Assembly (NCBI GenBank): GCA_013821425.1
Contig: JACDGV010000004.1
Span: forward strand, 1-64,000
Direction of reading: 5' to 3'
Source of the DNA: Nitrosospira sp.
Lineage (GTDB): Bacteria; Pseudomonadota; Gammaproteobacteria; Burkholderiales; Nitrosomonadaceae
Length of the DNA stretch: 64,000 nt
Numbering within the stretch: position 1 is the first letter of the stretch; each line of letters opens with the position of its first letter. Of this stretch, positions 1-64,000 are shown piece by piece. The notes beneath the pieces are model-generated. The model saw only the letters and a list, made by a program, of their open reading frames with translations, had not been told where the DNA came from and made no database searches. Position numbers and translations under genes: made by a program.

Positions 1-54
1 GTAGTCGCGACCTCCCGACTTCGCCTGGCTCGACGTTTCATATGTTGTTGCCAT
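1..54 (-). CDS. amoC: Partial 5' end of an ammonia monooxygenase subunit C-like gene, truncated by the window edge (MATTYETSQAKSGGRDY...)
   Basis: Reverse complement of 1-54 reads ATGGCAACAACATATGAAACGTCGAGCCAGGCGAAGTCGGGAGGTCGCGACTAC, preceded by AGGAGA. It resembles the MATT...GGR(D/E)YD start of AmoC as I recall it. Only 18 codons are visible. Confidence 0.55.
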   Translation of the reverse strand, partial: MATTYETSSQAKSGGRDY

Positions 55-777
55 TATCTTTCTCCTGTTGCGTTAATCGTGTAATGCTTCGCTCTCCGGT
101 CTGGCGCCCTCTCCCTTGCCTCCCACCAGCGCCTCTCCGGCTTGCCTGAATTGATGAGCCCCAAATTACCATGACTCCCTCCCAGGACTTCATTACCACT
201 ACTCCCTCTTAACCCTGCTTCCAATTCCAATACTTCCACCTGCCAATACTTCCTGCCAAGACCTTGTTACCAATACTTTACATACCCACAACCCCATAAA
301 GACTATCCGCGAAGATGCCCCAAGTCAAGCAGTTTGTCAGCACCGAATGTCAGCACTGAACACAGCAATTTCCATACCAAATCAACCCGCATAACCCCAA
401 AAGACCAGAGGAGCGCAGCGGCCTCCTGTTTCAGATGAAAAAAAATCTTTTCATATTCCTTCTTCATTCCTCGGCTGCGCAAGCAACTCATTTAACTTCA
501 ACTAACGATTGCATGTCTTTTTGCTACAAGCACATACTATGCCAGACGTTAATATTCTGCTTAATCCCGCGCTTCACAGATATCTGCCATTGCGCGGCAA
601 TCAAGTATGTAAAACAATTCGACACGACATACCTTTCCCGCGGGGCCGGTAACCGGCTGAATAATGACTCATCCAGACATTGTCGGGACCAGAACCACGC
701 GGATTTCAATATACCCTGACTTTTAACGGATTGAATGGGCATAATTGTCATCCCGCACTGTTTACTGTTCACCTCGC

Positions 778-2976
778 ATGCCCATCATACGCGTCGCCCT
801 TGATGTTCCTGTTAATACCCTATTCGACTATCTTGTGCCGGATTCCGAAATAACGCCACAGGATACCGGTGCTCGCGTGCGTGTTCCCTTCGGCAGGAAT
901 ACCATGACCGGGGTAATAATGGAAGTTACCACTCACTCCCCCGTTCCGCTCGAAAAACTCAGGCATGCCGCCCACATATTCCGGGACGTCCCTCCCTTGC
1001 CCCGGGTGCTGCTCGATCTGTTCCATTTTTGCAGCGGGTACTATCATCATCCCGTGGGCGAGGTGGTAATGAACGGATTGCCCAACAGGTTGCGCAGCGG
1101 CAAACCCTTCACTCGCAAGTCTCACACCAGCCATCAATTCCGCCTTACCACTGCAGGGCAATCAATCGACTCATCAACTATTCCAGCACGTAGTGTCGTA
1201 AAGCACAGGCTCTTGGCAAAACTGAGAGGGGCCGAGGCGATCAGTATCAGCGAGGCAAGGCAAATCTCCAGCCGGGCGGCAAAGATAATGAGGGAATTGC
1301 TTACGCTGGGCTGGGTCGAGGAGGTCCACGCTTCTCTTTCTCCCATTGGCACCGTCGATGAAGCCCTGCCACTTCCAGTTCTTACTGCCGCACAGAAAAG
1401 TGCGGTCGACGTCATTGCCCCGAGAATAAATGAATTTAATACCTGGCTGTTGCACGGAATTACGGGCAGCGGCAAAACCGAGGTGTACCTGCGGCTTATT
1501 TCTCTGCTATTGCGGCAAGCGCGACAAACGCTCGTGCTAGTCCCCGAGATCAATCTAACGCCGCAACTGGAAGCGAATTTCCGTAGGCGCTTTCCCGCTA
1601 TACGGCTGGTAAGCCTCCACAGCGGACTTAGCCCTTCCGAACGGGCGGCAGGCTGGCTGCAAGCGCAACAGAATGAAGCCCAGATCATCCTGGGTACCCG
1701 CCTTGCCGTGTTCACGCCGCTGCCAAGACTTGGACTGATAATAGTCGATGAAGAGCAGGATACTTCGTTCAAGCAGCAGGAGGGTTTGCGCTATTCAGCC
1801 CGGGACGTCGCGGTATTCCGCGCCAAGCAGGCCCGCGTGCCGGTAATACTGGGTTCCGCAACACCTTCCCTTGAGAGTTACTACAGTGCCGTAACTGGAC
1901 GTTACATCCGGCTGCGGCTATCGACGCGCGCCGTGAAAAATGCGATGCTGCCGACGGTCCACTGTGTCGACATCCGCGGCACCAGGGCTAAAGACAGCTT
2001 GTCCGACCCGGTGATCACTGCCCTGGAGCGGTGTCTCGCGGCAGGCCAGCAAAGCCTGGTCTTCATAAACCGCCGGGGCTATGCGCCTGTATTGCTGTGC
2101 AGGTCATGCGGATGGACGGCGGCCTGCCACCGGTGCGCCAGCCGCCTGGTGGTGCACCTGCGCGAAAAAAAACTGCGCTGCCACCATTGCGGCCACCAGG
2201 AACACTTTCCCAATGCCTGTCCCGAATGCGGCGACCAGGACATCGCGCCTTTCGGTCATGGCACGCAACGGGTGGAAGCCGCGTTGATCCACCGTTTCCC
2301 AAATGCGCGCATCATTCGCATCGATCGCGACAGCACAAGCCGGAAAGATGCATGGCACCGGATGCTGAAAGACATACAGGAGCAACGCGTGGATATTCTG
2401 GTGGGCACGCAAATTCTTGCCAAGGGACATGATTTTCCAAACCTGTCGCTGGTGACTATACTAAATTCCGACGCCTCGTTATACAGCACCGATTTTCGGG
2501 CGTCGGAGCGCCTGTTCGCGCAACTGATGCAGGTAGCGGGCCGGGCCGGCCGCGCCGGTATCCACGGGGAGGTGCTGATTCAAACGGAGTTTCCTGATCA
2601 TCCACTATATCATGCACTACGACGGCATGATTACGACGCACTCGCTCAAATGCTGCTGGAGGAAAGGCGAACCGCGGCGTTCCCGCCATTTGTCTATCAG
2701 GCTTTGCTGCACGCGGAGGCGCCGCGTATTGCCACCGCCCTGGATTTTCTGGCAAGTGCCGCATCAGTAGCGCAGCCTTCAAAGGAGGTTGAGGTATTTG
2801 ATCCGGTACCAGCGCAAATGGCACGGCTGAAGGGGATGGAGCGGGCGTATCTGCTGGTGCAATCCGGTTCGCGGAAAAAATTACAGGAGTTCCTTGCCGC
2901 ATGGCGAACTAGACTTGAAACGCTGCCCGGTCGCAAAGTTCGGTGGATACTGGACGTCGACCCGCTGGAGTTTTAA
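778..2976 (+). CDS. priA: Primosomal protein N' (replication restart helicase PriA)
   Basis: Walker [17 protein letters not shown] box, zinc-binding CRSCGW/CHRC/CHHCGH/CPECGD cysteines. Start taken at MPIIRVALD inside the longer ORF 745-2976. Confidence 0.96.
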
Positions 2977-3155
2977 AGATGAATAGCATGGTACCTCTGG
3001 GAAACACCTCTCGCCGGCTCTTCTGCGGACACCATCCACCAGCAGAACCTGGCCCATTCGGGCATGCGAAAGGATGTTTTGATTTATACTCCGGATTTCA
3101 ATCCACAACAGCGAGACCGCTGGAAGGCCGTACGTTCCTCCCCTGCAGCAACACA

Positions 3156-4568
3156 ATGGCAAGCATAAAAAAGAACAACCTGCCGGTTGAAAAAAACGGC
3201 GATACCTGGTCGGGACGCTTCGAAGAACCCGTTTCGCAGCTTGTGCAACGTTATACAGCGTCGGTGAATTTTGACCAGCGCCTGGCGGAGTATGATATTC
3301 AGGGTTCGCTCGCGCATGCGCGAATGCTTGCGGCGACCGGCATTATCGCGGCGGATGACCTGGCGGCGATAGAATCCGGTTTAGCCCGGATCCTCGAAGA
3401 AATACGCGGCGGCGCATTTGCCTGGAAGCTGGAACTGGAAGACGTGCACCTCAATATCGAGAAGCGTCTTACCACGCTTATCGGCGATGCCGGCAAGCGA
3501 CTGCACACCGCGCGCTCGCGCAACGATCAGATAGCTACCGATGTGCGTCTCTATTTGCGCGTCGCAATTGACGACATCGTCGGCCTCATCCACGCCATGC
3601 AGCGTGCGCTGCTGGATCTCGCGGAAGCACATATGGACGCGGTAATGCCCGGCTTCACTCATTTGCAGGTAGCCCAGCCAGTGGTCTTCGGGCATCATCT
3701 CATGGCCTATTTCGAGATGCTGAAACGCGATGTCGAACGCTTATCCGATTGCAGGAAGCGTTTAAACAAGTTGCCCCTGGGGTCGGCGGCGCTGGCGGGA
3801 ACCAGTTACCCGGTCAACCGCGAGATGGTAGCGTTGCAACTGGGATTCGATGGCGTTTGTGAAAATTCTCTGGATGCGGTATCCGATCGGGATTTCGCCA
3901 TCGAGTTCTGTGCCGCCGCGGCACTCATCATGACACATCTGTCACGGCTATCCGAAGAGCTAATATTATGGATGAACCCATCGTTCGGCTTTATTGATCT
4001 CGCCGACCGATTTTGTACCGGTTCATCCATCATGCCACAAAAGAAGAACCCGGATGTCCCGGAACTGGTGCGCGGCAAGACAGGACGCGTCAACGGTCAT
4101 CTCGTTGCCCTGCTTACACTGATGAAGGCTCAGCCGCTTGCGTATAACAAGGATAACCAGGAGGACAAGGAACCCCTGTTCGATACTGTAGACACGCTTA
4201 CCGACACGCTGCGCATCTACGGCGACATGCTCGCAGGCGTCCGTGTCAACCGGGACGCAATGCGGGAAGCCGCGATGCGCGGCTATGCCACCGCTACCGA
4301 TCTGGCGGATTATCTGACAAAAAAAGGGCTGCCATTCCGCGAGGCGCACGAATCTGTAGCCCGGGCAGTGCGCTTTGCCGAAAAGCATGGCCGCGACCTG
4401 ACTGCGCTTACGCTTGCGGAATTGCAGCAATTCTCGCGCCTGATTGAAGACGATATCTTCGCGGCGCTGACTCTCGAGGGATCGGTCAATAGCCGCAACC
4501 ATATCGGTGGAACCGCCCCGGCGCAAGTAGACGCGGCGATCAAACGGGCACGAAAGTGGCTCTCGTGA
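3156..4568 (+). CDS. argH: Argininosuccinate lyase
   Basis: [12 protein letters not shown]-terminus and fumarase/lyase signature [12 protein letters not shown]. Start at [10 protein letters not shown]. Confidence 0.96.
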
Positions 4569-4599
4569 GGGGGCAACCCGGAACCCGCAACCGCTGTTA

Positions 4600-5484
4600 A
4601 TGAAACCATGGCCGGAAATTGCTGCGCAAATCTCAACCTCCTCGGGTATCCCGTTTGACGTAGAGGAGATAGTCGCCATTGATGGCGGCTGCATCAATCA
4701 AACTTACCGGATTGAAGGCAAGGGCCAGCGATTTTTTGTCAAGCTGAACAACCCGGATACCCTGGCGATGTTTGAAGCCGAAGCGGTGGGGCTGCAGGAA
4801 ATTCACCGTTCACGCACGTTGCGAGTTCCCATTCCTTTTTGCTGGGGAAGAAGCAGTTCACACGCCTGGCTGGTGCTGGAATACCTGGAGATGGACAAGG
4901 CGCCGCGTCGCGGTGCTGCCGCCCTGGGCCGCGGCCTGGCCGCGATGCACCGTTTCTCGGCCCAGGATTTCGGCTGGACACGCGACAATAATATCGGCTC
5001 CACCCCCCAGATCAACAGGCTTTCCTCCAGTTGGCCCGAGTTTTGGCGCAAGTACCGCCTGGGTTATCAATTGCAATTGGCTGGAGTTAACGGCTACTCG
5101 GGAAAGCTGCAGAAACAGGGTGCGCAATTGATGGAATGGCTGAATTTCTTTTTTCAAGAGCGCCAGCCTGTTGCCTCCCTGGTTCACGGTGACTTGTGGG
5201 GCGGGAATTACGGTTTTGACGGCACGGCCCAGCCAATTGTATTCGACCCGGCTGTATATTATGGCGACCGGGAGACGGATGTTGCCATGACCGAGCTATT
5301 CGGCGGGTTCTCCGATGTTTTTTATGCGGCCTATAGAGAAGCTTATCCTCTCGATCCTGGCTACACGACCCGTAAAACGCTCTACAACCTCTATCACATA
5401 CTGAACCACCTCAACCTGTTTGGCCGCGGCTATCTCGATCAAGCGGAGCGAATGATCGGCAAGCTGCTTGCCGAAGTCAGATAA
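4600..5484 (+). CDS. Fructosamine/ketosamine-3-kinase family protein
   Basis: Aminoglycoside-phosphotransferase-like fold motifs: GGCINQTYRIEGKGQRFFVKLN, VHGDLWGGNYGFD, FDPAVYYGDRETDVAM. Confidence 0.88.
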   Translation: MKPWPEIAAQISTSSGIPFDVEEIVAIDGGCINQTYRIEGKGQRFFVKLNNPDTLAMFEAEAVGLQEIHRSRTLRVPIPFCWGRSSSHAWLVLEYLEMDKAPRRGAAALGRGLAAMHRFSAQDFGWTRDNNIGSTPQINRLSSSWPEFWRKYRLGYQLQLAGVNGYSGKLQKQGAQLMEWLNFFFQERQPVASLVHGDLWGGNYGFDGTAQPIVFDPAVYYGDRETDVAMTELFGGFSDVFYAAYREAYPLDPGYTTRKTLYNLYHILNHLNLFGRGYLDQAERMIGKLLAEVR

Positions 5485-5583
5485 CAAGCGGGCGGACGGC
5501 TCTTGTTCTACGTGATGCACATGTTCCCGGCGCGTCGCAAGACCTGTTTTTTACCGCCCTGGGATGCGGGACCTTGGATGCCC

Positions 5584-5600
5584 CTAAGGAAGCCCTGAAC
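5584..5600. repeat. Copy of dispersed CTAAGGAAGCCCTGAAC repeat
   Basis: CTAAGGAAGCCCTGAAC in the FN3K/prfC convergent gap. Confidence 0.8.
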
Positions 5601-5745
5601 CCTTCCTGCCAAACTTTCCCTGTCAGCTTTTTGCGAAAACCGCCGTAGCAAGATGTGATGGTGTGTTATGTAAGCTGGCCCATAGGGCCAGGTTGAAGTT
5701 GAGCCGGAATTCCCGGCAGCATAGGGCGGATGGGCGCCAGATTGT

Positions 5746-7356
5746 TTAGCCGGACATCTCATGCGTTTGGAATACCAGACCGGCGTGCTCTCGCATTCTG
5801 TGGAAACGGATACTTTTCCAGCTTTCCTCGGCAACGCTCAACTCCGCCCCAAAGGCGGCAAGGAAGGCGGGGGCATCGACTACGTCATAGGCGATCCGAT
5901 GGGCATTGATATCGATAAACCGTTTAAGTTCGCGGGGATCCTCGGCGGTGACCCAGCGCGCCAACTGGAACTTGGAGGGGACGAGCCTGGCCTCCACGCC
6001 ATATTCATGCTTGAGCCGGTGCGCTACGACCTCGAACTGCAGGACACCCACGGCGCCCAGCAGTAAAGTACTGCTCGCATGGGGCCGGAACACCTGGATT
6101 GCGCCCTCCTCACCTAACTGGGCGAGTCCCAGTTTGAGTTGCTTGCTGCGCATCGGGTCCGCGATCTCGACCGCCTGAAAGATTTCCGGTGCAAAGAACG
6201 GCAAGCCTGTAAACTGCAACCGCTCGCCTTCCGTCAGCGTGTCCCCGAGTTGCAGCGTTCCATGGTTGGGAATGCCGATAATATCGCCAGGATAAGCAGT
6301 GTCAAGCAAATCGCGCCGCTGCGAGAGAAAAGACACGACGCCATTGGTCCGGATGTCCTTATCGTTACGCACGATCTTGAGGTTCATGCCGCGCACGAAC
6401 CGGCCTGAACAGATCCGGACGAAAGCAATGCGATCCCGATGCGCGGGATTCATATTGGCCTGAATCTTGAACACCACTCCTGAAACCTTCGGCTCATCTG
6501 GCTGCACCTCCCGTTGCAACGCCGCACGAGATCCCGGCGGCGGAGCAAGATCAACCAGCGCATCAAGCACCTCGCGCACGCCGAAGTTGTTGATGGCTGA
6601 GCCAAAAAAAACCGGAGTCTGCATGCCGGCGAGGAAAGCCGCCTGACTGAATGCCGGCGAAGCACCTCGTATCAGTTCGATTTCCTGCCGCACGTTGACA
6701 GCATTGTTCCCGAAGCGCAGCGTGATCTCCGGATTGTCCAGACCGTCGATGATTTCGTCTCCGTCATCCAACCTGTCCGATCCGGGGCGAAAAACGCGCA
6801 TTCTGTTGCGCCGCAAGTCGAATACTCCACGGAAACCGCGGCCCATGCCTACTGGCCAGGTAAAAGGCACGGCTGCCATGTGAAGCGCTCGTTCGATCTC
6901 ATCGAGAAGGTCGAGGGGTTCGCGGACCTCGCGGTCCATCTTGTTGACGAACGTAAGTATGGGAGTGTTACGCGCACGACATACGTCAAGCAGGCGTAAC
7001 GTCTGAGCCTCTACACCGTTGGCGGCATCAATTACCATCAGTGCCGCGTCTACGGCGGTCAGGACCCGATAGGTATCTTCGGAGAAATCCTGGTGGCCCG
7101 GTGTGTCAAGGAGATTGATCACGCAGTCCCCGTACTCGATCTGCATCACGGAACTGGCCACCGAGATGCCGCGCTGTTTCTCTATCTCCATCCAGTCCGA
7201 AGTTGCATGGCGCGTAGCCTTTCGGGCCTTGACGCTGCCCGCTATATGGATGGCTCCCGCAAACAACAGCAGTTTCTCGGTGAGCGTTGTCTTCCCGGCA
7301 TCCGGATGAGATATTATGGCAAAAGTACGACGCCGCGCCACTTCCTTACCGACCAT
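5746..7356 (-). CDS. prfC: Peptide chain release factor 3
   Basis: GTPase motifs ISHPDAGKTTLTEKLL, DTPGHQDF, NKMD. Start at MVGKEVARRRTFAIISHPDAGKTT. Confidence 0.95.
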   Translation of the reverse strand: MVGKEVARRRTFAIISHPDAGKTTLTEKLLLFAGAIHIAGSVKARKATRHATSDWMEIEKQRGISVASSVMQIEYGDCVINLLDTPGHQDFSEDTYRVLTAVDAALMVIDAANGVEAQTLRLLDVCRARNTPILTFVNKMDREVREPLDLLDEIERALHMAAVPFTWPVGMGRGFRGVFDLRRNRMRVFRPGSDRLDDGDEIIDGLDNPEITLRFGNNAVNVRQEIELIRGASPAFSQAAFLAGMQTPVFFGSAINNFGVREVLDALVDLAPPPGSRAALQREVQPDEPKVSGVVFKIQANMNPAHRDRIAFVRICSGRFVRGMNLKIVRNDKDIRTNGVVSFLSQRRDLLDTAYPGDIIGIPNHGTLQLGDTLTEGERLQFTGLPFFAPEIFQAVEIADPMRSKQLKLGLAQLGEEGAIQVFRPHASSTLLLGAVGVLQFEVVAHRLKHEYGVEARLVPSKFQLARWVTAEDPRELKRFIDINAHRIAYDVVDAPAFLAAFGAELSVAEESWKSIRFHRMREHAGLVFQTHEMSG

Positions 7357-7378
7357 ATGAATATTCCTTAAGTTTGTT

Positions 7379-9505
7379 CTAGAAACGCCGGGAATCCGGT
7401 TCCTGAGGATAAAGATAGCAATGCGCCGTGTGTGTTGAACTGAATGCGCTTGTTGCCGGGTAAGTTTCATGGCAGACCGGCATGACGCGAGGGCAGCGTG
7501 GATGAAAGTGGCAGCCCGATGGCGGATTCACCGGTGACGGAAGATCTCCATGAAGGTGAATGATATGACGTGTTGATTCCGGCTCGATTACCGGAACCGC
7601 TGACAGCAAGGCCTGGGTGTACGGATGCCTGGGGGTGGTCAAAACTTCATCCACGGTTCCTCGCTCTACAATTCTTCCCAGATACATCACAGCGACTTCA
7701 TCCGCCAGATACTCCACCACCGAAATATTATGGGTGATGAATAGATAGGCTAGTCCGAGACTGTTCTGCAATTCCCTCAGCAGATTCAGGATCTGGGCTT
7801 GTACCGATACGTCGAGCGCACTGGTTGGCTCGTCACACACGATCAGCTTGGGGTTGACCGCCAGGGCGCGCGCAATCGCAATACGCTGCCGCTGGCCGCC
7901 GGAGAACTCGTGGGGATAACGCCACTTGGTTTCTGCGGGCAACCCGACGCTTTCCAATAACGCATCCACCCGTCTTCGGGTTGAGACCTCGGGTTGCTGC
8001 TCTGCACGATATTCGCCGGTGTCGCCCCCCACCCCGACGTTCAGCGCATTCATTCCCTCTTCGATGATGTCGACGATACGCATGCGCGGATTGAGCGAGG
8101 AATAGGGATCCTGGAATATAAGCTGGAACTCGGCGCGCATCTTTCGCAACCGCTTGCGTTCCAGTCCCACCAGTTCAAGCCCGTTATAGCGCACGCTGCC
8201 TGCCGACGGGGAAACGAGTTGCAGGATGCCCTTGCCTACTGTCGTCTTCCCGCAGCCCGATTCCCCCACCAGCGCCAGAGTCTTTCCCTGGCGAATCTCC
8301 AGTGACACCCCATCCACCGCCTTGACATGCCCCACTACATTTTTGATCAACCCCTTGTGGATGGCAAAGTAGACTTTGAGATCAGTAACCGACAACAGGG
8401 GTGGACTGGAGATTGTACGCCTCTCCCTCTTCAATTCTATCCCCGCCCCAGACTCATCTGCGCGTCCCGGCTTCCGAACTGTCTGTTGAGACTCCTCATC
8501 CCCCGATCCGCGCTCACCGGACCGCCGCAGCAAATCCGGATCAAAAAGATGACATCTTACGTGATGTTCCCCAGCCACAACGGCCCACCCGGGCGCAGCC
8601 TCATGGCATAGCTTGAAGGCATGGTCACAACGGTCCGCGAAACGGCACCCCGCAAATTCGCGCGACAAGGACGGCACGTTTCCGCTAATCGCTGCGAGCC
8701 GCAAACCCTTATGGCGGCTCTCCCTTCCAGGCAGGGAAGCGAGCAGTTTACGCGAATAGGGGTGCGCGGGACCCCGAAAAAACGCTTCTCGCGTTGCTGT
8801 CTCTACCATTTCGCCGGCATACATTATTCCCACGCGATGCGCCATTTGCGCCGCCACGCCGAGATCGTGGGTAATGAGTAGAATCGCCATGCCATCACGT
8901 TGCTGCAAGTCTCGCATAAGGTTTAGCACTTGGGCCTGGATAGTCACGTCCAAGGCCGTGGTGGGCTCATCAGCTATGAGCAGTTCCGGTTCCCCGGCCA
9001 GTGCCATGGCTATCATCATCCTCTGCTTCATGCCGCCTGAAAACTGGAAGGGGTATTCGTTCATCCGACGCGCTGCCTCCGGTATTCCCACCTGATTCAG
9101 GATTGCCCGTATGCGTTCCTGGGCAGCCGCGCCGTGTAGACGGAAATGCCACTGCAACACTTCGCCGATCTGCTCCGCCACCGTCATTACCGGGTTCAGG
9201 CTTAGCATTGGCTCCTGGAAAATCATGCTTATACGCTTACCGCGGATTCCGCGCATGGCGGCTTCCGGCAATAGCAGCAAATCCTCGTTGCCCAGCTTAA
9301 CAGACCCCGCCATGATCTCTCCCGCCTCTGGCAAAAGCCGCATTACTGAAAGAGCGGCCATCGATTTCCCGCAGCCTGATTCTCCCAGTAGCGCGAAGGT
9401 CTCGCCCTTCATGATATTCAGGGTAAGCCCATCCACCGCCCTTACGGGCGCCTCCTCTGCATGGAGTATGGTTTCGAGATCATTGATTTCCAGCACGTAA
9501 CTCAT
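7379..9505 (-). CDS. yejF: Peptide ABC transporter ATP-binding protein with two fused NBDs (YejF/DppD-DppF type)
   Basis: Two copies of Walker A (GESGCGKS, GESGCGKT) and signature (FSGGMKQR, FSGGQRQR), with oligopeptide-type C-terminal Cys motifs. Confidence 0.92.
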   Translation of the reverse strand: MSYVLEINDLETILHAEEAPVRAVDGLTLNIMKGETFALLGESGCGKSMAALSVMRLLPEAGEIMAGSVKLGNEDLLLLPEAAMRGIRGKRISMIFQEPMLSLNPVMTVAEQIGEVLQWHFRLHGAAAQERIRAILNQVGIPEAARRMNEYPFQFSGGMKQRMMIAMALAGEPELLIADEPTTALDVTIQAQVLNLMRDLQQRDGMAILLITHDLGVAAQMAHRVGIMYAGEMVETATREAFFRGPAHPYSRKLLASLPGRESRHKGLRLAAISGNVPSLSREFAGCRFADRCDHAFKLCHEAAPGWAVVAGEHHVRCHLFDPDLLRRSGERGSGDEESQQTVRKPGRADESGAGIELKRERRTISSPPLLSVTDLKVYFAIHKGLIKNVVGHVKAVDGVSLEIRQGKTLALVGESGCGKTTVGKGILQLVSPSAGSVRYNGLELVGLERKRLRKMRAEFQLIFQDPYSSLNPRMRIVDIIEEGMNALNVGVGGDTGEYRAEQQPEVSTRRRVDALLESVGLPAETKWRYPHEFSGGQRQRIAIARALAVNPKLIVCDEPTSALDVSVQAQILNLLRELQNSLGLAYLFITHNISVVEYLADEVAVMYLGRIVERGTVDEVLTTPRHPYTQALLSAVPVIEPESTRHIIHLHGDLPSPVNPPSGCHFHPRCPRVMPVCHETYPATSAFSSTHTAHCYLYPQEPDSRRF

Positions 9506-11007
9506 GGCGAGAGACGATCCCCTGCGCTTGCAGAAACCGGTTTTGTTTCTGGTTCTCCCTGGCGTTTTCCCCGGAGGGACGTTTTAGCTTTCGTTGACAA
9601 CCTTACCCGGGGGTCAAACGCATTCTGTACTGCATCCGCGAACAGATTGGCACTCAATACCAGTGCAAACATGAAACTGAAAGCTGCGAACAAGGCCCAC
9701 CATACCATCGGCTCGCGCGCCATCTCCATTCGCGCGGCATTAATCATGGTGCCGAAACTGATCATTGATGGATCAACGCCAACACCTACATAGGACAATA
9801 CGGCTTCCGCCAGAACCAGGCCGCTGAAGTCCATCACCGTCGCGATCAGCACGATATGCATCACATTGGGCAGGATGTGGCGGCTGATAATGCGCCAGTG
9901 GGAAACACCAAATGCATGAGCCGCCTGAATATATTCCAACTCCCGCAGCCTCAAGGTTTCGCCGCGCAGTAACCGGCACAAGCCAGTCCAGCTTGTAACC
10001 CCAAGTATGATGCAAAGGAAGAGCAGGCGCAGATCGGCGCGCGCGACAACCGTATCAAACAATTCCGGATGCGTGTCCATGTACACCTGCATCATCAACA
10101 CCGCAGCCGCGATCAGCAACACGCTGGGGATCGAACTAAGCGTGGTGTACAGATATTGAATCACATCATCCACCCAACCCCGGAAATAGCCCGCAGTGAT
10201 GCCGAGAAGCAGCGCAAATGGCAGCATCATCAAGGTGGTAAGCGTTCCGATAACGAGCCCGGTGCGAATGCTTTTCAGCGCTTGATAGAAAACGTCCTGT
10301 CCCACCTTGTCAGTGCCTAATATGTGATAACTACCGCACAAAGCAAGCGCCGCACCACACAGTAATAGCGTCACCGCGAGCATGAGGCATACCGCCCTCC
10401 AGGAAACAGCGGTGTCATCATGTCGAATCCTCGAAAGTGCGGACAGAAACGGTTCGCCACTGCGGTGCGCCAACGTGGCTGCCAGGAAGGCCACTACCAT
10501 ACACCAGAGAAACAACCCGAGACCTGCGCCCGCAACCGCCCTCCAGGCAACGTCACGCACCAGCTGGGTTTCAGGGTCCTGTAGATGGGCTCCGCCAAAT
10601 TCAAGGCGGGGGAATTCGCGCGCTTGTCCGCCATTCGGGAGCTCCACCGTTTCGCGAGCGTAAAGATAAGCGGCAAAAGGGGATGAATAGGTCTTTTCCA
10701 CGCGCGTACGCAGCGGGGTCGCGATCAGGTCGAGAAGGCTTAGCACTTCGACACTGTAGGCGGTTTCACCAGAGCCGCCACTTTTGTTCTCAACAGCGGG
10801 ACGTAAATGCACCGTGTCGAGCAGGCCAATAATGACAAAGAATGCCAGTACAGTGAGCGCTGCCATGCCGCTCGCACTGCGCCCTACACGGCGCCACGGG
10901 GCCGCGAAATGCTCATTTCGGCGCACATACCAGACAAGCGCAATCACGATTGCGACCAGGAGATAGACGAGCGCATCTGTCCATAGAATTACGGGTTTGA
11001 AAAACAT
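9502..11007 (-). CDS. yejE: Peptide ABC transporter permease (YejE-like)
   Basis: Multi-TM permease with a DppC/OppC-type EAA loop (ILPNVMHIVLIATVMDFSGLVLAEAVLSYVGVGVDPSMISFG). Overlaps the ATPase ORF. Confidence 0.9.
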   Translation of the reverse strand: MFFKPVILWTDALVYLLVAIVIALVWYVRRNEHFAAPWRRVGRSASGMAALTVLAFFVIIGLLDTVHLRPAVENKSGGSGETAYSVEVLSLLDLIATPLRTRVEKTYSSPFAAYLYARETVELPNGGQAREFPRLEFGGAHLQDPETQLVRDVAWRAVAGAGLGLFLWCMVVAFLAATLAHRSGEPFLSALSRIRHDDTAVSWRAVCLMLAVTLLLCGAALALCGSYHILGTDKVGQDVFYQALKSIRTGLVIGTLTTLMMLPFALLLGITAGYFRGWVDDVIQYLYTTLSSIPSVLLIAAAVLMMQVYMDTHPELFDTVVARADLRLLFLCIILGVTSWTGLCRLLRGETLRLRELEYIQAAHAFGVSHWRIISRHILPNVMHIVLIATVMDFSGLVLAEAVLSYVGVGVDPSMISFGTMINAARMEMAREPMVWWALFAAFSFMFALVLSANLFADAVQNAFDPRVRLSTKAKTSLRGKRQGEPETKPVSASAGDRLSP

Positions 11008-11029
11008 GGTTGCCCTTGGTGGAATACCG

Positions 11030-12007
11030 TCATTCCAATCTCACTCGCGGGTCCACCAGCGTATAGGAGATGTCCGTCATTATCAGACCGACGATATACA
11101 GCAGGGACCCCAGAAAAACCATCGCTCGCACGACTGCAAAATCCTGTGAGTGGATCGCATCGATCGTATAACTCCCCAGGCCAGGAATGCCGAAAAAAGA
11201 TTCCGCTATGAGACTTCCCAGAAACAGCAGGGGAATTACCACCACTGCTCCGGTGAGTATCGGGATCAGGGCGTTTCTGAGCACGTGCCGGAACAGCACG
11301 ATCCGTTCCGGCAAGCCCTTCGCACGAGCGGTGCGGACATAATCCTTGCCCATTTCCTCCAGGAAAATGGTGCGGTACCAGCGGGTGTTCGCACCGGCAC
11401 CGCTAATCACGCCAATCATAACGGGCAGCACCAGGAACTTTCCGATGTCGAGCCCTTGGCCATAACCGGAAATGGGAACCAGATGCCACAGTTTACTGAT
11501 CAGAAATTGGCCGCCGATGATGTAGAACAAACTGGAGATAGACATCAGCGCGACGCATAGTACCACCCCCCAGAAGTCCACGTAGGTGGCCCGAAAGAAC
11601 ACCATTGTCAACGCAAAGACGAGATAGACGCCCAGCCCCAGCAGAAACACCGGCAGCGCGATGGCGAGGCTGGGGAACATGCGCGTCTTAATCTCATGCG
11701 CTATGTCGCGCCCATCGTCCGCGCGCCCGAATCGAAATGCGAACATGGCGATCGACTTCTCGAAAAATACCGTACGCGTAAATTTCGCCACGCCATTCTC
11801 TGCCTGATTAAACATGAGCGGCTTATCATAGCCTCGCTCCTGCTTCCACTTGTCGATTGCCTCGGGTGTTACCCTTTTGATCCCCAGCTGCATCCGCGCC
11901 ATATCGTCGGGGGTATTCACAACAAAAAACAAGGTGAAAGTGATCAGATTCACCCCTATCAGGATAGGAATCGCGTAAAGCAGACGCCGGATGATGTAAT
12001 TAAGCAT
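11030..12007 (-). CDS. yejB: Peptide ABC transporter permease (YejB-like)
   Basis: DppB/OppB-type permease: MLNYIIRRLLYAIPILIGVNLITF, RTARAKGLPERIVLFRHVLRNALIPI. Confidence 0.9.
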   Translation of the reverse strand: MLNYIIRRLLYAIPILIGVNLITFTLFFVVNTPDDMARMQLGIKRVTPEAIDKWKQERGYDKPLMFNQAENGVAKFTRTVFFEKSIAMFAFRFGRADDGRDIAHEIKTRMFPSLAIALPVFLLGLGVYLVFALTMVFFRATYVDFWGVVLCVALMSISSLFYIIGGQFLISKLWHLVPISGYGQGLDIGKFLVLPVMIGVISGAGANTRWYRTIFLEEMGKDYVRTARAKGLPERIVLFRHVLRNALIPILTGAVVVIPLLFLGSLIAESFFGIPGLGSYTIDAIHSQDFAVVRAMVFLGSLLYIVGLIMTDISYTLVDPRVRLE

Positions 12008-14449
12008 TTAAGCGTCCGAACCCAGGGTTCCGGGATCGCGGCTAGGCCGTTGCCTGCTCTCGATGCTGCTTATTCCCGCGCTTCGTTCCCTGCGCCGGTA
12101 AACGGTCGCGGCGGGAACCAGGCCTAGCGCCAGCAAAATCAATCCAAGCACCACAGGGCCCAGCACCGGCGTATTCCATTCACCGCGCTTTTGCTTCCTC
12201 AGGTCCGCATCTATCCGGTAATACTTGATATTATTGTGCGAGAGCCTGTTCGGCTTCACGTTACTGTACCAGGCGTGATACAAGCCGTAATCCTTGGGGT
12301 GATAACCCCACAGCCAGGGTGCGTCTCGACGAAGGATAGCCATCATCTGATCGATGATTTGCTGACGTTCGGAGCCGTCTTCCATATTCTTCATTTGCTC
12401 GAAAAACCAGTCGTATTCGCGATCGGAGTAATTAGCCGCGTTCTCGCCGTCACTGCCGACTTTTCGCTGGGGGCCATACAGCAGGAACAGAAAATTTTCC
12501 GCATCCGGATAATCGGCATTCCAGCCCCACTCGAAAATCTGTGCGTTGCCTTTGCGTATCTTGTCCTGGAAGCGGTTATAGTCCGTGCTGCGAACCACGA
12601 GCTGGATATTAAGTTTCTGGAATTGTTTACGCATCCAGTCGAGACCGGATTTGTCCTCGGCGCTGCGGGCGGTAACGTCAAAAAACAACACTAGCGGCGC
12701 GCCCGTTTTCGCATCCATGCCGTTGGGATAACCTGCCTCGGCGAGCAATGCCCTTGCCGCTTCGATTGGCTTGCGCCGGGGGCGTCCGTTCACCCAATCG
12801 TATACTACCGGGTTGATTCCTTCTTCGCCTTCCCGATGGCCGGCAATGCCCGGCGGGATGGGTCCTTGCGCCGCGATCCCCCGTCCATTGGCGAATATCG
12901 ACACGTACTCTTCGTAATCCACAGCGATCGATATAGCCTGCCGCAATTTTCTGGCCGCATCGCGCCCGTGTCTGCCCGTTCCGCCCACTACCGGGTCCAG
13001 CATATTGAAACCCATATAGTTCGTGGAGGTGGCAACCGCTGTCTCCAACCGGATACCCTGCTTTCTCATCGCCTCGGTTACGGTCGCTTCTCCCTGCCCG
13101 GTCATTTGCACCGCCTGGTCGAAACTGTCCGAGCCGATCGCGGAAGCATCGTAATAACCCTGCAGGAATTTGTTCCAACGCGGAATGCTTTCCTTGTCGC
13201 GGCTGTATATGACTTTGTCGATGAAGGGAAGAGGCTTCCCCGCATCCCTCAGTAATCCCGCCTGCATGTCCTCCGGCATGCCTTCCGACGGGTAGTTCTC
13301 GCCGTGAAAATTCGGGTTTCTTTCCAGTATCATCACCCGGTTGGGATCGTTCTCCGTCAGCATGTAAGGCCCGGTGCCCACCGGGTACCAGTCAAGAGTA
13401 ATATTTTTTTCCGCTAGGCCTTTCTGGCTGTAGAAACGTTCCGCTTCCCAAGGAATGGGCGCGAAAAAAGGCATTGCCAGCCAGTACATGAACTGTGGAT
13501 ATTTACCCTTGATCTTGACGCGATAAGTGTGGGTATCCACAGCCTCTGCGCCCTCAAGGGGAAAACTGTTCAGATCCAGATAAGGGCCCTTCCCATACTC
13601 GCCGCCTTGTTCTTCTACGGCAACCTGTAGAGTGTGGGCATATTCCTTGAGTCCAACGATGTAGTCCGACATCAAACCAAAAATAGGGGAATGCAGCTTC
13701 GGATGCGCCAATCGTTTTATCTGAAAAACGTAGTCTTGAGCGGTCAGTTCGCGGAAACCGGTATGGTGAAAGTCGCCGAGTCTATAAACGCCGGCCAGAT
13801 CCTGCTCGGTGAGGGCATGATAGAGGAACTCTCCCCGTTCGTTCCTGGCGAACGCCGGATGAGGCTGGAAGCGGATGCCTGGCTTGATGGAAATCTCGTA
13901 AATTGTGTAGGCAATTTGCCCGGCATCGGATCCATCCTCGACGGGTACTCCATTCCTGTCGAAATATCCCACCACCGGCATGTTCGCAGCGGCGGAGGGT
14001 ATCAGTTGATAAGGACGCTTCAGGTAATGGTATTGCAACGGTGGCTCATAAATCTGCGCTGTAAATAAAATCTCATTGGAGCTGTAGGACTGCACCGGGT
14101 CAAGATGTTTTGGGCGCTCGGCAAACGCGCTATAGAGGTAATTTTTTTCCGCGTCGGATGCCGGATATGGGCTGTTCCAGGGATTGCCGCCACAAGCGCT
14201 AACGAGGACCGCGAGCAATACCGGGAGGGTGTTGCAGAACTTCTCCACCACGGAGAGAAATGAAAGCGGCGATCCGAACGTGGTTGCGGGCGCTTGTAGC
14301 GCGTCGTCCGGCAACGCCACCCTCGCGCTTTCCGTTGGCGAAGCCGGCGACTTATTCTGCGGTTCCGTAGACACTGCCTTCATTGGTGCGATAGTGTATC
14401 CCAAGATGCCGGGTCTGGGCAGCACCCCCGGACATTGACGATTTCGCAA
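12008..14449 (-). CDS. yejA: ABC transporter extracellular solute-binding protein, family 5 (YejA-like lipoprotein); start codon uncertain
   Basis: SBP family 5 architecture, lipobox-like VLVSACGG, TM at C-terminus. Contiguous with the permease genes. Confidence 0.88.
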   Translation of the reverse strand: MRNRQCPGVLPRPGILGYTIAPMKAVSTEPQNKSPASPTESARVALPDDALQAPATTFGSPLSFLSVVEKFCNTLPVLLAVLVSACGGNPWNSPYPASDAEKNYLYSAFAERPKHLDPVQSYSSNEILFTAQIYEPPLQYHYLKRPYQLIPSAAANMPVVGYFDRNGVPVEDGSDAGQIAYTIYEISIKPGIRFQPHPAFARNERGEFLYHALTEQDLAGVYRLGDFHHTGFRELTAQDYVFQIKRLAHPKLHSPIFGLMSDYIVGLKEYAHTLQVAVEEQGGEYGKGPYLDLNSFPLEGAEAVDTHTYRVKIKGKYPQFMYWLAMPFFAPIPWEAERFYSQKGLAEKNITLDWYPVGTGPYMLTENDPNRVMILERNPNFHGENYPSEGMPEDMQAGLLRDAGKPLPFIDKVIYSRDKESIPRWNKFLQGYYDASAIGSDSFDQAVQMTGQGEATVTEAMRKQGIRLETAVATSTNYMGFNMLDPVVGGTGRHGRDAARKLRQAISIAVDYEEYVSIFANGRGIAAQGPIPPGIAGHREGEEGINPVVYDWVNGRPRRKPIEAARALLAEAGYPNGMDAKTGAPLVLFFDVTARSAEDKSGLDWMRKQFQKLNIQLVVRSTDYNRFQDKIRKGNAQIFEWGWNADYPDAENFLFLLYGPQRKVGSDGENAANYSDREYDWFFEQMKNMEDGSERQQIIDQMMAILRRDAPWLWGYHPKDYGLYHAWYSNVKPNRLSHNNIKYYRIDADLRKQKRGEWNTPVLGPVVLGLILLALGLVPAATVYRRRERSAGISSIESRQRPSRDPGTLGSDA

Positions 14450-14506
14450 GCGGGAAGGACTTTGAAGCTATAATTCCGGAATGCTGAACATTCCTGAGGA
14501 CATAAC

Positions 14507-15295
14507 ATGACACTTCTCGCCAATAAGCGCATTCTCATCGCCGGACTGCTCAGTAACCGCTCGATTGCCTATGGCATTGCAAAGGCAATGCATCGAGAAG
14601 GCGCGCAGTTGGCGTTTACGTACCAGGGAGAAGGAGTGCGTGAACGCGTGGGGAAGCTGATATCCGAGTTTGATAGTGATTTGCTGTTTCCATGCGATGT
14701 TTCAAATGATGAGGAAATCGTTCGTTGTTTTGACGACCTGGGAAAGCGATGGGACGGCCTGGATGGCATTGTTCACTCAATCGCTTTCGCGCCCCGCGAA
14801 GCGTTGAACGGGGACTACCTGGAAAACGTTAACCGTGAAGCTTTTCGCATTGCGCACGATGTAAGCTCTTACAGCTTCGCGGCTCTGGCAAAAGCCGGGG
14901 TGCGGCTGATGGAGGGCAGAAATGGGTCGCTTCTGACGCTCACCTACCTGGGTTCCGCAAGGGTCATGCCAAATTACAACGTCATGGGATTGGCCAAAGC
15001 CAGTCTTGAGGCAAATGTGCGATTCATGGCATCAAGCCTCGGGCCCAAGGGCATAAGGGTCAATGCGATTTCCGCCGGACCAATCAAAACCCTGGCAGCG
15101 GCGGGAATTGGCAGCTTCGGTAAACTGTTGAGCTATACTGAAAAGACTGCTCCCCTGAGGCGTAATGTTTCCATCATCGAGGTCGGCAACGTGGCGGCTT
15201 TTCTTTGCAGCGACCTGGCAAGCGGCATTACTGGTGAAATTACATACGTAGATGCAGGATTCAATACGGTTGCCTTTGATGTCAGCGACCCCTGA
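14507..15295 (+). CDS. fabI: Enoyl-[acyl-carrier-protein] reductase (NADH)
   Basis: [56 protein letters not shown]. Confidence 0.96.
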
Positions 15296-15322
15296 CCGCG
15301 AAACCTCCCCCCTCAGAAAGCC

Positions 15323-17200
15323 CTAATCCACGTTCCTGACCGACACTTCATATCGCTTCGTGACTTCGGCCAGATAAGATGAAAATTCCTCCTGGGTCAG
15401 TATCTGCCGTAGTTGTTTCGCAAAAGCTCTGCGCCCTTCCGTATCTGGCGTATCTGACCGAATGACACGGCTAAGGCGAATAAGGGTAAAGCCGCCTTGC
15501 GCATTGGGAACTCCGATATAAGATGGCAGCGCGGCAGCGTCGGCCTTGAATACCGCCCGCAGGGTGTCATTATCCAGACCCTGCGTCTCCATGCGGGAGA
15601 CACTTCGAGCAGGCCCCCACGTTACTATTGTGTTGTTGCCCGCGCGTAATTGCGCGAGCTTATTCCGCCCTTCCTTTATTGCCGCCGCTCCCGCTTCCTG
15701 GCGCGCCACAAGTCCCACAATTTTGTCCTTCAACTCTGTAATCGGAGGCGTACGGGCGGGCCTGTGCTCAACCACCCGCGCGGCCACAAGGGTGTTGGGA
15801 GCAACTTCTATTGCCTCGGTATTGCGCTTGTTCCTGATTGCATCTTCGGAAAAGACCGCCTGCAGCAGTCTTCCATTAGTCAAGTATGGAGCCTCTCCGG
15901 CGTTTTTATCGATCCATCCGCTCCGCTGAATGGGTAGGCTGAACGCCTCCGCGGCAGGCTGCAGGCTTTCGCTCTGCTCATATACGGTATTGCTGAAGCC
16001 ATCCGCCATTTCGCTAAAAATTTTTCCGGCTTTTTCCTTTCTGATTTCCTGCTCGACCTGTTTACTCACTTCATCAAAACTGACCGGTTGTGCGTCCTTT
16101 ATCTCCACAAGTTTGATGACGTGAAAACCGAAGTCTGTCTCGACCACATCACTGATCTCATCCAGTTTCATGCGGAATACCGCACCTTCAAATGTCTTCA
16201 CCATCATGTCACGCCCGAAAAAACCAAGATCGCCGCCGTTGGACGCCGAACCCGGATCCTCGGAATGCTGTCTGGCCAACTCCGAAAAACTTTGCGGATC
16301 CTGTTTTATCTGGATGAGCAATTGTTCGGCTTTGGTACGTGCCGCTTCCCTCTCCGCATCCGTGGCATCGGTGGGCACACTGATCAGAATGTGACTGGCG
16401 CGGCGCTCTTCAGCTTCGCCGAACTCACCCTTATGCTCGTTAAAATACTTGATTGCCTCATCGAGGCTCACCTGGGCCTCTCTCGCCAGCTCATCCAACG
16501 AAAGCACCAGATATTCCAGGCGCACTTGTTCCGGTAACTGGAACTCGGCTTGGTGAGTATCGTAATAGGATTTGATCGCCGCATCGCTGGGCTGGATTTG
16601 GGCCAGGAATCGCTCCGGTTGTATTTCAACCAGGCTGATTTCACGTTTCTCCTCACTCAACCGCATGACTCTTTCTGCTACTGTATCGGAAACAAAGCCA
16701 CTTTCCGTATAAGGAGCGATGAGTTGCTGACGCATCAGTTCCTGACGCACACGCGCTTCAAATGCAAGCGGGCTCATCCCCTGTCCACGCAACAACTCTT
16801 CGTAGCGCTGCTTTGAAAATTGTCCGTCCTCCTGGAAAGCCGAGATATTTTGTATCATCTCCACCAGCTGCGCATCTACGATAGAGAGTCCGGCACGAGA
16901 TGCCTCGTGGGTCAGTAAGCGCTGCTGAATCAGTCCTTCCAGTACCGCCGCACGCACTTCCGGCCTGTCCAGCATGGCATCATCAAAATTCTCTCCCATT
17001 GTGGCTCGCATGCTTTCCTGCTGGTTACGCATCGCCTGGTCGAATTCCTGACGGCGGATTTTTTCCCCCGCCGCCATCGCCAGGTAGTCTTCGCCGTCAT
17101 CGCTGCGATAGGACTCGACGCCCCAGAAGAGGAACGGAAGTACCGCAAGCCCCATAATGATCTGAACAATGCGTTTTTTCTTATGAACGAACTCAAACAT
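15323..17200 (-). CDS. ppiD: Peptidyl-prolyl cis-trans isomerase D (SurA_N/parvulin domain, membrane anchored)
   Basis: N-terminal single TM, PPIC domain RRASHILI...ARQHSEDPGSASNGGDLGFFGRDMMVKTFEGAVF. Synteny with lon/hup. Confidence 0.93.
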   Translation of the reverse strand: MFEFVHKKKRIVQIIMGLAVLPFLFWGVESYRSDDGEDYLAMAAGEKIRRQEFDQAMRNQQESMRATMGENFDDAMLDRPEVRAAVLEGLIQQRLLTHEASRAGLSIVDAQLVEMIQNISAFQEDGQFSKQRYEELLRGQGMSPLAFEARVRQELMRQQLIAPYTESGFVSDTVAERVMRLSEEKREISLVEIQPERFLAQIQPSDAAIKSYYDTHQAEFQLPEQVRLEYLVLSLDELAREAQVSLDEAIKYFNEHKGEFGEAEERRASHILISVPTDATDAEREAARTKAEQLLIQIKQDPQSFSELARQHSEDPGSASNGGDLGFFGRDMMVKTFEGAVFRMKLDEISDVVETDFGFHVIKLVEIKDAQPVSFDEVSKQVEQEIRKEKAGKIFSEMADGFSNTVYEQSESLQPAAEAFSLPIQRSGWIDKNAGEAPYLTNGRLLQAVFSEDAIRNKRNTEAIEVAPNTLVAARVVEHRPARTPPITELKDKIVGLVARQEAGAAAIKEGRNKLAQLRAGNNTIVTWGPARSVSRMETQGLDNDTLRAVFKADAAALPSYIGVPNAQGGFTLIRLSRVIRSDTPDTEGRRAFAKQLRQILTQEEFSSYLAEVTKRYEVSVRNVD

Positions 17201-17216
17201 GGGTATAAAGAATGAA

Positions 17217-17241
17217 CAAAAAAGGCGAACTTGCGTTCGCC
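17217..17241 (-). terminator. Rho-independent terminator downstream of tRNA-Asp
   Basis: On the minus strand GGCGAAC-GCAA-GTTCGCC-TTTTTTG, a perfect 7-bp stem, tetraloop and T-run. Confidence 0.85.
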
Positions 17242-17259
17242 CTGTTTTAGCACAAAGTG

Positions 17260-17336
17260 TGGCGGAGTGGACGGGACTCGAACCCGCGACCCCCGGCGTG
17301 ACAGGCCGGTATTCTAACCAACTGAACTACCACTCC
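17260..17336 (-). tRNA. tRNA-Asp (GTC)
   Basis: Minus strand GGAGTGGTAGTTCAGTTGGTTAGAATACCGGCCTGTCACGCCGGGGGTCGCGGGTTCGAGTCCCGTCCACTCCGCCA; encoded CCA. Confidence 0.97.
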
Positions 17337-17356
17337 AACAACTGAAAAAATTTAGC

Positions 17357-17432
17357 TGGTGGGTGCTGACGGGGTCGAACCGCCGACATTCGCCTTGTAA
17401 GGGCGACGCTCTACCAACTGAGCTAAGCACCC
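17357..17432 (-). tRNA. tRNA-Val (TAC)
   Basis: Minus strand GGGTGCTTAGCTCAGTTGGTAGAGCGTCGCCCTTACAAGGCGAATGTCGGCGGTTCGACCCCGTCAGCACCCACCA; encoded CCA. Confidence 0.97.
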
Positions 17433-17442
17433 TGACGAAATG

Positions 17443-17715
17443 CTAGTTTACTGCATCCTTGAGCGCCTTGCCAGCGCTGAATTTCGGGACCTTCGCGGCT
17501 TCGATCTCAATAGCTTCTCCCGTTCGGGGATTGCGCCCGGTTCGCCCCGCTCGCTTGCCTACTTTAAAAGTTCCGAACCCGACGAGGGTCACGCTTTCGC
17601 CTTTCTTAAGGGCGGCTATGATTGCGGATAATGCACCGTCCAGCGCTTGTCCCGCGGATGCCTTGGAAATGTCGGAAGATTTGGCGATGGCATCGATGAG
17701 TTCGGCTTTGTTCAC
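17443..17715 (-). CDS. hup: DNA-binding protein HU
   Basis: [27 protein letters not shown]...[26 protein letters not shown]. Confidence 0.97.
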
Positions 17716-18169
17716 GTGATTCCCCTTTCGTTATTGTTAAAAAGGGCTACAAAGAACCCTGTAATCGGTTTATATCAAGCCGCTTAGGCTGGGTCAAGCA
17801 GTTGTGTAGATTTTTTAAAAGCAGTATAGGGGAAAATTTGGCCCCAAATCCTGGTAAATTCTAACTGGGCTCCCGGCATTACCTTTCTCCAAAGGGCCGA
17901 TGATGCAGGACCCATGACATAACGGCAGGCCGGATAAGGAGCGTGGCCGGCTTTGATCGAATAGAAGCACCAGGAAAGCTTGCGCAGCCGGGCGAATAGG
18001 GCATTCGCACTTGTACGGGACAGCCGGACGGCTATTTATTTACTTTCCTGCTCCGTATGACGAAGATCAGTGGACCATGCGGGACCTGCTCTGCATCCAA
18101 CATTGCGGAAGCCGGGAGTCGCAAGCTTGTCACCCTCGCGAGCAAAGCAACCTCAACAATAAGTTGATA

Positions 18170-18188
18170 CTAAGGAAGCCCTGAACAA
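18170..18188. repeat. Copy of dispersed CTAAGGAAGCCCTGAACAA repeat
   Basis: Sequence CTAAGGAAGCCCTGAACAA. The 17-bp core is identical to 5584-5600. Confidence 0.8.
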
Positions 18189-18202
18189 TCTCACCTTAAC
18201 CC

Positions 18203-18228
18203 AAAAAAAGCACTTTCTCTCAGTGCTT
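18203..18228 (-). terminator. Rho-independent terminator overlapping the lon stop codon
   Basis: Minus strand AAGCACT-GAGAGAA-AGTGCTT-TTTTT. The stem overlaps the TGA at 18220-18222. Confidence 0.8.
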
Positions 18229-20631
18229 GATTACCGTACTGGACACTTCTCCCTCGACCGCAACAGGCGCGGGTACAGACGAAGCGGTAGGGGGGAGTGC
18301 CTCCGGCTTCCGTTCCAATGCGAAATTCAGCACCTGATCGATCCATTTTACGGGGTGGATATCCAATCGGTTTTTAATGCTTTCCGGAATTTCGGTCAGA
18401 TCCTTGACGTTCTCTTCCGGAATCAGCACTGTTTTTATCCCGCCCCGGTGCGCCGCCAACAGCTTTTCCTTGAGTCCGCCAATAGGTAGCACTTCCCCCC
18501 GCAAGGTAATTTCCCCCGTCATTGCCACGGTCGCCCGGACAGCGATTCCCGTCAGCGCCGACACCATCGCGATACAAATTCCGATCCCCGCGCTCGGGCC
18601 GTCCTTCGGCGTCGCACCCTCAGGCAAGTGAATATGAATATCGTTCTTCTGGTAGAAATCATCGGGGATGCCGAGCGTTCGTGAACGACTGCGTACTACC
18701 GACAACGCCGCCTGAATCGATTCCTGCATCACCTCGCCCAGTTTCCCCGTAGTGATTGTTTTTCCCTTGCCGGGAAGCACCACTGCCTCGATGGTCAATA
18801 GTTCCCCCCCCACCTCCGTCCACGCGAGGCCAGTGACATGTCCCACCTGATTTTTTTCTTCCGCCACACCATAAGCGTAACGCCTTACGCCCAGATATTT
18901 GTCAAGATTACGCCCGGTTACGGTAATCTTTTTCTGAGCGCTCTTCAGCAGCAGCGCCTTTACCACTTTACGGCATATTTTTGAGATCTCCCGCTCCATG
19001 GCACGTACACCGGCTTCACGCGTGTAGTAGCGCGTGATACCACGTAGCGCGGACTCGGATACCACCAGTTCGTGTTCCTTCAGGCCATGATTCTTCATCT
19101 GCTTGGGCAGCAGGTAACGCACCGCAATGTTGAGTTTCTCGTCTTCGGTATAGCCCGACAGCCGGATCACTTCCATGCGGTCCAGCAGGGCCGGGGGTAT
19201 ATTGAGCGTATTCGCAGTGGCGACGAACATGACGTCGGACAAGTCGTACTCGACTTCAATATAATGATCCACGAAGGAATTATTCTGCTCCGGATCGAGC
19301 ACTTCCAGCAGGGCGGACGAGGGATCACCACGGAAGTCCATACCCATCTTGTCCACTTCATCAAGCAGGAACAAGGGATTTTTGACGCCTACCTTGGTCA
19401 TGTTCTGCAAGATCTTTCCAGGCATGGATCCAATGTAAGTACGGCGATGCCCGCGTATCTCCGCCTCGTCCCGAACGCCGCCCAGGGACATGCGTACGAA
19501 TTTCCGGTTCGTGGCACGGGCAATAGATTGTCCCAGCGATGTCTTGCCCACGCCCGGGGGGCCCACCAGGCAGAGAATGGGCGCTTTCAACTTATCTACT
19601 CGCTGCTGCACAGCCAGGTACTCGACAATACGCTCCTTGACTTTTTCCAGGCCGTAATGATCTTGCTCCAGCACTACCTCGGCAGTACTCAGGTTTTTGC
19701 TGATTTTGCTTTTTTTCTTCCATGGCAACGCCACCATCGCATCGATATAATTGCGCACCACAGTGGCTTCAGCCGACATGGGGGACATCAGGCGCAATTT
19801 CTTCAACTCCGCCTCCGCCTTGGCGCGGGCCTCCTTGGGCATCTGGGCGGCCTTTATTTTTTTGTCGACCTCCTCCAGATCGGCGCCGTCTTCGCCCTCG
19901 CCCAATTCTTTCTGGATCGCTTTCACCTGCTCGTTGAGATAGTAGTCGCGCTGGCTTTTCTCCATCTGCCGCTTCACCCTCCCCCGTATGCGTTTCTCCA
20001 CCTGCAGGATATCGAGCTCGGTTTCCAGTAATCCCAATAGATGTTCCAGGCGCTTCGGCACATCAAATATCTCCAGCACTTCCTGCTTTTGCTCAAGTTT
20101 CAATGGCAGGTGAGCGGCGATTGTATCCGCCAGACGCCCTGCTTCATCTATCCCGTTAAGGGAAGTCAGGATTTCGGGTGGAATTTTCTTGTTGAGCTTC
20201 ACATACTGGTCGAACTGGGCCAGCAACGCTCGCCGCATTGCTTCAACCTCATGATTGTCGACCGCATCCGGGGGCAGCAATGCAGCCTCGCCAGAGAAAA
20301 AGCCGTCCTCATCCATCACCTTCATAATGCGCGCGCGGCGGCCTCCTTCCACGAGCACCTTGACCGTGCCATCAGGCAATTTAAGCATTTGCAGCAGATT
20401 CGCGACACTGCAAACACCGTAAAGGTCTTCGGGAGCTGGTTCGTCCTTGGCCGCGAACTTTTGAGCTACCAGCAGAATACTCTTGCCCGCCTCCATTGCG
20501 ATTTCCAACGCTTTTATCGATTTGGGTCGTCCGACAAAAAGAGGAATCACCATGTGCGGAAAGACAACCACGTCGCGCAATGGCAATAACGGTAATGAAA
20601 TCTGATCGGCATCGGTCATAAGAGTAGACAT
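18220..20631 (-). CDS. lon: ATP-dependent protease La
   Basis: [38 protein letters not shown], catalytic [11 protein letters not shown] region. Confidence 0.97.
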
Positions 20632-20730
20632 ATCGGCTCGCACCTATAGGAAACAAACAAGGTTATCGGGGCGCCGCAACGATAATTCAAGGCAACGGGC
20701 CAGGTAAATACAGAAGGCGGACTACGCGGG

Positions 20731-22008
20731 CTAACAGCTCTTCGCTACCTTCGGCTTATCAGAATAAATCAGAATGGGTTTGATATCGCCACCGACTGAA
20801 CCGGAGTCAATCACAACCTTGGCGACATTTTCCAACGATGGAAGATCGAACATGGTATCCAGCAAGGTACTCTCGAGAATGGACCGTAAACCGCGCGCGC
20901 CGGTCTTGCGCGCCAGCGCCTTCCTGGCGATTGCCTTGAGTGCCTGCTCACGAAATTCGAGATCCACTCCCCCTTCCATATGAAACATCTTGTGATACTG
21001 TTTGATCAGCGCGTTCTTTGGTTCGGTCAGAATTTGAATCAAGGCCGACTCATCCAGCTCTTCCAGCGTCGCCACAACCGGTAAGCGCCCCACAAACTCG
21101 GGAATCAGGCCGTACTTTACCAGGTCTTCCGGCTCGACTCCGCGCAGCAGCGCGGCAAAATCCTTGCGGTTGTCCTGGCTCCTTACGTTGGCGCCAAATC
21201 CTATCCCGCCCTTCTCGGAACGGGCGCGGATCACCTTGTCGAGTCCGTCAAAAGCGCCGCCGCAAATGAAAAGTATGTTGGTGGTATCAACCTGCACAAA
21301 CTCCTGGTTGGGGTGCTTTCTTCCCCCCTGAGGCGGCACTGAGGCGATAGTTCCCTCGATCAGCTTCAGTAAGGCCTGCTGTACCCCCTCGCCAGAAACA
21401 TCGCGAGTAATGGACGGATTGTCGGATTTTCGCGAAATCTTGTCGATTTCATCGATATAGACAATTCCCTGCTGCGCTTTTTCCGCATCGTAGTTACATT
21501 TCTGGAGCAGTTTCTGGATAATATTTTCCACATCCTCGCCAACATATCCCGCTTCGGTAAGTGTTGTCGCGTCAGCCATGACGAAGGGCACATCAAGCAA
21601 CCGCGCCAACGTCTGCGCAAGCAGCGTCTTGCCTGAGCCCGTCGGACCTATAAGCAAAATATTGCTCTTCGAAAGCTCTATATCGTCGGCCTCTGGCGAT
21701 TTCGCCAGGTTTCGCAGCCGCTTGTAGTGATTGTACACGGCGACGGATAGTATCTTTTTCGCCTGTTCCTGCCCAATTACGTATTGATCGAGAATCTCGC
21801 GAATCTCATGCGGGACCGGCAGATCGGACCTGGTAAGCTTTGCAGCTTCGGCACCCTGTATTTCCTCACGGATAATATCGTTGCAAAGCTCTATACATTC
21901 GTCGCAGATAAATACCGATGGGCCGGCAATAAGCTTCTTCACTTCGTGTTGGCTTTTGCCGCAGAAGGAACAATAAAGCAGTTTTTCGCCACCAGTTTTT
22001 TCCGACAT
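20731..22008 (-). CDS. clpX: ATP-dependent Clp protease ATP-binding subunit ClpX
   Basis: Zinc finger CSFCGKSQ...[20 protein letters not shown]. Start at MSEKTGGEK. Confidence 0.97.
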
Positions 22009-22074
22009 AGTTTTATCTCGCATCATCCGAGCCGGTGTGCTCGTAGGTAATAGGCAATTCCCCCATGTTGGATT

Positions 22075-22719
22075 TCAACTTGCAGCCTCATTTCTGGAGG
22101 TTAGCACAGCATCCACCAGCCCGTATTCCACCGAGCGCTCCCCGCTGAGAAAGTTGTCCCGATCCGTATCTCTCTCGATGGTCTCCATGCTTTGCCCAGT
22201 GTGCTTTACCAGCAGCTCATTCAACCGCCTCTTCAGAAACAGTATCTCTTTGGCATGTATTTCGATGTCGGAAGCCTGCCCCTGGAAGCCACCCATTGGC
22301 TGGTGGATCATCACGCGCGAGTTAGCCAGGCAAAAACGCTTCCCTTTTGCTCCCGCGGTCAGCAACAGCGACCCCATGCTTGCGGCCTGCCCGATGCAAA
22401 GCGTACTGACATCGGGCTTGATGTACTGCATCGTGTCATATACCGCCATCCCGGCGGAGACCAGGCCACCGGGAGAATTAATATAAAAATGAATATCCTT
22501 GTCCGCGTTTTCCGACTCAAGAAACAACAGCTGCGCAACAATAAGATTAGCAGATGCCTCAGTAACCGGGCCTACCAGAAATATGACTCTCTCCTTCAGC
22601 AAACGAGAATAAATATCGTAAGCACGCTCGCCCCTTCCGCTGGTCTCGATAACCATGGGAATCAGGCCCAACCCGTACGGATCGTTACTACGTTGTTTCC
22701 AGTCAAGCTGCTGCATCAT
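22075..22719 (-). CDS. clpP: ATP-dependent Clp protease proteolytic subunit
   Basis: [12 protein letters not shown] (catalytic Ser), [22 protein letters not shown] (catalytic His). Confidence 0.97.
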
Positions 22720-22720
22720 G

Positions 22721-24025
22721 TCATGATCTTCCCATTAACTCATCGACGGTCATTACCTTATCCAGCACTTTGACCTTTTCCAGCACCCACACTACAACAT
22801 TATTTTCCAGCACCGCGGACTCCGCCTCGTTGAGGCGTTCCGGCGCGGAGTAATGCCATTTCATAACCTCGGCCGGATTTTCGTAACTCTGCGCAAGATC
22901 TTCCACCACTGCGCGCACCTGTTCGGGTTTCGGATGCAAGTTATGAATCTTTACCAATTCCCCCAAGATCAGACCCAAGCTTACCCGGCGCTGTGCGCGT
23001 TCCTGGAACACATCCTCGGGTAACGGCATATTTTTCGCACTCCAACCGCGTGACGCGAGATCGGTGCGGGCGTCCTGCATTAGTCGCTCCAGTTCAAGTT
23101 CTACCAGTGCTTTCGGAGCCCGAATACTGGTTGAATCGAGCAGCGCCTGCATCACCTGTTCCTTGAGCTTGGCTTTTACCCGCTTGGAAACTTCTCGTTC
23201 CAGATTAGCCTGAATTTCCTTGCGCATCTCGCCGACGTCGCCATTGGCGACACCCAGCGATCGGGCGAATTCCGGATCTACCTCCGGGAGCCTTGCAGCT
23301 TCTACTCCGTTGAGCTGTACTTCAAAGGTCGCCGTCTTCCCCGCAACCTCCTTACCATGATAATCCGCTGGAAAGGTAACTTCAAATGTTTTGCTCTGCC
23401 CCCCGATCATACCAACGAGCGGTTCTTCAAAATCCTTGAGAAGTCGCCCTTCCCCAAGCACCAGTGCAAAATTATCGGCTTTGCCCCCCTCGAACTCTAC
23501 TCCGTCGATGACGCCATGATAATTGATGCTAATCCTGTCGCCCATAGAAGCTGGTCGCGCCTCAGGCTCAAACTGAACCCGTTGCTTGCGCAGAACCTCC
23601 AGAGTCTGATCTACATCAGAAGGAGTGACGGTGACCACGGGATGTTCCACCTGAACGTCGCTCACGTCACGCAGCACCACATCCGGGTAGACCTCGAATG
23701 TTGCACTAAATTCAAACTGTGACGCATTCTCCGCCGGGGTTTTGGGTTCGAAACGCGGATAACCCGCCACCCGAAGATTATTTTCACGCACGGCCTCGCT
23801 GAAATTCTTCTTCAATACGTCGCCGATCACCTCTTGACGAACCTGCAGGCCGTACTGCTGCATGACAATCTTCAGTGGCACCTTGCCAGGTCGAAAACCG
23901 GGGAGTTTCGCCGTGCGCGCCAAGTGCTTCAGACGAGTTTCAACCTCAGTCTCAATATTCTCCTGCGGGACTGAAACATTAAGGCGGCGTTCCAGCGCAC
24001 CAAGGTCTTCAACATTCGTTTGCAT
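22721..24025 (-). CDS. tig: Trigger factor
   Basis: [12 protein letters not shown] ribosome-binding motif, PPIase domain, position upstream of clpP. Start at [15 protein letters not shown]. Confidence 0.95.
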
Positions 24026-24123
24026 TGCATTTCCTGGTTGTTGATAACGTTCGCGCAGTGTCTGCGACCAGGGAAGCAGGATAGCCGCCAAAATGCATCG
24101 CACTCAGGCCGCTTGCGACTCCC

Positions 24124-24208
<85 letters not shown>

Positions 24209-24284
24209 AGGCCGCTTTCACTTCATCGGTTGACGTAAATTATACCTTTTTCTCACCGCTACAGTACCCATTGCCGTGCACAGC

Positions 24285-25031
24285 CTAGCAAAAGACGGTT
24301 TCCCCATTGATCGGCCTACTATCCTGCCCCATCAGATACAGGTAGTGCGGCATGAGGTCCTGCGGTTGGCGCAGCCTGTGCTTGGCCTCGCCGGGATGGG
24401 TCCGGGTGCGCTGAGGCGTATGCACAGGACCGGGGACTATTACATTGATGCGCAAATTTGCCAGGCTTTCCCATTCCTGCGCCTGAATTTTGACCAGAGC
24501 CTCTATTCCGGCCTTGGCAACCGAAAAACCGCCCCAGTATGCGGCAGGAACATGACCGTGCGTATCCGAAGTCATTATAACGCTGGCATCCGGAGAAGCC
24601 TTCAGCAACGCCAGACAAGCCCGGGTCAAGGCAAATGGCGCGATAAGATTGACACGCAACAGAGCCTGCCACTGCTCCAGTGTCTGGGCTTCAAGCGGAG
24701 TGAGGTTGAATAACAATGCCGCGTTGTGCAGAATGCCATCCAGTCTCCCCAACTGCAGTTTGATCGCCTGGGCCAGCGCCGCAAAATCCTTATCCTCGGC
24801 TTTTTCCAGATCAAGCGGAAAGATTGCAGGCGGTGCGCCGCCCGCGGCCTCGATTTCATCGTAGACGCTCTCAAGTTTCTGAATATTACGTCCATGTAAA
24901 ATGACAGTAGCGCCGTGGGCGGCATAGCTCAGCGCCGCCGCGCGGCCGATGCTCTGTCCCGCGCCAGTCACAAGAATGACACGGTCCTTAAGCAAATCCG
25001 TGGTTGGATGGTAGTTTTTTAAATCTTCCAT
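24285..25031 (-). CDS. SDR-family oxidoreductase (YciK-like)
   Basis: ILVTGAGQSIGRAAALSYAAHGATVILHGR, HNAALL, SVAKAGIEAL. Confidence 0.88.
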   Translation of the reverse strand: MEDLKNYHPTTDLLKDRVILVTGAGQSIGRAAALSYAAHGATVILHGRNIQKLESVYDEIEAAGGAPPAIFPLDLEKAEDKDFAALAQAIKLQLGRLDGILHNAALLFNLTPLEAQTLEQWQALLRVNLIAPFALTRACLALLKASPDASVIMTSDTHGHVPAAYWGGFSVAKAGIEALVKIQAQEWESLANLRINVIVPGPVHTPQRTRTHPGEAKHRLRQPQDLMPHYLYLMGQDSRPINGETVFC

Positions 25032-25266
25032 TACCAGGATTTACGGCTAGCAATTAAGCGGGCATATTTCACCAGGTTCACGAAGGGATACCACGGGCGG
25101 AATTCTCTGTGAAAGATTATGGGAAGAAAACTGTTACAGATTACTGAATGGAAACCGCCCTGCAAAATATGCCTGCAAGGAATAGGACGACAACCCGGCC
25201 CAAACGGGGAGTCTGCGTGGGCGCCATGGACAAATTCCAGGTCGGTCAAGTCATGCACAACATTTC

Positions 25267-26112
25267 CTAGCCCCTCATCCAGGTGGTCCACGCGATCCAC
25301 AACTTACGCATGGGCGTGAGACTGATACGCTGCCGGAGGACATGGCAACCGTCTTCCTTAATCTCTTTCAGCAGGGCCTGATAGATTGCCGCCATGATTA
25401 TTCCCGGCCGCTGTTTTTTTCGATCCTCGACAGACAATGCCGCAAAAGCGCGCACGTAGTAACTTTCCGCTCGCTCGATCTGAAACTCTATCAATTTTTT
25501 GAATTCACCGGTTTCGCGCGCATTGACTATATCCTCTTCCGTTACTCCAAACCGGAGCAGTTCATCCTGTGGCAGGTAAATACGATCGCGTCGAGCGTCC
25601 TCCCCGACGTCGCGTATAATATTGGTTAGTTGGAACGCGAGCCCCAGATCCTGCGCATATTTAAGGGTTTCCGGGTTACGATAGCCAAATATCTCTGCGG
25701 AACACAATCCCACCACGCTTGCCACGTGGTAACAGTAATGCCTCAGGGTCTCAAAATCGGCATAGCGATTATAATTAAGGTCCATTTCCATGCCATCGAT
25801 GATTTCATTTAGGCGCTCAGCAGTGAGGTTGAATGTCTGCGAAACATCAGCTAGCGCTTTTGCTACCGGGTGGCTCGGCTTGTTCCCGTTCCCCTCATGA
25901 AAAATGGAGTCGACTTCCCGGCGCCACCAATTCAGCTTCACTCGCGCCACCGAGGCGTCTGTACATTCATCCACAACATCGTCCACCTCCCGGCAGAAGG
26001 CATATAGCGCAGTAATGGCACGGCGTTTTTCGGGCGGCAGATAGAGAAAGCTGTAATAGAAGCTGGAACCGCTTTGAGCAGCTTTTTCCTGGCAATACTG
26101 GTCTGGGGTCAT
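25267..26112 (-). CDS. hpnD: Presqualene diphosphate synthase HpnD (squalene/phytoene synthase family)
   Basis: YALYAFCREVDDVVDE and QLTNIIRDVGEDARRDRIYLP signatures of the squalene/phytoene synthase family. Confidence 0.85.
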   Translation of the reverse strand: MTPDQYCQEKAAQSGSSFYYSFLYLPPEKRRAITALYAFCREVDDVVDECTDASVARVKLNWWRREVDSIFHEGNGNKPSHPVAKALADVSQTFNLTAERLNEIIDGMEMDLNYNRYADFETLRHYCYHVASVVGLCSAEIFGYRNPETLKYAQDLGLAFQLTNIIRDVGEDARRDRIYLPQDELLRFGVTEEDIVNARETGEFKKLIEFQIERAESYYVRAFAALSVEDRKKQRPGIIMAAIYQALLKEIKEDGCHVLRQRISLTPMRKLWIAWTTWMRG

Positions 26113-26411
26113 GATACCTAATTGTAGAGAGAATTTTGGACCGCGCTGCGTGGACTGCAGATCGGAACAACCTCATTATCTCATTCAATCGCCTCTATTT
26201 CCTTAGCCGTTGCGCTTACACGTCAAACAAGCCGGAAACAGCGGCGCCGTCCTGCCCGTAGATATCAGTTGCCAGGCCCCGAAACCGCGGATTAATGGCA
26301 CAGGCGCGTAAACCGGTATCTTCGAGCCGCCTCCCCGGCACGAGGAGCGCTGCGATGTTCGTCGTGAGGTGGAAATCCGAACCGGAACGTTAACCGGCCC
26401 CCGGCTGTTGC

Positions 26412-26445
26412 AATAAAAAACCCCACCGTGGCGGGGTTTTTTATT
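26412..26445 (-). terminator. Terminator downstream of groEL (possibly bidirectional)
   Basis: AATAAAAAACCCCACCGTGGCGGGGTTTTTTATT: GC stem flanked by A and T runs. Confidence 0.85.
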
Positions 26446-26467
26446 GTGCTGCGGTTGGCCGGAAACC

Positions 26468-28138
<1,671 letters not shown>

Positions 28139-28178
28139 CTAAATTTCAGAAAATTCTGTGTAAGCGGTCGCTCGCAAA

Positions 28179-28469
28179 TTAACCTTCGATAATGCCCATG
28201 ATGTCTTCTTCGCGCATCACCAGTAGCTCTTCTCCCGACACTTTCACCGTCTGTCCGGAATATTTGCCGAACAGCACCTTATCGCCAACTTTGACTTCCA
28301 GTGCGCGGACGTTGCCATCGTCGCCGGCCTTGCCTTTGCCTACAGCGACAATTTCTCCTTGATCGGGCTTCTCTGCCGCACTGTCAGGGATAACAATCCC
28401 GGTTGAAGTCTTGCGCTCTTCTTCCAACCGCCGGACAATTACGCGATCGTGTAATGGACGAATCTGCAT
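28179..28469 (-). CDS. groS: 10 kDa co-chaperonin GroES
   Basis: [46 protein letters not shown]. Confidence 0.98.
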
Positions 28470-28548
28470 GCTTTCTTTCTCCTGTATTAAAATCAAAACG
28501 ACGTAACCCTTTGAACTCGTATTCGGGGTCTAACCTACTCATAGCGTA

Positions 28549-28575
28549 TTAGCACTCATCGCTAACGAGTGCTAA
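28549..28575. promoter_or_regulatory. CIRCE element (HrcA operator)
   Basis: TTAGCACTC-ATCGCTAAC-GAGTGCTAA: perfect 9-9-9 match to the CIRCE consensus between groES and bioA. Confidence 0.96.
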
Positions 28576-28607
28576 TAATAGGACTTATTGCGGGAGATTT
28601 CAAGTAG

Positions 28608-29918
28608 ATGAGCGATAAATACTTACCGGAACGCAGTCTCAAGGCAGTCTGGCACCCATGCACGCAGATGAAGCAGCATGAAGCGCTGCCGCTGATCGGT
28701 ATCGCTCGGGGTGAGAGGGTGTGGCTTTACGGCCATGACGGCAAACGCTACCTCGACGCTATCGGTTCCTGGTGGGTCAACCTCTTTGGTCACGCCAACC
28801 CCCGCATCAATGCAGCCATACGCGACCAGCTTGACAGGCTGGAGCATGTCATGCTCGCTGGCTTCACGCATGAACCCGTGGTCGAATTATCGGAGCGCCT
28901 GGCAAAGCTCATGTCGGGCAGACTCGGCCATTGTTTTTACAGCAGCGACGGCGCATCCGCGGTCGAAATAGCGTTGAAGATGAGCTTCCATTACTGGCAC
29001 AACCACGGCCATCCGAAGAAGAACCGCTTTGTCAGCCTGCGGAATGGCTATCATGGCGAAACCCTGGGCGCGCTGTCGGTTACCGATGTCGCATTGTTCC
29101 GGGATGCCTACAGTCCCCTGCTGCGCGACAGCAGGCACGTTGCAACCCCGGACTGGCGTTATGCCGCGGAGGGAGAGTCGGCCCGGGACTACGCAGTGCG
29201 TGCCGCCGACGCGCTTGAAACCCATCTGGCGCAATATCATGCCGAAACTGCGGCGCTCATTGTCGAGCCGCTGGTGCAAGGGGCGGCGGGAATGGGAATG
29301 TACCACCCGGCTTATCTAAAGCGTGCAAGAACGATATGCGACGACTACCAGGTACATCTGATCGCCGACGAAATTGCCGTTGGTTTTGGCAGAACCGGAA
29401 CCCTGTTTGCGTGTGAGCAGGCGGATATCGTGGCGGATTTGCTGTGCCTCGGAAAAGGGTTGACGGCGGGATACCTGCCCCTATCGGTGGTAATGACGAC
29501 AGACCGGGTTTATCAGGCTTTTTATCATGACAGCGTTGCCCAGGGCTTTTTGCATTCCCATACCCACGCTGGTAACGCGCTAGCCTGCGGTGCCGCGCTG
29601 GCTACGCTGGATATTTTCGAGCAGGACAAAATCATTGATGCCAACCGGGCGAAGGCGCGTTATCTCAACCATGCGGCGGGTCCGATCTCATCCCACCCAA
29701 AGGTAAAAAACTTTCGTAACTGCGGAATGATCTGGGCATTCGAAGTGGATACTTCCGACCGCGCTTTTGCTGCTAAATTCTTCGAAGCCGCCCTCAAGCA
29801 GGAGTTATCATTGCGGCCACTGGGAAACACCGTCTATTTCATGCCGCCGTATGTAATTGATGAGCAGGAAATGGATTGGCTGGTCGAAGGTACTCTACGG
29901 GCGATGGATACATACTAA
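28608..29918 (+). CDS. bioA: Adenosylmethionine-8-amino-7-oxononanoate aminotransferase
   Basis: VWHPCTQMKQHEALPLIGIARGERVWLYGHDGKRYLDAIGSWWVNLFGH; PLP lysine region LGKGLTAGYLPL. Confidence 0.96.
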   Translation: MSDKYLPERSLKAVWHPCTQMKQHEALPLIGIARGERVWLYGHDGKRYLDAIGSWWVNLFGHANPRINAAIRDQLDRLEHVMLAGFTHEPVVELSERLAKLMSGRLGHCFYSSDGASAVEIALKMSFHYWHNHGHPKKNRFVSLRNGYHGETLGALSVTDVALFRDAYSPLLRDSRHVATPDWRYAAEGESARDYAVRAADALETHLAQYHAETAALIVEPLVQGAAGMGMYHPAYLKRARTICDDYQVHLIADEIAVGFGRTGTLFACEQADIVADLLCLGKGLTAGYLPLSVVMTTDRVYQAFYHDSVAQGFLHSHTHAGNALACGAALATLDIFEQDKIIDANRAKARYLNHAAGPISSHPKVKNFRNCGMIWAFEVDTSDRAFAAKFFEAALKQELSLRPLGNTVYFMPPYVIDEQEMDWLVEGTLRAMDTY

Positions 29919-29946
29919 AACCGGTTGTGGTCAAGCCCCCATTTTT

Positions 29947-31566
29947 ATGCAACCCACACTTGAAGGCATAGCCGGTGATACAGCCTCCTGCTACCCAAAT
30001 TCAGTAGCCTTATCCCGCCGTGTTTCTGGCGCGATGCTATGGTCCGTTTTAAGTTGCATGACTGCTCTTCTGCCTTTTACCGCGTTTGCGCACGCGATCC
30101 CGTATCCAGTCAGCAAACTGCTCAGGCAGGCAGGCATTCCGGAGACCGCCACTGCAGTTTATGTTCATAAGATCGGCTCAGCCCAACCACTGCTCGCCAT
30201 CAATTCCTCGGCAGCGATGAACCCCGCATCGGTGATGAAGCTGGTCACTACTTTTGCCGGACTGGAACTGTTGGGACCGGCTCATACGTGGAAAACGGAA
30301 GTGTATGCCAACGGCCTTCTGAATGGCGATACCCTTCAGGGCGATCTGGTGATTAAAGGCTACGGCGACCCCAGGCTGAATCTGGAAAATTTCTGGCTGC
30401 TCACGCGGCGCCTGCGCCAGGGCGGATTACGCGATATTACGGGAGACCTAGTGCTGGATGGCAGCCATTTCGATCTGCCAAACGGCGACCCGGCGCTCTT
30501 CGACGGCAAGCCCCACCGCTCCTACAACGTTCTTCCCGAAGCGCTGCTCGTCAACTACCGTACGCTTGCGCTAAGGCTAATTCCGCAACCGACAAGCAGA
30601 AGCGTCAGAATCCTTGCCGATCCGTTGCTAGCCTCGCTGGAACTCAGGAATGGGCTAAGGCTTGTCAAGGGATCCTGCAATGATTGGCGAGACGCAATCG
30701 ATGCCGATGTCCGTACGCGCACAAACGGGGATGTTCGCGTATCGGTCGCCCTCAAAGGCAGTTATTCCACTGATTGCGGCGAAAGAACCCTCTATCTCGG
30801 CGTGCATGATGCGGGCGATTATATCTTCGGCCTCTTCAAACAATTATGGGAAGAACAGGGCGGCCTCATTCGAGGCAAGGTACGCGGCGGGACAGCGCCG
30901 GAAGGGACCATTCCCCTGGAAACGCATCAATCTCCCCCGCTTGCGGATATTGTTCGGGATATCAACAAATTCAGCAATAACACCGCGGCGCGGCAATTAT
31001 ACCTTGCGTTGGGTCTGACCAGCGGGCGGACGCCTCGCGTGCCGGTCCAAAGCACCGGGGGCGTCGCAACCGAGGTTGACAATACAGCGGACAACAGCGG
31101 GACTAACAGCGCAATCAGCAAGGATGCGGGTGATACGCCGCGCGCAACGCTCGCAAAATCGGGGGTGGCGATTCAAGGCTGGTTGACATCGAGAGGTCTC
31201 AGTTTCCCGGAACTGTTGATCGAAAATGGCTCGGGATTATCACGCAATGAGCGCATCAGCGCAGGTCACGTAGGAAAGCTCCTGCTCGCGGCCTTCGAAA
31301 GCCCCGTGATGCCCGAGTTCATTTCCTCCTTGCCAATCGCGGCAGTTGACGGAACGATGAAAAAACGCCTGAACGGCAGCGCTACGGCCGGCCAGGCCCA
31401 CGTCAAGACCGGTTTGCTTGAAGGCGTGAGAACCATCGCAGGTTACGTACTCGACAAATCGGGCAGACGCGTGGTTGTGGTTTTTATGGTCAATCATCCG
31501 AGGGCAGGACACGCTCAGCCTGCAATGGATGAGCTGCTGCACTGGGTTTATGAGCATGCCCCGTAA
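29947..31566 (+). CDS. dacB: D-alanyl-D-alanine carboxypeptidase/endopeptidase (PBP4 family)
   Basis: NPASVMKLVTTFAGLELLGP (SxxK), KFSNNTAARQLYLAL (SxN), HVKTGLLEGVRTIAGYV (KTG). Start uncertain (29947 or 30034). Confidence 0.92.
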   Translation: MQPTLEGIAGDTASCYPNSVALSRRVSGAMLWSVLSCMTALLPFTAFAHAIPYPVSKLLRQAGIPETATAVYVHKIGSAQPLLAINSSAAMNPASVMKLVTTFAGLELLGPAHTWKTEVYANGLLNGDTLQGDLVIKGYGDPRLNLENFWLLTRRLRQGGLRDITGDLVLDGSHFDLPNGDPALFDGKPHRSYNVLPEALLVNYRTLALRLIPQPTSRSVRILADPLLASLELRNGLRLVKGSCNDWRDAIDADVRTRTNGDVRVSVALKGSYSTDCGERTLYLGVHDAGDYIFGLFKQLWEEQGGLIRGKVRGGTAPEGTIPLETHQSPPLADIVRDINKFSNNTAARQLYLALGLTSGRTPRVPVQSTGGVATEVDNTADNSGTNSAISKDAGDTPRATLAKSGVAIQGWLTSRGLSFPELLIENGSGLSRNERISAGHVGKLLLAAFESPVMPEFISSLPIAAVDGTMKKRLNGSATAGQAHVKTGLLEGVRTIAGYVLDKSGRRVVVVFMVNHPRAGHAQPAMDELLHWVYEHAP

Positions 31567-31597
31567 ACCACTGGGTTTATGAGCATGCCCCGTAAAT
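31540..31597 (+). repeat. 29-bp tandem duplication spanning the dacB stop codon
   Basis: CACTGGGTTTATGAGCATGCCCCGTAAAC followed directly by CACTGGGTTTATGAGCATGCCCCGTAAAT (28/29 identical). Confidence 0.95.
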
Positions 31598-31736
31598 CCC
31601 TTCCTCACGGCGCCCAAGATGTTCATCTTTCATCTGTCGAGCAGCAAGGCTCCCGGGCAAACGGTCTATCTGATCGGGTGCTGGCCGGCCCATCCTCCAT
31701 CAAGCGACATTGAGCTGATCAGCGAAAAAACCCGCT

Positions 31737-33239
31737 CTAGTCAAACTTGCTGTCCAGTCCCCGCTCTGCAATTTCCGCAGCCTTCAACAGCGCCTTAGCC
31801 TTGTTTTGGGTTTCTACCCATTCGCTTTGCGGCACGGAATCGGCAACGATACCGGCGCCTGCCTGGACGTATAACGTGCCGTCCTTGATGATACCCGTTC
31901 TGATTGCAATGGCCAGATCCATATCCCCATTGAATCCCATATAGCCGACCGCGCCGGCATAGATACCGCGTCTCGACACCTCCAGCTCATCGATGATTTC
32001 CATTGCCCGCACTTTGGGGGCACCGCTCACGGTACCCGCGGGAAAAGTGGCGCGTAGCACATCCATTGCGCTCAGGCCGGGCTTGAGCCTGCCCTCGACA
32101 TTGGAAACAATATGCATGACGTGCGAGTAGCGTTCGATCTGCATGTTTTCCGTGACCTTCACTGTCCCGGTCTGTGCGACACGCCCGACATCATTGCGCC
32201 CCAGATCCATCAACATGACATGTTCGGCCCGCTCCTTTGGATCCGCAAGCAGATCGGTTGCCAGCGCAGCATCTTCCCCCGAGGTTTTTCCGCGCGGGCG
32301 AGTGCCGGCGATAGGACGGGCGGTTACAATATCGCCTTCCAGGCGGACCAGGATCTCTGGTGACGCACCGACTACATGGAAACCGCCCAGGTGGTAGTAA
32401 AACATGTAGGGCGAAGGATTGAGGCTGCGCAAGGCGCGGTACAGCGCCAGCGCCGAAGCATCGTAAGGCTTGCTGGTGCGCTGCGAAAGCACCACCTGCA
32501 TAATGTCGCCATCGAAGATATAGCGTTTTGCACGTTCCACCGCCGTTATGAAATCGGCTTCGCTGAATTCCGAAACAGCCTCTCCCGGCTTGCCCGGCAC
32601 TTCCACTGGAATCTCCACCGGTTTACGGAGATTTGTCAGCAATTCTCTCAGGCGTTGCCTTGCGGCTGGGTACGCACCGCCTACGGCCGGGTCCGCATAA
32701 GTGATAAGGTAGAGCTTGCCGGAAAGGTTATCCACTACCGCCAGTTCTTCAGACAGCAGTAGTAGCATATCCGGGGTGTCGAGCGTATCCGGGCGTATCC
32801 ATGAACGGGGGGGCGCCGCCAGCTTGCGCTCGATGTACCGCACCGTATCATAGGAGAAATAGCCGGCCAGACCCCCGCAAAAACGCGGCAACCCCGGGTA
32901 TGGCGCCGCCTTGAAGCGCGCAAGGAAGGATTGAATAAAAGCCAGCGGGTCTTCCGACTCGATCGGCTGTCCTGCCGTGCCATCGATAAGGCTGATGCGG
33001 CTACCGCGGACCTCAATGCGGATGGCTGCGGGAAGGCCGATAAATGAATAGCGTCCGAAGCGCTCCCCCCCCTGCACCGATTCCAGCAAATAAGAATAGG
33101 GACAGTTCGCCAGCTTCAGATAAACCGATAAGGGAGTGTCGAGATCGGCAAAGGTCTCAAGCACCAGGGGGATACGGTTATAGCCCTGTGACGCAAGATC
33201 GTTGAATTCGGTTTCGGTCATGATTAAACCCGCAAACAA
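31737..33239 (-). CDS. trpE: Anthranilate synthase component I
   Basis: [52 protein letters not shown]. Confidence 0.96.
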
Positions 33240-33366
33240 ACAGAAAAAGAAAAAAGATTACGATAGCCGGCATCAGCGTTCCCTCAAGTACGCCAACGGA
33301 CAAAGTTCCGGCACCGAAGGTGCCGTATTTTGGCCACGTAACTTTCCATTTCCGTTTTCTCGCCGA

Positions 33367-34101
33367 TCATGACAAATTCCGGATAAGCTTTGCTGCCCCG
33401 TATAATGAAGGAACGATAGCATCGCAATCAAGTTCACGCACATCCCTTCCTTCGTTGTAGCCATACGGTACGCAAAAGACGTGACAGCCGGCGGCTCGCG
33501 CCGCCTGCGCATCATTCAGCGAGTCGCCGATCAGCACCATTTCGTTCGGATGGATTGTGAAGTATTCGCAGGCGTGCAGCAAAGGCATTGGATCGGGCTT
33601 CTTCCTCGGCAGGCTATCGCCCGAAAGGACAATTTCAAAAAAATCCAGCAGTTTAGTCGCGCGAAGTAGCGGCAGGGTAAAGGCCTCGGCCTTGTTGGTA
33701 ACGCAGGCAAGCCGAAAACCCCCATCCCGCAGAGCGTTCAATCCTTCCAGTACGCCTGGATAGGGCTGCGTGCTCACGCAAAGCGTTTTCGCATAGTTGC
33801 GCTCATATATCGGCATCGCCCTGTCGAACAGTTCGGCGTCGGGCTCGCCATTCAGGCTCCCGGTAAGGGAGCGCTTTACCAATTTCTGTATGCCTTTGCC
33901 GATATAGGATCGAATGGTTTCCAGCGATAGCTCCGCTCTGCCCAGTTCCCTTAGCGTCATGTTGGCTGCAGTGGCCAGGTCGCTCGCCGTATCGAGGAGC
34001 GTACCGTCCAGATCGATCATTACGGCTTTGACAAAAAAGGGAACGTTCGTCTCAATCGCAGGGACGTCGATTTTCGGCTTCGGGACTGAGGTTTCGTTCA
34101 C
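33367..34101 (-). CDS. gph: Phosphoglycolate phosphatase (HAD superfamily)
   Basis: IDLDGTLLDTASDLA, KPDPMPLLHAC, IGDSLNDAQAARAAGC. Upstream of trpE. Confidence 0.93.
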   Translation of the reverse strand: MNETSVPKPKIDVPAIETNVPFFVKAVMIDLDGTLLDTASDLATAANMTLRELGRAELSLETIRSYIGKGIQKLVKRSLTGSLNGEPDAELFDRAMPIYERNYAKTLCVSTQPYPGVLEGLNALRDGGFRLACVTNKAEAFTLPLLRATKLLDFFEIVLSGDSLPRKKPDPMPLLHACEYFTIHPNEMVLIGDSLNDAQAARAAGCHVFCVPYGYNEGRDVRELDCDAIVPSLYGAAKLIRNLS

Positions 34102-34243
34102 GTATCGTCTCTAATAATCGGCAAGATCATGTGGCAGTGCGAAATACCGTGCCTGGCATGGGGAAAGCAGGGGAATTCAGCCTGCAGAAAGAATGACCCC
34201 CCAGCCCATTGAGCCTGGAGTGGACCGGAGAGCCAAATCGCGG

Positions 34244-34927
34244 TCATGCTTTCGCTAACTCTGCCCGCAAAGCACCCACGATGCTGTCGTAGCGATGCGG
34301 GTCCCCATCCCGGCCCGCGCCGTAAATTGCAGAGCCGGCAACGAAGGTATCGGCCCCGGCACGAGCGATCTCGGCGATATTATCCGTTTTTACGCCGCCA
34401 TCAATCTCCAATAGAATGTCCTTGCCGGTTTCGTCTATCCGGGCCCGCACCGCCCTGAGTTTGACTAATGCTTCTGGTATGAATTTCTGTCCGCCAAAAC
34501 CGGGGTTCACCGACATGATCAGCACCAGGTCCAGTTTTTCGAGTACGTGATCGAGATAATACAAAGGCGTGGCAGGGTTGAACACTAGGCCGGCCTTGCA
34601 ACCCTGTTCATGAATGAGCCCGATGGTGCGATCGATATGCCGGGATGCTTCCGGATGGAAAGAAATAATATTGGCCCCGGCCTTGGCGAAATCAGGAATG
34701 ATGCGGTCCACCGGCTCAACCATGAGGTGCACGTCGATAATTGCATCGGTGAGGGGCCTGATTGCCTCGCATACCAGCGGACCAATGGTTAGATTGGGCA
34801 CATAGTGGTTATCCATCACATCAAAGTGTATGAAATCGGCCCCTGAATCGATAACGGCCGTGATTTCCTCACCCAACTTGGCAAAATTTGCAGAAAGAAT
34901 ACTCGGGGCGATGCGATAGGTAGCCAT
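34244..34927 (-). CDS. rpe: Ribulose-phosphate 3-epimerase
   Basis: [59 protein letters not shown]. Confidence 0.96.
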
Positions 34928-35118
34928 GGAGGGTGTCCTTATGTCGAAAGGGCTCCATTTTAACCGCAAATAGGCATTCCGCGCTAACCGTGCTGAGCTT
35001 TCGTATACTGAGGCACCAAAGGGGGACTAGCGCGCTGCAAGTCCGCTTCTACCATGCACAAATGAATTTTGTCGGTGCCACCCTTGCCGTGACCCAAAAA
35101 ATAGTGTGCAATGTAATC

Positions 35119-35502
35119 ATGGCAGAAGGCAAAAAATACGAAATCGTTGTAAAGGTTCATACTACCTACCTTCAGGAGCAATCGGACGAGGCCCTTGATC
35201 GTTATGTATTTGCCTACACGGTCCTCGTTTCCAACAGTGGCAATGTTCCGGCACAGCTCATCAGCCGGCACTGGATTATCGCCGACGGAAATGGCGGGGT
35301 ACAGGAAGTGCGGGGGTTGGGAGTGGTGGGTGAACAACCGCTTCTGAAGCCTGGCGACAGTTATGAATACACGAGTGGCACTGCTATTTCCACTCCTGTC
35401 GGGTCAATGAAGGGCAGCTACCAGATGGTGGCTGAAGATGGCCTTCGCTTCGACGCGCCCATTCCAGAGTTTATCCTGAGCGTTCCCCGGATATTGCATT
35501 AG
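35119..35502 (+). CDS. apaG: Co2+/Mg2+ efflux protein ApaG
   Basis: VFAYTVLVSNSGNVPAQLISRHWIIADGNGGVQEVRGLGVVGEQPLLKPGDSYEYTSGT. Start at MAEGKKYEIVVK. Confidence 0.95.
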   Translation: MAEGKKYEIVVKVHTTYLQEQSDEALDRYVFAYTVLVSNSGNVPAQLISRHWIIADGNGGVQEVRGLGVVGEQPLLKPGDSYEYTSGTAISTPVGSMKGSYQMVAEDGLRFDAPIPEFILSVPRILH

Positions 35503-35561
35503 GTTCCAGGGAAATCCTAAGGAAACACGCCTCCTGAGCGTTGTTCGAGCTGGATAGGGAA

Positions 35562-36962
35562 TCAGTCGTAGTGCTTTCGGCCGTATCTGCGCCGCCGGTG
35601 AGCCCGCTTTGCGTCAGCCTCGCTTAAAGGTGCCGGACGCTTCCCGGCGTAGGGATTGCGGCCGGTCTTGAACTGAACACGCAATGGCGTACCCTCGAGC
35701 TGGAACGTTTCGCGGAACGTATTTTCGAGATAACGCTGATAAGTGGCCGGTACCCGGTCGAGTGCGGTGCCGTGGATCACGATCAACGGCGGGTTAGAGC
35801 CCCCTTGGTGGGCGTAGCGCAATTTGGGACGGGATACCCCTCCACGGGGCGGTGGCTGCTTCTCTACCGCCGCCAAGAGGGTGCGAGTAAGCTTGGGAGT
35901 GGATAGATTGGCCATCGCGGCTGCATAGGCAGCGTCAATTGACGGCAACAAGCCCTTTATTCCGCCGCCAAGCAGCGCCGAAACGTAGTGAAACCGGGCA
36001 AAATTCATCAGGAAAGGCAATTTCCGGGCGATAGTGCTCTTGATGATATCGCGTTGATAATTGTCCAGGCCGTCCCACTTGTTAACCGCCACGACTAATG
36101 CGCGCCCCGCCTCGAGAATGAACCCCGCGATATGCGTATCCTGATCTGAAATTTCGCTGCTCGCGTCCAGCACGAGTACGACAACATTTGCATCCTCCAC
36201 GGCTTGCAGGGTTTTGACTACCGAGAACTTTTCCACCATTTCCAGCACTTTCCCGCGACGCCGCAAGCCAGCGGTGTCAATCAGCGTATACCGGCGATCG
36301 TTGCGCTCGAAATCAATGTATATGCTGCTGCGGGTGGTTCCAGGCTGGTCAAAGGCGATAACACGCTCCTCTCCCAGCAGAGTGTTCACCAGCGTCGATT
36401 TGCCGACATTCGGGCGTCCCACTATCGCAATTTTCGGATGCCGGTCTTTTTCTTCGTCTTCGGGTTGCTGGAGAAAATCAGCTAGCGCCAACTCCGCCAA
36501 CTCGGTTACATTATCGCCGTGTTCGGCGGAAATCGCGCACGGCTCTCCCAAACCCAGTTCGTGGAATTCAGCGGTGACGACGGACTGCGCCATGCCTTCG
36601 GTTTTATTTACCACCAGCATAATCTTGCGGCCGGTTTTTCGCAGCTGCTCCGCAATGATCCCGTCTTGCTGCGTCAGGCCTTCTCTGCCATCGACGATGA
36701 AAAGCACCAGGTCAGCCTCGTCGATTGCCTGACGCGTCTGCCTGGCCATCTGGTGCAGGATCCCTTGGGTTGCCAATGGCTCGAAACCGCCGGTATCGAC
36801 CACGAGATAGGGTTTATCCCCCAGCCTGCCATGCCCATAGTGGCGATCTCGCGTCAATCCCGGAATATCCGCCACGATTGCATCGCGGCGGCGAGTCAGC
36901 CGATTAAAAAGCGTTGATTTGCCGACATTCGGCCGCCCAACGAGCACGAGAGTCGGTTTCAT
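35562..36962 (-). CDS. der: Ribosome biogenesis GTPase Der (EngA)
   Basis: Two G domains ([28 protein letters not shown]) and KH-like C-terminus. Confidence 0.97.
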
Positions 36963-37064
36963 GATTCAGGTTTTTTTTGGGACGCGCCAGATGCTTTCGG
37001 GCAGAAGGAAAAAATTGAATATCCTTTATATCTTTGAAGGGCACGATGTTCCACGTTTGCTCGC

Positions 37065-38294
37065 CTAAAGGCCAAACGCGTAAATCCCGCCTTTCCGGGT
37101 TTGCACTACGAATCCATTCGGCAGAGATATCGGGCGTGTAACAATGGCGCTGCCGTCAGTAGCCGACCGGGCAACAATGGCGCCGTTGTCACTCCTGACA
37201 AGATTCACATACCCCTGGGAATCCCCCACCGCAATGCCGGTTTCCTGAATAAGCGGCGGGGATAAATTCATTCCATTGAGCAATTCCTGCTTCCAGATGG
37301 GAGTGCCGTCTTTCTTATCGTAGGCGGCGACGCTGCCCTGGCTTTCGCTGATGTAAACGTAGTGGTTATCCATGGCAAGACCAGCGTTACTCGAGATCTC
37401 CCTTGTCCATATCTGGTTGCCGGTGTCGATTTCAAAGCAGGCGACACGTCCCTGATGGGCCGCGGCGCATATCTGCTGTTCATCCATTGCCGGCAAACTG
37501 GTGATGTCCGCGATCCGCTCCAGCTCCGTCGCTCCTCGTGGCCGCGCCACGACCGCTTCCCAGCCCGCGCGACCGCTGTCCAGGTTCATTACTACAAGTT
37601 TTCCGCCGGGAAAGCCGGCGTATACTGTATCATCGGAGATCAGCACGCCGGCGAAACTCCGCACCGTCAGCGATGGAGTAGCCCCCTGGTAAATCCACTT
37701 GCGTTTTCCGCTATCAGCTTCGAGGCCAAAAATCCTGCCGTCTCCGGTGCGGACTACCACCATGCCGCTGGCGGCCCGGGGCGAACTTAGTACTTCGCTG
37801 GATACTTGTGCCGTCCACAGGAGTTTGCCGTTCCCCGCGTCAAACGCCAGCACTTCCCCCTTGAAAGTCCCAACCAGCAACATCCCCTCCCCGGTACCGA
37901 TACCCCCCGACAACTGGCGCTTGGTATCGATAGTCCCGGATTCTTGGCCCGATTCGGGATTAAGGCGCATAAGGTGCCCAGACATGCTGGCTGCATAAAC
38001 CGAGCCGTGCTCCAATACTGGCGAGAATGCTGCGGCGGAACTTTCTTCAATGCTGTTGCGCCACAATGGGCGCAGAGCGGGAATTTTTTCCAGTTGGGCA
38101 ATCTGTTCCGGACTTAGCTCAACAGTCTTGCCACCAAAGAACTCAGTGATGCCCGACACGTCGATATCCGCGACGCTGGTCGCGAGGTCGCGCATCATAT
38201 CCGTGACACCCGCACAGCCGGACAATGCGAATATCGACGTTAGCAGCAAAAGCTGCCGCGAAACAGTATCGGATACGGATTTCTCTTGGGGCAT
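37065..38294 (-). CDS. bamB: Outer membrane protein assembly factor BamB
   Basis: Lipobox ALSGCAG, PQQ-type beta-propeller repeats, located between der and yfgM. Confidence 0.94.
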   Translation of the reverse strand: MPQEKSVSDTVSRQLLLLTSIFALSGCAGVTDMMRDLATSVADIDVSGITEFFGGKTVELSPEQIAQLEKIPALRPLWRNSIEESSAAAFSPVLEHGSVYAASMSGHLMRLNPESGQESGTIDTKRQLSGGIGTGEGMLLVGTFKGEVLAFDAGNGKLLWTAQVSSEVLSSPRAASGMVVVRTGDGRIFGLEADSGKRKWIYQGATPSLTVRSFAGVLISDDTVYAGFPGGKLVVMNLDSGRAGWEAVVARPRGATELERIADITSLPAMDEQQICAAAHQGRVACFEIDTGNQIWTREISSNAGLAMDNHYVYISESQGSVAAYDKKDGTPIWKQELLNGMNLSPPLIQETGIAVGDSQGYVNLVRSDNGAIVARSATDGSAIVTRPISLPNGFVVQTRKGGIYAFGL

Positions 38295-38427
38295 AATTGC
38301 TCTTCACACGATCGAATGTCGTTACGTTCTTACAGGTGGTATGTATTTCTTGAGCGTTCAGAAGATACCGCGAGATATCGCGCGAGGTTGTCCCCGGTGC
38401 CCTTCCGGTTTTCGCTGGACTTCCCGA

Positions 38428-39069
38428 TCAACTGGCCTCGGGCAATGCGTCAAGCTTCATCTGAACGATATTGAAGTAAGTCCCCTTACCGCCCATTTTG
38501 TCGAGTGCCACCTGATAAGCAGCACGTGCCTCGGCAACTTTGCCCGCCGCTACGAGAATGTCGCCTTTTAGATCCGCGTAGAGACCATCAAAAGAGCCGC
38601 TTTGTTTTTTAGCCTCCAGCACGCGCAGGGCGTCGTCATATTTTTTCTCATCCAGCAATATGCCCGCCAGCCACAGCCGGACCAGCGTTTTTAGCTCATC
38701 TTCCTTTGAATTATCCAGCACCCATTGCAGGCGGCTTCTGGCGTTTTGCAAGTCTTGTCCATCGAAGCTTGCCCGCGCCGAGATTATCGCCGCGCGCGAT
38801 GCATATCCGCTCTCGGAAAAACCTTCCATGAGCAAACCCGCCGCATCGCTGATTCTTTTGGGATCTCCACTCGCCTGAATTTGCAGCAGGGAGTCAAACA
38901 ATTCTGCGGCCTGTTCAAGCTGCTGTTTCTTGTAGTATTTCCACGCCTGCATGCCCGCTACACTAGCAACGGCAACCGCGATGGCCACAATGATGAGTGT
39001 GCCGTATGTATGCCACCAGGATTTCAGCTGGTCTATTTTTTCCTGCTCTTCCGGATCATATACTGCCAT
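38428..39069 (-). CDS. YfgM-family TPR protein (ancillary SecYEG translocon subunit)
   Basis: MAVYDPEEQEKIDQLKSWWHTYGTLIIVAIAVAVASVAGMQAWKYYKKQQ; synteny with hisS/bamB. Confidence 0.92.
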   Translation of the reverse strand: MAVYDPEEQEKIDQLKSWWHTYGTLIIVAIAVAVASVAGMQAWKYYKKQQLEQAAELFDSLLQIQASGDPKRISDAAGLLMEGFSESGYASRAAIISARASFDGQDLQNARSRLQWVLDNSKEDELKTLVRLWLAGILLDEKKYDDALRVLEAKKQSGSFDGLYADLKGDILVAAGKVAEARAAYQVALDKMGGKGTYFNIVQMKLDALPEAS

Positions 39070-39097
39070 TTCGTTTCCCGAATATAAGATTGTTCGC

Positions 39098-40372
39098 TCA
39101 AGTTCTTTTGATCAGATCCGCCGCTTCCGCGAGTCCAACTCTCATCTGCCCGGCCGCTTCGCGCAAAGGCTTGATGCTTATCTCACCGGCATGCACCTCA
39201 TCGTCGCCGATAATGACGGCGAAGCGCGCGCCGCTGGCATCCGCTTTCCTCATTTGGGCCTTGAAGCCCCCGTTACCGCAATGGAGAATGGCTTTGAGAC
39301 CGCTATCCCGCAGGTGCCTCACGATTTTCCAGGCAAAACCATCCGCAGCCTCGCCCTGATGTATCACGTACGCATCCGGCACAGAACGCGGTATCGTCCC
39401 GCAACTTTCCACCATCAGCGCCAGCACTCTCTCCACCCCCATGGCAAACCCGCAAGCCGCAACCGCGGAGGCTCCCTTTCCGCTAATCTGTTCCACCAGC
39501 CCGTCGTAACGCCCGCCGGCGCACACCGTACCCTGGGCCCCGAGCTTGCCAGTGGTCCATTCGAAGACTGTACGATTGTAATAGTCAAGCCCTCGTACAA
39601 GTCGCGGATTGACCTCGAAGTCCAGCCCCTGGTCGCGCAGGATTTGCTGCAGCTCGTCAAAGTGCGCCAGCGAATCCTCATCCAGATCGTCAAGCAATCT
39701 CGGGGCCCCATCAATGATATCCCTCATTTCGGGATTCTTGCTATCGAGTATTCGCAATGGGTTACTGTGCAACCGCCTGGAGGCATCGTCGTCGAGCTTA
39801 CCGAGGTGGCTCTCCAGGTACCTGATCAAACGCGATCGGTGCAATGCACGGGAGGCCGAACTGCCCAGCGTGCCGATTTCCAGGCGGACATCCGAAATAC
39901 CCAGTTTCTTCCATAATTCCGCACACATGACAATGAGCTCGGCATCAATGTCCGGGCCGGCGTAACCCAGCGCTTCGGCGCCTACCTGATGAAACTGGCG
40001 ATAACGTCCTTTCTGCGGCCGCTCGTGACGAAACATCGGGCCGGAATAGTACAGTCTTTGCGGCCCCGCATACAGCAGGTTATGTTCCAGCGCTGCGCGC
40101 ACACAGGAAGCGGTTCCTTCAGGCCGCAACGTCAAACTGTCGCCATTGAGATGATCCAGGAACGAATACATCTCTTTCTCGACGATGTCGGTCACTGCGC
40201 CGATGGAACGCACGAACAAGTCGGTTTGCTCGACTATCGGCATGCGGATGTTCCGGTAGCCATAAGCCGCCATCAAATCACGTACAACCTCCTCGAAGAA
40301 CTCCCAAAGGTAAATCTGATCAGGCAGGATGTCGTTCATCCCGCGAATGGCTTGTATCCCTCTAGTGGACAT
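39098..40372 (-). CDS. hisS: Histidyl-tRNA synthetase
   Basis: [13 protein letters not shown], class II motif [29 protein letters not shown]. Confidence 0.97.
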
Positions 40373-41615
40373 TGCCAGATTTCTTCTTTGGGTACTTCAT
40401 CTCCACATATTCATCGACGATCTGGCGGAACTCTCCCGCAATATTGTCGCCTTTCAGGGTTATTGACTTCTGCCCATCCACGTAAACGGGGGCCACCGGC
40501 CTTTCTCCCGAACCGGGCAGGCTGATGCCAATATTGGCATGCTTGCTTTCCCCGGGTCCGTTGACTACGCAGCCCATCACGGCCAGCGTCATGTTCTCCA
40601 CTCCCTCATATTGCTCGCGCCATACCAGCATCTGGCTGCGCACGTAACCTTGAATGCTTTCCGCCAATTCCTGGAAATAGGTGCTTGTGGTGCGCCCGCA
40701 ACCGGGACATGCCGCTACCAGGGGCACAAAAGCGCGCAGACCCGTTGTTTGTAAAATTTCCTGTGCCACGATCACCTCGCGCGTCCTGTCTCCGCCCGGA
40801 TCGGGCGTCAGCGATATGCGTATGGTATCGCCTATGCCTCCCAGCAGCAGTACGGACAGTGCAGCGGTAGAGGCGACAATTCCCTTGGACCCCATGCCCG
40901 CTTCAGTCAACCCGAGGTGCAGCGCATAATCGCATCGCCCTGCAAGGTCGCGGTAAACGGCAATCAAGTCCCTTACGCCACTCATCTTGCAAGACAATAT
41001 GATTCTGTCGCGACCCAAGCCAATTTCCTCCGCCCGGGCGGCGCTTTCCAGGGCGGAGGTAATCAGCGCTTCGTGCATCACAAGCGTTGCGTCCTTCGGG
41101 TCGCTGGAGCGGGCATTCTCGTCCATCATGCGCACCAGCAGTTCAGGATCAAGGCTGCCCCAGTTCACACCGATACGCACCGGCTTATCGTATTTGCAGG
41201 CCGTTTCGATCAGGATCGAAAACTGTTCGTCGCGTTTTTTGCCATGCCCCACATTACCCGGATTGATGCGGTATTTTGCCAGTGCCCTCGCGCAATCCGG
41301 ATAGTCCGTCACCAGCTTGTGGCCATTGAAGTGAAAATCGCCTATCAGAGGCACCTCGCAGCCCATGTCATCAAGGCGAGCCCGGATACCCGGCACCGCT
41401 TTCGCGGCCTCGGCGGTGTTGACGGTAATTCGCACCAGTTCCGATCCCGCAAGCGCTAGCTGTGCCACCTGTTCGGCGGTGGCGATTTCGTTTTCCGTAT
41501 CGGTATTGGTCATGGATTGCACCACAACCGGTGCACCTCCGCCGATCTTGATAGTACCTACGAGGACACCCACGCTGTTTCGGCGTGGCGGAAAAATATT
41601 CTGTGGCATAGTCAT
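40362..41615 (-). CDS. ispG: 4-hydroxy-3-methylbut-2-enyl-diphosphate synthase
   Basis: [19 protein letters not shown] Fe-S cysteines, [12 protein letters not shown]. Overlaps hisS by 11 nt. Confidence 0.97.
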
Positions 41616-41647
41616 GATAGGATAAGAATCTTATAAACGTAAAAAAT

Positions 41648-42631
41648 CTAGTTGAGCGACAGCCGCGCCGTCCCGCCATAGGCATTGATGTGAGGCGCGA
41701 GATCAATCGGCTTGTTATTGTAGACCAGCCGGACTTCGGCAGCGTTGCCGATTGTCAGGGAGAATGGCGGTATACCATGCAGCACTTGCTCGGTACCGCG
41801 GGGATTAATTCGAGAAAGAAGCAGTCTGTCTCTGCCATCCCGAGCTTCAACCCAGGATTCCCCCTCAAATATCAAACGCACAGCATGATGGCTGTCAGGG
41901 GCCATATCCGCAGCGAACCCGGTATTTGATGGCGATGGTTTCACGGTTTCGGGGGAAGCGGGATCCGGGGATCCAGAAGCAACCAACGCCGAGGAAGACC
42001 GCTGTGCCAGAGGCGGGGCAGACGGCGGCGCAACGCGTTCCTGTTCAGGAGTCGCAGCTTTCCCGGCGGGTGGTGGAGGGGCAGGCTCAGTGGCCGCAAT
42101 TTCGCCCGGCGATTCAAGCGGCGGCGCTTCCGTTGCCTGCTCGGCCCCCATTTGGGGTGCAACCGTTATGCTTGACTGCTTTTCGACGTTGGTCTCACCG
42201 CCGCGATATACTTCATACATCAGCATCAGTAACGCCAGAACGGTCGCCACTCCGATAATCAAATTGCGTTTCCCGTGTTTCTCGTTTGAAGGGAAGGGGA
42301 TTCCTTCTATTGGATGGGAAATGGTCTGAGCAGGGGCCGCAGGAATCGAGTGCTCCAGCTGCTGCAATAACGGACCCGCGTCCAACTCCAACAACTTGGC
42401 ATAGTTGCGCACGAATCCGCGAAGAAAAGTGCCGCTTGCAAGCTTCGCGTGGTCATCCTCCTCAAGCGCCGTCACTTGCCTCGCCGATAACCGCAGCTGC
42501 CGTGCCGTATCTTCAATGCTCAAGCCCCGTTTCAGCCGCGCGGCTCGCAACAACTGGCCCACGCTTTGTTTTGTTTCGGCTGGCTTCGGCTCCGCGCCCT
42601 GATTGACGCCTTTGTTATCCGGAGCGTCCAT
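41648..42631 (-). CDS. rodZ: RodZ-like cytoskeletal protein (HTH_25, TM, DUF4115)
   Basis: VGQLLRAARLKRGLSIEDTARQLRLSARQVTALEEDD, single TM, C-terminal beta domain. Confidence 0.88.
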   Translation of the reverse strand: MDAPDNKGVNQGAEPKPAETKQSVGQLLRAARLKRGLSIEDTARQLRLSARQVTALEEDDHAKLASGTFLRGFVRNYAKLLELDAGPLLQQLEHSIPAAPAQTISHPIEGIPFPSNEKHGKRNLIIGVATVLALLMLMYEVYRGGETNVEKQSSITVAPQMGAEQATEAPPLESPGEIAATEPAPPPPAGKAATPEQERVAPPSAPPLAQRSSSALVASGSPDPASPETVKPSPSNTGFAADMAPDSHHAVRLIFEGESWVEARDGRDRLLLSRINPRGTEQVLHGIPPFSLTIGNAAEVRLVYNNKPIDLAPHINAYGGTARLSLN

Positions 42632-42716
42632 TACTTGAACCCCAACACGTCGAAATAGCGGCTGCAAGCTACCAGGAGACCGCGTCTGTGTCCGCTAAAT
42701 CCCGGCATTATCTCGC

Positions 42717-43814
42717 TCATCTCGCCATTTTCATCAACCCGCGACTTTCGCGCCGGGTCTTATCGAATACTTTTCCCGCGAGCTGGCCACAGGCAGCGGC
42801 AATGTCGTCGCCTCGTGTCTTGCGTACCGTGGTTACCAGTCCAGCCTCCATCAGCAAATCGCGAAAGCGAGATACCGCTTCCGGCGACGAACGCTTATAA
42901 CCGGAGTTGGGGAATGAATTGAATGGGATCAGGTTGAACTTGCAAGGAGTGTGACGTACCAGTTGCACCAGTTCCCGTGCATGAGCCACGCTGTCATTGA
43001 CACCATCCAGCATAACGTACTCGAAGGTGATGAAATCCCGAGGGGCCGACTGAAGATAGCGCTCGCATGCCGCCAATAATTCCCTGAGCGGGTATTTCCT
43101 GTTTATCGGCACCAATTGATCGCGGAGCGGATCGTTGGGCGCATGTAAAGACACGGCTAATGCGACAGGGCAGCGCTCGCGCAACCGGTCCATGGCGGGT
43201 ACCAGCCCTGAAGTGCTTACGGTGACGCGGCGCCGTGAAAGGCCATAGGCATTATCGTCGAGCATCAGATTGAGCGCGGTTACCACATTTTCGAAATTGG
43301 CCAGCGGCTCGCCCATGCCCATCATCACCACATTAGTGATTGCCCGGTGACGTTCGGACTGACCTTCGGACTCTTCCGCCAGCGCTTTGTTTGCCCACCA
43401 CAACTGGCCAATAATCTCTGCCACCGTCAGGTTGCGGTTGAACCCCTGTCTGCCGGTAGAGCAAAAACTGCATGCCAGCGCGCACCCAACCTGGCTGGAA
43501 ATACAAAGCGTCCCACGATTGGTCTCAGGTATAAAGACGGTCTCGATACCGTTGCCTGCGCCTACCGACAACAGCCACTTGCGGGTGCCGTCTGCAGCGA
43601 AGTGATCGCTCATAACCCGGGGAGGCTCAATCACGGCGGTTGCGGAGAGCTTGTCTCGCAATCCTTTTGCCAAATCACTCATCGCGGTGAAATCGGATTC
43701 ACCGGACCGGTGTATCCAGCGCAGCAACTGCCGTGCGCGGAACGGCCTCTCGTCAATTTCCGCACAGAAACCAGCGAGAGCTTTCGCATCAAAATCGAGG
43801 AGATTGACGCTCAT
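42717..43814 (-). CDS. rlmN: 23S rRNA/tRNA adenine-C2 methyltransferase RlmN
   Basis: Radical [34 protein letters not shown]. Confidence 0.96.
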
Positions 43815-43835
43815 AATATTGAGCTGAGGTCCTTT

Positions 43836-44261
43836 TTATCGAGAATAAATGTTGAATTCCGGAAAAAAATAAGCAATTTCGACCGCCGCAGTTTCAGGCG
43901 CATCGGAGCCATGCACGGCGTTGGCGTCGATGCTGTCCGCAAAATCCGCCCGTATCGTCCCTTTCTCGGCTTTCCCGGGATCGGTTGCGCCCATCAACTG
44001 GCGGTTCTTCCTGATCGCGTGTTCGCCCTCGAGTACTTGCACCATTACCGGTCCGGAAATCATGAATTTCACCAGGTCGTTAAAAAATGGACGTTCCCGA
44101 TGGACTGCATAAAAGCCCTCGGCATCCTCAAGGGAAAGACGTAGCATCCGTGCCGCAATTATTTTTAATCCGGCCCTTTCAAAACGGGAACAGATTTCTC
44201 CTATCACGTTTTTTGCCACCGCATCGGGTTTAATGATAGACAAAGTTCTCTCGACAGCCAT
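43836..44261 (-). CDS. ndk: Nucleoside diphosphate kinase
   Basis: [43 protein letters not shown]. Confidence 0.97.
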
Positions 44262-44512
44262 CAAATACTCCAGTAGAAAAAATGAAGAACCCTCTGGACA
44301 AATCCTCCGCGGAGCTGGCAAAATCGGGATGATCACGAGGCGCGTGACGAAGTTCGCGGCTTGGTCTTCGACGCAAAGAAGTGCAACGCTGAGAGATCGC
44401 CTGGATTGCAGCGCCCCGAAGGGACACTCCCCCAAAGGACATGTTCAGAGGTTTCCCATATTTTAACAAAAAACCAGCTCCTGCACCGGTAAATCTGAGC
44501 CGCCCGGCGATA

Positions 44513-46591
44513 TCAGTCGAGCTTAACCACTTGCGGACGGGTCGGCCAAGCGCCACGGCCGATCATCTTTGCACCGTCGAAAACGATATAGCTCTGGCGG
44601 CCATAGTGTGGCAGCGGCCGTATCAGAGCGGCAAGAGAAACGGCGTCCTTCGCAGACACCGCCGCGAGGGTCACGCCATTCGGCCGGCTTACTGTCCAGA
44701 CCTGGGCCGTACCCTTGCCCTTCATAATGTCGGGCCGCCCCGGCAATTGGTGTTTTCGCAGCCAGGCATCCACCTGGTCCTCCAGGCCGATCACCAGCAA
44801 TGGGACAGCAGGAGGCTTATCACTTCCTGAAACGAGTTCTGGTGTGCGGTTTTGGAGTTTCGAGGCAAGCATTTCGGCGGCGCCACGCGCCTCCCCGCTT
44901 TCCGGGAGCAGAACGGTCGCGGTTGTCTGGTCTACCATAACCTGGCGAAGAATCGGCGGAGCCTCGTCGGGCAGCAAGCGCCTGAACAACCGGAGATCGG
45001 GATCAAGCATTACCTGCAGCGGCCGGGCGCGGACATCGAAAGTGAAGACCTGCTGCATGGCTTCCAGGTCAAGCGCATGAAATTCCTCGCCCTCGGCGGT
45101 ACGAATCGCAATCGGCACCCGCAACCGATACACCGGCGCCCCTTGTTCCAATGTGACCCTGACACGATGCTGACCCGAATTTGACTTCTCGACCCCGGAT
45201 TCCGAAATCCGTAGCATAGGCGCACCAGCCCGCGTGAGCCACTGGTCGAAGAAGACATCCAGATCCTGCCCGGATGTGGTCCGGAACGCGCGCCGCAAAT
45301 CCATCCACGAGGCGATACGGAAGCGCTGCTCGCGCCAGAAGTTCTGAAGCGCTCGATCGAAGGTTTCGCGTCCAAGCAAATCGCGCAGCATCAGAAATAC
45401 CATTGCGGCTTTGTTGTAGCCAACAATCTGGGTTGCCCCATGCGTACGCGAAGTAAACGTGGTGAGAGGCGCATCCTGTCCCGGCGCCAGTGCGGCAAAA
45501 TCCCGCAACCAGCCCCGGCGCATGTCTCGCGCAGCGTCGGGGCCTTCACGCTCCTTGTACGCGTAGTCCGCCATGAAAGTGGTCAGCCCCTCGGACCAGT
45601 TGCCCTGCTTATAATCAGGATACACGCCGTTTCCCCACCAGTTATGCAGCACCTCATGACCCAGCGAGGTGGAGCGGATGAAGGGCAGCCGCAGCACTTC
45701 CACTCCAAGATAAGTGAGCGTCGGCATCCCAAAGCCTGTGGGCGTAGGGCTCGACACGACACTAAATTCCGTAAACGGGTACTCCCCGATCCAGGATTCA
45801 TAGAGTTCGATATAGTCTTTCACGGAATCAAGGTACACTGGGGCGAGATCCGCGATTCGGGGATGAAAATAGGCTCGCAACTGGATCGGCTTATCCCCCG
45901 CGCCTCGCATCGTCCGCGTTTCGACAGTGTAGGGACCTGCCATGAGATCGATGCCGCCTGTCGGGGACGGAAAGTCGAAACGGGCACGGTATCCCGCGTC
46001 CGACTCGGATTCCTCAGTAAGGCGACCCGCTACAATGCCGCGCTGTCCGGCCGGAAGCTCTATCGTTACCCGATAGCTGGCGAGCTTTCCGGCAAGGTAT
46101 GGATACCAGCCGCTTGAATCCGGCAAGAAAGTGCCTTCGTCGCCGGTTGTCGGCTCGTTTCTTCCCAGCGTCTGCTGATGATCGAGCAAGGTATCGAGGG
46201 CAGAGAGTCCGCCGCGCCAGTGAATCTCGATGCGTCGCGGCACTTTCTCCTCGCCCAGGATGCGCCACGCGCGCATCTGTCCCATGCTTGCGGACGAGCC
46301 AAGCGGCGCCCCATCGACCCGCGCCTGCATCACTTCAAAACGCCGACCCAGCACCAGGGTCAACTCTTCGGAGGTATTCGCGGTGATAACGCTGCGCCCC
46401 TCCAACCTGCGCGTCGCGGGGTCAATACGTACGCTTATATCATATTCGACCCCTGCGGCATCCGATGCCTCGGCGGAGGTCGAGACGGGGGTAGCGGCGG
46501 TGCCAGCCGCCGCAATCATCGCAAGCAGAATAATTGCTATCCCCTTCCAGGCATTCCAGTGAAACGCCGCCAGCTTCGTCAACAGCTTCAT
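44513..46591 (-). CDS. M1-family metallopeptidase lacking a canonical GAMEN motif
   Basis: SLGHEVLHNWWGNGV...NWSEGLTTFMADYAY zinc site; equivalent of GAMEN appears as PTGFGMPTLTYLG. Start ATG overlaps the upstream stop (ATGA). Confidence 0.85.
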   Translation of the reverse strand: MKLLTKLAAFHWNAWKGIAIILLAMIAAAGTAATPVSTSAEASDAAGVEYDISVRIDPATRRLEGRSVITANTSEELTLVLGRRFEVMQARVDGAPLGSSASMGQMRAWRILGEEKVPRRIEIHWRGGLSALDTLLDHQQTLGRNEPTTGDEGTFLPDSSGWYPYLAGKLASYRVTIELPAGQRGIVAGRLTEESESDAGYRARFDFPSPTGGIDLMAGPYTVETRTMRGAGDKPIQLRAYFHPRIADLAPVYLDSVKDYIELYESWIGEYPFTEFSVVSSPTPTGFGMPTLTYLGVEVLRLPFIRSTSLGHEVLHNWWGNGVYPDYKQGNWSEGLTTFMADYAYKEREGPDAARDMRRGWLRDFAALAPGQDAPLTTFTSRTHGATQIVGYNKAAMVFLMLRDLLGRETFDRALQNFWREQRFRIASWMDLRRAFRTTSGQDLDVFFDQWLTRAGAPMLRISESGVEKSNSGQHRVRVTLEQGAPVYRLRVPIAIRTAEGEEFHALDLEAMQQVFTFDVRARPLQVMLDPDLRLFRRLLPDEAPPILRQVMVDQTTATVLLPESGEARGAAEMLASKLQNRTPELVSGSDKPPAVPLLVIGLEDQVDAWLRKHQLPGRPDIMKGKGTAQVWTVSRPNGVTLAAVSAKDAVSLAALIRPLPHYGRQSYIVFDGAKMIGRGAWPTRPQVVKLD

Positions 46592-47844
46592 TTCTGACCT
46601 GCTGGAAACTTCGCAATAATCTCGGTCACATCGCTGCCGCGTTTCACTTTCAGCGGCAACCATGTTCCCGGTGCCTGGCGTTTTACAATCGTTACAATAT
46701 CCTCGTTTCGCTTGATCGCCATGCCGGCGGCTTCGCTGATCACGTCAGCGTCGCGAACGCCAGCTTGCTCGGCAATGCTCCCCTTCTCCACCTGCAACAC
46801 GCGAGCACCGCCGTCTTGCGCCATTTCGAAGCGGATACCCAGACGCTGCCGCGGCGGCTCATGCGAGGCACCTGATAACGACGCGATACCAAATATCGCG
46901 TCGGCTATTCCCTCGCTGATCTGATCGCAAGCCATGCCGGTATTCCAGGGCAGTAACGTTCCGACGTCGGTTATTCCGAGGTCTTTCAGTTGGTGCGGGA
47001 CGCCATAACCATGCTTGATATGCCCTGATCCCATGATTCCAACCACAAGTGGACGCCCCGGGCGTTCCAGCGCCGAATGTATCGCCTGCGCCATCGCGCG
47101 GTCCCAGAGCTGCTGACCTTCGACAAAGCGCAGGAAATCGGGATCATCCCGGTTGACCTCGCCCTTCTTCCTGCCTTCACGCGGATGCTGCCCGTAAATT
47201 GGCAGCAGGTAGCCGAGGTACGCGGCGCTAGGCGCAGCAGGGAGCGTAACGCCTTCCCGCTCATTCTCCGGAACGCCACTTAAACCCTTTGCCGCAACAG
47301 TCCGCCTCAAACCGGTATCAATATTGAGAGCTATCATTGGCACCCGGTTCATGCGTGCAAAATGAAACAAGGGCAAGTAGAGATGCGGGTCCGCGCCCCA
47401 GACAGTGTTCCAATCCGAAGCGGAAAGAAATTGCGACTCGGTGAGTTCGCCCGCCACCCACTGATCGAGCGCTGACTGCACGCGCCGCGGAAACATCTCG
47501 AAACCGATCACCATGTCCGGCCGTGCCGTATGCAGAGCCGCCAGCGTCTGCAATTGCCAGCGGTGGTGTTCAGTGTTATCGTGCGCCTCGCCCAGCAGCA
47601 CCACGGATTGCCGGGCACCGCGAGCGATGACTTCGGCACCGTATTTTCTGCCAGCGCCGGGCGCCAGCCAGCTACCTACTGGAGCGCACCCCATACTTTC
47701 CTTATCCTTCCCGCCGGCATTCGTTTGCGCCCACGCGATATTGTGGGAAACGCCCGACGCAAATAATGCGAGTGTGAGAAACACGTTGAAGAGGGCAAAG
47801 AAAGCATTCTGAAAAATTTTCAAGGCGGATAACTCCTTTATCAA
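46588..47844 (-). CDS. ChaN/Tiki-like (haem-binding uptake) domain protein with C-terminal PDZ domain, predicted secreted
   Basis: SVVLLGEAHDNTEHHRWQ, GFEMFPRRVQSALDQWVAG, VGIMGSGHIKHGYGVP; PDZ-like ARVLQVEKGSIAEQAGVRDADVISEAAG; N-terminal signal-like segment. Confidence 0.84.
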   Translation of the reverse strand: MIKELSALKIFQNAFFALFNVFLTLALFASGVSHNIAWAQTNAGGKDKESMGCAPVGSWLAPGAGRKYGAEVIARGARQSVVLLGEAHDNTEHHRWQLQTLAALHTARPDMVIGFEMFPRRVQSALDQWVAGELTESQFLSASDWNTVWGADPHLYLPLFHFARMNRVPMIALNIDTGLRRTVAAKGLSGVPENEREGVTLPAAPSAAYLGYLLPIYGQHPREGRKKGEVNRDDPDFLRFVEGQQLWDRAMAQAIHSALERPGRPLVVGIMGSGHIKHGYGVPHQLKDLGITDVGTLLPWNTGMACDQISEGIADAIFGIASLSGASHEPPRQRLGIRFEMAQDGGARVLQVEKGSIAEQAGVRDADVISEAAGMAIKRNEDIVTIVKRQAPGTWLPLKVKRGSDVTEIIAKFPAGQK

Positions 47845-47928
47845 TTAACGAACTCTTCCCTTGTACTGCGCCTCAGCGGCAACTACGCGCGGACCTGAAA
47901 CGCCGCCGACCTGAGGCCTGTTCGATCA

Positions 47929-50900
47929 CTACCCTACCCATTTACGCGCATTCCTGAACATCCGCATCCACGGCGCGTCCTCCCTCCAACCGGGTTGCCA
48001 CGAGTGCTGAGCAGCGCGAAACCCCCGTTCGGGGTGAGGCATGAGTATGGTGAATCGGCCGTCCGGTGTCGTCACGCCAGCAACGCCCCGGGGAGACCCG
48101 CTCGGGTTTAGCGGATAAGCTTCGGTAGGTTCGCCCCTGTTATCCACATAGCGCAGTGCAATCAGGGATGAGATTAACGAGACACTGTTCCTGCCGGAAA
48201 ATTCCGCATAACCTTCTCCGTGTGCGACCGCGATCGGCATCCGGCTTCCGGCCATGCCGTCAAGGAATACCGACGGGCCTTGCTGTACCTCCACCATGAC
48301 AAAGCGCGCCTCGAACTGCTCCGACTTATTTCGCCTAAATTTCGGCCAGTTCGCGGCGCCCGGAATAATTTGCCGCACGTTGCTCATCATTTGGCACCCA
48401 TTGCACACGCCAAGAGCAAAGGTATCGGTTCGCGAAAAAAAAGCCTCAAACTCGTCGCGCGCGCGCGCGTTAAACAGGATCGAGCTGGCCCAGCCTTCCC
48501 CCGCCCCGAGCACGTCGCCGTAAGAAAAACCGCCACATGCGGCAAAACCTCGGTAGTCCTTCAGGGAAACGCGCCCCCCGATGATATCGCTCATGTGCAC
48601 GTCGCTCGCGGCAAATCCGGCGCGATGAAAGGCTGCAGCCATTTCCACATGACCATTCACGCCCTGTTCGCGCAAAATGGCAATTCTGGGCCTGTTGCCT
48701 TTGTGAATGCAGGGTGCGGAAATGTCGTCGTCGACGTCAAAACTCAGCTCCACGTGCAATCCGGGGTCGGCCACGTCGAGTATGCGGTCGTATTCCTGTT
48801 GCGCGCAGTCCGGGTTGTCGCGCAGCTTCTGCATCTGGTAAGTGGTTTCGGACCAGGCCCGATGCAGATCGACACGCTTCTCGGCGAACAGCGGCTTATT
48901 GTCGCGCAGAAAACGGATTTCATCCGAATCGTTCAGACCGCCGACGACAATACCCAGGCCGCACAAGCCTTCTTCCGCCAGAATATCGAGCACATTACGG
49001 CGATGTTCTGTCCTTATCTGGATTACCGCGCCTAATTCCTCACTGAACAAGACGCCCATGATACGCGCAAGGAATCTTTCACCCCGCGCTTCCGGCCGCA
49101 ATCCGCAATCCTTGACATCATCATCGGACGCATCGAAACACAGCTGGTCAAGATTGACGGTAACGCCAACGTGGCCAGCGAAAGCCATTTCACACAACAC
49201 TGCGAACATACCGCCGTCGGAGCGGTCATGATACGCCAGTATCCTGTTTTCCCGGTTCAAGCGTTGTATGGCATTGAAAAAACCCCTCAGTTTTTCCGCC
49301 CCCGCCACCCCCGCCAAATCCGGGGCGTCATCGCCTACCTGCTTGTAAACCTGGGCCAGCGCCGAACCGCCCAAGCGGTTACGGCCTGCTCCCAGATCGA
49401 TCAGCAGAAGTTCCGTTTCGCCATAGCCGATACGCAATTGCGGCGTAAGCGTTTTGCGCGTGTCCGTTACTCTCGCAAACGCCGAAACGATCAGCGATAG
49501 CGGCGCGGTTACTTCTTTCCTTATTGCCTTCCCCCCATCACAGGCCTCCGCTTCCCATACCGTCTTCATCGACAGGGAGTCCTTGCCCACCGGAATACTG
49601 ATTCCCAGCCGGGGACACAACTCCATGCCGACCGCGCGGACTGCATCGAACAGGGCCGCATCCTCGCCAGGGTGGCCCGCCGCCGCCATCCAGTTGGCGG
49701 AAAGCTTGATCTCCCCTATGTGCTGGATCAATGCGGCGGCGATGTTGGTAATTGCCTCGCCCACCGCCATTCTTCCCGCCGCAGCGGGATCAATCAGGGC
49801 CACCGGCGTTCGTTCGCCGATCGCAAAGGCTTCGCCCAGATAAGTGCAGTAACCCATCAGCGTCACAGCGACATCCGAAACCGGGACCTGCCAGGGGCCC
49901 ACCATCTGGTCGCGTGCAGTCATGCCGCCAACACTGCGGTCCGCGATGCTGATGAGAAAGGTTTTATCCGCCACGGCAGGCAGCCGAAGTACCCGGTATG
50001 CCGCCTCACGCAGATTCAATCCCGCCACATTGAATGGCACCAGCACTTTCCGGACATGCGTGGCCTCGCGCGTCATTTTCGGCAGCTTGCCAAGCAGGAT
50101 TGAAAGATCCATATCCACCGGCCGGTTGCCGAATACAGGGTCGGCCAGAATGAGCTGTTGTTCCGCGGTCGCCGTGCCGACTACCGCAAATGGGCAGCGT
50201 TCGCGCTCGCAAATCGCCCGGAACAATTCCAGCGACTCCCGCCTGATTGCAAGCACGTAGCGTTCCTGGGATTCATTGCTCCAGATCTGCATGGGAGACA
50301 TCCCCGGCTCTTCCGAGGGGATGTCACGAAGATTCAGGCACCCCCCCCGTCGCGAATTATGCAGCAGTTCCGGCAGCGCATTGGATAGACCGCCCGCACC
50401 GACGTCGTGGATCGAAAGAATAGGATTAGGCTCGCCCCGTCTTTCCATCTGCCAGCAGTTGTCGATGACTTCCTGCGCGCGCCGCTCCATTTCCGGGTTG
50501 CCACGTTGCACCGAATCGAAATCCAGATCTTCCGCGTTCGTGCCGGTATCCATGCTGGAAGCCGCACCTCCGCCAAGACCGATCAACATTCCCGGGCCGC
50601 CCAATTGAATCAGCAGCGCACCGACCGAAAACTCCTCCTTGAATGCGTGGCCCTCGGCGATATGCCCGAGCCCCCCGGCCAGCATGATCGGTTTGTGGTA
50701 GCCGCGCATCTCGCCGCCAACATACTCTTCGAAGGTGCGAAAATAGCCGGCCAGATTGGGCCGCCCAAACTCATTGTTGAACGCCGCGCCGCCCACCGGC
50801 CCTTCCAGCATAATTTGCAGAGCCGAGGCGATGCGGGAGGGTTTGCCGTAGGAGTGATCGGTCTCCGCTTGCCGGTGCACTTCCCACGGCTGAACGAATG

Positions 50901-51957
50901 CCGGAATATTCAGGTTGGAAACGGAGAAGCCGCAGAGCCCGGCCCTCGGTTTGGCGCCGCGTCCAGTAGCACCCTCATCGCGTATTTCCCCGCCGACACC
51001 CGTTGCGGCACCCGGGTAGGGAGCAATAGCGGTGGGATGGTTGTGGGTTTCCACCTTCATCAGGATGTGCGTTTGTTCATCGCTATAATCATAGACATTA
51101 CCCTCGCCAGGGTAGAAGCGAGCGACCCCTGCCCCTTCGATGATGGCGGAGTTATCCGAGTAAGCGACCACTGTGCCTTCCGGGCTCTGCTGGTGGGTAT
51201 TGCGAATCATGGAAAAGAGAGATCTTGCTCCAGGCTCGCCGTCTATCACCCAGTCAGCGTTAAAAATCTTGTGACGGCAATGCTCCGAATTAGCCTGGGC
51301 AAACATCATCAGTTCCACATCGGTGGGGTCGCGCCCGATACGAAGGAAATATTCCGCGAAGTAATCGATTTCGTCGGACGATAACGCAAGGCCCATTTCA
51401 TTGTTGGTCTTTTCCAACGCGGCTCTTCCGCTCGAGAGCACATCTACTGTTTGGAGCGAAGCAGGATCGAAATGCCTGAACAGTTTGTCCGCGTGCTCGA
51501 ATGAAGCGAGCACTGCCTCGGTCATGCGGTCGTGTATTAGCGGGATTGCTGCCTCCCTGGCACTGGAGCGTTCTTCCACTGAAATGTTGTCTTTAGTCCC
51601 TATATAAAATGCCACGCCTCGCTCCAGCCGTTCCACCGCGTCCAGCCCGCAGTGGCGAGCGATATCGGTAGCTTTGGTGGACCACGGTGATATCGTGCCC
51701 GGCCTGGGCACGACCAGCAGCAGTTCGCCTTCGGGATATCCGATATGATCCGCTCCGCATCCTCCTGGAGCGCACTTGAGCAGCTTTTCAAGAATGGTGG
51801 CTTCCTTTTTCCGCAGCGTGCGTGCGACCGCGCAAAAATACCAATATTCCGCATAAATATGGGAAACTTGCGGAGCAACGCTTGAAAAAATGCGCGCCAG
51901 CTTTTCGAGACGGAATGGAGGTAGGGCGCTACCACCGCGAAGGCGAAGCATTGGCAT
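47929..51957 (-). CDS. purL: Phosphoribosylformylglycinamidine synthase (large single-chain form)
   Basis: About 1340 aa; [57 protein letters not shown]-terminal GATase [12 protein letters not shown]. Confidence 0.97.
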
Positions 51958-52028
51958 TAGGTCGGCGGGTTAAACCGGAGATTTTACACGAGAAGGGCAA
52001 CTCCCCGCAGCCCAAGCGGTTGGAGCCG

Positions 52029-52070
52029 CTAAGGAAGCCTGAACAGCGTTCGAAGCCCTGAACAACGTTC
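52029..52070. repeat. Dispersed-repeat copy arranged as an imperfect tandem pair in the purL/nnrDE divergent gap
   Basis: CTAAG + GAAGCCTGAACAGCGTTC + GAAGCCCTGAACAACGTTC. Confidence 0.75.
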
Positions 52071-52113
52071 GACACCCTGGAGCATTTCGGCAGAATCCGG
52101 GTATAGGGAAAGC

Positions 52114-53637
52114 ATGACCGAGCCAAGCCATAATTATTCCACCGCCATTTATTCGACCGCCGAGATTCGCGATATCGAGCGGCTCGCGACCGCTTTGCCC
52201 AACCCCCCCGCTCTTATGGAAAAAGCCGGGCTCGCCGCCGCTGAAGTTGCGCGTGACGCACTGCTGATCCCTGGCCGGACCAGGGTGCTGGTACTTGCAG
52301 GCCCCGGCAACAATGGTGGCGATGCCTTCGTCGTGGCGCGTCATCTGCGTACCTGGGGGTACAGCGTCACACTGGTGTTTACCGGTGAACCTGCAAACTT
52401 GCCAGCTGATGCGAGCCAGATGCGGGATGCCTGGGTTGCCGCGGGCGGCGAGATATTCACGGAAATCCCCGCGAACGAAGATTGGGACACGGTAGTAGAT
52501 GGCCTGTTTGGCATTGGCCTCGAAGGCCGGGCCGGAAGAGATCTGACGGGTAAATATCTAAATGTGGTGAATGCGGTCAACGCCCTGAAGCTGCCCGTAC
52601 TCGCACTCGATATTCCCAGCGGCCTCGGCAGTGATACCGGCAATGTACGGGGAGCCGCGATCAAGGCTGCCATTACCATCACATTCATAGGGCTCAAACC
52701 CGGTCTGCTCATTCATCATGGCCCCGATTATTGCGGGGACATCCTGGTACGCGATCTCGATCTTGACGTTTCCGCTCTGAAGGAACCCGGTTCATGGACC
52801 CTGGATCAGGTTCGCGCACACACACTTCTGCCCGCTCCCCGTCTAGCCAACAGCCATAAAGGCATGTTCGGCAGCCTTGGCGTAATCGGTGGATCAACGG
52901 GAATGGTTGGAGCGGCGCTACTGGCAGGGACAGCGGCACTAAAGCTTGGCACGGGCCGCGTCTATCTCGGCCTGATCGCGGAAAATGCGCCCGGCGTGGA
53001 TACCGCGCAGCCTGAATTGATGATGCGCGCGGCGCAGGATCTATTCGAACTCGATCACCTGAACTGCCTGGTTGCTGGCCCCGGGCTTGGGACCGGTCCC
53101 AGCGCCTGCTTCTGGCTAAACAGCGCGCTGGAATCAGACCTTCCGCTGGTGCTGGATGCCGATGCTTTAAACCTCATTGCCACCCATTCCCGAACCGCCA
53201 GCCTGCTGCGGAAGAGGAAGGCCCCTTCCATTCTGACGCCACACCCGGCCGAGGCCGCGCGCTTGCTCAATAGCGACATCTCGCGGATTCAGAATGACCG
53301 CATGACCGCCGCCGCCGTTCTCGCGGAGACGTTCAATTGCTGTGCCGTGCTGAAAGGTGCCGGCAGCATTTGTACCGTGCCTGGCGGCAAACGGTACATA
53401 AACACCAGCGGAAACCCCGGTTTAAGCAGCGCGGGCACGGGAGATATATTGTCAGGCATGATCGGGGCTCTGTTGGCACAAGGATTAACTCCAGAAAATG
53501 CGCTGCTGCTGGGGGTGTATGTCCATGGCGCCGCGGCGGACGCACTTTGGAATCAGAATTGCGGTCCAGTGGGAATGACGGCGTCGGAAATCCCGGACGC
53601 TGCGCGCAGGTTGTTGAACCAGTGGATTTATTGCTGA
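52114..53637 (+). CDS. nnrDE: Bifunctional NAD(P)H-hydrate epimerase / ADP-dependent NAD(P)H-hydrate dehydratase
   Basis: YjeF_N: LVLAGPGNNGGDAFVVARHL; carbohydrate kinase-like: HKGMFGSLGVIGGSTGMVGAALL, GAGSICTVPGGKRYINTSGNPGLSSAGTGDILSGMIGALLAQG. Confidence 0.95.
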   Translation: MTEPSHNYSTAIYSTAEIRDIERLATALPNPPALMEKAGLAAAEVARDALLIPGRTRVLVLAGPGNNGGDAFVVARHLRTWGYSVTLVFTGEPANLPADASQMRDAWVAAGGEIFTEIPANEDWDTVVDGLFGIGLEGRAGRDLTGKYLNVVNAVNALKLPVLALDIPSGLGSDTGNVRGAAIKAAITITFIGLKPGLLIHHGPDYCGDILVRDLDLDVSALKEPGSWTLDQVRAHTLLPAPRLANSHKGMFGSLGVIGGSTGMVGAALLAGTAALKLGTGRVYLGLIAENAPGVDTAQPELMMRAAQDLFELDHLNCLVAGPGLGTGPSACFWLNSALESDLPLVLDADALNLIATHSRTASLLRKRKAPSILTPHPAEAARLLNSDISRIQNDRMTAAAVLAETFNCCAVLKGAGSICTVPGGKRYINTSGNPGLSSAGTGDILSGMIGALLAQGLTPENALLLGVYVHGAAADALWNQNCGPVGMTASEIPDAARRLLNQWIYC

Positions 53638-53867
53638 AATAAACTGACCAGCGGCCGTCCGCTCTTCTCCTGCGAGGGATCGCCACGTTGGTTTTTTGCA
53701 CGCCAACCTTTTTTGCGAACCACCTTGTCATCGCCCCGACACCGCGAAACCTCCGGCCAAGCAGTGAAAATTTCAAAATGTGGCTGAAAATGTTGTAATG
53801 TTAAGACTTCCCGGCACCTTACCCAGCGGAAGGCGCTGATCCGTTAAACTTATAGAGGAGAATACCG

Positions 53868-54470
53868 ATGTCCGTGCTTGTCACTCATCTTGCCCCTGAT
53901 TTTACTAAACCCGCTGTCCTCCCGGATGGCACATTCAATGACACTTTCAATTTTCACAGTGAAATCTCAGGGAGATACGCTGTACTATTTTTTTATCCGC
54001 TGGATTTTACCTTTGTCTGCCCTTCAGAAATCCTTGCCCATTCCCATCGGGCCGAAGAGTTCCGCAAACGCAAAGTGGAAGTTATCGGTGTTTCCGTAGA
54101 CTCCCAGTTCACCCATTATGCGTGGCGCAATACCACGGTAGACAAGGGAGGTATCGGGTCTGTGAATATAACCCTGGTATCCGACGTGGGGGGGGATGTC
54201 ATGCAAGCTTATGGCGTCAGTCATCCGGATCATGTGGCACTACGCGCCTCTTTCCTCATCGACAGAAACGGTGTTGTGCGTCACCAAGTGGTTAACGATC
54301 TACCGCTGGGCCGAGACGTGGACGAAATGCTGCGCATGGTGGACGCGTTGCAATTTCACGAAAGTCACGGCGAAGTATGCCCTGCCGGCTGGAAAGCGGG
54401 GGACGCCGGCATGACGCCGAGTCCGAAGGGTGTCGCCGAATATCTCGGTACTCACGCGTCGAAACTATAA
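53868..54470 (+). CDS. Peroxiredoxin (AhpC/TSA family, two conserved Cys)
   Basis: FYPLDFTFVCPSE peroxidatic Cys, HGEVCPAGW resolving Cys. Confidence 0.94.
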   Translation: MSVLVTHLAPDFTKPAVLPDGTFNDTFNFHSEISGRYAVLFFYPLDFTFVCPSEILAHSHRAEEFRKRKVEVIGVSVDSQFTHYAWRNTTVDKGGIGSVNITLVSDVGGDVMQAYGVSHPDHVALRASFLIDRNGVVRHQVVNDLPLGRDVDEMLRMVDALQFHESHGEVCPAGWKAGDAGMTPSPKGVAEYLGTHASKL

Positions 54471-54592
54471 ACTGCACCTGCCCGGACCATCGCGGGAGAG
54501 GAAAAGCGCGGCTGTGGTGGTTAGGGAGCCCTTAGCCGCGCTATCGATCCCCGCGCCCATTCGCATTTCCTGAAATGGCAAAGGAGAATCTC

Positions 54593-55063
54593 ATGAACTT
54601 CGACAAGGACAAGTCAATCGCGCTGTTGAACAAGATCATGGAACTGGAACTTGCAGGAGTGGTGCGTTATACGCATTATTCATTGATGGTCTACGGCTAT
54701 AACCGCATTCCTGTCGTGGAATGGCTAAAGAAGCAGGCAGAAGAGGGGTTGCTGCACGCCCACCGGGCTGGCGAACTCGTCACTCTGCTGGGTGGGCACC
54801 CTTCACTTGCGATTGGGCCCCTGCTGGAGACGCATCAGAATGACATCGGCGATATCCTCAGAGAATCGCTGGCGCACGAGAGTGAATCGTGTGCGGCCTA
54901 TTACGACCTCCTTGAATTGGCCCAAGGCAAGTCGGTGCTATTGGAGGACTACGCACGGAGCCTTATTGTCGAGGAAGAGATGCATGCCGACGAAGTCAAC
55001 AAAATGCTGCGCCGGACGGGAAGAACAGGAGTATACGAGCCGCCCCAGAGCCCGAGCGCCTAA
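54593..55063 (+). CDS. Ferritin-like / bacterioferritin-family protein
   Basis: Ferritin-like helices: MELELAGVVRYTHYSLMVYG...EEGLLHAHRAGELV...EEEMHADEVNKML; AAGGAG before ATG at 54593. Confidence 0.85.
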   Translation: MNFDKDKSIALLNKIMELELAGVVRYTHYSLMVYGYNRIPVVEWLKKQAEEGLLHAHRAGELVTLLGGHPSLAIGPLLETHQNDIGDILRESLAHESESCAAYYDLLELAQGKSVLLEDYARSLIVEEEMHADEVNKMLRRTGRTGVYEPPQSPSA

Positions 55064-55386
55064 GTCTCTACGTCCCTGGGTCCCTGGAACAGAAGTCTGG
55101 TAGCCTGTTTCCAGGCTAACCGCCTACTCGCCGCCTCGCGCATCGTTATATACCATGCCGCTCAACTGTATCATCAAATCAACCTCACTTTCTTCCTCAT
55201 CCGGGGCTTCGGATTCATAGATCTCCATAAGGGAGCAAAGCGAGCCGACATGAGTCGGATTAAGTGCAGGGGATGGACCGACTGGTCGCGGCGCACACTC
55301 AGCCAGGTTCCCGCTCTCCTGCTTTATGGGAGTAATCATTCTCATACCGTCATGAGCCTCGCGGGGTATCGCACGCTCCCGCAACC

Positions 55387-55575
55387 TTATCCAAACCGCT
55401 TCTTTTTACTTCTGCTGCGCGCTGCGCCGAGGTGGACACATGGCTCAAGATTGACAGCTGGATCTCGTCCTTGCAACGCACCTCCTGGTTGAACGGTTTT
55501 ACCGGCCTTAGGAAAGCCCTTGTTCAGGGCTTCCCTGGATAGCAGCATCGCTAGCACGGGTAGCTGGGATTTCAT
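55387..55575 (-). CDS. Small hypothetical ORF with strong RBS (MKSQLPVLAMLLSREALNKGFPK...), probably disrupted
   Basis: AGGAGGAAATATG start context; signal-like N-terminus runs into a copy of the dispersed repeat. Confidence 0.4.
   Translation of the reverse strand: MKSQLPVLAMLLSREALNKGFPKAGKTVQPGGALQGRDPAVNLEPCVHLGAARSRSKKKRFG
55510..55534. repeat. Palindromic copy of the dispersed repeat
   Basis: TAGGAAAGCCCTTGTTCAGGGCTTCC; minus strand GGAAGCCCTGAACAAGGGCTTTCCTA forms a hairpin. Confidence 0.75.
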
Positions 55576-55756
55576 ATTTCCTCCTGTAGGTGAACAAATA
55601 GCCAAATGTACAGCGGCTTTTTTGCTTGCTCAGGCTACCTCGAATAGATGGCGTTCAGATGACGATTTTATGAAGTTTTTATAATTCGATACAACTTTGC
55701 CGATAATCCGGGTGAATTGCAACGATTGCCGCAAGGCCAAGGCGTACATGGACCAA

Positions 55757-56254
55757 TCAGGCTCCGCGCCTTCTGCTCTGCCTACGTTCGACCGATATCT
55801 GGCTCGGCCTGGAGTATTCGAAAGTTATGGGTTCCAGTAGCGGCCGCTCGCATCCGTCCCGCATCAATGCAGCAGTTTCCCCCAGGGCGATTTCACGCAG
55901 GCGGCAGCGCATGCTCAATTCCCCATTTCCGGATTCGAAAACAGCACAGGTATGTTGAAAGTTTTCACGGCCGGGTTCCTGTCCGTCCCGGGCCACGTGA
56001 GGCCCCACGTTATTCATTACCGCCACGGGCAGATGTGGATAACGTCGCCTGGCCTCCCGTACCCATTGCAGGAGACTCACCTGCTGCTCACAATCATGCA
56101 CGGCGCCATCGACAAGCACTATGTCGTATGCTTCAAGATTCGGTTCAGGGAAATTTTCCAGCGATTTCCGCTCCAGCCTGTGTTTTGATTGCTCAAGCAA
56201 CATTTGCAAAATCCGAGAACTGTCCTGTCTTTCACCAACGAGCAAGATATTCAT
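55757..56254 (-). CDS. Receiver-like (degenerate CheY-like) hypothetical protein downstream of luxI
   Basis: MNILLVGERQDSSRILQMLLEQ...YDIVLVDGAVHDCEQQVSLLQWVREARRRYPHLPVAVMNNVGPH; ATG 1 nt beyond the luxI stop. Confidence 0.65.
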   Translation of the reverse strand: MNILLVGERQDSSRILQMLLEQSKHRLERKSLENFPEPNLEAYDIVLVDGAVHDCEQQVSLLQWVREARRRYPHLPVAVMNNVGPHVARDGQEPGRENFQHTCAVFESGNGELSMRCRLREIALGETAALMRDGCERPLLEPITFEYSRPSQISVERRQSRRRGA

Positions 56255-56255
56255 T

Positions 56256-56870
56256 TTAGGCCGCCTTCCTTTGCACACCCTCAGACAGCGTGCCAAACAA
56301 GGCAAATTCCGTCATGCCATCGATTTCGATATAACATGCCACAGTCAGAACCCGGCCAATTTTTATTGGCGGGCCCAGCCTTGAAATGTTAACACCGAGC
56401 TTGCGTATCAATCTCTCCACAGCAACGGTAGTAACGGTTACATATCGCTTGATTCCGTTATGCCGCGCGAAGCGAAATAAAGTCTGCATCATCTTTACGG
56501 GAATCTCACTGAACCCGAATCCGGCGCTCTCGTATCTCGGCACCATGACGGCGAAGCGGCTCAATTCCCAAATGTCGGGCTGCTGGGGTGCCGGCTGCCC
56601 GTGCAATAGTTGTGGAAAAGTGTCCTTCAACATGTTGGGTCCCGTGGTTGGGAGCAATCGCCAGCAGCCCAGCACTTCATCCTCGTCCCCCTTTGCCAGG
56701 ACATAAACCGGATTGGCGCGATCAAACTCGTCATGTTCCATGCCATTATCCGTGGTAACTTCCCAACCCAACCGGTCATGGAAAACTTCGTGTCTTAGCC
56801 GATACATTCCTGCGGCTGCCCGCTGATCCAGAGAACCATTCCCGTGTTGCGCAAGCATGATCTGTCCCAT
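56256..56870 (-). CDS. Acyl-homoserine-lactone synthase (LuxI family)
   Basis: MYRLRHEVFHDRLGWEV, EHDEFDRANPVYVLA, GCWRLLPTTGPNMLKDTFPQLLHG, WELSRFAV: LuxI-family R/F/W/E/D/D/R/F/E/R pattern. Confidence 0.93.
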   Translation of the reverse strand: MGQIMLAQHGNGSLDQRAAAGMYRLRHEVFHDRLGWEVTTDNGMEHDEFDRANPVYVLAKGDEDEVLGCWRLLPTTGPNMLKDTFPQLLHGQPAPQQPDIWELSRFAVMVPRYESAGFGFSEIPVKMMQTLFRFARHNGIKRYVTVTTVAVERLIRKLGVNISRLGPPIKIGRVLTVACYIEIDGMTEFALFGTLSEGVQRKAA

Positions 56871-56932
56871 TGTTTTGCATCCGTCGTTGGTTTATGACGA
56901 CGCTATGAAACAACGGAACAGCCCCCCCCGAT

Positions 56933-56952
56933 AGCTGTAGAATCTTACAGGG
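56933..56952. promoter_or_regulatory. Candidate lux box upstream of luxI
   Basis: AGCTGTAGAATCTTACAGGG; 16/20 identical to the Vibrio fischeri lux box ACCTGTAGGATCGTACAGGT, 62 nt upstream of the luxI ATG. Confidence 0.8.
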
Positions 56953-57460
56953 GAAAAAGGAAAATACAGGCCGGAACCCTTACAGGAAGCGGGTTCAGCA
57001 CACTAGCACAGAGTCCGAATGTGGACGTTTTTATGAAAAATTGCGGATAAAAAACGGAGTTGACGAGGTCGTTCCAGGGATATGGAACATGGAAAAACCT
57101 TCCGGCCCGAGGGCGAAGCAGGGAAACCGTTCAGAACAAGACGGGGGTGGCTACAAACTGGGCGAACAGCGTGGGCTATGTATACGCACTTTAGGGCGTC
57201 CGCCCACCAGTGTTGGCAGATTGGTGACAGCGCAGCAGCGCGTGCAGTTCGGGGCTTGCCGGGGAGCGACCGCATAGCCCCTTGCACGGAGGCATCAAGT
57301 TGCGGCAGTAAAGAGCACTGGTTTACATCGCGCACCCATGCTCTGCACCCCAAACACGACGCCTACCCGCAGCCTCGGGTGATTTGCTCCATCGGGTGCG
57401 GGCGGCCATTCCTTTCGTTGGTTTTGTTGGGGGATGAGTTATCCGCGTCCTTTCTTCATG

Positions 57461-58453
57461 TCATGGGCGGACGTGCCAGCGCGTGGACATCCCGGCCATC
57501 ATGTGATCGTCGACATGACAGTGCATCAGCCACTCGCCAGTCGAACGCGGGACCATATCGACCGAAGTCATGCTCGCAGGCAATACTTCAACGACATCGG
57601 TGCGCCGTCCACGGTCGAGTACCGTTTGCCCATGCCAATGGATGGTATGGTTGTCGGCTTCATTCCCCAACGCGACGACATGCCAGCGAACGCGCTTCCC
57701 CAGACTTGTTTCATAGCCTTCCAGGTTGCCGAAGATTCGGCCGTTGATCGCGTGCTTCATCCCGCTTTCTTCGCCGTTCTCCTCGTTGAAAATCATGAAG
57801 AGCGCTGTGAATTCCTGATCCACGTCATGCGGCGCAGGGTTAGAAGGGGAACGCGCCATTCCCTTGCGGGTGACGACGATGGTACCCACCAGACCGAGAT
57901 TTTTATCTTCCTCTTCCATCACGTGGGAATGGTAGAGCCAGACTATGGAGGAGGGATCGGCGGGGCCTGGACCTGCGTCTTCATCCGCGACCCAGGTGTA
58001 AGTGTAGGATTTGTTCGGGGGCACGCTCGCACCTTCGCCAGTTCCATCTGCGCCTTCATTGTCCTTGTCGTAGAGCACTCCGTGCGGGTGCATGGACAGG
58101 GGCCTGTCCGTTTTGTTGCGAAAATGAATTCTGATGGTATCTCCCACCTCCGCCCGGATCTGAGGACCCAGAATTCCCATTGATTTGGGCTGGGGCACCT
58201 GTTTGGTATAGCTGCCGTCCGTATAACCGATATAACGGTATTTCGGGTAAATCAGCGTTGCGCCCCACACCCCGAGGCCCGCATGGGAGTCGATCAGGTT
58301 CTTTCCCGATGGGGCGTAATTCCAAGGTGTCTTTTCCGCCGCTATCCAGTATTCCCTTACTGCCGCCTGGGCTGCCTGCACCGGGAACAATACCCAGCAA
58401 GTCATGATAAAAACAGCTATCGCCGTGATTTTGCCTGCATAACCAGAATTCAT
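57461..58453 (-). CDS. Two-domain multicopper oxidase, exported
   Basis: Signal peptide; copper motifs MHPHGV, WLYHSHV, HTIHWHGQ, HCHVDDHMMAGM. Confidence 0.93.
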   Translation of the reverse strand: MNSGYAGKITAIAVFIMTCWVLFPVQAAQAAVREYWIAAEKTPWNYAPSGKNLIDSHAGLGVWGATLIYPKYRYIGYTDGSYTKQVPQPKSMGILGPQIRAEVGDTIRIHFRNKTDRPLSMHPHGVLYDKDNEGADGTGEGASVPPNKSYTYTWVADEDAGPGPADPSSIVWLYHSHVMEEEDKNLGLVGTIVVTRKGMARSPSNPAPHDVDQEFTALFMIFNEENGEESGMKHAINGRIFGNLEGYETSLGKRVRWHVVALGNEADNHTIHWHGQTVLDRGRRTDVVEVLPASMTSVDMVPRSTGEWLMHCHVDDHMMAGMSTRWHVRP

Positions 58454-58570
58454 CTTTGCTCCAAAACCGTTGCTCGGAAAATCTGCCCGAAGAGCCTACA
58501 GTTGCAACACTTGGGCAAGCACGGGGTTGGCCTCACCCGGGCTGTGACCGCGTGCCCGGGTTGCGGTGGC

Positions 58571-59632
58571 TTACAAGGTCGATAAAGGGCTCTTTCCTTG
58601 AACAGGTCTCGCATCCCCTGGCGCTGCGGCCAGTCCGGCCGATGCGGCTAATGCGGCCAGAGTAGCGACACCCTTGTGAAATGTGCGCAAATTGGACCGG
58701 TGAAGCAATACGCAGAGCTTGCCGGAACGCTTGCAGTAGCGCTTTACCGTGAAATAATCATGGTGGTTTATGCAATCGACCGGACAGATCACCATATCGG
58801 TGTGAGCAAGCAGGGCAGGTAGATGGTCTACGCCTGTTCGGGCGCCGCAACGATAGAGGAGCAGGCTCCCGCCGGAAGCTTCGACCATGCGACAGTACTC
58901 GGGGTAGAGCGCAGCGCGCCCGCCTACACACAGGATGCAGCGTCCCGCAAGGTCGAAATCATCCCGAAGGGCGAGCTTCTTTTCGTCACAATTATCGCGG
59001 TCCCAGGCGGACTCTAGGCTGGCTGCGCTGTGAGAGCCCAGGACCTTGACCAGGGGTACCATATCAATCTCGCGTCGGGCCGGGTTTCCTGTGTCCGCGA
59101 GCTTGAGCTCAAGCTTAACGTGCTCCGGCAACTCCCGGTGGCCTTCACGGCCTTCAGCCAACCCCGGTCCGGCGCGCGCGCGCTCTGCTGGCACAAGAGG
59201 GGATTCATTCGAAAATTCCGTGGCGCGCCCTGCCTTGAGCGGCGACGCTTGCGGCGTAAGAATTGCGCTGGGATAGGTGCCGAGAAACCGGCCGAGGAAC
59301 TGGGCGGCTTTTTTTTCCACCAATTCCTGTATGCCGTGGGTAATTGAGTTATAAGCGTTGGGGCGCTTTATACCGCCAGCGGTATCCGTTCCCGGATCAG
59401 ATTCCTGATAAACGGCAATGGCTTTTAGAGTACGAAGGCAATTAAACAGAACCGCAGCAACGTAAGGTGCGTCAGAAATCAGAAAGGGGACAGCGTCGCC
59501 AGAGGCCGCTGAGATTGATAGCTGTTCCACAGCCCATGCTCCGTGATGACAAGTCAGAAAAAAAAGCTGGCTTGCCTTGGGATGGGCTGGCTGGCTAAAA
59601 ATGCCGCTGGCATAGGAGAAACCCAGCGGCAA
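58571..59632 (-). CDS. DUF2325-like domain protein (C-terminal), N-terminus/start uncertain
   Basis: C-terminal GRCILCVGGRAALYPEYCRMVEASGGSLLLYRCGARTGVDHLPALLAHTDMVICPVDCINHHDYFTVKRYCKRSGKLCVLLHRS. The ORF track's start at 59632 is a TTG lying inside a terminator-like hairpin. Confidence 0.75.
   Translation of the reverse strand: MPLGFSYASGIFSQPAHPKASQLFFLTCHHGAWAVEQLSISAASGDAVPFLISDAPYVAAVLFNCLRTLKAIAVYQESDPGTDTAGGIKRPNAYNSITHGIQELVEKKAAQFLGRFLGTYPSAILTPQASPLKAGRATEFSNESPLVPAERARAGPGLAEGREGHRELPEHVKLELKLADTGNPARREIDMVPLVKVLGSHSAASLESAWDRDNCDEKKLALRDDFDLAGRCILCVGGRAALYPEYCRMVEASGGSLLLYRCGARTGVDHLPALLAHTDMVICPVDCINHHDYFTVKRYCKRSGKLCVLLHRSNLRTFHKGVATLAALAASAGLAAAPGDARPVQGKSPLSTL
59596..59630 (-). 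terminator. Rho-independent terminator downstream of bfr
   Basis: Minus strand GCCGCTGG-GTTTCTCCTATG-CCAGCGGC-ATTTTTA: 8-bp perfect stem plus T-run. Confidence 0.75.
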
Positions 59633-59641
59633 CGGATAAAC

Positions 59642-60106
59642 TTACATCTGGCTCTGCAGCCAGTTCTGGATGCCGACTTTCTGCATGACCTGGAGCTGGG
59701 TTTCCAGCCAGTCGATGTGTTTCTCGGTATCTTCCAGTATTTCCTTCAACAGCTCTCGCGACACATAATCCTTTGCCCCTTCGCAAGCGGCAATACCGCC
59801 TAGCAGTGTCTCGCGTGCAGCCAGTTCCAGCCTAAGGTCGCAATCAACGCATTCTTCAGCCTTCTCGCCGATCAGGAGCTTGCCGAGTTCCTGCAGATTG
59901 GGCAATCCCTCCAGAAACAGGATACGCTCGATCAGCGCATCGGCATGTTTCATTTCCTCTATGGACTCGTCGTATTCTTTTTTTCCCAGACCGTCGAAGC
60001 CCCAATTCCTATACATGCGGGCATGAAGGAAATACTGATTGATGGCGGTCAATTCATGTTGCAGTTGGCGGTTGAGCCACTGGATGATGTCTGCGCTGCT
60101 TTTCAT
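59642..60106 (-). CDS. bfr: Bacterioferritin
   Basis: LNRQLQHELTAINQYFLHARMYRNWGFDGLGKKEYDESIEEMKHADALIERILFLEGLPNLQ. Confidence 0.97.
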   Translation of the reverse strand: MKSSADIIQWLNRQLQHELTAINQYFLHARMYRNWGFDGLGKKEYDESIEEMKHADALIERILFLEGLPNLQELGKLLIGEKAEECVDCDLRLELAARETLLGGIAACEGAKDYVSRELLKEILEDTEKHIDWLETQLQVMQKVGIQNWLQSQM

Positions 60107-60108
60107 GT

Positions 60109-60342
60109 TTATGCCTCCTCAGGCGAGATCTCGCGTAGGCGAGTGGGTTTGGGTAGATGATGTTGTGTCGTGGTTTTTTGCATCAGTGCTTTTTCCAGTA
60201 CCTCCTTGGCATGGCAGGCACATATACCGCACTGTTCGCTCACGCCCAGGCAGGTTTTCAAATCCCGCATCCGGTCCGCGCCCTTGTGGACAGCTTCCCG
60301 GATAGCAGTATCGGTTACACCTTTGCAGACACAAATATACAT
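60109..60342 (-). CDS. bfd: Bacterioferritin-associated ferredoxin
   Basis: MYICVCKGVTDTAIREAVHKGA...LGVSEQCGICACHAKEVL: [2Fe-2S] cysteine pattern. Confidence 0.95.
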   Translation of the reverse strand: MYICVCKGVTDTAIREAVHKGADRMRDLKTCLGVSEQCGICACHAKEVLEKALMQKTTTQHHLPKPTRLREISPEEA

Positions 60343-60361
60343 GAAGAGCGCCTTAAGTCTA

Positions 60362-60556
60362 CTATTTAGTCAAAATCAGCTTGCCGTTGCGGGTACGCCG
60401 CAATCGATATTGCTCGCCGCGGTGCTGAATGAAAACCTCGTCTCCGTGGGCAAAAAGGGTATCGCTGTAGATGCGCCTGTTCCGGTCCAGCATGGCGACA
60501 TTCTGGACATTCTGTTTATCCACGTGAGTTTCCGGAACTGCAAGTACCTTATCCAT
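60362..60556 (-). CDS. hemP: Hemin uptake protein HemP
   Basis: DRNRRIYSDTLFAHGDEVFIQHRGEQYRLRRTRNGKLILTK. Confidence 0.92.
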   Translation of the reverse strand: MDKVLAVPETHVDKQNVQNVAMLDRNRRIYSDTLFAHGDEVFIQHRGEQYRLRRTRNGKLILTK

Positions 60557-60580
60557 TTGGGGCGTCCCCGCGATTATTAA

Positions 60581-60595
60581 TGAGAATGATTCGTA
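60581..60595. promoter_or_regulatory. Candidate Fur box upstream of hemP-bfd-bfr
   Basis: TGAGAATGATTCGTA vs 7-1-7 Fur consensus TGATAATGATTATCA (11/15), 24 nt before the hemP ATG. Confidence 0.6.
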
Positions 60596-61525
60596 ATTAT
60601 ATTCACTTCTAACAGAAACACAAGGCCCCTGGTGAAAAAAATTTTTTTGCCTGGTTCAGAATGGGTGTAACGTACGCAGGCTGTATCGAGTAGCCAACAA
60701 TCTGGCGTTACAGGTTCCGCAATAAACGCCGCCGAAGGTGGCGAATTATTAGCAATCTACAACTCAAAGTACAACTCATAGCCGGCTCTGCTCGACGTCC
60801 GCTCCCGCACTCTCGAAATCCGTATCCGGTACGTCGATATAGCAGATTTTTGTTCACGCGGCCCCCAATGGCTGAGGCAAGAGCGCTCGAAGTCGGGGAC
60901 AAAATGGATGAAGGTCCCTGACCAAGCACAAAATATCGAGCCTCTCGGTGCTTGCGGACATCATCAAATCAACGTACAGCGCAGCCAGATATTTCACTCT
61001 GGAAGATAGAGACAGCTCTCCCCTCACATTCTGTCTGGGGATTGGCGCGGCCTGGATTTCGTCAAGATGTCGTAATATTGCCGCGTTCATCCCGCGGACA
61101 ACATAGTAGAATGCCCATCAAACCGCGGATGCATGTTTGACGTCGCAAGGATACATGGAGCACCTGCCATCAACTTCCAAATTCTGGCTGACTATTTCTG
61201 GTGCATGCGGGTTCGCCTCCACCCTTCTTGAATGGCTTCCGCAGAGCGCCATGCTGGCGAGATCCGGAATGCTTACGAACCACACGACGAAAGTGATAGC
61301 CTGTTCCGCCATGCCCGATAGCGCAGCGAGCGTAGCCAGGGGGGCGTCGGCTTCACTGCAATCCGTAGAGAATAATGCTGCGGAACAAGACCTGCTTGAT
61401 GAGTCCCCGGCAACGGGACACGAGCACTCGCGTTTCCGCCTTTCTCACAAACCGAGATCATTCCAATGAACTGCTGCCGCGCCCTCCTGCCGGCAAATCC
61501 GGCGGGTTATCCAGGGATTTTCTGA

Positions 61526-62308
61526 ATGTTTGCGACCGCATTACGCGATTTAAGCGCAAGCCTTGCCGCATGGCGGCTCTGGTCCCTTCTGGGCTGGCTG
61601 GAAATCCGCCAACGCTATGCTCGCTCCAAGCTTGGACCGTTCTGGCTGACAATCAGCATGGGCGTCATAGTCGGTTCGATCGGTATAGTCTATGGCACGC
61701 TTTTTAACCAGAACCTCGCCGACTATCTACCCATGATGGGAATTGGGCTGGTTTTCTGGAGCTTGCTCACCGGCATTATTAATGAAAGTTGCCTGGCATA
61801 CATCAACTCGGCGGGCTACATCCGGCAGACCTCAACACCCAAGCTGCTGTTCATGCTCCAGGTCGGCTGGCGCAACTTAATGATCTTCTTGCATAACTTT
61901 GTCATAGTAATTTTGCTGCTAGCGGTTTTTGGCTCAAAGGACTGGTCTACTCTTCCAATATTCATCCCTGGTCTTGTACTGTTTATCCTCAACGCGCTAT
62001 GGATTGGACAAGTCGCTGGCGTAATATCGGCACGGTTTCGTGATCTCCCGCAAATTACCGCAGCCATGCTGCAGATGGCATTTTATGTCACACCGATTTT
62101 GTATCATCCAAGCATGCTCAACAAGCATCAATGGATTGTGGACTTCAACCCGTTCGCCCATCTACTCGACCTGGTTCGCGGTCCCTTGATCGGCGACCCT
62201 CCAAGTGTCCTGACATGGTGCGTGACAGGGGTTATGGCAGTACTGGGCTGGCTGCTGGCATTGGCGTTGACCGAACGCTACCTCAAGCGCATTCCCTACT
62301 GGGTATAG
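61526..62308 (+). CDS. ABC-2 type polysaccharide/polyol-phosphate export permease (Wzm-like)
   Basis: WLEIRQRYARSKLGPFWLTISMGVIVGSIGIVYGTLF; six TM segments; followed by its ATPase. Confidence 0.92.
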   Translation: MFATALRDLSASLAAWRLWSLLGWLEIRQRYARSKLGPFWLTISMGVIVGSIGIVYGTLFNQNLADYLPMMGIGLVFWSLLTGIINESCLAYINSAGYIRQTSTPKLLFMLQVGWRNLMIFLHNFVIVILLLAVFGSKDWSTLPIFIPGLVLFILNALWIGQVAGVISARFRDLPQITAAMLQMAFYVTPILYHPSMLNKHQWIVDFNPFAHLLDLVRGPLIGDPPSVLTWCVTGVMAVLGWLLALALTERYLKRIPYWV

Positions 62309-62311
62309 CCG

Positions 62312-63079
62312 ATGAGTTTAATACAGTTGCAGAACGTTAGCGTGGATCTGCCGGTGTTTGAAATGGGAGGTCGTTCCCTGAAAAAGCGGCTCGTCGCGCT
62401 AGGGCGGCGCGACCGTATCGCCAAGGATAACGACGGCGTTGTGGTCGTAAGGGCGCTGGACAGTTTGAACCTGACCCTGCAAGAGGGAGACCGCGTGGGG
62501 TTGATTGGCCGCAATGGCGCCGGGAAGAGTACACTGCTGCGAGTACTGGCCGGCATTTATCCCCCAACGTCCGGGCACATCTACAGTCGTGGCCGCATCG
62601 TGCCCCTGCTGGATATCAGCCTGGGCATGGATGAGCTCTCGACCGGCCGGCAGAACGTCCGCCTGCGCGGCCTCCTGCTTGGCATGAGCGATGCTGAAAT
62701 CCGGCGCAAAACGGAGGAGATCGCTACGTTCACCGAGCTTGGCGACCATCTGGACCTGCCCCTTCGCACGTATTCCAGCGGCATGCGCCTGCGGCTGGCG
62801 TTTGCGGTCTCCACTGCTGTGGATGCCGATATCCTGCTTCTGGACGAAGTCATCGGTGTAGGCGACGTGTCCTTCATGAAAAAAGCCGAGGAACGCATGC
62901 TGGATTTGCATAACCGCGCCAAGATCGTAGTTCTTGCTTCGCACAGTGATGAGGTAATCCGCAAGATGTGCAATAAAGCACTGTGGATGGATCGTGGGCG
63001 CGCCCGGGAATTTGGTACGGTTGATTTTGTGACAGGGAAGTATATCGAGGAACAGGCAACGAGCATGCTGCCGCCGTAA
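62312..63079 (+). CDS. ABC transporter ATP-binding protein, polysaccharide export type (Wzt-like, no C-terminal extension)
   Basis: GLIGRNGAGKSTLLRVLAGIYPPTSG, TYSSGMRLRLAFAV, LLLDEVIGVGD. Confidence 0.94.
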   Translation: MSLIQLQNVSVDLPVFEMGGRSLKKRLVALGRRDRIAKDNDGVVVVRALDSLNLTLQEGDRVGLIGRNGAGKSTLLRVLAGIYPPTSGHIYSRGRIVPLLDISLGMDELSTGRQNVRLRGLLLGMSDAEIRRKTEEIATFTELGDHLDLPLRTYSSGMRLRLAFAVSTAVDADILLLDEVIGVGDVSFMKKAEERMLDLHNRAKIVVLASHSDEVIRKMCNKALWMDRGRAREFGTVDFVTGKYIEEQATSMLPP

Positions 63080-63270
63080 TTTATTCACCGGCCTGAGGGG
63101 GAAATGCCCCCCACCTGGGGAGTTTTGACGGACAGCAATGGAGAGATGATTGAAATCATTTTCCAACCGCAGGCGCTCAGGCATATGATTCTTTTGGTTT
63201 CCATGTCGGAACCACAATTGTAGAATTTTGCGATTAAGCAGCGCTATTAGCTAAGGGTACTAAGGGTAAG

Positions 63271-63978
63271 ATGGGTGACAAAGTGGATGAAAGTTTGGGT
63301 ATTGGGCTTGCAGCCGGCGATTTGCACTATCGCGCCTATGTTGGCCCGCCGGAGGATTACGACTTGGTGGCGGCAATGAGCTTTGGATTGCTTACCTCGC
63401 TTGGACTGAGAGGCCGTCATAGATTGTTGGATATTGGCTGCGGCTCGTGCCGGCTAGGACGCTTATTTATACCCTATTTAAATAAAGGAAAATACTTTGG
63501 TTTAGAACCAAACGAATGGCTGGTAAAGGAAGGGATAGCAAGGGAGATCGGTAATGATCTGATACAGCTTAAAAGTCCGATCTTTACCTTCGGTGATTCT
63601 GTTGACCAGATCGCCAAACCGGCATTTTTTGATTTTGCAATCGCGCAGTCCATTTTTAGCCACTGTGGGCAGGACCTGCTCGAAAAGCATCTGGCTGCCA
63701 TTTCAGATTCGCTAAAGCCCAACGGTGCGCTAGTAGCAACATTTATTGCCGGGGACGTTGATTCAAACCAAGAAGGCTGGGTATATCCAGGCTGTACTTC
63801 CTACAACTTGAACAGTATGAGAACGATGGCATGCGCTGGCGGTTTCAATTTTCTCTTGCTTGACTGGCTGCATCCTCGTCAGAACTGGGCGTTATTTGCT
63901 AAACCAGATTTCGATACATCATGGCTGCGAGATCGGCCGGTAACCTGGAATACGTGGCTAAAGCATGGGCCAAAATAG
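63271..63978 (+). CDS. Class I SAM-dependent methyltransferase
   Basis: HRLLDIGCGSCRLGRLFIPYLNKGKYFGLEPN; located next to the exporter genes. Confidence 0.82.
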   Translation: MGDKVDESLGIGLAAGDLHYRAYVGPPEDYDLVAAMSFGLLTSLGLRGRHRLLDIGCGSCRLGRLFIPYLNKGKYFGLEPNEWLVKEGIAREIGNDLIQLKSPIFTFGDSVDQIAKPAFFDFAIAQSIFSHCGQDLLEKHLAAISDSLKPNGALVATFIAGDVDSNQEGWVYPGCTSYNLNSMRTMACAGGFNFLLLDWLHPRQNWALFAKPDFDTSWLRDRPVTWNTWLKHGPK

Positions 63979-64000
63979 GCTGGTAGAAATCGGTCCAACT

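Follow-up and report, generated by a model that had tools for sequence, protein, structure and literature searches.

The gene lying directly behind luxI in the window (the whole 64,000-nucleotide stretch of Nitrosospira sp. DNA analysed here) encodes a truncated pseudo-receiver, that is, half a REC fold with its phosphorylation site dismantled. Sequence comparison shows that the family to which it belongs is not confined to Nitrosospira and has members in ammonia oxidisers, nitrite oxidisers and other Gammaproteobacteria. The distribution of the pair suggests that the gene product, hereafter the partner, is dedicated to the AHL synthesis machinery and has so far gone without a name, and we consider it about an even chance that this protein is dedicated to LuxI and tunes AHL synthesis by direct contact, a mechanism that we infer.

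The partner gene (55757..56254, minus strand) is an ORF of 165 aa, present behind luxI in 27/27 related genomes that have a close luxI. The neighbouring luxI (56256..56870, minus strand) specifies a product of 204 aa, P0002, a true AHL synthase by its match to PF00765 (E=9.7e-39). The ATG of the partner is at 56254-56252 and the luxI stop codon TAA at 56258-56256, leaving 1 base between them, so the preliminary description, which placed the start 1 nt past the luxI stop, was accurate on this point. A Shine-Dalgarno-like AGGAAGG (56264..56270, minus strand), recognised by its sequence, is embedded in the luxI 3' end, 9 nt before the partner ATG, and purine-rich tracts lie ahead of most homologous partner starts. 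With its TAA plus one base and no overlap, the window strain is an exception within the genus, whereas luxI and the partner gene overlap as ATGA or GTGA in its 22 other genomes, named Nitrosospira and Nitrosovibrio in GTDB records.

The linkage of the two genes was assessed in 101 genomes, the strain's own plus 100 relatives. A close luxI was found in 27 of them and the same 27 carry the partner behind it, neither gene occurring without the other; the partner is absent from the four genomes of this sample that possess a distant luxI (27-43% identity). In Candidatus Nitrotoga, a genus assigned through locus L077, which encodes the same protein sequence as L118, the partner starts where luxI ends in all 12 genomes having it (12/12), and the same is true of G189, which belongs to a further family. 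Nitrotoga, genus g2 and G189 share the gene order luxR-luxI-partner. In Nitrosospira, luxR is about 29 kb from luxI and the partner remains at luxI, which argues that it is tied to the synthase and not to the receptor. The coupling of the partner to luxI is thus universal across the lineages seen and independent of the position of luxR. In the genome of the window strain, just one LuxR with an autoinducer-binding domain was found; its gene (G000:C7:85366-85803) is about 29 kb from luxI, and a similar separation was noted in most other Nitrosospira.

An 18-mer palindrome, CCTGTAAGATTCTACAGC (56934..56951, minus strand), which we take to be a lux box by its resemblance to such sites, is located upstream of luxI, 63 nt from its start, with 0 mismatches, for 0.27 chance matches expected at up to 3 mismatches. 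A site of this type upstream of luxI is conserved across Nitrosospira, g2 and several Nitrotoga loci, suggesting, as far as sequence can indicate, that luxI and the partner gene may be switched on together by LuxR. A second lux-box-like palindrome of the window, GATGTAAGCTCTTACAGC (14858-14875), differs from the Nitrosospira luxI box by 3 mismatches and is far from luxI; it is a possible further LuxR target. The luxI locus itself stands amid oxidative-stress and iron genes (53868-60342), encoding a 1-Cys peroxiredoxin, a pair of ferritin-like proteins, a multicopper oxidase, a BFD-like [2Fe-2S] protein and a DUF2325 protein. At L077 (Ca. Nitrotoga sp. M5), the partner gene is followed by a large PAS-GGDEF-EAL-looking ORF (6691-8508), which might connect the locus to c-di-GMP.

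Seven more distant loci (L157-L163), in six GTDB families besides the window's order, came to light only when the frames following luxI were read. Their LuxI proteins are 41-47% identical and are followed by ORFs of 125-153 aa that overlap luxI as ATGA and end in [FLV]EYxxP. These distant members have changed fast in sequence (about 20% identity). A profile built from them aligned with the nitrifier profile over 133 columns (hhalign E=4e-8, 95%). We propose to define the family, which we call LuxI-coupled FEY pseudo-receivers, by a start within a few nucleotides of the luxI stop, a REC-like N-terminus and a C-terminal [FLV]EY, features that the window protein displays. No Pfam family covers the partner or its distant members. 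A class-wide profile search gave weak matches, which lay mostly over the REC-like half within longer open frames, and did not recover the distant family. Two short ORFs from the window's order, located at or just behind luxI (L138 2074-2475 and L141 1010-1429, in G202/G382), have a receiver-like start and carry FQD in place of FEY; they look similar by eye, but hhalign gave a non-significant E=0.17 and they were not counted as members. A viral, phage or plasmid origin was rejected, as searches of such sequences yielded no true relatives, the plasmid matches shown being annotated as ordinary response regulators. Acidithiobacillus orf3 was also dropped as a relative, since it sits between afeI and afeR and not behind afeI.

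On a LuxI tree of 58 rows, the partner label requires 4 changes, against a shuffled mean of 19.2. RsaM is encoded upstream of luxI at 14 loci, largely from one LuxI clade that is separate from those with the partner, and the partner occurs at none of them (0/14). A LuxI subclade of the window's own order (L131-L137, L139, L140, L142, L144) has neither partner nor RsaM, which implies that LuxI can do without the partner. The simplest reading of this long-branched tree would tentatively be an old association of LuxI with the partner, followed by loss in the same-order subclade.

RsaM (PF16245, DUF4902) is among the closest known systems. It is a quorum-sensing repressor of AHL synthesis and, like the partner, it is small, restricted to luxI/luxR loci and adjacent to luxI, with no DNA-binding motif seen. 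However, RsaM is as a rule encoded upstream of luxI by a gene of its own, and it folds into a five-stranded antiparallel sheet that wraps around two helices (PMC10710839), whereas the partner is REC-like and its gene follows luxI, in most cases with an overlap. The two proteins share no sequence match, and membership of the RsaM family was ruled out because no partner member scanned matched PF16245 at E<=1, while a luxI neighbour from the outgroup did so at 1.2e-29. RsaL and TraM are likewise small and encoded at AHL loci, but the first is an HTH DNA binder and the second binds TraR (PMC3386692), whereas the partner has no Pfam match.

These small luxI-linked proteins, RsaM, RsaL and TraM, act on transcription or on LuxR (PMC10710839, PMC3386692), and the partner could do the same, restraining LuxR or luxI transcription in the manner of RsaM or TraM and leaving LuxI untouched, with the coupling only setting its dose. 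That the partner and RsaM never co-occur at the sampled loci, and that nearly every nitrifier genome carrying the partner also has a LuxR, would fit such a receptor-side action. We nevertheless regard it as unlikely, though the most serious of the alternatives, since the partner of Nitrosospira has stayed with luxI and not with the remote luxR, and since its coupling is to the stop codon of luxI in all lineages observed.

The N-terminal half of the partner (residues 1-84; 56003..56254, minus strand) is predicted to adopt a REC-like beta1-alpha1-beta2-beta3-alpha3-beta4 arrangement. The family profile A4 matched CheY at E=2.8e-4 over these residues, along with many other receivers, although Pfam Response_reg (PF00072) was reached by no single partner sequence scanned. 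In the AF2 model, residues 1-84 form a block with pLDDT of 71-87 and the C-terminal half is of low confidence, and receivers were first or among the first of the Foldseek matches (CtrA receiver 9e-4, FleR 1.5e-3). The CheY-like core of the preliminary description is thus recovered both by the profile match and by AlphaFold plus Foldseek, with REC as the best-ranked fold, and its idea of a degenerate receiver paired directly with an AHL synthase gains support from this ranking and from a luxI linkage that is universal in the clade. Some weak Flavodoxin_5 matches (best 4.9e-5) and matches to general Rossmann-like folds might instead suggest that the partner binds or modifies AHL or another small molecule and feeds back to LuxI. 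We find this improbable: the two fold searches and the PDB profile search all rank REC above flavodoxin, no enzyme motif was seen and the core comprises only about 84 residues. The flavodoxin reading itself was discarded on the same ranking and the weakness of the Pfam matches.

The resemblance to CheY/REC (PF00072) and to atypical pseudo-receivers extends to this core and to Asp49 (56108..56110, minus strand), which aligns with the CheY phospho-acceptor Asp, but the other phosphorylation residues are missing and a conserved non-REC block containing FEY takes the place of the second half of the fold. The CheY Asp-Asp pair aligns with G7-E8 of the window protein, so the absence of the acidic pair after beta-1, already pointed out from the sequence, holds; position 7 is acidic in no homologue, and position 8 carries E/D in the majority of nitrifier homologues but in neither G189 nor the distant members. 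Two further losses had gone unmentioned: the beta-4 T/S site is N81 in nearly all nitrifier members (S in one, T only in G189), and there is no beta-5 Lys in the predicted beta5 region (103-108). The column counts show that Asp49 is kept in all nitrifier homologues and in G189; its conservation is not family-wide, since E, Q or P replaces it in 4/7 distant members. It is because of these replacements, together with the missing acidic pair, T/S and Lys, that we describe the partner as a truncated pseudo-receiver.

The preliminary description had also suggested that the protein might connect quorum sensing to a phosphorelay. For a working phospho-receiver linked to a histidine kinase or phosphorelay speak the REC-like fold, the invariance of Asp49 within the nitrifier clade and the frequent E/D at position 8 there. 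Against it, the first acid, the T/S of beta-4 and the Lys of beta-5 are gone, the distant members that have lost Asp49 have kept the C-terminal motif and beta4 is followed by a variable linker. The proposal is therefore left unsupported; we rejected it on the residue counts and judge it quite improbable.

The C-terminus is strongly conserved and is not part of a REC fold, a feature that the preliminary description did not report. The conserved block (residues 102-149; 55808..55951, minus strand) contains CG..., RCRLxExAxxETxA... and FEY among its invariant columns. The FEY motif (residues 145-147; 55814..55822, minus strand) is common to the distant members, and in alignments with them E-Y is invariant and F nearly so. 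Over the full set A4, the invariant columns are M1, L4, D44, G111, E146 and Y147. All seven distant homologues (7/7) end in [FLV]EYxxP, with a probability of 1e-4 to 1e-3 each when every protein was shuffled and the motif scored near the C-terminus, a motif that was picked after being seen. At L165 (G782), labelled partner in the LuxI tree and left out of the seven distant loci, a 75-aa ORF (2224-2451 on the reverse complement of the locus) begins shortly after a distant luxI, which it does not overlap; it lacks the receiver-like half, where two CxxC pairs stand instead, and keeps the tail LEYHMPCNKK, hinting that the functional element is the tail.

Among 23 Nitrosospira species, the median dN/dS is 0.07 for residues 1-84, 0.07 for residues 102-149 and 0.66 for the linker (residues 85-101), values that are approximate because dS is near saturation. 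Given the low dN/dS of the two conserved blocks, the ORF is a real gene under strong purifying selection in both, with a weakly constrained linker. A selfish or neutral passenger using the luxI ribosome, as the fast change among the distant members might suggest, is highly improbable in view of this constraint and of the retention of the gene over many families with its start coupling and end motif conserved.

We thus return to the partner as a protein dedicated to LuxI. In the proposed mechanism, luxI and the partner gene would be co-transcribed, probably from the LuxR-responsive lux box, and the partner would be translated off the luxI stop codon, which should yield both proteins together in matched amounts. 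The partner would then most likely bind LuxI or the LuxI-acyl-ACP complex via its REC-like surface and/or its FEY tail and tune the amount of AHL or the choice of acyl chain. The matched translation, the retention at luxI, the dismantled phospho-site and the conserved tail all argue for a protein-protein role at the synthase. Modulation of signal synthesis, an idea already put forward from the sequence, seems the best remaining reading. As for its direction, we lean towards a restraint of AHL output by analogy, because the partner occupies the niche filled by RsaM at other luxI loci. Gao et al. are said to have found in 2014 that NmuI of N. multiformis makes C14/3-oxo-C14-AHL when alone in E. 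coli, in which case the partner would not be essential for catalysis. A bolder proposal, which we consider possible but rather doubtful, is that the AHL synthases of a whole gammaproteobacterial branch are two-protein systems, made up of LuxI and a closely linked pseudo-receiver whose FEY tail docks on it and sets the yield or the acyl chain, and that AHL profiles obtained in E. coli with LuxI on its own give a false picture of the native signal.

Our literature search, outside of which fell the two most relevant papers, found no description of the partner; an earlier remark on the downstream ORF is possible. The partner would be a small luxI-locus regulator like RsaM, RsaL and TraM in kind, with a new structure and a new coupling. 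LuxI enzymes are generally treated as stand-alone, and in nitrifiers the presence of a synthase gene is reportedly no assurance that AHL is made. In N. multiformis, the C14 forms reportedly come from NmuI in E. coli and C10 from native cultures. For the same species, C10-, C14- and 3OC14-HSL are listed together in the table of a published paper (PMC9095614). The partner could explain why the chain lengths differ between reports, as could the acyl-ACP pools of the host. It might bear on the puzzle of nitrifier AHLs, on both their chain lengths and the presence of a synthase gene without assured AHL, and such a partner, widespread and coupled in translation to luxI, would bring a further level of control to the synthase itself.
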